Shown: in pieces, positions 1-32,144 of the stretch
Position numbering within the stretch: the stretch's first letter is position 1
Layout: every line of letters begins with the position of its first letter
From: Acidobacteriota bacterium
GTDB taxonomy: Bacteria > Acidobacteriota > Thermoanaerobaculia > Gp7-AA8
Direction: 5' to 3'
Length of the DNA: 32,144 nt
Assembly (NCBI GenBank): GCA_021781455.1
Contig: JAJXWV010000058.1
Span: forward strand, 1-32,144
The notes under the pieces: generated by a model
Told to the model about the DNA's origin: nothing
The model's input: the letters and a program-made list of their open reading frames with translations, nothing else
Databases searched by the model: none
Program-made: the position numbers and the translations under genes

Positions 1-406
1 GGTTCGTTCTTTCTCGTCCAAGGGCCACCTCCGTGGACGAGGGTAGCAGATCTGCGTAGGTCTGGCAACGCCTGTAACCTACCTACATATAATTTGTCCA
101 AACTCCAGGGCGGCCGTCAGGCCGCCGGACCAAGCGATCGCATCAGCGTACAAGGGCGCGGAGTGCCCGACAGAAGGCTAGGGAAACAGACCGAGGATCT
201 GTCGCACGCTGCGCGCGCTCGGATGCTGGGTCGGGCCGATCGGACGGCGGCCTCACGGCAGCCGCGAAATTGTGTCGGCGGCTCCGCCGCCTTAAGCCCG
301 GCCGGCAGGATGCCGGCACTCCGATATGCCGGCACTCCGACGAACGAGTTCAACGTTCAGAGCTCGATGGCGTATCCGTGGCAACGATCACGCAATCCTC
401 ATTGCC
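1..406. other. Gene-free leader region with hairpins
   Basis: I see no convincing protein gene here; the short open frames lack family resemblance. Visible structure: a perfect 8-bp hairpin (CTCGTCCA at 13-20 with TGGACGAG at 34-41), a TATAAT hexamer at 88-93, and then a GC-rich stretch that can fold. In that stretch CAGCGT (144-149) can pair with ACGCTG (206-211), enclosing GGGC/GCCC (154-157 with 165-168) and GACAGA/TCTGTC (169-174 with 198-203). A GGCGGC-TCC-GCCGCC hairpin follows at 277-291, then a half REP-like repeat (298-338). The TATAAT and the three-way-junction fold could mean an untranslated RNA from about 100 to 293. I do not recognise it as tmRNA, RNase P, 6S or SRP RNA, so this is only a candidate. 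Confidence 0.35.
298..338. repeat. Half REP-like palindrome with duplicated tail
   Basis: The 25 bases at 298-322 are identical to the right arm of the REPIN-like element at 13850-13874. The last 12 bases (TGCCGGCACTCC) are repeated at 327-338. Each copy ends in CTCC, the complement of a GGAG foot. It looks like a partner-less half of the paired elements found after the YfcE-like gene and after clpC. Confidence 0.7.
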
Positions 407-931
407 ATGACGCACGTCGCCATCATCTGCGGCTATGACCGCTTCTCCGACCTGCATCAGTATGCCGCGGACGTCGCGGCCCAGCTCGCCGGGGAGCGCG
501 TCGACGCGGTCGTCGTGAGCGGCGGCTTCACGTCCCCACGCTCGGGCATCTCGGAAGCGGCGCTGATGGCGCGCGTTCTCACCGAGAACATCCCCGACCT
601 CGTGGTCGTGCTGGAGGAGCGCGCGATGACGACGCTCGACAACCTCGTCTTCGGCCGCCACCTCGCTGAGCACCTCTTCGGGCGCATCTCGAGGTTCGTG
701 GTCTTCTGCGACGTGGCCCACCGAATGAAGGTGGCCGTGCTCTCGCGAATCATCCTCGGCGTCGACGCCACCGTCCGCGCGGTGCACCGCGTCGTGCCGT
801 GGTTCACGTATGCATTCGAGCCGGTCTCGATCGTGGTCGAGTCGACGGCCGCCCTCGTCCATCCCCTGCGCTCGCCCCTGAGCCGGCTGGCAGCATTGAG
901 CAAGGGCCTCAGCGACTCTTCGCGACGCTGA
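407..931 (+). CDS. DUF218 / YdcF-ElyC-SanA-like protein
   Basis: A 174-residue protein of the DUF218 type. The core is recognisable: an N-terminal beta strand (AIICGYDRF), the VVVSGG turn at about residue 41, an acidic helix, and LEERAMTTLDN, which matches the family's 'E....TT.EN' signature. Proteins of this family have been linked to cell-envelope metabolism (ElyC, SanA) or to nucleotide binding (YdcF), but the reaction is not established. I chose the ATG at 407 because conserved sequence begins there; an upstream start at 326 would add 27 residues encoded partly by REP-like repeat. There is no signal peptide or membrane anchor, unlike SanA and ElyC, so it is probably cytosolic. Its 3' end overlaps the convergent PilZ gene by 23 bp. 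Confidence 0.75.
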   Translation: MTHVAIICGYDRFSDLHQYAADVAAQLAGERVDAVVVSGGFTSPRSGISEAALMARVLTENIPDLVVVLEERAMTTLDNLVFGRHLAEHLFGRISRFVVFCDVAHRMKVAVLSRIILGVDATVRAVHRVVPWFTYAFEPVSIVVESTAALVHPLRSPLSRLAALSKGLSDSSRR

Positions 932-1511
932 GCTCGGCCAGCAGGCGGATCATTCGCCGCGCCTCGGCATCACCCGATTCGTAATTGCGCTGCAGCAGGT
1001 CGACCTGCTCGGCCGGCTCGCCCGCCGCAACGGTGAAGCCGTCCTCGGGTTGATCGGCGAGGAGCGACGACGACTTCTTCCACTGGCCGTCCTCGCCGAG
1101 CCTCCAGACGGTGAAGCCGCTGATCAGACCGCGCGCACCGGCCGACGCGGCCGTGAGCGTCTCGTCGCCGGAGACGACGTTCTCCTCGCGCAATCCTCGC
1201 GCATTCGCTTCCTGCGCCCGCAGGACCTGGGTTGCCGACTCGGCGATGAGGTCCATCAGAACTTCGCTCTTTTCGAGGAACTTCAGGCCGGAGCGGCCGT
1301 CGTCGGCGCGGATGATCTCGGCCATGATCTCGACCTCGGTCCCGTTCCAGAAGAAACGAACCAGCCCACGAGCGCCGTTCGGGATTTCGTCGTCATGCTC
1401 GACGAGCCCTCCTTTGGCGCTCACGTCGAGGAGCCGCACCGCAAAGTCGCCGAACCATCCGTCGGCCGCCCGCGTCAGGTGAAGGCGCTGGAACTCCCGG
1501 CGTTCGCTCAC
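909..1511 (-). CDS. PilZ domain protein
   Basis: A 200-residue protein with an N-terminal PilZ domain, the c-di-GMP-binding module. Right after the start is an RREFQR stretch (the RxxxR motif), and about 30 residues later DVSAKGG, which fits the D/NxSxxG motif. Strands such as GLVRFFW and AEIIRADDGRSGLKF fit the beta barrel. The C-terminal half (about residues 90-200) is unfamiliar and partly helical. I prefer the GTG at 1511, because its GTGA overlaps the stop of the upstream lipoprotein gene by 4 bp, the classic sign of translational coupling; an ATG at 1538 would add nine residues. It is probably a c-di-GMP-responsive cytosolic regulator; its target cannot be read from the sequence. Confidence 0.8.
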   Translation of the reverse strand: MSERREFQRLHLTRAADGWFGDFAVRLLDVSAKGGLVEHDDEIPNGARGLVRFFWNGTEVEIMAEIIRADDGRSGLKFLEKSEVLMDLIAESATQVLRAQEANARGLREENVVSGDETLTAASAGARGLISGFTVWRLGEDGQWKKSSSLLADQPEDGFTVAAGEPAEQVDLLQRNYESGDAEARRMIRLLAELSVAKSR

Positions 1512-1825
1512 TTCGATGTCCTCACGTCGGTGACCCAATAGGCGTCGCTGACCACGTGCAGCTTCGCCGTGATGGCGCTCCCATCCGGCGGCAGTTGCGC
1601 GACCTTCGCGCCGCGGACGCTGTAGTCCATCGTCATCGCTTCCATGAAGCCGGGAATGGCCTTGTGGTCGATCTGCAGCGTGTTGTCGACCTGGTCGCGC
1701 GAGATGATTTTTCCTTCGAGCGTGTAGAGCTGCTCTCCTTTCACGCTCAACGGCTTCGGCTTTTCGGAATCGCCGCAGGCGACGATGAAAAGGACGATGA
1801 GGACAAGGATCGCAGAGCGCTTCAT
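1508..1825 (-). CDS. CusF-like copper-binding lipoprotein
   Basis: A 105-residue small lipoprotein. The start at 1825 gives a short basic n-region, a hydrophobic core and the lipobox FIVAC, so it should be lipidated at that Cys and face the periplasm. The mature part (about residues 30-105) resembles the CusF/'copper-binding protein' domain: EGKIISRD, DHKAIPGFMEAMTMDY and a final beta strand. The AMTM segment supplies the Met residues expected for Cu(I)/Ag(I) binding. No CusCBA-type efflux genes are in the window, so a role in copper handling or delivery is inference from the family. It is the first gene of a two-gene unit with the PilZ protein. An in-frame start at 1852 was rejected because a TATAAT lies between it and 1825. 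Confidence 0.78.
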   Translation of the reverse strand: MKRSAILVLIVLFIVACGDSEKPKPLSVKGEQLYTLEGKIISRDQVDNTLQIDHKAIPGFMEAMTMDYSVRGAKVAQLPPDGSAITAKLHVVSDAYWVTDVRTSK

Positions 1826-1834
1826 AGCGCGCGG

Positions 1835-1840
1835 ATTATA
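1835..1840 (-). promoter_or_regulatory. -10 box of lipoprotein/PilZ operon
   Basis: On the minus strand this reads TATAAT and ends 9 nt before the ATG at 1825. At that distance transcription would begin at or next to the start codon, giving a leaderless mRNA. No good -35 box is visible. Confidence 0.5.
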
Positions 1841-1861
1841 GGGCGGGGCCACCGCCCGCCC

Positions 1862-1956
1862 GGGTGTCAGGTGTCAGCTGTCAGATCTCGCGCTTGCCGC
1901 AAGCCAGCAAACCGACAGGGGGCTTCCCGAGACCTGACACCCGAGACCCGACACCC
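1862..1956. repeat. Word palindrome (GTGTCAG type)
   Basis: GGGTGTCAGG (1862-1871) is the exact complement of CCTGACACCC (1933-1942). Around each arm the word is repeated in degenerate form (GTGTCAGCTGTCAG on the left, CGAGACCCGACACCC on the right). It fills the gap between the divergent lipoprotein and SDR genes. Confidence 0.75.
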
Positions 1957-1988
1957 AGTCGAATATGATCGAGCGTGAGGGGGGGGAC

Positions 1989-2804
1989 ATGCTTCCAGAC
2001 AACACCTTCGCCGGACGTATCGGCATCATCACGGGCGGCGGCACCGGAATCGGCTTCGCCATGGCGCGCGAGCTGGCACGGCTGGGCGCCACGGTCGTTC
2101 TGACGAGCCGCAAGAAAGAGCACCTCGGGCCGGCCGTCGAGAAGCTGCGCAGCGAGACCGGCCGCGCCGACGCCGCGTATTTCGAGATCGCCGACGTCCG
2201 CGATTCCGAGGGAGTCGAGGCGATGGTGGCGCGAGTGGAGAAGGAGCGCGGGCGCATCGACTTCCTGGTCAACAACGCCGCGGGCAACTTCATCGTGCAG
2301 TCGGATCAGCTGTCGGCGAACGGCTGGAACACGGTCATCGGCATCGTCCTCAACGGCACGTTCTACTGCACGAGCGCGGTCGGAAAACGGATGATCGCGA
2401 ACAAGACCGGTGGCGCGATTCTGAACGTGATCGCCAACTACGCGTGGACCGGCGCGCCCGGGGTGGTGCACTCGGCGAGCGCGAAGGCGGGCGTGCTGGC
2501 GATGACGCGCACGCTGGCCGTGGAGTGGGCGCGGCACAAGATCCGGCTCAACGCCATCGCGCCTGGGCCGGTCGACACGCCGGGAGCATCGGAACGGCTG
2601 TTCCCCGATCCGGCGATCGCGGAGGGAATCCGGAAGACGATCCCGCTGCGGCGCTTCGCGACGCTCGAGGAAGTGGCGAACGCCGCCTCGTACCTGCTGT
2701 CGGATTACGCGGCGTACGTGACCGGCGAAGTGATGGTCATCGACGGCGGCCAGTGGCTCTCCGGCGCCGACTACTGGGGGCGCATCCGCCAGATGGCCAA
2801 ATGA
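1989..2804 (+). CDS. SDR reductase, 2,4-dienoyl-CoA-reductase-like
   Basis: A 271-residue short-chain dehydrogenase/reductase. The cofactor motif TGGGTGIG is at residues 15-22 and NNAAGNF near residue 95. The usual YxxxK active site is replaced by a SASAKAGV stretch, then APGPVDTPGA. The NNAAGNF and SxxxK features are those of mitochondrial/peroxisomal-type 2,4-dienoyl-CoA reductases, which use NADPH to reduce 2,4-dienoyl-CoA during beta-oxidation of unsaturated fatty acids. The start at 1989 has a strong purine-rich ribosome site (GAGGGGGGGG) just upstream; the in-frame ATG at 1965 has none. A TATGAT hexamer lies at 1964-1969. It appears monocistronic. The exact substrate is inferred; other SDRs with Ser in that position exist. 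Confidence 0.82.
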   Translation: MLPDNTFAGRIGIITGGGTGIGFAMARELARLGATVVLTSRKKEHLGPAVEKLRSETGRADAAYFEIADVRDSEGVEAMVARVEKERGRIDFLVNNAAGNFIVQSDQLSANGWNTVIGIVLNGTFYCTSAVGKRMIANKTGGAILNVIANYAWTGAPGVVHSASAKAGVLAMTRTLAVEWARHKIRLNAIAPGPVDTPGASERLFPDPAIAEGIRKTIPLRRFATLEEVANAASYLLSDYAAYVTGEVMVIDGGQWLSGADYWGRIRQMAK

Positions 2805-2836
2805 TTTGCGGGTTTAGGGCTCGGCGCGGGATTGTT

Positions 2837-2914
2837 TTTCACCACAGAGAGCACAGAGATCACGGAGACTTGAGCGCAACTTTCTCTGGGATCTCTGTGC
2901 TCTCTGTGGTGAAA
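2837..2914. repeat. Word palindrome (CACAGAG type)
   Basis: Perfect 24-bp inverted repeat: 2837-2860 against 2891-2914, with a 30-nt loop. Each arm is built from the word CACAGAG. A related element with different flanks is at 30566-30825. It lies just after the SDR gene and could act as its terminator, though no clean T-run follows. Confidence 0.85.
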
Positions 2915-2937
2915 GACACGCGACCGTATGCGCAAAC

Positions 2938-2968
2938 TTGACGAGTAGCCTACCAGTTCACTAGGCTA
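2938..2968 (+). promoter_or_regulatory. Rrf2 operator overlapping rrf2 promoter
   Basis: TAGCCTA (2946-2952) and TAGGCTA (2962-2968) form a perfect 7-bp inverted repeat with a 9-nt spacer, centred 16 nt before the GTG at 2974. A TTGACG -35-like box lies at 2938-2943, and the right half-site overlaps a possible -10 (TAGGCT, 2962-2967). A dimeric Rrf2 protein bound here would block the promoter. That this is the target of the adjacent regulator, and that it controls the sulfate operon, is inferred. Confidence 0.55.
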
Positions 2969-2973
2969 TTCGC

Positions 2974-3426
2974 GTGCTCTCGAGACGCGCGAAATACGGC
3001 CTGAAGGCGCTCCTGGCGCTGGCGCGTACCGGCGGCGACGAGCCGACTCGCATCTCCGACCTCGCCCGCGACGAGCACATTCCGAAGAAGTTCCTCGAGC
3101 TGATCCTCCTCGAGCTCAAGGGGCACGGCCTCGTCGCCAGCCGCAAGGGCGTGGGCGGCGGCTACATTCTCGGCAAGCCCGCCGACCTGATCACGATGGG
3201 CGAGGTCGTGCGCATCCTCGACGGCCCGCTGGCGCCGATCGCCTGCGTGAGCCAGACCGCGTATGAGCGCTGCCCGGACTGCCCCGACGAGCAGGCCTGC
3301 GGGGTTCGTTTCGTGATGAAGCAGGTGCGCGACGGCATCGCCGACATCCTCGACAACACCGCCATCACCGACGTGATCGCGGCCGGCACGACGAAGAAGC
3401 GCCGCGCTGCGGGGCGGAGGTCGTGA
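2974..3426 (+). CDS. Rrf2-family transcriptional regulator
   Basis: A 150-residue regulator of the Rrf2 family (IscR, CymR, NsrR). The winged helix is clear: a [16 protein letters not shown] opening, [22 protein letters not shown] as the recognition region, and the wing [14 protein letters not shown]. Four cysteines at 91, 100, 103 and 109 cluster where IscR-type proteins hold an Fe-S cluster, so redox or cluster sensing is plausible. It starts with GTG at 2974, at the edge of its own palindromic operator. Its stop overlaps the sulfate-binding protein start, so it is the first gene of the sulfate uptake operon. A CymR-like role in sulfur supply fits the context but is not proven; an IscR- or NsrR-like sensor is the alternative. 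Confidence 0.85.
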
Positions 3427-4541
3427 TGTGGACCTCGGTAAACCGTTGCCCGGTCACCGGGTCGCCGGGTCGCCCGGTGTCCCGACCCGGTGACGTGGTG
3501 ACCCGGGGACCCGGCAACCGGGCAGAGCTTTTTTTTGCCCGAATTGTCGACTCAATTGGTAGGCTTCTCCTCATAGGCGCGCTCGTTCTCGTTGCATCCG
3601 CTCTCTCCGCCGCCGAGCTTCTCAACGTCTCCTACGATCCGACGCGCGAGCTCTACCAGGAGATCAACAGCGAGTTCGCACGCGCCTGGATGCGCGCTCA
3701 TCGCGAATCGGTCGTGGTGAAGATGTCCCACGGTGGCTCCGGCAAACAGGCCCGCAGCGTCATCGACGGCCTCCCGGCCGACGTCGTCACCCTGGCTCTC
3801 GGCTACGACATCGACGCCATCGCAAGAGCGGGACTTCTTCCCGCGACCTGGCAATCGCGCCTCCCGTTCCACAGCGCGCCGTACACCTCGACCATCGTCT
3901 TCGTCGTCCGCAAAGGAAATCCGAAAGGCATCCGCGACTGGGACGACCTCGGCCGGCCGGGCCTCTCCGTCATTACGCCGAACCCGAAAACGTCCGGCGG
4001 CGCGCGCTGGAACTACCTCGCGGCCTGGGGTTGGGCGAAGCGCCGCTACGGCTCCGACGCCAGGGCGATGGAGTTCGTCTCCCGCGTGTTCCGGAACGTG
4101 CCGCTGCTCGACACAGGAGCGCGCGGCGCGACCACGACGTTCGTGGAGCGCGGCATCGGCGACGTCTACATCGCCTGGGAGAACGAGGCGCTGCTCGTCA
4201 CGCGCACGATCGCGCCTGGGAGATTCCAGATCGTGATGCCGTCCGAGTCGATCCTGGCGGAACCGCCGGTGGCGATCGTCGACAGCGTCGTCAGGCAGCA
4301 CGGAACGAGCGCGATCGTCCGCGCCTACGTCGAGTTTCTCTACTCGCCGATGGGCCAGCGCATCGCCGCGAAGCACTTCTTCCGGCCCCGTGATTCGGGC
4401 GCGACGGCCGGGCTTCCGCCGACCTTCGCGCCAGTGAAGCTCTTCACGCTCGAGGAGATGTTCGGCAGCTGGAGCGCAGCGCATGCCGCCCATTTCGCCA
4501 ACGGTGGCAGCTTCGACCGCATCATGGCGGCGCACCGATGA
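3426..4541 (+). CDS. Sulfate ABC transporter substrate-binding protein
   Basis: A 371-residue periplasmic sulfate/thiosulfate-binding protein (Sbp/CysP family). Diagnostic stretches are [17 protein letters not shown], the [11 protein letters not shown] ligand loop, [12 protein letters not shown], and [19 protein letters not shown]. It delivers the anion to CysTWA. The start may be this ATG (overlapping the rrf2 stop by one base) or the GTG three bases upstream. The N-terminus is odd. About 35 residues encoded by a GC-rich word palindrome precede the real signal peptide ([19 protein letters not shown]), and no ATG, GTG or TTG lies closer to it. The palindrome ends in a hairpin and eight Ts, a terminator-like structure inside the frame. 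A 4-bp overlap links it to cysT. Confidence 0.9.
3445..3522. repeat. Word palindrome inside start of sulfate-binding gene
   Basis: GTCACCGGGTCG (3453-3464) pairs exactly with CGACCCGGTGAC (3483-3494). The outer arms 3445-3463 and 3500-3518 match at 17 of 19 bases. The repeated word is CCCGG(T/G)(C/G)ACC-like. It is translated as part of the binding-protein N-terminus. Confidence 0.8.
3510..3536 (+). terminator. Terminator-like hairpin with T8
   Basis: CCCGG-CAA-CCGGG (3510-3522) is followed after six bases by eight Ts (3529-3536). It lies between rrf2 and the body of the sulfate-binding gene, inside the reading frame. The stem is short and the T-run is not adjacent, so it may attenuate rather than end transcription. 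Confidence 0.35.
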
Positions 4542-5356
4542 CCACGCTCACGATCCGCCGCAGCGTCCTTCCCGGATTCCGTCTCACCCTCGGCGTGTCG
4601 CTGACGTTCATCGTGCTGCTGCTGCTGATTCCGGTCGCCGCGCTCGTGGTCAAGGGCAGCTCGCAGTCGGTGTCGGCGTTCTGGGCCTCGATCTCATCGC
4701 CGCGCGCACTGGCCGCGTTTCGAGTCAGCCTCCTGGCCTCTGCGGCGGCCGCGACGATCAATACCGCCCTCGGCCTGGCGACGGCGTGGGTGCTGGAGCG
4801 CCATCGCTTCGCCGGCCGCGGCCTGCTGGACATGCTGATCGACGTTCCCTTCGCGCTGCCCACCTCCGTGGCCGGCATCACGCTGGCCACGCTCTACGGA
4901 CCTAACGGGATGATCGGCCGCATTCTGGCGCCGCTCGGCATCAGGGTCGCCTACGCGCCGGCGGGCATCGTGGTGGCGTTGATCTTCGTGACCGTGCCGT
5001 TCGCCGTGCGGACGCTGCAGCCGGTCATCCGCGACCTCGATCCGGAGGTGGAGGACGCGGCGGAGTCGCTCGGCTCGTCGCGCCTGACCACGTTCCTGCG
5101 CGTGACGCTTCCGGAGCTGCGGCCGGCCATCCTGACCGCGTTCACGCTTTCGTTCGCCCGCGCCATCGGCGAGTACGGCTCGGTGATCTTCATCGCCGGC
5201 AACATGCCGATGCGCACCGAGACGATTCCGCTGCTAATCATGATTCACCTCGACCAGTTCGACTACGCGACCGCCACCGCGATCGCCCTGGCCTATCTCG
5301 TGGCGGCGCTGCTGCTGCTCACCATCGTGCAGTCGATGCAGTGGAGGCGGCGATGA
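4538..5356 (+). CDS. cysT: Sulfate ABC transporter permease CysT
   Basis: A 272-residue inner-membrane permease with about six hydrophobic segments. The cytoplasmic EAA loop is visible near residues 180-200 ([15 protein letters not shown], followed by [10 protein letters not shown]), and the [19 protein letters not shown] stretch is typical of CysT/CysU. With CysW it forms the channel for sulfate or thiosulfate. Its ATG overlaps the binding-protein stop (ATGA at 4538-4541), and its own stop overlaps the cysW start the same way, so expression is tightly coupled. No repeat-derived sequence is present, in contrast to both neighbours. Length and motifs fit the family. Confidence 0.92.
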
Positions 5357-6303
5357 TGTTCAGACCGCAGACCGCGGACCGCAGACCGCAGAAGGAGACG
5401 TCGATTGCCTCACGAGCGCTGCTCGTTCTCGTCCTCGTCTACCTCACCCTCGTGCTTGTGCTGCCGCTGGTCACGATCTTTTCGCAGGCCTTCGGGAACG
5501 GCGTCGGCGCGGTGTGGAAAGCCATAGCCGATCCGGACGCGATTGCCGCATTGCGCTTGACGGTCGTCGCGGCGTCGTGGGCGGTCGTCCTGAACACGCT
5601 CTTCGGGCTGGCCATCGCCTGGCTGGTCACGCGGTTCGAATTTTCCGGCCGTCAGCTGCTCATCACGATTCTCGACGTGCCGCTGATGATCTCGCCGGTG
5701 ATCTCGGGAATGCTGTTCATCCTGCTGTTCGGATCGCGTGGCGTCTTCGCTCCGCTCGCGACGAAGCTCGGATTGCAGATCATCTTTGCCACACCCGGAA
5801 TCGTCCTGGTGACGACGTTCGTGACCCTGCCATACGTGGCGCGCGAGCTGATCGCGTTCATGCAGACGGAAGGGTCGGAGAGCGAGCAGGCGGCGGTATC
5901 GCTGGGCGCGCGCGGCTGGACGACGTTCCGCAGGATCACGCTGCCGTCGATCCGCTGGAGCCTGCTGTACGGGATCGTTCTCTGCGCCGCGCGCGCAGTG
6001 GGCGAGTTCGGCGCAGTGTCGGTCGTCTCCGGCCATATCCGCGGCCTGACCAACACCGCCACGCTGCACATCGAAGTGCTCTACGACGAGTACCAGACGC
6101 AGCAGGCCTTCGCCGTGGCCGCTCTGCTGACGCTGATTGCACTGTTCGCGGTCGTGGCGAAGCGATTCCTGGCTTCGCGCGACTTCGAGCGCGCGGCGGC
6201 TGGACCGCAGACCGCAGACCGCGGACCGCAGTCCCACCCGCCCGGTTCCCATCTGCGGTCTCCGGTCCGCGGTCTGCGGTCCGGCCGGGAGGTGGCTCCG
6301 TGA
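5353..6303 (+). CDS. cysW: Sulfate ABC transporter permease CysW
   Basis: A 316-residue inner-membrane permease, second half of the sulfate channel. The EAA loop ([15 protein letters not shown], followed by ITLPSIRW) and [21 protein letters not shown] identify CysW. I chose the ATG at 5353, which overlaps the cysT stop (ATGA); a GTG at 5341 is possible. Both ends are unusual. The first 20 residues (with [10 protein letters not shown]) and the last 35 (with [10 protein letters not shown] and VRGLRSG) are translated from copies of a GACCGCA-word repeat, not from permease sequence. The permease core is intact, so these tails probably lie in the cytoplasm and are tolerated. The GTGA overlap with cysA is preserved. 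Confidence 0.92.
5361..5392. repeat. Single arm of GACCGCA word repeat, in cysW start
   Basis: Four tandem degenerate copies of (G)ACCGCAG/ACCGCGG. The complementary words are not nearby but 880 bp downstream at 6253-6282, at the other end of the same gene, where a full palindrome of the same word is found. It is translated in frame. Confidence 0.8.
6202..6282. repeat. Word palindrome (GACCGCA type) in cysW end
   Basis: GGACCGCAGACCGC (6202-6215) pairs exactly with GCGGTCTGCGGTCC (6269-6282). Each arm holds four copies of the 7-9 base word. It lies inside the last 35 codons of cysW, just before the cysA start. Confidence 0.85.
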
Positions 6304-7367
6304 GCATCGTTCTCCGCGACGTGTCGAAGACCTTCGGCACGTTCAAGGCTCTCGATGGCGTGTCCCTGACGGTCGAAGACGGCCAGCTGCTGGCGCTGTT
6401 AGGTCCGTCGGGCTCCGGCAAGACGACTCTTCTGCGCGTGATCGCCGGCCTGGAGGCGCCAGACAGCGGCTCGGTCCTGTTCGACGACGGCGATGCCACC
6501 GAGCGCCAAGCCCGCGATCGCGGCGTCGGTTTCGTCTTCCAGCACTATGCGCTGTTCCGGCACATGACCGTCGCGGAGAACGTCGCCTTCGGCCTGGAGG
6601 CCAGGCCGCGCGCGACGCGCCCCGCGAAACGCGTGATCGACCGGAAAGTGGACGAGCTCCTCCACCTCGTCGGACTGGGCGGCCACGCCGCGCGCTATCC
6701 CTCGCAGCTCTCCGGCGGCCAGCGCCAGCGCGTGGCCCTGGCGCGCGCCCTGGCGGTCGAGCCGCGCGTGCTGCTCCTCGACGAGCCGTTCGGTGCGCTC
6801 GACGCCAACGTGCGCCGCGAGCTGCGCCGATGGCTGCGGCGGCTGCACGATGAGCTGCGCGTGACGAGCGTCTTCGTCACACACGACCAGGAAGAGGCCC
6901 TCGAGCTCGCCGACTCAGTGGTGATTTTCAACGAGGGAAAGATCGAGCAGGTCGGCACACCCGCCGAGATCTGCGAGGCGCCCCGCACGCCTTTCGTCTA
7001 CCGCTTCATCGGCCGCGTGAACCTGCTGGAAGGCCTCGCCGACGGCAGCGGCGTCATCGCGGAAGGGGAGCGTTTCGACCTGCCGGCGGGCGCAGCGCCC
7101 CGCGGATGGATCGGATTCCGGCCGTACGAAGTCGAGCTCTCCGCGATTCCGCTCGCGGGCCACATCGCTGTCCGGGTGCGCACGGTGAACCGCCTCGGTG
7201 GGGCGGCCGTGCTCGAAGTCGAGACCGAGTCCGGCCAGCCCCTGCGCCTCGAGATCGCCCGCGATCATCCCGCAGCCGCCGTGCAGCGCGGCGAGAGGCT
7301 GTGGGTCCGGCCGACGACCTTGATCGCGATGACGCTCCCGGAGCAGGTGCCCCTCCCGTCACTCTGA
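6300..7367 (+). CDS. cysA: Sulfate ABC transporter ATPase CysA
   Basis: A 355-residue ATPase that powers CysTW. Walker [10 protein letters not shown] (about residues 35-43), the Q-loop in [15 protein letters not shown], the signature [15 protein letters not shown] (about 137), Walker [13 protein letters not shown] and the switch His in FVTHDQEEA are all present. The C-terminal part (about 240-355) is a shortened TOBE-like regulatory domain with GFRPYEVEL. The GTG start at 6300 overlaps the cysW stop by 4 bp (GTGA) and begins exactly at [12 protein letters not shown]. It is the last gene of the rrf2-cys operon. A large inverted repeat separates it from the convergent M20 gene. Confidence 0.92.
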
Positions 7368-7403
7368 AGAGGCTGTGCAGAAATACGGTGAACTTGATCG
7401 CAA

Positions 7404-7622
7404 GCTCGCCCCCTCATCCGCCTTCGGCACCTTCTCCCCCGCTTTGATGTTGGCGGTGGCACCTTCTTCGAGGATCGACGCGGGGGAGAAGGGTTTCGGA
7501 TTGAACGGTTTCGCGAGACTCGACAATCGAGAACCTTCTCCCCCGCGTCGATTCACACAGCGCGAGCCTCCGCCCCAAGCGGAGCGGGGGAGAAGGTGCC
7601 GAAGGCGGATGAGGGGGCGAGC
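7404..7622. repeat. Nested perfect inverted repeats between convergent genes
   Basis: The outer arms 7404-7442 and 7584-7622 are a perfect 39-bp inverted repeat. An inner pair, 7475-7492 and 7534-7551, is a perfect 18-bp inverted repeat in the reverse sense. Both share the word CTTCTCCCCCGC. The element fills the 262 bp between cysA and the M20 gene and reaches almost to the M20 stop codon. It may end transcription from both sides. Confidence 0.9.
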
Positions 7623-7629
7623 CAGCGAC

Positions 7630-8925
7630 CTATTTCGCCGTCAGGTAGTCGATGGCCACGTGCGACATGGCCCTTACGCCTAACGCGAGGCCGCTCTCGT
7701 CCACGTAGAACAGCGGCGAGTGGTTCGACGCTGCCTCTTCCGCGGTCTCGTTCGCCGGCCTCGTGCCCAGCCAGAAGAACAGCCCCGGGACTTTCTGCTG
7801 ATAGAACGCAAAGTCCTCGGCGCCCAGGCTGGCGTGTGCGGTCATGACGTTCTGCGCGCCGGCCACGCGCCGCAGAGTCGGTGCCATCTTCTCCGTCAGT
7901 GCCGGATCGTTCCAGGTGATCGGATATCCGCGCTCGATCGTGACGTCGGCGGTCGCGCCGGCGCTCTTCGCGATGTTCTCGGCCGTCCGTTTGATCCGCA
8001 TGTGGATCTCGTCGCGCATCTTCGCGTCGAGCGAGCGGATCGTGCCGGTCATGTCGACTTCGTCCGGGATGATGTTGTTGCGCACGCCGCCGCGGATGAT
8101 GCCGATGGTGACGATCGAAGGAGCCAGCGACGAATCCACCTGCCGGCTGGGAATGGTCTGCAGGCCGAGGATGATCTGGGCGGCGACGACGATCGGATCG
8201 ACTCCCAGCCACGGGTAGGCGCCGTGCGTCTGTTTGCCGTGGACCTTGATCTTGAGCGTATCGACGGCCGCGAGCTCCGCGCCCGGTGTGAACGCGATCG
8301 TCTGCACGGGATAGCGGGAGGTGACGTGCAGGCCGAAGACCGCGTCGACCCTGGGATTGTCGAGCGCGCCCTCCTTCACCATCAGCTCCGCGCCTCCTTC
8401 CTCTCCCTCGGGCGCACCTTCTTCGGCGGGCTGAAAGAGGAACACGACTGTGCCGGGGATCTCCTTGCGAATCCCGGAGAGGACTTCGGCGACGCCGAGG
8501 AGGATGGCCACGTGCGCATCGTGTCCGCATGCGTGCATGACGCCGACTTCCTGGCCGTTGTAGGTCGTGCGCACCTTCGACTTGAAGGGCACGTCGACCT
8601 GTTCGGTGACCGGCAGCGCGTCCATGTCGGCGCGAAGAGCGACGACGCGGCCTGGCTTGCCGCCGCGGAGCACGCCGACGACGCCCGTGTGTGCGACTCC
8701 GGTCCGCGTTTCGATCCCGAGCTCGTGGAGGCGGTCTGCGACGAGCTTGGAGGTACGGAACTCGCGGTTGCCGAGCTCCGGATGCTCGTGAATGTCGCGG
8801 CGGCAGCTGATCACGGTCGATTCGGCCTTTGCCGCGGCCTGGTCAATCTGCCGGTCGAGGGTAGTGTCAGCGGAAAGAGTTGTCGTCATGAGTGCTCCTG
8901 CGAGAACGGCGATGGCGAATTTCAC
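7630..8925 (-). CDS. Secreted M20-family amidohydrolase
   Basis: A 431-residue metal-dependent amidohydrolase of the M20D group (hippurate hydrolase, IAA-amino-acid hydrolase, N-acyl-amino-acid deacylase). Visible metal ligands: Cys and His in HACGHDAH, the Glu pair in QPAEEG, His in GLHVTSRYP and the final His in SNHSPLFYVDE. The lid domain lies between (KIKVHGKQTHGAYPWLGVDP). With the GTG start at 8925 the protein begins with a signal peptide (KFAIAVLAGALMTTTLSA), so it should act in the periplasm. A TACACT hexamer 8 nt upstream supports that start. An ATG at 8889 with a good AGGAG site would remove the signal peptide and is the alternative. The substrate cannot be fixed from sequence. Confidence 0.85.
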   Translation of the reverse strand: MKFAIAVLAGALMTTTLSADTTLDRQIDQAAAKAESTVISCRRDIHEHPELGNREFRTSKLVADRLHELGIETRTGVAHTGVVGVLRGGKPGRVVALRADMDALPVTEQVDVPFKSKVRTTYNGQEVGVMHACGHDAHVAILLGVAEVLSGIRKEIPGTVVFLFQPAEEGAPEGEEGGAELMVKEGALDNPRVDAVFGLHVTSRYPVQTIAFTPGAELAAVDTLKIKVHGKQTHGAYPWLGVDPIVVAAQIILGLQTIPSRQVDSSLAPSIVTIGIIRGGVRNNIIPDEVDMTGTIRSLDAKMRDEIHMRIKRTAENIAKSAGATADVTIERGYPITWNDPALTEKMAPTLRRVAGAQNVMTAHASLGAEDFAFYQQKVPGLFFWLGTRPANETAEEAASNHSPLFYVDESGLALGVRAMSHVAIDYLTAK

Positions 8926-8933
8926 AGGCGGGG

Positions 8934-8939
8934 AGTGTA
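8934..8939 (-). promoter_or_regulatory. -10-like box of M20 gene
   Basis: On the minus strand this reads TACACT and ends 8 nt before the GTG at 8925. The same hexamer and spacing precede the M61 peptidase gene. No clear -35 is seen. Confidence 0.35.
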
Positions 8940-8971
8940 GTCGATCCACGGCACTCTGAGCCCCCACGGGG

Positions 8972-9277
8972 CTACTTCTGCACGATCTCCGTGCGCAGCG
9001 CTTCCGCTTTTTCGATCAGCTCGTCGAACCACTCCGCAAAGTGCGGCTCGCCACGATCGTCGGCCATGGCTTTGGTTCGCGCAGCCATGTCGATGAACTG
9101 GTCGATGTAGGTCCGCAGATCGTCGGAAGCGCCGTGGGCCAGGATGGTGGAGGACTGGTCCTGGAGAGCTTTGAGCGCCTGCACCGCTTGCGCGTACTCG
9201 TTGCTGAAGAACTCGAAATCGCCGCGCTGGTCGTCAGTGCGGTCACCTTCCGGTGGATTCGAATTTTCGTCAGACAT
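8972..9277 (-). CDS. Small acidic hypothetical protein
   Basis: A 101-residue protein that I do not recognise. It opens with a polar acidic segment (MSDENSNPPEGD) and then is mostly helical with regular acidic and hydrophobic residues (AQAVQALKALQDQ, LRTYIDQFIDMAARTKAMA, FAEWFDELIEKAEALRTEIVQ). There is no signal peptide, membrane segment or Cys. The pattern suggests a small helical-bundle cytosolic protein. Codon use is like the neighbours. The ATG at 9277 was chosen because the longer frame to 9466 runs through repeat-like low-complexity sequence. It lies 46 bp upstream of the M20 gene on the same strand and might be cotranscribed with it, though the M20 gene has its own -10-like box. Confidence 0.65.
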   Translation of the reverse strand: MSDENSNPPEGDRTDDQRGDFEFFSNEYAQAVQALKALQDQSSTILAHGASDDLRTYIDQFIDMAARTKAMADDRGEPHFAEWFDELIEKAEALRTEIVQK

Positions 9278-9317
9278 GGTGATCGAACTCGAGTGTGCGG
9301 ATTTTGGGCCATGGTGA

Positions 9318-9581
9318 GCGGGTTCCTCGGGTTCCTCGGTTCCGCGGTGGGCTCTACACCCGGTCGTCCTGCAGCAGCCGACCGACGATCTGCACCTCAT
9401 CGACGCGACGCTCGACAAGATCGCCGCATCGAGCATCGGCCTGCGGCGGGATGAGATGCAACACACACGCGAGATGATCGACGAAATTTATTCGTTTCTC
9501 GCTGAAGCGGCCCAATTCTCCGCCGGGAAGGGAGGTGGCGGGGGTGGCCCCAAGCGCGTCGCGATGGCGCCACTCCACTGA
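9318..9581 (+). pseudogene. Start-less open frame, probable gene remnant
   Basis: The frame is open from the TGA at 9315-9317 to the TGA at 9579-9581. Its translation looks protein-like (VVLQQPTDDLHLIDATLDK, then REMIDEIYSFLAEAAQF, then a glycine run), and third positions are GC-rich as in real genes here. It has no ATG, GTG or TTG before the ATG at 9456, and its upstream end is a GGTTCCTCG word repeat (9331-9346). Either the 5' end was lost or replaced by the repeat, or a 41-residue protein starts at 9456. No family is recognised. The remaining gap, 9582-9862, shows no supportable gene. Confidence 0.3.
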
Positions 9582-9862
9582 TCGGAGCCGCTTCGACACG
9601 TCCGAGCTTCCGACGGCCGCGGCAAGGCAGTAGTGCGGGACGCAGATTGGACGGGGAGAGAGCGCGGAGGGCAGAGCGCAGATGGGTTGCGGGGCGGCTG
9701 GCGAGAGTGTTGAATGTTCGAATGCGCTTGTCCCTTGTGCTGGCAGTCATTGCGATCCGCGACCCGGAACCGTCGCTGGCAAACCGGTCCCGGTGATCAT
9801 GAAGGTCACTCTGAATTTCAGGCTGCCATCGGAGAAGCAGTGACTGCCTCGTCCGCACTCCC

Positions 9863-10372
9863 ATGCGCATCGGACTGATCTCGGACACGCACGGGCTGCT
9901 GCGGCCGGAAGTGTGCGAAGCGTTCGCGCGCGTCGACCACATCCTGCACGCCGGCGACATCGGCGGCGAGCGCATCCTCGATTCGCTGCGCGAGCTGGCA
10001 CCGGTGACCGCAGTTCCCGGCAACGTCGACGGCGCGAGCGGCCACGACGTCGTGCGCGTCACGCTCGGCGATCTCAGGATCCTGCTGACGCACATCCTTC
10101 CGCGTCCGGCTGAACCGTCGCCGGAGGTGCTGCAGTCGCTGGCGGGCGAACAGGCCGACGTGGTGCTGTTTGGCCACAGCCATCTGCCGCATGACGAGCA
10201 CGTGGGCGGCGTCTGGTATCTCAACCCCGCCAGCGCAGGGCCGCGGCGTTTCGACTATCCGGTTTCCGTGGCGATCCTGGAGAGCAGGCGCGGGAAGTGG
10301 ACGGCGTGGCACGTGCCGCTCGACGAGCGGTCGGCTGCAGAGCTGCAGCAGCGAATGAACCAGATACGATGA
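9863..10372 (+). CDS. YfcE/MJ0936-type metallophosphoesterase
   Basis: A 169-residue calcineurin-like phosphoesterase of the YfcE/MJ0936 group. All metal-binding motifs are present in order: SDTHG (residues 7-11), HAGDIGG, GNVDG (GNCD in many relatives), LLTH and FGHSHLPH, followed by NPASAG in place of the common NPGS. Family members hydrolyse phosphodiesters in vitro with Mn or Ni; the cell substrate is generally unknown. The length is typical. The start at 9863 is fixed by the MRIGLISDTHG opening. A REPIN-like element begins two bases after the stop codon. Confidence 0.88.
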   Translation: MRIGLISDTHGLLRPEVCEAFARVDHILHAGDIGGERILDSLRELAPVTAVPGNVDGASGHDVVRVTLGDLRILLTHILPRPAEPSPEVLQSLAGEQADVVLFGHSHLPHDEHVGGVWYLNPASAGPRRFDYPVSVAILESRRGKWTAWHVPLDERSAAELQQRMNQIR

Positions 10373-10373
10373 A

Positions 10374-10486
10374 GGAGTGCCGGCATCCTGCCGGCCGGTG
10401 CCCGGGCATCCTGCCCGGGCACTTCAAAGACTCAAAAAAAGTCGCCGGCCTGGAAGCCCGGCGACCGGCCGGCAGGATGCCGGCAC
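10374..10486. repeat. REPIN-like inverted pair of REP palindromes
   Basis: The perfect 22-bp outer arms are 10377-10398 and 10465-10486. The left arm is preceded by a GGAG foot (10374-10377). Internal hairpins: GTGCCCGGGCA/TGCCCGGGCAC (10398-10422, loop TCC) and GTCGCCGG/CCGGCGAC (10441-10448 with 10458-10465). The right foot has decayed (CCCC for CTCC). The layout is that of two REP sequences in inverted orientation; no RAYT transposase is in the window. Confidence 0.8.
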
Positions 10487-10607
10487 CCCCGTGATGTGCT
10501 TGCTGAGGAGGGTCTTAGGTCCAGCAATCACGGCGTTACGTGAGATCGTGACTTCGTTGCGTCTGAAGCAACGCGTCGCAGCCACGAGGTTGAGCACGCC
10601 GCGTGCT

Positions 10608-10613
10608 TATAAT
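10608..10613 (+). promoter_or_regulatory. -10 box of lolD-clpC unit
   Basis: A perfect TATAAT ending 8 nt before the lolD ATG at 10622, so the mRNA would start at or within one or two bases of the ATG. No -35 match lies at 17 nt. There is no ribosome-binding sequence in front of lolD, which fits leaderless translation. Confidence 0.5.
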
Positions 10614-10621
10614 CGGCGGCG

Positions 10622-11281
10622 ATGGCCTTTCTCGAAGCACACAGCCTTTCGAAAACCTACCGCGACGCGGAGGTACCGGTCGACGTGTTCGAGTCGCTCG
10701 AGCTGAACGTCGAGGAAGGCGAAATGGTCGCGGTGGTCGGGCCTTCGGGCATCGGCAAATCGACGCTGCTGCATCTTCTGGGCGGGCTCGATCGGCCGGA
10801 CGGCGGGACCGTCCACGTCGAGCAGCGCGAGCTGACGGTGATGACCAACGACGAGCTGGCGCGCTTCCGGAATCGAAATGTCGGATTCGTTTTTCAGTTC
10901 CACCACCTCCTCCCCGAATTCACGGCCGTCGAGAACGTGGCCATGCCCGGCTGGATCGGAAGAATTCCCAAGGACGAGGCGTTGAAAAAAGCGGCGGCAC
11001 TGCTCACAGAACTGGGCCTGGAAGCGCGCACACAGCACTTCCCCAATCAGCTCTCCGGCGGCGAACAGCAACGGGTGGCCATCGCGCGAGCGCTCCTGAC
11101 CGACCCGCTTCTGTTTCTTGCGGACGAGCCGACCGGGAACCTCGACCTCGAGACGAGCGAACGGGTCTTCGATCTGATGCGCGAGTGCCACCGCAAACGC
11201 AACCTGACCTCGGTCATCGTGACTCACAACCCGGAGTTGGCACGTCGCTGCGATCGAGTATTCGAAATGAAGCAGCGATAG
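10622..11281 (+). CDS. lolD: LolD-type lipoprotein-release ABC ATPase
   Basis: A 219-residue ABC ATPase of the LolD/MacB group. Walker [10 protein letters not shown] (about residues 40-48), the LolD-typical [21 protein letters not shown], signature [15 protein letters not shown] (about 145), Walker [12 protein letters not shown] and the switch His in VIVTHN are present. LolD drives transfer of outer-membrane lipoproteins from the inner membrane to LolA, together with the membrane proteins LolC/E. No lolC/E gene is adjacent, so its partner must be elsewhere, and a FtsE- or MacB-like role cannot be fully excluded. It sits 8 bp upstream of clpC in the same direction and is probably cotranscribed with it. 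Confidence 0.88.
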
Positions 11282-11289
11282 AATTGACT

Positions 11290-13722
<2,433 letters not shown>

Positions 13723-13734
13723 GACTGAGTCTTC

Positions 13735-13874
13735 GGAGTGCCGGCTTCCAGCCGGCCGGCCGCCGGGCATCCTGCCCGGCGTTTTTGTTTTGGAGTGCGG
13801 CCCTGCAGTCGCCGCTTTGAGAAAAGTCGCCGGGCTGGAAGCCCGGCGACCGGCCGGCAGGATGCCGGCACTCC
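13735..13874. repeat. REPIN-like inverted pair after clpC
   Basis: The left arm starts with a GGAG foot (13735-13738) and the right arm ends in CTCC (13871-13874). The 25 bases at 13850-13874 are identical to those at 298-322. The inner words are GGCATCCTGCC and GGCTGGAAGCC types. The left half includes the clpC terminator. The spacer (13793-13820) holds another GGAGTGC start. Confidence 0.85.
13761..13791 (+). terminator. Rho-independent terminator of clpC
   Basis: CGCCGGGCA (13761-13769), loop TCC, TGCCCGGCG (13773-13781), then TTTTTGTTTT. A perfect 9-bp GC stem with a T-run, 38 bp after the clpC stop. It is part of the REPIN-like element, so the repeat seems to have been put to use as a terminator. 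Confidence 0.85.
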
Positions 13875-13881
13875 ATCAGTC

Positions 13882-14700
13882 CTACTGCAGCAGCGGCACC
13901 GCGAGGGTCGACCAGCTGTCGCCGGTGACGTTGTCGGCGGTCGATCCGTAGGCCGCCCACTTGTTTGTCGGGCCCGGCGCCGTGGTCGGCGGCGGCACCC
14001 GCGGCGTGATCGTGATCTGCAGGACCTTCGAGGAAAAATTCTGAAGCGGCACCTGCAGCATCGCCATCGGCGGTACCGTCAGCGTCGTCTGGACGGGTGC
14101 GAAGGTCGGATCGTCGGTGCTTTGCACGATGTCGAACGTGCGGGGGTATCCGCTATCCAGATTCACGATGCCGACGTTCGTTCGAAAGCGGGAGTCGATG
14201 TGCTGACCGAGAATGAGCACGTGGGGTGCGGGATCGAGCTCTGCGACGGCCACCACGGGAAGCGTTTGCGAGACGGAGCCCGAGGGTTGGAAACCTGGCG
14301 CAGAAGTCCAGATTCGCACGGTCGGGTACAGCTGAGCGCCGCTGTCCGGATCGTTGGTGCCCGTCACTCCGCTGACCAGAATCGCGCCGAGTCCGGTCTG
14401 CTCCATGACCTCCGTCGCGAAATCTTCTGAAGCGATTTCGCTGTAGGCCGGAACGGTCACGTACTTCGGCGCGGGAATCGGTGTCGTGCTGCTCGGTGTG
14501 TTGGGAATCCACTGCAGCTGCACCCGCTGATCGGTCCCGCGAAAATTCGTGAGCGTGATGTCGGATCGGAAGTAGGTACCGTTCGCGCCAGCCAGTGCTC
14601 CGGCGGCCGGGATCAGAATCTGGCTCGTGGGACCGCGGAGCTGCGCGGCGGCGGCAGAGGCACACAAACAGATGGCCAGGAACACGGATGTTTGTCGCAT
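13882..14700 (-). CDS. Secreted protein of unknown function
   Basis: A 272-residue exported protein. A clean signal peptide (RQTSVFLAICLCASAAAAQ) is followed by a beta-rich mature part with no catalytic motif that I recognise. Its opening (QILIPAAGALAGANGTYFRSDITLTNF) is of a kind I associate with families of secreted proteins abundant in Acidobacteriota, with text such as 'D..L.N......V.L.WIP'. The later segment FRTNVGIVNLDSGYPRTFDI repeats the same theme, suggesting two related beta-sandwich modules. It may be a surface or extracellular adhesive protein; that is speculation. A TAGCCT hexamer (14707-14712) ends 6 nt before the ATG. It ends 7 bp from the REPIN-like element and is convergent with clpC. 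Confidence 0.75.
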   Translation of the reverse strand: MRQTSVFLAICLCASAAAAQLRGPTSQILIPAAGALAGANGTYFRSDITLTNFRGTDQRVQLQWIPNTPSSTTPIPAPKYVTVPAYSEIASEDFATEVMEQTGLGAILVSGVTGTNDPDSGAQLYPTVRIWTSAPGFQPSGSVSQTLPVVAVAELDPAPHVLILGQHIDSRFRTNVGIVNLDSGYPRTFDIVQSTDDPTFAPVQTTLTVPPMAMLQVPLQNFSSKVLQITITPRVPPPTTAPGPTNKWAAYGSTADNVTGDSWSTLAVPLLQ

Positions 14701-14898
14701 GCGCCGAGGCTACCAAGGGCGGCGCCCGACGAGCTGGCGGATTCGACCCAGCCCGGCGGTGGCGACAATCACCTCCGGCGATGGCCTGGAGTCACGCACC
14801 GGCTCCCCGAGGTCGCGTCACTCTTTTCCTGGTCGGATTTTCCTGTTGTTCACATGAATCATTTGACTGCAGTGCCGGCCAGCCCGAAATTTGAGTGC

Positions 14899-14913
14899 GG
14901 CGGATCCTCCGCC
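14899..14913 (+). repeat. Short hairpin before TPR gene
   Basis: GGCGGA-TCC-TCCGCC, a perfect 6-bp stem ending two bases before the ATG at 14916. A TTGACT (14863-14868) with GAAATT 17 nt later is a weak promoter candidate upstream. The hairpin could affect translation initiation. Confidence 0.4.
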
Positions 14914-14915
14914 AA

Positions 14916-15398
14916 ATGGGTCCGAAAAAACAGGATGGAGATGGCGATGCCGGCGTGGCCACGCACGCGGCGGCTGCGCCCGCAAGCGACATGAGCCAAG
15001 CCATGCACCATCAGCCCGACTTCATCGACCTGCGCATCCGCGCCGAGTTCCTCGACCTCTGCGGCGAACATGACACCGCCGCGGAGCTCCGGGAGCGCTC
15101 CATGGCCATCGCGCGCGAGGTCGACCTCAACTGCTACGCCTACCAGCTCCTGTGGCGGGGACGGGTCGACGAGTCACTGGAGCTGCTGCACACGAACGCG
15201 GCCGCCCATCCCGATTCGTGGAACGTGTACGACAGCCTCGGCGAGGTCTACGCGGCCAGCGGCGACATCGAACGGGCGATCGATTACTACGCACGGGCGC
15301 TCTCGATGGTCGACGGCGAAGAGGTGCCGGCTGCGCGGATCGCCACGGCGCTGTCGGCGCTCAACGCCCGGCGTGCCACCGCCCAAATGGTCTCGTAG
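14916..15398 (+). CDS. Small TPR-repeat protein
   Basis: A 160-residue cytosolic protein. The C-terminal half holds a good tetratricopeptide unit (WNVYDSLGEVYAASGDIER, then AIDYYARALSM), preceded by a weaker one (YQLLWRGRVDESLELLHTN). The N-terminal part (about residues 1-30) is polar with an Ala-rich stretch and may be disordered. TPRs mediate protein contacts; no partner is evident. The start is uncertain: a GTG at 14895 overlaps the probable promoter and hairpin, and a later ATG at 14991 begins just before the helical part. I chose 14916. It is followed by a word palindrome and then the M61 peptidase gene. Confidence 0.65.
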   Translation: MGPKKQDGDGDAGVATHAAAAPASDMSQAMHHQPDFIDLRIRAEFLDLCGEHDTAAELRERSMAIAREVDLNCYAYQLLWRGRVDESLELLHTNAAAHPDSWNVYDSLGEVYAASGDIERAIDYYARALSMVDGEEVPAARIATALSALNARRATAQMVS

Positions 15399-15402
15399 CC
15401 GA

Positions 15403-15476
15403 TCGCGGGGCCACGAGGTTGCGAGGTCACGGGTGAGGCGGGGGGAACGCTTCCTCGCAACCTCGGGGTCCCGCGA
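15403..15476. repeat. Word palindrome (GAGGTTGCGAGG type)
   Basis: CGAGGTTGCGAGG (15414-15426) pairs exactly with CCTCGCAACCTCG (15453-15465). The outer TCGCGGG (15403-15409) pairs with CCCGCGA (15470-15476). It lies between the TPR and M61 genes. A tandem CCGTTGAGCG pair follows at 15491-15510. Confidence 0.8.
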
Positions 15477-15538
15477 CCAACCGAGCTCCGCCGTTGAGCG
15501 CCGTTGAGCGCCCATGACCGGGGGCCGCTCGAACCCGC

Positions 15539-15544
15539 TACACT
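15539..15544 (+). promoter_or_regulatory. -10-like box of M61 gene
   Basis: TACACT ending 8 nt before the ATG at 15553. A TGACCG at 15515-15520 is an imperfect -35 at 18 nt. The spacing fits a leaderless transcript. Confidence 0.35.
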
Positions 15545-15552
15545 TTGCGCCC

Positions 15553-17418
15553 ATGCGAAAACTGCGGGTCCTCTTCTTCTGTGCCGCGTTCTTTCTCGCG
15601 CAGATCGCCTCCGCTGCTTCGATCCGTCTGCTCGTCGATGCCACCGATGCGCCTCACCGGGTCCTGCACGCGCATTTGGTCATCCCGGTCCGACCGGGTC
15701 CGGCCACGCTCTGGTATCCAAAGTGGATTCCGGGCGAGCACGGGCCGACCGGGCCGCTGACGCAGGTGGCGGGGCTGAAGATCACGGCGAACGGCGCGCC
15801 GCTTTCGTGGTCGCGCGATCTGCGCGACATGTACGCGTTCCACGTCGACGTGCCGAAGGGCGCAACGGAGCTGGCCGTCGATCTCGATTTTCTCGATCCG
15901 GTCGCGGGGGGGCAATTCACGGCGGGTGGATCGATGACGCCGCAGCTCGCCGTCATCAGCTGGAACACGGTCCTGCTTTATCCGGCGGCCGCGAGCTCCG
16001 AAGATCTGACCTACGAGGCGACCCTTCGCCTGCCTGCCGGCTGGCGGTACGCGACGGCGTTGACCACAGTCTCCGCGAGCGGAGGCGAGATCCATTTCGC
16101 GCCCCTTACCCTGACGCACCTGATCGATTCGCCGGTGCTCGCCGCCGTGCACCTGCGCAAGGCCGACATCCCGAGCACCAGTCCCTTTCCGCATCACATC
16201 GACATCGCCGCGGACAGTGACGCCGCCACCGTGACGCCGGACGACTTTGCCGCGAAGTACGGCCGGCTCGTGGAGGAGGAGCGTGCCGCGTTTGGTGCCG
16301 AGCACTTCCGCCATTACGACTGGCTGCTGACGCTCAGCAACAGCGTGGCCCATTTCGGCCTCGAGCATCACGAGTCGAGCGATGACCGCACCGATGAAGA
16401 CACGCTCGGCGGGCAGGCCACGCGGTACGGCCTGGCGGAGCTGCTCGCCCACGAGTACACGCATTCGTGGAACGGGAAATATCGCCGTCCGGCCGGGCTG
16501 GCCGTTCCGAATTACGACGTGCCGATGACTGGCGAGCTGCTGTGGGTCTACGAAGGTCTCACCGAGTTCCTCGGTTACCTGATGCCGGCTCGCGCCGGTC
16601 TCTATCCGATCGACTACTACCGCGAGAGCGTCGCGGAGATCGCGTCGACCTACACGAACCGGCCGGGCCGCGCCTGGCGTCCGCTCGTCGATACGGCCGT
16701 GGACGCGCAAGACCTTTATGGCGCGCCGTCCGCATGGGCGTCTTATCGCCGCAGCGTCGACTTCTACGACGAGGGTCTTCTGCTGTGGCTCGACGTCGAC
16801 ATGACCATCCGCAAACTGACCGCCGACAAGCGTTCGCTCGACGATTTCCTCAGGCATTTCTACGGCGGACCCGACGGCGACCCGGTCGTCAAGCCGTACA
16901 CGTTCGACGATGTGGTTCGCGCCCTCAACGACGTCGCGCCGAACGACTGGGCGGCGTTTCTCAACGCGCGGCTGCAGTCGACGTCATCCGCGCCGACGGG
17001 CGGGCTGGAATCGAGTGGATGGAAGCTCGCCTACGACGACCTGCCGAATGCCGCGCTGGAGGCGCACGAGAAGCGCAACAAGAACATCGACGCCACTGCG
17101 ACACTGGGTCTGGTCGTGCACGACGACGGCCGGATCGAGGACGTCATTCCAGGCGGTCCGGCGGCGAAAGCTGCGCTCGTCCCCGGCGCGATGATCCTCG
17201 CCGTGAATGGCCGGCGTTTCACGCCTGATCTGTTCCGGGCGGCCATCAAGGAGTCGAACAAGAGCACCTCGCCGATCCAGGTCATCGACGAGTCGGAGGA
17301 TTTCGTGACCGTGACCTCGATCGACTATCACGGTGGCGCGCGCTATCCCCACCTCGTGCGCATCGAGGGCACTCCCGACCGTATGGCCCAGATGGTCGCG
17401 TCGCGGGTGAAGAAGTAG
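15553..17418 (+). CDS. Secreted M61-family metallopeptidase with PDZ domain
   Basis: A 621-residue exported peptidase of the M61 (glycyl aminopeptidase) family. A signal peptide (RKLRVLFFCAAFFLAQIASAA) is followed by the N-terminal beta domain with LWYPKWIPGEHGPTGP, typical of M61. The catalytic HEYTHSWNGKYRRP has zinc ligands H300 and H304 and base E301; the third ligand is E334 in VYEGLTEF. A C-terminal PDZ domain (about residues 510-600) includes LGLVVHDDGRIEDVIPGGPAAKAAL. Family members release N-terminal Gly/Ala or act as broad aminopeptidases in the periplasm. All catalytic residues are present, so it should be active. It is transcribed alone from a close -10-like box and is convergent with the GH1 gene. 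Confidence 0.9.
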   Translation: MRKLRVLFFCAAFFLAQIASAASIRLLVDATDAPHRVLHAHLVIPVRPGPATLWYPKWIPGEHGPTGPLTQVAGLKITANGAPLSWSRDLRDMYAFHVDVPKGATELAVDLDFLDPVAGGQFTAGGSMTPQLAVISWNTVLLYPAAASSEDLTYEATLRLPAGWRYATALTTVSASGGEIHFAPLTLTHLIDSPVLAAVHLRKADIPSTSPFPHHIDIAADSDAATVTPDDFAAKYGRLVEEERAAFGAEHFRHYDWLLTLSNSVAHFGLEHHESSDDRTDEDTLGGQATRYGLAELLAHEYTHSWNGKYRRPAGLAVPNYDVPMTGELLWVYEGLTEFLGYLMPARAGLYPIDYYRESVAEIASTYTNRPGRAWRPLVDTAVDAQDLYGAPSAWASYRRSVDFYDEGLLLWLDVDMTIRKLTADKRSLDDFLRHFYGGPDGDPVVKPYTFDDVVRALNDVAPNDWAAFLNARLQSTSSAPTGGLESSGWKLAYDDLPNAALEAHEKRNKNIDATATLGLVVHDDGRIEDVIPGGPAAKAALVPGAMILAVNGRRFTPDLFRAAIKESNKSTSPIQVIDESEDFVTVTSIDYHGGARYPHLVRIEGTPDRMAQMVASRVKK

Positions 17419-17434
17419 AGGGGGCGAACCGTCA

Positions 17435-17463
17435 GGGGGGACAGGCTGGAAAGCCTGTCCTAC
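17435..17463. repeat. Hairpin repeat (GGACAGGCT type)
   Basis: GGACAGGCT (17439-17447), loop GGAA, AGCCTGTCC (17452-17460). The same 22-base hairpin occurs inside malG at 26766-26787. It lies in the 52 bp between two convergent genes and may end transcription in both directions. Confidence 0.8.
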
Positions 17464-17470
17464 ACCGGAC

Positions 17471-18811
<1,341 letters not shown>

Positions 18812-18929
18812 CCCTTCACTCCGGTCTCGCGCGCGACGCATTGCGGGCGGCGGTGGTCGCGGCGGGTGAAGTTCTTGCAGCGGTCGCGCCCGGTTGAAAA
18901 GGAGCCGCCCGTGACGGGTGAAAACCGTG

Positions 18930-18981
18930 TTGACACGCCCTTCATTGTGCAGTAGCGTTGGCCGGAATGTAAACGGTTACA
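18930..18981. promoter_or_regulatory. Divergent promoters with one LacI-type operator
   Basis: TGTAAACGGTTACA (18968-18981) is a 14-bp palindrome with a CG centre, the standard LacI-family operator form. Plus strand: TTGACA (18930-18935), 17 nt, TAGCGT (18953-18958), placing the operator just downstream of the lacI transcription start. Minus strand: TTTACA (the complement of 18968-18973) lies 18 nt before CACAAT (the complement of 18944-18949), a promoter for the GH1 gene whose -35 is inside the operator. One bound dimer could therefore repress both directions. Confidence 0.65.
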
Positions 18982-18996
18982 TCGAGAGTGATTTTG

Positions 18997-20085
18997 ATGC
19001 CCTCGAGTTTGCGCGCACCCCGCCGCCGGCGTCGCCCCACCGCCGTCACGATCCATGACGTGGCCGCGCGTGCCGGCGTGTCGGTGGCCACGGTTTCCCG
19101 GGTCCTGAACCGCAAGGCTCTGGTCCGCGAAGAGACCTCGCGTCAGGTTCTGGAAGTGGCTCGCTCCCTTCATTACGTTCCGAACATCGCCGCGCGTGCG
19201 CTCAGCATTCGCCGCAATCACACCATCGGCATCGTCCTTCCCGACGTGCACGGCCAGTTCTTCTCGGAAGTGATCCGGGGCATCGACCTGGCGGCACGCC
19301 GCGCCGGCTATCACATCCTCGTTTCCGGCTCGCACAGCGACCGCGACGAGATGCTGGCGGTGCTCGAGGCCATGCGCGGCCGCGTGGACGGGATGGTGGT
19401 GATGTCGCCCGACGTGGCCGTCACGGCGCTGCGCGAGCAGTTCGTATCCGCTCAGCCGCTGGTGCTGCTCAACTCCCCGGCCGCCGGCCACGACGCCATC
19501 ACCATCGACAACCACGGCGGCGCGCAGGCCATGATGCGTCACCTCGCGGAGCTCGGGCATACGCGCATCGCCTTCGTCAAGGGCCCGGAGGAGAATGCCG
19601 ATGCCACGGAGCGCCTGCGAGCCTATCGGCGCGCTCTGCGGCTGATCGGGGCGGTCCGTTCCGCCGAGCTGGAGTTTGCCGGGGATTTCAGCGAGGAGTC
19701 CGGATTTGCGGCGGGCCTGCAAATTCTCGCGGCGACGCCGCGGCCCACGGCCGTTTTCGCCTCCAACGACGCCATGGCCGTGGGCGTGCTTTCAGCGTTG
19801 AGCGAGAGCGGCTTCAGCGTGCCGCGCGATTTCTCCGTGGTGGGGTTCGACGACATCCCCATCGCCCGTTACCTCGCGCCTCCGCTGACCACGGTGAAAG
19901 TGGACATGGCCGAGTTAGGCCGGCGCGCCTTCGAGCTGCTCTTCGAGTCGATCGGCGGCGGTGCGGCCCACACCCCGCGACACGAGTGCATTCCCACTAC
20001 TCTCGTCGTGCGGCAATCGTGCGGCATGCCGAGCGCCTCCCGACGAACGAACCCAACGAGTGGAAAAGCGAAAGCAACGCATTAG
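18997..20085 (+). CDS. LacI-family transcriptional regulator
   Basis: A 362-residue repressor. The N-terminal helix-turn-helix is typical (TIHDVAARAGVSVATVSRVL, residues 18-37), followed by the hinge PNIAARALS and a periplasmic-binding-protein-like sugar domain (TIGIVLPDVHGQFFSEVIRG, FVKGPEENADATERLRAY, AVFASNDAMAVGVL, VVGFDDIPIARYL). A basic stretch precedes the HTH. I chose the ATG at 18997, with GAGAG 8 nt upstream; a GTG at 18988 would add three residues. A LacI-type palindrome sits 15 nt before the start. It is followed after 16 bp by the TonB-dependent receptor gene, so it probably senses the imported sugar and controls the whole locus plus the divergent GH1 gene. Confidence 0.92.
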   Translation: MPSSLRAPRRRRRPTAVTIHDVAARAGVSVATVSRVLNRKALVREETSRQVLEVARSLHYVPNIAARALSIRRNHTIGIVLPDVHGQFFSEVIRGIDLAARRAGYHILVSGSHSDRDEMLAVLEAMRGRVDGMVVMSPDVAVTALREQFVSAQPLVLLNSPAAGHDAITIDNHGGAQAMMRHLAELGHTRIAFVKGPEENADATERLRAYRRALRLIGAVRSAELEFAGDFSEESGFAAGLQILAATPRPTAVFASNDAMAVGVLSALSESGFSVPRDFSVVGFDDIPIARYLAPPLTTVKVDMAELGRRAFELLFESIGGGAAHTPRHECIPTTLVVRQSCGMPSASRRTNPTSGKAKATH

Positions 20086-20101
20086 AAGAAGAGGAGGACA
20101 C

Positions 20102-22981
20102 ATGAGAGGAAGATCCGCCCCCCGGCTGTTTGTGCTGTTCCTCCTGCTGCTCGCCTTCGTGGTCGCTCTGCCGCTGTGCGCGCAGACGACGACGGCGACG
20201 ATCCGCGGGAAAGTCGTCAACCAGAGCGGAAACACCGTTTCCAATGCGGAGATCAACGCCGTCTCCACCTCCAGCGGCTTCGTGACCACCGTGCACTCGC
20301 GCGCGGACGGCACCTACACGCTGGCCGGCCTCACGCCCGGCGAGTACAACATCGTCGTGGCCGCGCAGGGTTACGAGCCGAGGTCGCAGACCGTCACGGT
20401 CAGTGTCGGCCAGACCCTCGACGCGAACCTCAGCATCAGCCCGACCGCACTCGTGACCGAGTCGATCACGGTGGTCGGCAATCAGCTGATCGAGACGAAG
20501 AGCTCGGAGATCGGCACGAACGTCTCGAGGCAGCAGATCGAGAACCTGCCCCAGGACAATCGCAACTTCCTCAACTTCGCGACCATGGCCCCGGGCATCC
20601 GCATGTCGAATGACCCCACCCGGAAGGTCATCGCCGGCGACGCTCAGGACCCGGAGATGACGAACGTCTTCATCGACGGCGTCAGCACCAAGAACGACGT
20701 CCTTCTGGGCGGCACGTCGGGTCAGGACTCGAGCCGCGGCAATCCCTTCCCGCAGAACGCCGTGCAGGAGTTCCGCGTCATCACCCAGAATTACAGCGCG
20801 CAGTACGACCACGCCTCGAGCGCGATCATCACCGCCGTCACCAAGTCGGGCTCGAACGAATTCAGCGGCCAGGCCTTCGGCTACTACCAGCCGAAACAGT
20901 GGGTCACCTCGACGGCCAAGGGCTTTCAGTACTCGACGCTGACCAACAACGCCGCTTATCACCGAATCCAACCCGGACTGAGTTTCGGCGGTCCCATCAT
21001 CCGCGACCAGCTGAACTTCTTCTTCGCCTATGAGGGCGACGACGAGCATGCCACGACACCAGTGGCGATCCCGTCGCAATACGCCAGCCAGTTCGGGTCC
21101 AACGCCGGCGTCTTCGCCAGTCCCTTCAAATCGAATCTCGCATTCGGAAAGCTGAGCTGGCAGCCATCGAAGAGCCAGTTGATCGACTTCAGCGGCAATT
21201 ACCGCCGCGAGCATGAGACCCGCGACTTCGGCGGCGGCACGACCTACCAGTCGGCGACCGATCTTCGCAACTGGGTCTATGGCGCTACCCTGCGCCATCA
21301 GTGGAACAACGCCAGCGCCCTGAACGAAGCAACCCTGGCCTTCTCGAAGTACGCCTGGAATCCGACGCCGCTCAACCCAAACCTGCTCGGCCTGAACTTC
21401 GAAGGCTGCTGCCGGCTCGGCGGTAACAGCACGACCCAGGAATTCGCACAGCGCCGCATCGAGCTCCGCGACAACTACAGTCTCGCGCCCATCACCTTCC
21501 ACGGGCAGCACAGCTTCCAGGTGGGCGGCAACCTCGATTTCATGCGCTACAACGTGAACAAGAGTCTCTTCGGGAATCCCGAGTTCGATTTCAGGAACGA
21601 CGCGGCGAATGGGTTCTCATACACGGGGTGCACGCCCTCGAACGTCGGAAGCGTGGACTGCGAGCCGTACCAGGCCCAGTTCGGTTTCGGCAACCCGTTC
21701 CTCGCGGTCACCAACAACGAATACGGCATCTATGGACAGGACAACTGGCGCGTCAACGATCGCCTGCAGTTGAATCTCGGATTGCGGTGGGACTATGAGA
21801 GCCACATGCTCGACGAGAATTTCGTCACCCCCGCGGACATCGTTGCCGCATTGAAGGGGAAGACGTTCCAGGCGAACGGAATGAACATCACCATTCCGGA
21901 CTCGTATTTTTCCAACGGCAGCCAGAGGAAGCCGTATAAGAGCGAGTTCCAGCCGCGCGTCGGTTTCTCCTATGACATCTTCGGCGACAGCAAGTCCGTC
22001 GCATTCGGCGGGTTTGGCCGTTATTACGACCGTCTTTATCTGAACTCCACGCTCGATGAGCGGTACCGGCTTCAGTACCCGGTCTATAACATTCAGTTCT
22101 CGCCCGACGGCCGTCCCGGCACGATCAAGTGGGATCCTTCTTATCTCAGCGTCGCCGGTCTGAACAGCCTGATTGCGTCGGGGCAGGCTCACCCCGAAAT
22201 CCATCTGCTGAGCAATAACACCAAGCCGCCGTACTCGAACCAGTGGAACATTGGCTACCGCCAGGCGATCAGCACGTGGCTGGCCTCGGCGAGCTACAAC
22301 GTGGTGCGCGGCTATCGCGGCATTACATGGGTATCGGCAACCGGCACCTGCTGTGCGGCGCTCGCGCCCGGCTACGGAGCGGTCATTCTGTCCGATCCTG
22401 TCGGCAAGAGTTACTGGTACACCGGTGAGAGCCTGACGCTCGACCGTCCGTACACGTCCCAATCGCGTTGGGGCGTGCATCTCGTTTACACGCACTCCAA
22501 GGCGCTCCAGAACGGCAATGACCTCTTCAGCCTCGATCTGCCGAGCGCGGCCGCGTATGCAAGGCACCCGGTGAACGGGTCGGAGCCGAATCACTTCGTC
22601 GGCACGGGCATGGTCGGGCTTCCACTCGAGGTCATGTTCAGCACGACCGTGACGTGGGGCACCGGCCCGGCAGTGGACGTCTTCGACCTCTCGCAGGGAT
22701 TTGACCTTGCGGGTCACATAAAGACCGGCGTGATCAACCGGGCGGTCTATCCGTCGGGTGGTTACAGGACCGTCGATTTCCGCCTGGCCAAGGACTTTCC
22801 GACGTATGGGAAGGCCAGCGTCGGCCTGTCGCTGGAAGTCTTCAATGCGTTCAACGCCAAGAATTACGGTTGCCTGAGCAACTTCCTCGGGCCTGGGGAC
22901 AACCCGGCCAACCTCGGTCAGCCCGGCTGTGTCGTCAGCCTCGGCCGTCGTGAACAGGTGGGCTTCAAGGTCAACTTCTAA
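20102..22981 (+). CDS. Oar-type TonB-dependent receptor
   Basis: A 959-residue outer-membrane receptor. The signal peptide (about residues 1-27, ending PLCAQ) is followed by a carboxypeptidase-regulatory-like beta sandwich (about 30-105, TIRGKVVNQSGNTVSNAEI, DGTYTLAGLTPGEYNIVV), then the plug (about 125-260, TNVSRQQIENLPQDNRNFL, VFIDGVS, VQEFRVITQNYSAQYDH) and a beta barrel ending in the Phe typical of outer-membrane proteins (GFKVNF). This architecture is the expanded receptor type of Acidobacteriota and Myxococcota. It should take up large ligands using TonB energy. A strong GAGGAGG site lies 4-10 nt before the ATG. From position in the operon the ligand is probably the glycan cut by the downstream enzymes. 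Confidence 0.9.
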   Translation: MRGRSAPRLFVLFLLLLAFVVALPLCAQTTTATIRGKVVNQSGNTVSNAEINAVSTSSGFVTTVHSRADGTYTLAGLTPGEYNIVVAAQGYEPRSQTVTVSVGQTLDANLSISPTALVTESITVVGNQLIETKSSEIGTNVSRQQIENLPQDNRNFLNFATMAPGIRMSNDPTRKVIAGDAQDPEMTNVFIDGVSTKNDVLLGGTSGQDSSRGNPFPQNAVQEFRVITQNYSAQYDHASSAIITAVTKSGSNEFSGQAFGYYQPKQWVTSTAKGFQYSTLTNNAAYHRIQPGLSFGGPIIRDQLNFFFAYEGDDEHATTPVAIPSQYASQFGSNAGVFASPFKSNLAFGKLSWQPSKSQLIDFSGNYRREHETRDFGGGTTYQSATDLRNWVYGATLRHQWNNASALNEATLAFSKYAWNPTPLNPNLLGLNFEGCCRLGGNSTTQEFAQRRIELRDNYSLAPITFHGQHSFQVGGNLDFMRYNVNKSLFGNPEFDFRNDAANGFSYTGCTPSNVGSVDCEPYQAQFGFGNPFLAVTNNEYGIYGQDNWRVNDRLQLNLGLRWDYESHMLDENFVTPADIVAALKGKTFQANGMNITIPDSYFSNGSQRKPYKSEFQPRVGFSYDIFGDSKSVAFGGFGRYYDRLYLNSTLDERYRLQYPVYNIQFSPDGRPGTIKWDPSYLSVAGLNSLIASGQAHPEIHLLSNNTKPPYSNQWNIGYRQAISTWLASASYNVVRGYRGITWVSATGTCCAALAPGYGAVILSDPVGKSYWYTGESLTLDRPYTSQSRWGVHLVYTHSKALQNGNDLFSLDLPSAAAYARHPVNGSEPNHFVGTGMVGLPLEVMFSTTVTWGTGPAVDVFDLSQGFDLAGHIKTGVINRAVYPSGGYRTVDFRLAKDFPTYGKASVGLSLEVFNAFNAKNYGCLSNFLGPGDNPANLGQPGCVVSLGRREQVGFKVNF

Positions 22982-23017
22982 GCACCGCGTGCTCGGCATT
23001 TAGTCTGAAGTCGTCGA

Positions 23018-23041
23018 GGGGCGGGCCGCACGGCCCGCCCC
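23018..23041 (+). terminator. Strong hairpin after receptor gene
   Basis: GGGGCGGGCC (23018-23027), loop GCAC, GGCCCGCCCC (23032-23041), then GTTTCTTCTTT. The 10-bp GC stem with an interrupted T-rich tail lies 37 bp after the receptor stop and 22 bp before the next gene. It may act as a partial terminator or 3' stabiliser that lets the receptor be made in excess. Confidence 0.6.
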
Positions 23042-23063
23042 GTTTCTTCTTTGCAGGTTGTTC

Positions 23064-24515
23064 ATGTCCCGCAAACTCGCCGTCCTGCTGATCTTCCTCG
23101 CGCTGTTCTCGTGCGCGAGCGATCCCGCACGCCACCGCGCCGTCACCGTGCCGGACGACGCCGTCCTCGCCGACCTTCAACAGCGGACGTTCCGCTTCTT
23201 CTGGGACACGGCCGATCCGGGAACGCATCTGATTCCCGATCGCTGGCCGACGCCCTCGTTCTCCAGCATCGCTGCGGTGGGATTCGGGCTCACCGCGTAC
23301 GGCATCGGTGCGGAGCGGGGGTGGGTCACGCGCGAAGAGGCGGCCGCGCGGACGCTGGCCACGCTGCAGTTCTTCCTCGATGCGCCAATGGGGCCCGACC
23401 CGACGGGCATGACGGGATACAAGGGCTTCTACTACCACTTCCTGGACATGCAGACGGGCACCCGCTTCAAGGATGTCGAGCTGTCGACGATCGACACGAC
23501 ACTCCTGCTCGCCGGTGTGCTTTTCTCCGAATCGTATTTCGACCGCGACAACCCGACGGAGCTGTCGATCCGGCAGGCCGCCGAAGCGCTCTACCAGCGT
23601 GCGGACTGGACGTTCTTCCTGGCGCGGCCACCGCTTGTCAGCATGGGCTGGACACCCGAGAACGGGCTGCACACCTACGACTGGCACGGCTACGACGAGG
23701 GGATGATTCTCTACATCCTCGCCCTCGGTTCTCCCACCCATCCCATCGATCCGGCGGCGTGGAGCGCGTGGACCGCGACGTACAAGTGGGAGTCGTGGTA
23801 CGGCCAGGAGTACGTCACGTTCCCGCCGTTGTTCGGGCATCAGTTCTCGGAGGTCTGGGTCGATTTCCGCGGCATCCAGGACGCGTTCATGCGCGCCCAC
23901 GGGATCGACTACTTCGAGAACTCGCGGCGCGCGGCCCTCTCGCAGCATGCCTACGCCATCGCCAATCCCGGAGGCTGGCGCGGCTACGGCGAGAACATGT
24001 GGGGCCTCAGCGCGTGCGACGGGCCGCTGGACGGGACCCTCACCATCGACGGCCGCTCGCGGAAGTTCATCACCTACGGCGCGCGGGGAACCGCGCCGGC
24101 CTGGACCAACGACGACGGGACGATCACGCCGATGGCTGCCACGGCGTCGATCGCCTTCGCACCGGAAATCGCGCGTCCGGCGATCATGGAAATGCGGAGA
24201 CGCTTTGGCGATCACCTCTATCAGCGGTACGGTTTCGTCGACGCGTTCAACGAGACGATCGATTTCGACACACCGGTGAAGATGGGCCACGTCGTCCCCG
24301 GCGTGGGCTGGTTCGACGGCGACTACCTCGGCATCGACCAGGGGCCGATCGTCTGTATGCTCGAGAACTACCGCAGCGGATTGATCTGGAACACGATGCG
24401 CAAGAATCCGCACATCGTGCAGGGGCTGAAGCGCGCGGGGTTCACGGGCGGGTGGCTGGATGTCGCAGGGACGCGCAGCAGCGCGTCCGCAACTCTGGTC
24501 GGGGCACACAACTAG
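23064..24515 (+). CDS. GH144-like glucanase lipoprotein
   Basis: A 483-residue lipoprotein: a short signal peptide with lipobox LFSC, then an (alpha/alpha)6-type enzyme of the 'glucoamylase family' (Pfam Glycoamylase), which includes GH144 endo-beta-1,2-glucanases. Family blocks visible: TFRFFWDTADP, SSIAAVGFGLTAYGIGAERGW, GFYYHFLDMQTGTRF, ELSTIDTTLLLAG, HGYDEGMILYILALGSPTHP, PPLFGHQFSEVWVDFRGI and IDYFENSRRAALSQ. It should cut beta-glucan in the periplasm or at the outer membrane. Beta-1,2 specificity is the best guess; related GH families share the fold, so the linkage is not certain. The ATG at 23064 is chosen over a TTG at 23058. It lies in the operon between the receptor and the sugar-binding protein. 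Confidence 0.85.
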   Translation: MSRKLAVLLIFLALFSCASDPARHRAVTVPDDAVLADLQQRTFRFFWDTADPGTHLIPDRWPTPSFSSIAAVGFGLTAYGIGAERGWVTREEAAARTLATLQFFLDAPMGPDPTGMTGYKGFYYHFLDMQTGTRFKDVELSTIDTTLLLAGVLFSESYFDRDNPTELSIRQAAEALYQRADWTFFLARPPLVSMGWTPENGLHTYDWHGYDEGMILYILALGSPTHPIDPAAWSAWTATYKWESWYGQEYVTFPPLFGHQFSEVWVDFRGIQDAFMRAHGIDYFENSRRAALSQHAYAIANPGGWRGYGENMWGLSACDGPLDGTLTIDGRSRKFITYGARGTAPAWTNDDGTITPMAATASIAFAPEIARPAIMEMRRRFGDHLYQRYGFVDAFNETIDFDTPVKMGHVVPGVGWFDGDYLGIDQGPIVCMLENYRSGLIWNTMRKNPHIVQGLKRAGFTGGWLDVAGTRSSASATLVGAHN

Positions 24516-24516
24516 A

Positions 24517-24598
24517 AATGTCGAATGTTGAATGAGAAAGCCATGAAGCGCCGCCTGCATTCAACATTCAACCTTCGACATTCAGCATTCACCATTCT
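24517..24598. repeat. Word palindrome (GAATGTTGAATG type) in binding-protein start
   Basis: GAATGTTGAATG (24523-24534) pairs exactly with CATTCAACATTC (24558-24569), and AATGTCGAA (24517-24525) with TTCGACATT (24574-24582). The arms repeat the word TTGAATG. The right arm is translated as part of the signal peptide of the sugar-binding lipoprotein. The same word forms another element at 27617-27696. Confidence 0.85.
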
Positions 24599-25847
24599 TC
24601 TTCTGGCGTGCTTATCACTCCTGTCGTGCAGCCGCGCAAGATCAACCGGCACGCACATCGAGTTCTGGGGTCTCGGCCGTGAGGGCGAGGTCGTGGCGGA
24701 CATGATGCCGGAGTTCGAGCGGCAGAACCCGGGCATCCGGGTCACGGTTCAGCAGATTCCCTGGACGGCGGCGCACGAGAAGCTGCTGACGGCGTACGTC
24801 GGCGAGGCGGTCCCGGACATCGCCCAGATGGGCAACACCTGGATCCCGGAGATGGTGGCCATCGGCGCGCTGGAGGACCTGACGCCGCTGGCGGCCAAGG
24901 CGGCGAACATCGACCCGAACGACTATTTCTCCGGCATCTGGGCGACGAACATCGTCGACAGGAAGCTCTACGGGATTCCGTGGTACGTCGACACGCGCGT
25001 CGTTTTCTACCGCAAGGACATGCTGGCCGCCGTCGGCTACTCCTCGCCGCCGAAGACGTGGGCGGAATGGGCCGATGCCATGCAGCGCATCCAAAGCCAG
25101 CACAAGGCGCGCTTCGCCATCCTGCTGCCGACGAACGAATGGGAGCCGATCGTGCAGCTCGCCCTGACGAACGGCTCGACGATCCTCAACCCGGCCGGAA
25201 CGCGGGGAGCCTTCGAGGAGCCGCCTTTCGCGGGTGCCTTTCATTTCTACCTGGACATATTCCGCCGCGGATTCGCACCGGCCATCAGCAACACCCAGAT
25301 CGCCAACCTCTATCAGCAATTCGCGCAGGGCGATTTCGCCATGTACATCAGCGGACCGTGGAATGTCGGCGAGTTCCGCCGCCGCCTTCCTCCGGCGATG
25401 GACGGGAAGTGGTCGACCATGCCGTTGCCGGCGCGCGATGCGCAGCATGGCCCGACCGGCGTGTCGATGGCCGGCGGGTCGAGCTTCGTCGTCTTCAAGT
25501 CGTCGAAGAACAAGGAAGCGGCGATGAAGCTGATCGAGTACCTGTCGCAGCCGGCCGTGCAGGTGCGCTTCTATGAGGTGACCGGCGATCTTCCGGCACG
25601 GCGCTCCGCCTGGCGCTCTCCGCTCCTGGCCAACGACCCGCTGTTCCCCGCTTTCCGCGAGCAGCTCGAGCGCGTGGCCCCGCTTCCGCAGGTGCCGGAG
25701 TGGGAGGAGATCGCCACGACCATCTACGAGCACGGAGAGGCGGCGGTTCGCGGGAAGTTCACCGAGGCGCAGGCGCTCGCCGACCTCGACCGCACCACCG
25801 ATCGCATCCTGGAAAAGCGCCGCTGGATTCTGGCGCACCGCCCATGA
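24543..25847 (+). CDS. Sugar ABC transporter substrate-binding lipoprotein
   Basis: A 434-residue family-1 extracellular solute-binding protein (MalE-like). The mature domain starts THIEFWGLGREGEVVADMMPEFE and has VPDIAQMGNTWIPEM, YGIPWYVDTRVVFYRKDM, the LYQQFAQGDFAMYISGPWN hinge segment and a GGSSFVVFKSSKN strand, all typical of oligosaccharide binders. The signal peptide ends in a lipobox (SLLSC). Its n-region (HSTFNLRHSAFT) is encoded by the arm of a word palindrome, which is odd. Starts are possible at 24525 and 24543; the latter has a weak purine-rich site upstream and a better-shaped signal peptide. It precedes two permeases with a 4-bp overlap. The ligand is probably a beta-glucan oligosaccharide, inferred from neighbours. 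Confidence 0.9.
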   Translation: MKRRLHSTFNLRHSAFTILLLACLSLLSCSRARSTGTHIEFWGLGREGEVVADMMPEFERQNPGIRVTVQQIPWTAAHEKLLTAYVGEAVPDIAQMGNTWIPEMVAIGALEDLTPLAAKAANIDPNDYFSGIWATNIVDRKLYGIPWYVDTRVVFYRKDMLAAVGYSSPPKTWAEWADAMQRIQSQHKARFAILLPTNEWEPIVQLALTNGSTILNPAGTRGAFEEPPFAGAFHFYLDIFRRGFAPAISNTQIANLYQQFAQGDFAMYISGPWNVGEFRRRLPPAMDGKWSTMPLPARDAQHGPTGVSMAGGSSFVVFKSSKNKEAAMKLIEYLSQPAVQVRFYEVTGDLPARRSAWRSPLLANDPLFPAFREQLERVAPLPQVPEWEEIATTIYEHGEAAVRGKFTEAQALADLDRTTDRILEKRRWILAHRP

Positions 25848-26716
25848 GATCCGAGACCCGCGCCGCCCTCCTCTTCCTCGCGCCCGCGCTGACGCTGATC
25901 GCGGTGTTCTTCTTCCTGCCGGTGATCGCGGGGTTCGCGCTCAGCGTCACCGACTTCGACATCTACTCGCTCGGCAACTACCACAACATCCGATTCATCG
26001 CTCTTCAGAATTACGGGCAGCTGCTTCACAACGCCACGTTCTGGACGGCGCTGCTGAACACGCTCTATTTCTCGGTGGTGGGAGGGCCGCTGACCGTGGC
26101 CGTCTCGCTCGCCGCGGCGCTGCTCGTCAACGCCAGGCTGGCGCGCTACAAGCCGATCTTCCGCACCGTCTACTTCGCCCCGGTGGTGACGACGCTCGTG
26201 GCCGTGGCCGTGGTGTGGCGGTACCTCTACCACCCGCGTTTCGGCATGATCAATCTCGCGCTGGCGAGGCTCGGCATCCACGGCCCCGACTGGCTCGGCG
26301 ATCCGAAGTACGCCATGCCGGCCATCATCCTCCTCGCGGTCTGGAAGAACTTCGGCTACAACATGATCATCTTCATCGCCGGGCTGCAGGCCGTGCCGGA
26401 AGAGCTGTACGAGGCGGCGCGCATCGACGGAGCGGGAGCGTGGAAGCAATTTCGCCACGTCACCCTGCCGATGCTCGGACCGACGTTCCTGTTCGTCGGC
26501 ATCGTGACGGCGATCGGCTACCTGCAGCTGTTCGCCGAGCCGTATGTCATGACCCGCGGAGGGCCGCTCGACCGCACCCTCTCCGCGGTCATGCTCATGT
26601 ACGAGCAGGGCTTCCGATGGTGGCGGATGGGATACGCGGCGGCCATCGCCCTGATGCTGTTCTTCGTCATCGCCGCGGCCACGGCCATCCAGATGCGTTT
26701 CCAGGAGAAGCGATGA
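25844..26716 (+). CDS. Sugar ABC transporter permease, MalF/UgpA type
   Basis: A 290-residue inner-membrane permease with about six hydrophobic segments. The N-terminus (AALLFLAPALTLIAVFFFLP) and the cytoplasmic EAA loop (EELYEAARIDGAGAWKQF, then VTLPMLGPTFLF) are typical of the CUT1 sugar importers. With the next gene it forms the sugar channel. The ATG overlaps the binding-protein stop (ATGA at 25844-25847), and its own stop overlaps the next start in the same way. No repeat-derived sequence is present. It is probably specific for the oligosaccharide delivered by the preceding binding protein. Confidence 0.92.
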   Translation: MRSETRAALLFLAPALTLIAVFFFLPVIAGFALSVTDFDIYSLGNYHNIRFIALQNYGQLLHNATFWTALLNTLYFSVVGGPLTVAVSLAAALLVNARLARYKPIFRTVYFAPVVTTLVAVAVVWRYLYHPRFGMINLALARLGIHGPDWLGDPKYAMPAIILLAVWKNFGYNMIIFIAGLQAVPEELYEAARIDGAGAWKQFRHVTLPMLGPTFLFVGIVTAIGYLQLFAEPYVMTRGGPLDRTLSAVMLMYEQGFRWWRMGYAAAIALMLFFVIAAATAIQMRFQEKR

Positions 26717-27612
26717 ACGGAGAATCTCCGCGTGTGGGACCGGCTTTCCAACCGGTCCCCTCAGAGGACAGGCTGGAAAGCCTGTCCCACACCAGAGTGC
26801 ACGGCCGCGCGATTCTGCTGCATGTCGCACTCGTCTCGGGAGCCGTGCTGACGCTGTTCCCGCTGCTGTGGATGATCTCCGCGTCGTTCATGGCTTCCGG
26901 AGAGGCGACCACGTACCCGCCCCACCTGGTGCCGCACGCGGCGTCGTTCGACGAGTACCGGCAGCTGTTCACGCGGCTCAACATCGGCCGCGCTTTCTTC
27001 AGCAGCACCGTGGTGGCGGTCGGGGTGACGGTGCTGTCGCTGCTCTTCAACTCCATGGCCGGCTACGCCTTCGCCAAGCTGCGATTCAGAGGGCGCGAGC
27101 GGATCTTCGGCATCCTTCTGTCGGCACTGGTGATCCCGGCGCAGGTCGGCATGCTGCCGCTGTTCCTCCTGCTCAAGGAGATGCACCTCGTCAACACCTA
27201 CTGGGGCGTGATCATCCCGGGGCTGGCCAGCGTGTTCGGGATCTTCCTGATCCGGCAGTTCATGCTGTCGATCCCGCAGGAACTGCTCGAGGCGGCGCGC
27301 ATCGACGGCGCGGGGGAGCTGCGGATCTACTGGTCGATCGTGATGCCGCTGGCGCGGCCGATCCTGGCTACGCTGGCGATCTTCACCTTCATGTCCACGT
27401 GGAACGACTTCATGTGGCCGCTCATCGTGCTGACCGACCAGTCTCACTACACGCTCCCGGTCACGATCGCCAGCCTCGTCGGCGAGCATGCCCAGGATGT
27501 CGAGCTGATGATGGCGGGCTCGGTCGTGACCGTGCTCCCTGTGCTGGCGCTGTTCCTCTTCCTGCAGCGTTACTACATCGCGGGGCTGATGATGGGGAGC
27601 GTGAAGGGATGA
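26713..27612 (+). CDS. Sugar ABC transporter permease, MalG/UgpE type
   Basis: A 299-residue CUT1 permease. The EAA loop is clear (QELLEAARIDGAGELRIYW, then IVMPLARPILAT), with TFMSTWNDFMWPLIVL and a C-terminal YYIAGLMMGSVKG. The first about 28 residues are abnormal: VGPAFQPVPSEDRLESLSHT is the translation of two repeat hairpins (26732-26792), inserted between the start codon and the first membrane helix (ILLHVALVSGAVLTLFPLLW). In normal relatives this cytoplasmic tail is shorter. The frame is kept and the transporter core is intact, so function is probably preserved. ATGA overlap with the preceding gene. Confidence 0.92.
   Translation: MNGESPRVGPAFQPVPSEDRLESLSHTRVHGRAILLHVALVSGAVLTLFPLLWMISASFMASGEATTYPPHLVPHAASFDEYRQLFTRLNIGRAFFSSTVVAVGVTVLSLLFNSMAGYAFAKLRFRGRERIFGILLSALVIPAQVGMLPLFLLLKEMHLVNTYWGVIIPGLASVFGIFLIRQFMLSIPQELLEAARIDGAGELRIYWSIVMPLARPILATLAIFTFMSTWNDFMWPLIVLTDQSHYTLPVTIASLVGEHAQDVELMMAGSVVTVLPVLALFLFLQRYYIAGLMMGSVKG
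26732..26792. repeat. Double-hairpin repeat translated in malG start
   Basis: Hairpin 1: GGGACCGG/CCGGTCCC (26736-26743 with 26752-26759). Hairpin 2: GGACAGGCT/AGCCTGTCC (26766-26774 with 26779-26787). The outer GTGTGGG (26732-26738) pairs with CCCACAC (26786-26792). Hairpin 2 is identical to the one at 17439-17460. Confidence 0.88.
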
Positions 27613-27616
27613 AACC

Positions 27617-27696
27617 GAAATGTTGAATGCGGAATGCTGAATGTTGAATGTGAATCCGGAACTGCGTCTCATTCAACATTGAACATTCAACATTTC
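27617..27696. repeat. Word palindrome (GAATGTTGAATG type)
   Basis: GAAATGTTGAATG (27617-27629) pairs exactly with CATTCAACATTTC (27684-27696), and AATGTTGAATG (27640-27650) with CATTCAACATT (27670-27680). It starts four bases after the malG stop and fills the gap before the large glycosidase gene. Confidence 0.88.
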
Positions 27697-27713
27697 GCTT
27701 CTGCGCCGGGCCG

Positions 27714-30539
27714 ATGAAGAGCGAGAAGGACCAACGGACCACCGCCACGATCGTCGCGCTGCTGACGATCTTCGTCGCGGTCAGGCTCCAGGCTCGAGTC
27801 CCCGAATGGACTGCGCATCCAGCCGACGGAGTGGAGATGCACCTCAGTCGCGAGGGCGACGCCAACCGCCTCGACTTCGATTTCCACGGGCACGCCGGCT
27901 ACGCCATCGCACGGCGCAGCGTCGATCTCGAGCTGCCGCCGAATTACAAGTTCACGTTCCGCATCCGCGGGAACGCGCCGGCGGAGAATCTCGAGCTCAA
28001 GCTCATCGACGCCTCCGGCGACAACGTCTGGTGGCTCAACCGCCGCAATTTCGTTTTCCCGCGTGAATGGTCCACGGTCGACACGAAGAAGAGGCAGATC
28101 TCGTTCGCGTGGGGGCCGCTGGGAGGGGGCGAGATTCGCCGCGTGGCGTCGATGGAGGTGGTGGTCACCGCCGGAAGTGGTGGCCGCGGGACGGTCTGGT
28201 TCACCGATCCGCAGCTCGAGGCGATGCCCGTGGTCTCGAACGAGCCGCTGCGATTCGCGAAACCGGTGATCGACCTCGGTGTCCGCCGGGAGATCGGAGG
28301 TCTGGTCATCGACTGGCGCGCGCGGCCTCCTGCGTTCCGCCTCTCGCTCGACGGAGTGGTGCAGACGCGGGCAACGTCGAAATTCGTCTGGCTGCCCGAC
28401 GTGGAAGCGCGGACGATCTCGATCGAGGGCGGCCAGGTGCGTGAGGTCATCGTCGAGCCGCCGACGTGGGCCCCTACCGAGAACGACTTCTACGCCATCG
28501 TCGCGCGCGATGCTCCACGCGGTCGCTATCCGCGCTACCTCATCGGCGAGCAGCCGTACTGGACGATCGTCGGGGCTGACCGCGCAGAGCCGGAAGCGCT
28601 GATCGGTGAGGACGGGAACGTCGAGCCGTTCAAGGGCGGGTTTTCGATCGAGCCGTTTCTGGTCGTCGACAGAAAGCTGGTCACGTGGGCGAACGCCTCG
28701 ATCGCGCAGTCGCTCGAGGAGGGCGATCTGCCGATTCCCTCGGTGACATGGCGGGCGCGCGGCGTGACGATGACGGTCACGGCCGCGGTGAGCGCTTCGT
28801 CGATGCTGCAGCTGCACTATCGGATCCGGGGCTCGAAACGCGTGACGCTGCTGCTGGCTGTCAGGCCGTTCCAGGTGAATCCGTCGACGCAGTTTCTGAA
28901 CACGCCCGGCGGTGTCTCACACATCGACAGCATCGACTATCGCGACGGTCGGATCGTGGTCAATCGGAAGCAGTTCGTAAACGTGCTGACACGGCCCGCC
29001 CGGTTCGTCCGCGGCAGCACGCTGGGGCTCGATGACGCCAACGCGCTCGTCTATCCCGGCGCGAAGGACGTCGAGCTCAACGTGCCGCTGCAGCGCGGTG
29101 CGCGGGCCGAGCCGATCGCAACGATCGCTGCCAGCTGGCGGGCGAAGATCCGGCACGTCACTGTCGACATTCCCGCGGAGCCCGCGATCGCGAACACGCT
29201 GCGCACCAACATTGCCTACATCCTGATCAACCGCGATGGCGCCGCGTTGGAGCCCGGCTCGCGTTCCTACGAGCGCGCATGGATCCGCGACGGCTCGCTC
29301 ATCGCTTCCGTGCTTCTCCGCCTCGGTGATGCCGCCGACGCGAAGGAGTTCGCGGAGTGGTTCGCGCCTTACCAGTTCCCGGATGGGAAGGTGCCGTGCT
29401 GCGTCGACAGCCGCGGCGCCGACCCGGTTCCGGAGAACGACAGCCACGGCGAGCTGATCGACCTCGTCGCCGAGATCTGGCGCACGACGCACGATGAGTC
29501 GTTCGTGCGCCGCATGTGGCCGCACGTCGACGCCGCGGCGCGTTACATCCAGAAACTGCGCAGCGAGAACCACGGCCAGTTCGAGGGACTGCTCACCGAG
29601 TCCATCAGCCACGAGGGGTATTCGGCAAAACCGATGCACTCGTACTGGGACGATTTCTTCGGCGTGCGCGGCCTTGAAGACGCTGCCGAGCTGGCCGGCG
29701 TGTCAGGCCTGAGCGACCGGCAGAAGGAGCTTCAGGGGCAGGCCGCATCCTTCCGTCACGACCTCGCCGCGTCGATCGCGCGGAGCATGAGCGAGCACCA
29801 CATCGACTACATCCCCGGATCCGCGGAGCTCGGCGACTTCGACGCCACCTCCACGGCCATCGCCGTCTCGCCGCTCGAGCTGACCTCGCTCCTTCCGCCG
29901 GCTGCGCTCCGGGCGACCTTCGACCGCTATCTCGCCGAGTTCCGCGCCCGCCGAAAACTCTGGAGCACAACCTCTCAGCCTGGCTCCGGTTCCCGCGCGA
30001 GTGAGGTCTACACCCCGTACGAGCTTCGCAACGTGGGCGCCTTCGTGCGCCTCGGGCGGCGTGCCGAAGCGCACGAGCTGCTCGATTTCTTCATGGGCGA
30101 CCGGCGTCCTGCGGCGTGGAACGAGTGGGCGGAGGTCGTGCCCCGCGACAAGCGCGCACCGCACTTCCTCGGCGACATGCCGCATTCCTGGGTGGGCTCG
30201 GACTTCATGCGCTCTGTCCTCGATTTCTTCGCCTTCGACCGCGAAGACGGCGCGCTGGTCGTGGGCGCCGGCGTCCCGGAGAAATGGGTCAACGGCTCGT
30301 CGATCCACGTCGGGCCGCTCTCCACGCACACCGGAACGATCGATGTGCGCATGCGAGGCGACGCGCAACAGGTGACGGTCGAGTTAGGCGGCACTGCGCA
30401 TCCGCTCGCCGGCTTCGTGGTTCGTTCGCCCTACGACCGGCCGATTCGCGAGGCGCGAATGAACGGTGTGGTCGTGGGCCACGGCACTTCCGAGGTTCTG
30501 GTCTCGCGACTGCCGGCGAACGTCGAGCTGTTGTACTGA
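27714..30539 (+). CDS. Large exported six-hairpin-type glycosidase
   Basis: A 941-residue protein. The N-terminus has a hydrophobic segment (ATIVALLTIFVAVRLQA) fitting a signal peptide or anchor. Residues about 30-165 look like a carbohydrate-binding beta sandwich (YKFTFRIRGNAPAENLELKL, then NVWWLNRRNF). A second beta-rich region follows (about 170-480). The C-terminal half resembles an (alpha/alpha)6 barrel of the six-hairpin glycosidase group: RSYERAWIRDGSLIASVLLR, QFPDGKVPCCVDSRG, ENDSHGELIDLVAEIWR, HSYWDDFFGVRGLEDA and AEVVPRDKRAPHFLGDMPHSW. Asp and Glu residues in these motifs are catalytic candidates. I cannot assign a GH family or linkage. Position as last gene of the glycan operon suggests debranching or trimming of the same glycan outside the cytoplasm. 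Confidence 0.75.
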   Translation: MKSEKDQRTTATIVALLTIFVAVRLQARVPEWTAHPADGVEMHLSREGDANRLDFDFHGHAGYAIARRSVDLELPPNYKFTFRIRGNAPAENLELKLIDASGDNVWWLNRRNFVFPREWSTVDTKKRQISFAWGPLGGGEIRRVASMEVVVTAGSGGRGTVWFTDPQLEAMPVVSNEPLRFAKPVIDLGVRREIGGLVIDWRARPPAFRLSLDGVVQTRATSKFVWLPDVEARTISIEGGQVREVIVEPPTWAPTENDFYAIVARDAPRGRYPRYLIGEQPYWTIVGADRAEPEALIGEDGNVEPFKGGFSIEPFLVVDRKLVTWANASIAQSLEEGDLPIPSVTWRARGVTMTVTAAVSASSMLQLHYRIRGSKRVTLLLAVRPFQVNPSTQFLNTPGGVSHIDSIDYRDGRIVVNRKQFVNVLTRPARFVRGSTLGLDDANALVYPGAKDVELNVPLQRGARAEPIATIAASWRAKIRHVTVDIPAEPAIANTLRTNIAYILINRDGAALEPGSRSYERAWIRDGSLIASVLLRLGDAADAKEFAEWFAPYQFPDGKVPCCVDSRGADPVPENDSHGELIDLVAEIWRTTHDESFVRRMWPHVDAAARYIQKLRSENHGQFEGLLTESISHEGYSAKPMHSYWDDFFGVRGLEDAAELAGVSGLSDRQKELQGQAASFRHDLAASIARSMSEHHIDYIPGSAELGDFDATSTAIAVSPLELTSLLPPAALRATFDRYLAEFRARRKLWSTTSQPGSGSRASEVYTPYELRNVGAFVRLGRRAEAHELLDFFMGDRRPAAWNEWAEVVPRDKRAPHFLGDMPHSWVGSDFMRSVLDFFAFDREDGALVVGAGVPEKWVNGSSIHVGPLSTHTGTIDVRMRGDAQQVTVELGGTAHPLAGFVVRSPYDRPIREARMNGVVVGHGTSEVLVSRLPANVELLY

Positions 30540-30882
30540 GTGGCGCCTGTCATCCTGGACAATTCTCACCACGGAGACGCAGAGACACAGAGGTACACAG
30601 CGCAGGCTCGCTCCGCTCGCCCGCCACCGAAGATGGCCTTCATAGGTCCCCTCGCCCCGTGCGGATCAGTTCCGCGAGGTTGTTCGTCGGCGAGCACGGG
30701 GCGAGGGGACCGGTCGCACTGTCACTTGTGGCAAGGAAATCCGCGCACAGCGCGAAAAATCATCTGCTTAGTGGTAGTACAGAGTCTTCTCTGCGAATTT
30801 CTGTGCCTCTGCGTCTCTGTGGTGAACTTTGAACGAAGGCTTGAACGGTCCGGGGTTTCTGCACAGGCCCTTGGGACGACAG
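30540..30882. other. 343-bp gap filled by a nested palindrome
   Basis: No gene is visible in this convergent gap. Nearly all of it is the nested repeat described at 30566-30825, with a few dozen unremarkable bases on each side. No clean hairpin with a T-run is seen for either flanking gene. Confidence 0.7.
30566..30825. repeat. Nested palindrome (CACAGAG outer, GGTCCCCTCG inner)
   Basis: The outer arms 30566-30590 and 30801-30825 match at 23 of 25 bases and use the same CACAGAG/GACGCAGAG vocabulary as the element at 2837-2914. Inside is a perfect 18-bp inverted repeat of unrelated sequence (30645-30662 with 30694-30711). This looks like one element inserted into another. Confidence 0.85.
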
Positions 30883-31962
30883 CTACCCGATCCGCTCTTC
30901 GGTTGTTGCGTCGAAGAGGTGCAGGCGGTCGATCTCGACCTTCATCGGGATGGTTTCGCCGACTTTCGGTGCGCTCTGCGGATCGAAAATCGCCACGAGG
31001 CGCTCGCCTCCGACACTGGCGTAGACGATCGACTCGTGGCCGATCGGCTCGACGATGTCGACGCTGGCCAGGATCGACGCGGTCGGGCCCCTCATCGGCT
31101 TTGATTCGCCGCCCACGTTTTCCGGCCGGACACCCACGACGACCTGACGGCCGGCGCTCGCGGCCTGACGCGCTGCGGCTGGAAGCGGAATCGTGAATGC
31201 CGGTCCGCGAAGCACGGAATCCTCGGCCGTGGTGCGGAAGAGGTTCATCGGCGGCGTGCCGATGAACTGGGCCACGAAGACGTTCGTCGGCTTCGCGTAG
31301 ACCTCCAGCGGTGCGCCGATCTGCTGGATCTTTCCATCGCGCATGACGGCGATGCGGTGGCCCATGGTCATGGCCTCGACCTGATCGTGTGTGACGTAGA
31401 CGGAAGTGGTGCCGAGGGTGTGCTGAAGGCGCGTGATCTCGGCGCGCATCTGCACGCGGAGCTTGGCGTCGAGATTGGAGAGTGGCTCGTCGAAGAGGAA
31501 GACGGCCGGCTCGCGGACGATGGCGCGGCCGACGGCCACGCGCTGTCGCTGTCCGCCGGAGAGGTCTTTTGGCCTGCGGTCGAGCAGGTGAGCGATGCCG
31601 AGGATCTCGGCGGCGTTGGAGACGCGGCGGTTCATGTCTCCGCGTTCGATGTGCCGCATCTTCAGGCCGAACTCCAGGTTCTCGCGCACGGTCATGTGGG
31701 GATAGAGCGCGTAGCTCTGGAAGACCATAGCGATGTCACGTTCTTTCGGCGCGAGGTTGTTGACCACGCGGCCGCCGATCGAGATCGTTCCGTCGCTGAC
31801 CTCTTCGAGTCCCGCGATCATCCGCAGCGCCGTCGACTTGCCGCATCCTGAGGGACCGACCAGGACCATCAGCTCGTGGTCGTCGACGTGGAGGTTGAGA
31901 TTCTCGATGACGGCCACGGAACCGTAGCGCTTCGCTACGTGGGCGAAGGTCACGTCGGACAT
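30883..31962 (-). CDS. Sugar ABC importer ATPase, UgpC/MsmK type
   Basis: A 359-residue ATPase of CUT1 importers. Walker A GPSGCGKST (residues 36-44), Q-loop MVFQSYALYPHMTV, signature [15 protein letters not shown] (134 on), Walker B FLFDEPLSNLDAKLR, switch His in VYVTHDQVEAMTMG, and a C-terminal TOBE/OB domain with VGVRPENV. It would energise the MalF/MalG-type permeases, which lack an ATPase in their operon. It is on the opposite strand, convergent with the glycosidase gene, so it is separately transcribed and may serve several sugar importers, as MsmK does in streptococci. The ATG at 31962 begins MSDVTFAHVAKRYG, matching the family start. Confidence 0.92.
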   Translation of the reverse strand: MSDVTFAHVAKRYGSVAVIENLNLHVDDHELMVLVGPSGCGKSTALRMIAGLEEVSDGTISIGGRVVNNLAPKERDIAMVFQSYALYPHMTVRENLEFGLKMRHIERGDMNRRVSNAAEILGIAHLLDRRPKDLSGGQRQRVAVGRAIVREPAVFLFDEPLSNLDAKLRVQMRAEITRLQHTLGTTSVYVTHDQVEAMTMGHRIAVMRDGKIQQIGAPLEVYAKPTNVFVAQFIGTPPMNLFRTTAEDSVLRGPAFTIPLPAAARQAASAGRQVVVGVRPENVGGESKPMRGPTASILASVDIVEPIGHESIVYASVGGERLVAIFDPQSAPKVGETIPMKVEIDRLHLFDATTEERIG

Positions 31963-31972
31963 GTGTGGGACT

Positions 31973-32144
31973 GTAGCAGCGAGTAGCGGGTAGCGGGTAG
32001 CGGGTAGGAGATCGGACCGATCGCACCCACTACCCGCTACCCGCTACCCGCTACCCGCTACCCGCTACCCGCTACCCGCTACCCGCTACCCGCTACCCGC
32101 TACCCGCTACCCGCTACCCGCTACCCGCTACCCGCTACCCGCTA
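31973..32144. repeat. Heptamer tandem repeat forming a long palindrome
   Basis: About 31973-32007 holds four to five copies of CGGGTAG (first ones degenerate). After a short spacer, about 16 copies of the complementary heptamer TACCCGC run from 32031 to the window end, where the array is cut off. The arms are complementary, so it is the tandem version of the word palindromes seen elsewhere. It lies just upstream of the ATPase gene and may overlap its promoter. Confidence 0.92.

Follow-up and report, generated by a model that had tools for sequence, protein, structure and literature searches.

Organization of the locus

In the analyzed window, by which we mean the whole stretch of 32,144 nucleotides, the target gene stands last in an operon with the order LacI regulator, TonB receptor, GH144 enzyme, sugar-binding protein, two permeases and target. 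The genes considered are listed below with coordinates and strand.

17471–18841, minus: gene of the GH1 beta-glucosidase type, without an obvious signal peptide
18988–20085, plus: LacI-family regulator
19961–22981, plus: TonB-dependent receptor (true start probably inside the ORF)
23058–24515, plus: GH144 beta-1,2-glucanase of the XcSGL type (PF10091, 271.9 bits; lipoprotein-like start)
24525–25847, plus: sugar-binding protein of an ABC importer, Xac-MalE/Lin1841-like
25844–26716, plus: ABC permease 1 (start placed inside the ORF 25700–26716)
26713–27612, plus: ABC permease 2 (start placed inside the ORF 26215–27612)
27714–30539, plus: target gene, GH15-like glycosidase (941 aa, ATG start)
30883–31962, minus: MalK-like ABC ATPase

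The earlier note had placed the target at the end of a GH144-like operon, and the comparison bears this out: the PF10091 gene aligns with XcSGL (XCC2207, 8xul) at 577 bits and with the endo-beta-1,2-glucanase 5gzh at 149 bits. According to PMC12102758, XCC2207/XcSGL is a characterized GH144 beta-1,2-glucanase. The binding protein gives 439 bits to 3uor (Xac-MalE, which has no established ligand) and 262 bits to Lin1841, a binder of beta-1,2-gluco-oligosaccharides; a literature search on guessed locus tags for the surroundings of the binding protein in Xanthomonas found no paper. Features of a beta-1,2-glucan utilization locus are present, namely a beta-1,2-glucanase of a characterized family and the binding protein of a Lin1841-type importer.

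Domain structure and family comparisons

The structural model of the target has a pLDDT of 92.3 for the whole protein and 92.5 for the predicted catalytic domain. The following parts were distinguished, with borders that are approximate and set by judgement.

27714–27797, plus: putative N-terminal signal peptide or anchor, residues 1–28 (hydrophobic stretch in the sequence; pLDDT <50 at residues 1–21)
27801–28229, plus: predicted beta module 1, residues ~30–172, weakly CBM11/CBM4-like (model)
28251–28463, plus: predicted degenerate F5/8-type module, residues ~180–250 (model and relatives)
28530–29108, plus: predicted large beta-sandwich ahead of the barrel, residues ~273–465 (model; full-length fold matches start at residue 273)
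29109–30251, plus: predicted (alpha/alpha)6 catalytic domain, residues 466–846 (model, fold and profile matches)
30252–30536, plus: predicted C-terminal beta domain, residues 847–941 (model)

Two beta-rich modules had been proposed ahead of the barrel, which is roughly right: the model has a beta module, a shrunken F5/8-type remnant and a large beta-sandwich. In the first module, CBM_11 and CBM_4_9 appear below their cut-offs in two and one, respectively, of the nine relatives scanned, and the profile match to endoglucanase H (1v0a) reaches E 1.0 only. The F5/8-type assignment comes from the family: the PF00754 cut-off is exceeded in all nine relatives scanned, and a profile of the family finds such domains in PDB glucanases at 1e-14, while the module is shortened in the target and in one relative (L001). 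The enzyme is probably secreted or envelope-bound.

No Pfam or NCBIfam cut-off was reached by the target (best E 0.0067 and 2.6e-4, respectively), and a single-sequence search of the PDB with the target gave nothing convincing, in agreement with the earlier statement that no GH family could be named. For the Pfam GH15 model PF00723, the target scored 11.6 bits at full length and 13.9 bits for the domain, below the gathering cut-off of 22 bits. The GH15 model TIGR01577 (oligosaccharide amylase) recognized every one of the 81 catalytic domains at E ≤ 0.1, with 3.9e-14 as the best value.

The structure prediction and fold comparison that had been suggested were carried out and placed GH15 above the rhamnosidases for the predicted catalytic domain alone. 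Among the families in the structure libraries searched, the first ten matches of this domain are all GH15 entries representing four different enzymes (Z 31.0–34.8). Dextran dextrinase 9JU0 comes first (Z 34.8, rmsd 2.5 Å, 348 residues), as it does in Foldseek, followed among the GH15 matches by glucodextranase (Z 32.6) and isomaltose glucohydrolase (Z 31.1). The proposal of an (alpha/alpha)6 glycosidase agrees with the predicted domain, whose best match is GH15. In a comparison of profiles, the alignment of 14 sequences matched dextran dextrinase at E 1.9e-4, with the W-x-R-D, ENDS and W-D-D motifs aligned. The similarity to GH15 is remote (~15% identity), which counts against a GH15 reading.

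The glycogen debranching enzyme 7VMA has Z 29.8 for the catalytic domain; PF06202 is weakly matched by 28 of the 81 domains, and when profiles were compared, debranching enzymes matched weakly and over part of the length (E 5.9e-4, probability 29%). The possibility that the target itself works like GH144 was considered and rejected, PF10091 being unmatched at E ≤ 1 next to a neighbor gene with the high score listed above. Among the papers listed for GH195 to GH200, a single one, on GH195 (diatom mannan), concerns sugar enzymes; the family may still bear a recent or unpublished CAZy number.

A clear match to a characterized family with another substrate was looked for and not found; since the nearest characterized relatives are remote GH15 enzymes, the unnamed family gives way to a putative GH15-like, family-level clade, in which we found no characterized member.

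Conserved residues and predicted active site

All four motifs quoted in the earlier note (AWIRDGSL, QFPDGKVPCCVD, ENDSHGEL and HSYWDDFFG) are present in the target and lie within its strongly conserved part. Twelve residues are invariant in all 81 aligned sequences: R525, D526, C562, D565, E574, D576, H642, S643, Y644, W645, D646 and D647. The positions to which a role can be tentatively assigned are as follows.

29286–29291, plus: R525-D526, predicted −1 subsite, GH15 W-x-R-D motif (invariant in 14/14 diverse sequences)
29433–29441, plus: E574-N-D576, part of the ENDS motif common to dextran dextrinase (14-sequence alignment and profile)
29613–29615, plus: E634, candidate general acid, alpha5–alpha6 loop (invariant in the 14-sequence alignment)
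29649–29654, plus: D646-D647 (YWDD), with D646 as candidate general acid (invariant in the 14-sequence alignment)
30132–30134, plus: E807, predicted general base, alpha11–alpha12 loop (invariant in 14/14)

The segment W523-I-R525-D526 aligns with W540 and R542-D543 of dextran dextrinase and with the WxRDA motif of all three GH15 groups. Residues W540, R542, D543, W670, E671 and D672 of dextran dextrinase are described in PMC12446779. The picture is more divided for the general acid: D646-D647 stand opposite E671-D672 of dextran dextrinase and WEE of one of the three GH15 groups (L110), and E634 stands opposite the WE(V/L)R glutamate in the other alignments, those of two of the three groups. 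D646 and E634 are both kept as candidates. In the glucosidase domain of the glycogen debranching enzyme, an Asp acid and a Glu base are described (PMC4837477).

Two GH15 groups have an alignment that extends to E807, and in each of them this residue faces the SE glutamate; the match concerns position, not function. E770 (TPYE) was dropped as the catalytic base: of the four most distant relatives, L122, L123 and L125 lack it and L124 has a gap there in a second alignment, whereas E807 is kept in all.

Distribution of the family and its linkage to GH144

A tblastn search of genome contigs gave 291 relatives, indicating that the target is a genuine gene rather than an ORF that arose by chance. 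We kept 80 of them (34–64% identity in the best segments), which fall into 13 phylum-level groups, unclassified records apart. A GH144-like ORF (E ≤ 1e-8) was found in 56 of the 61 loci of at least 12 kb and in 63 of all 80 loci.

The target family occurs in 11 of 297 Acidobacteriota genomes, and GH144 in nine of these 11. All nine belong to a stringent XcSGL-like class present in 11 genomes (Fisher 7e-14, for a class picked after the table was seen). Two Acidobacteriota genomes with distant relatives, G149 and G195, have the target family without GH144. Of the 119 Xanthomonadaceae genomes, 58 have the target family, every one of them together with GH144; two have GH144 but not the target family, in one case only partially. 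An unsplit main-subfamily copy is present in 55 Xanthomonadaceae genomes, and in 52 of these it shares a contig with GH144, at a distance of 5.7–7.0 kb start to start. This close linkage to an XcSGL-type beta-1,2-glucanase strengthens the earlier suggestion that the target brings a new activity to bear on this glycan.

Operons without the target also occur and, like the two Acidobacteriota genomes without GH144, count against the role proposed below: G372 has one, and G376 and G451 have a paralogue elsewhere only. No alpha-glucosidase in place of the missing target was present among the annotated neighbors of L136 and L138, which include glucokinase, 6-phosphogluconate dehydratase and KDPG aldolase, together with G6PD in L138 and tryptophan halogenase in L136. 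The operon of L137 has ORFs of similar size, that of G250 reaches the contig end, and G154 has a GH3 gene downstream of GH144. The neighbors of the Xanthomonadaceae paralogues have no clear theme.

Glucokinase genes lie near several operons, in agreement with glucose as the product, and Entner–Doudoroff genes were present in the two operons checked.

Proposed role of the enzyme

From the computed fold, the motif alignment and the observed gene linkage we infer, as the reading that we consider rather probable, that the target is an exo-glucosidase of GH15-like type serving the breakdown of beta-1,2-glucan; its secretion, substrate, anomer, bond and mechanism are proposed. The usual co-clustering with a beta-1,2-glucanase indicates that it probably cuts a bond left by the other enzymes of the cluster. 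Beta-1,2-glucan would pass the TonB receptor and be cut internally by GH144, and the target would act outside the cytoplasm on the bond that GH144 leaves; the ABC importer would then take up beta-1,2-gluco-oligosaccharides, which the GH1 enzyme would convert to glucose. The chemistry would be a single displacement, probably with inversion: R525 and D526 would hold the terminal glucose at subsite −1, with the general acid (D646 or E634) in the alpha5–alpha6 loop and E807 as the general base in the alpha11–alpha12 loop.

An alpha-glucosidic bond is the most likely candidate, because the majority of relatives sharing this arrangement act as alpha-glucosidases, in some cases with alpha-1,6 specificity. 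Xanthomonas campestris, Ralstonia solanacearum and Cereibacter sphaeroides produce beta-1,2-glucans cyclized by an alpha-1,6 bond. The target may cut the single alpha-1,6 bond of such glucans as a new GH family, a suggestion that we put forward only tentatively; the link would become accessible once GH144 together with beta-glucosidases had turned the ring into a trimmed open chain. No enzyme breaking this bond was found in the literature searched, part of which was available as excerpts, and the accessible text of section 5 of PMC11228985 gives no outcome for digestion of the cyclized glucan with GH144 and beta-glucosidase.

A somewhat doubtful alternative is an exo-acting beta-glucosidase or sophorose-releasing enzyme, working on the beta-1,2 backbone or on beta-1,6 glucose branches of periplasmic glucans of the E. 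coli type. The operon concerns beta-1,2-glucan, and (alpha/alpha)6 enzymes acting on beta bonds are known; cellobiose phosphorylase and GH116, which includes retaining beta-glucosidases, are among the fold matches, and the Z of 30.4 for GH116 in the catalytic-domain search is near the lower GH15 values and so also speaks against a GH15 reading. GH144 itself has an (alpha/alpha)6 barrel (PMC12102758), and PMC11842490 and PMC11228985 both mention linear glucans that carry beta-1,6 side chains. However, the best domain and motif matches are to GH15, which acts on alpha-glucosides, and GH144 is already there to cut the backbone, with a GH1 relative in 44 of the 80 loci.

Removal of a non-glucose or differently linked decoration, such as an alpha-L-sugar, by a distant relative of rhamnosidases or fucosidases appears improbable. 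Here the evidence against GH15 has to be weighed: the Pfam GH78 six-hairpin model PF17389 matches 69 of the 81 catalytic domains at E ≤ 0.1 (best 4.3e-8), more than the 43 matched by the Pfam GH15 model (best 4.4e-5), and its gathering cut-off of 24.5 bits is exceeded in two of nine full-length relatives (L016 and L020). With the full-length model, alpha-L-fucosidase 8zbv comes first (Z 29.2) and a GH95 fucosidase second (Z 26.2), and alpha-L-fucosidases, rhamnosidases and human PGGHG fill many of the top places. Yet PF17389 does not match the target protein at E ≤ 1, the best rhamnosidase reaches only Z 27.1 with the catalytic domain alone, below the ten leading GH15 entries, and none of the ten annotated neighbor-cluster representatives points to an L-sugar.

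Least probable of all is, instead of a hydrolase, a glucose-transferring enzyme like dextran dextrinase (retaining transfer with the same active-site layout), which leads the domain structure, Foldseek and profile comparisons in a family whose mechanism, according to PMC12446779, cannot be told from sequence alone, but the operon has the layout of a system for import and degradation (importer, GH1 and, in places, glucokinase).

Taken together, the results favor the GH15-like exo-glucosidase. Enzymes for beta-1,2-glucans are still being discovered, and the alpha-1,6-cyclized rings are required for Xanthomonas campestris infection of model plants, as stated in section 6 of PMC11842490. The present family has a readable active site and, as far as we could find, no characterized member, and it commonly occurs beside a single type of beta-1,2-glucanase; these traits make it a direct target for assay. 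The outcome would either establish a GH family or enlarge GH15, reveal how bacteria complete the breakdown of these glucans and supply a tool for opening or measuring cyclized rings.

Comparison with known systems

With GH144 XcSGL (XCC2207), the target shares the operon, the general barrel type and the proposed polymer (PMC12102758), but it lacks PF10091. The alpha-L-rhamnosidases (PF17389, GH78) and GH95 fucosidases have the same six-hairpin domain and a similar full-length architecture, whereas their catalytic-domain matches rank below GH15. In the glucosidase domain of the glycogen debranching enzyme (7VMA, PF06202), the known Asp acid and Glu base resemble the D646/E807 option (PMC4837477); two out of three GH15 groups give stronger profile matches, the match to debranching enzymes covers only part of the domain, and the substrate of this enzyme is glycogen.

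The closest systems are the GH15 enzymes (dextran dextrinase 9JU0, glucodextranase 1UG9, isomaltose glucohydrolase 5Z3A and glucoamylases), with the same predicted barrel, W-x-R-D at −1, acidic residues in the alpha5–alpha6 loop and, in the alpha11–alpha12 loop, a glutamate where the base would stand; the ENDS motif is found in dextran dextrinase too, and bacterial GH15 enzymes also have a domain ahead of the barrel (PMC12446779). The target differs from them in its low identity and sub-cut-off Pfam score, in its candidate acid (Asp646 or Glu634), and in its extra N-terminal binding-type modules, C-terminal beta domain and beta-1,2-glucan operon.

Operon Context of the Target Gene

The open reading frame at 27714–30539 (+) encodes a protein of 941 residues that contains all four glycosidase-like motifs listed in the earlier note. 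The placement of this gene in a GH144-like operon, claimed in the same note, was borne out: the PF10091 gene upstream gives 577 bits against XCC2207, the characterised GH144 beta-1,2-glucanase XcSGL (PMC12102758). The surrounding genes are as follows:

LacI regulator: upstream of the target, same strand
TonB receptor: upstream of the target, same strand
PF10091 gene (GH144), 23058–24515 (+): upstream of the target, same strand
Sugar-binding protein, 24525–25847 (+): upstream of the target, same strand
Two permeases: upstream of the target, same strand
GH1 gene, 17471–18841 (−): opposite strand to the target
MalK-like ATPase gene, 30883–31962 (−): opposite strand to the target

The binding protein gives 439 bits with 3uor (Xac-MalE), a putative maltose/trehalose binder for which PMC7676653 lists no known ligand, and 262 bits with Lin1841, which binds beta-1,2-gluco-oligosaccharides (PMC12369401). 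From the operon context, the real ligand of Xac-MalE may be beta-1,2-gluco-oligosaccharides. A GH1 beta-glucosidase active on these oligosaccharides is also reported in PMC12369401, in keeping with the GH1 gene of the window. Read from sequence, the N-terminus appears lipoprotein-like in GH144, hydrophobic in the target, and devoid of an obvious signal in GH1.

Genes for glucokinase, 6-phosphogluconate dehydratase, and KDPG aldolase adjoin the beta-1,2-glucan operon at L136:2334-6220 and L138:7242-13116, together with a G6PD gene in the latter. In the window, an inverted repeat (27613–27700, 31 nt, 84% complementary) built from AATGTTGAATG-type units takes up most of the space that separates permease 2 from the target and is a possible intra-operon hairpin. 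Directly 3' of the target lie an inverted repeat with 44-nt arms, 80% complementary (30566–30825), and a perfect 18-nt inverted repeat (30645–30711); the repeats at 30566–30825 may represent an interspersed repeat element.

Linkage of the Target and GH144

An open reading frame similar to the window GH144 (BLAST E ≤ 1e-8) was found in 63 of 80 loci of relatives and in 56 of the 61 loci of at least 12 kb; the best match lies on the target's strand in 56 of the 63. Nine of the 63 matches are below 350 bits, and six of these nine show at most 35% identity.

Among 297 Acidobacteriota genomes (E ≤ 1e-20), the target profile matched 11, the window GH144 59, and both 9. G149 and G195, the target genomes in which GH144 was not matched, carry distant relatives (236 bits). 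In a stringent GH144 class (E ≤ 1e-170, at least 57% identity), picked after the table had been inspected, the target was present in 9 of 11 genomes (Fisher 7e-14); in one of the two exceptions, G250, the operon reaches the contig end before the target's place.

The second sample comprised 119 genomes of Xanthomonadaceae, to which the Lysobacter locus L016 belongs. The target was found in 58 and GH144 in 60, including a partial GH144 in G470, and all 58 target genomes carried GH144; only G372 and G470 had GH144 without the target. An unsplit main-subfamily copy was present in 55 of the 58, in 52 of which it shares a contig with GH144, 5.7–7.0 kb apart; the G426 copy is spread across two frames, and in G376 and G451 the second paralogue (375 bits) is the sole representative, on a different contig from GH144. 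The binding protein and both permeases are present in loci L127, L128, and L131; in L126 the GH144–target pair is present, and ABC genes were not recognised in the locus.

The Target Family

The window protein falls below the curated cut-offs of Pfam (MGH1-like PF22422, 16.5 bits; GH15 PF00723, 11.6 bits) and NCBIfam (TIGR01577, 19.7 bits; NF041084, 15.9 bits), and a PDB sequence search with this protein alone as the query gave no useful match. Scanning genome_contigs gave 308 pattern matches, 291 of them encoding a relative, and the best 80 of these were taken as the family set. In the resulting alignment of 81 sequences, conservation is strong and many acidic and aromatic positions are invariant. 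By their titles, the 80 loci represent 13 phylum-level groups, including Acidobacteriota, Gemmatimonadota, Pseudomonadota, Ignavibacteriota, Bacteroidota, and Planctomycetota, and some unclassified records; in the maximum-likelihood tree, the window protein clusters with two Acidobacteriota sequences, one of them from Thermoanaerobaculia. A single copy is present in the window's own genome, where a wider profile picks up one further, weak match (21 bits, contig C3); it overlaps a GH15 gene likewise recovered by the GH15 search. At E ≤ 0.001, 32 of 100 related genomes gave matches (29 without the weak G004, G008, and G017), and within the window's own taxonomic family 14 of 18 genomes gave a strong match. 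The literature listings searched, and the PDB sequences searched with profiles, yielded neither a characterised member nor a description of this family. It is therefore classed as a family-level clade with predicted GH15-like chemistry.

More distant branches were also observed. L122:3745-6522 and L123:7511-10315 (about 233 bits) carry an N-terminal GH2 sugar-binding domain, and the genomes of this branch, G149 and G195, have no GH144 at E ≤ 1e-20. A second paralogue (L128:13972-17103 and L130:6524-9742, 344–376 bits), present in 12 of 119 Xanthomonadaceae genomes, lies next to LacI/TonB genes in L130 and next to the GH144 operon in L128. L124:8798-11122 and L125:4716-6896 (50–57 bits, without a Pfam match at E ≤ 0.001) retain R-D, E-x-D, W-D-D, and the E807-type glutamate and adjoin PAS-DUF4388 proteins, in L124 also a GT4 glycosyltransferase; they form a further uncharacterised GH15-like branch.

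Domain Architecture and Catalytic Fold

The AlphaFold2 model of the window protein, built on the alignment, has a mean pLDDT of 92.3 and a pTM of 0.91. Relatives exceed it by about 100 residues over the same span, and a complete F5/8-type module accounts for part of this length: 9 of 9 relatives scanned pass the PF00754 cut-off, and the family profile finds F5/8-type domains of glucanases and chitosanases in the PDB at 1e-14. The window protein and L001, one of its relatives, have this module in reduced form. The beta module at the N-terminus resembles CBM11 or CBM4 weakly at best.

The earlier note could name no family and proposed comparison with known folds, and the outcome depends on what is compared. 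For the catalytic domain predicted alone (residues 466–846, pLDDT 92.5), the first ten VIA-align rows for the model are all GH15 entries from four different enzymes: dextran dextrinase (Z 34.8, 348 residues, 2.5 Å, 15% identity), glucodextranase (32.6), bacterial glucoamylase (31.8), and isomaltose glucohydrolase (31.0–31.1), followed by GH116 (30.4), GH125 (30.1), debranching enzyme (29.8), and GH65 (29.2). The full-length model, however, ranks alpha-L-fucosidase 8zbv first (Z 29.2, rmsd 4.4) and a GH95 fucosidase second (26.2), with many families from 25.9 to 21 below; in Foldseek, dextran dextrinase is still the top match to this model. At E ≤ 0.1, TIGR01577 matches all 81 catalytic domains (best 3.9e-14); the GH78 six-hairpin model matches 69 (best 4.3e-8), the GH15 model 43, and the debranching-enzyme model 28.

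Proposed Bond Specificity

The substrates of GH15 hydrolases are terminal alpha-glucosides, and two of these enzymes, glucodextranase and isomaltose glucohydrolase, are specific for alpha-1,6 bonds (PMC12446779). The passages of PMC11842490 and PMC11228985 considered here report a single kind of alpha bond in beta-1,2-glucans, the alpha-1,6 link of cyclised forms. We tentatively infer, as a possibility on the doubtful side, that the target cuts this bond in alpha-1,6-cyclised beta-1,2-glucans. GH144 would open the ring within its beta-1,2 part, exo-beta-glucosidases would trim the opened ring down to the alpha-1,6-linked glucose, and the GH15-like target would take off that glucose. A search for genes standing in for an absent target bears neither way on this reading.

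Candidate Catalytic Residues

In a profile of 14 sequences, among them the Xanthomonadaceae paralogue and members of two groups that are more distant, R525, D526, E574, D576, E634, D646, D647, E807, and D821 are invariant. Its match to dextran dextrinase (1.9e-4) brings the W-x-R-D, ENDS, and W-(D/E)-D motifs into register. The dextran dextrinase residues W540, R542, D543, W670, E671, and D672, numbered by a hand count as chain index minus 19, form subsites −1/+1 and the acid according to PMC12446779.

Three groups of GH15 genes, taken from related genomes, were compared by profile–profile alignment (E values 3.1e-5, 0.0039, and 8.5e-6; probabilities 73, 9, and 83%), and in all three W523, R525, and D526 fall on W-x-R-D. 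In the L082 and L095 groups, E807 lies opposite the SE glutamate and E634 opposite the glutamate of WE(V/L)R, the acid motif. In the L110 group, W645-D646-D647 lies opposite W-E-E, and the alignment ends short of E807. By sequence, the general acid would thus be either D646, favoured by dextran dextrinase and the L110 group with the Trp kept, or E634, favoured by two GH15 groups. Support for E807 as the predicted base is stronger: two GH15 groups agree on it, whereas the alignments split over the acid.

In the model, and in our helix numbering, the candidate acids would lie within the alpha5–alpha6 loop or where it ends, and E807 would belong to the alpha11–alpha12 loop, the places given for GH15 catalytic residues in PMC12446779. 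The whole assignment is drawn from alignment and prediction. The glycogen debranching enzyme offers a known case of an Asp acid paired with a Glu base (PMC4837477).
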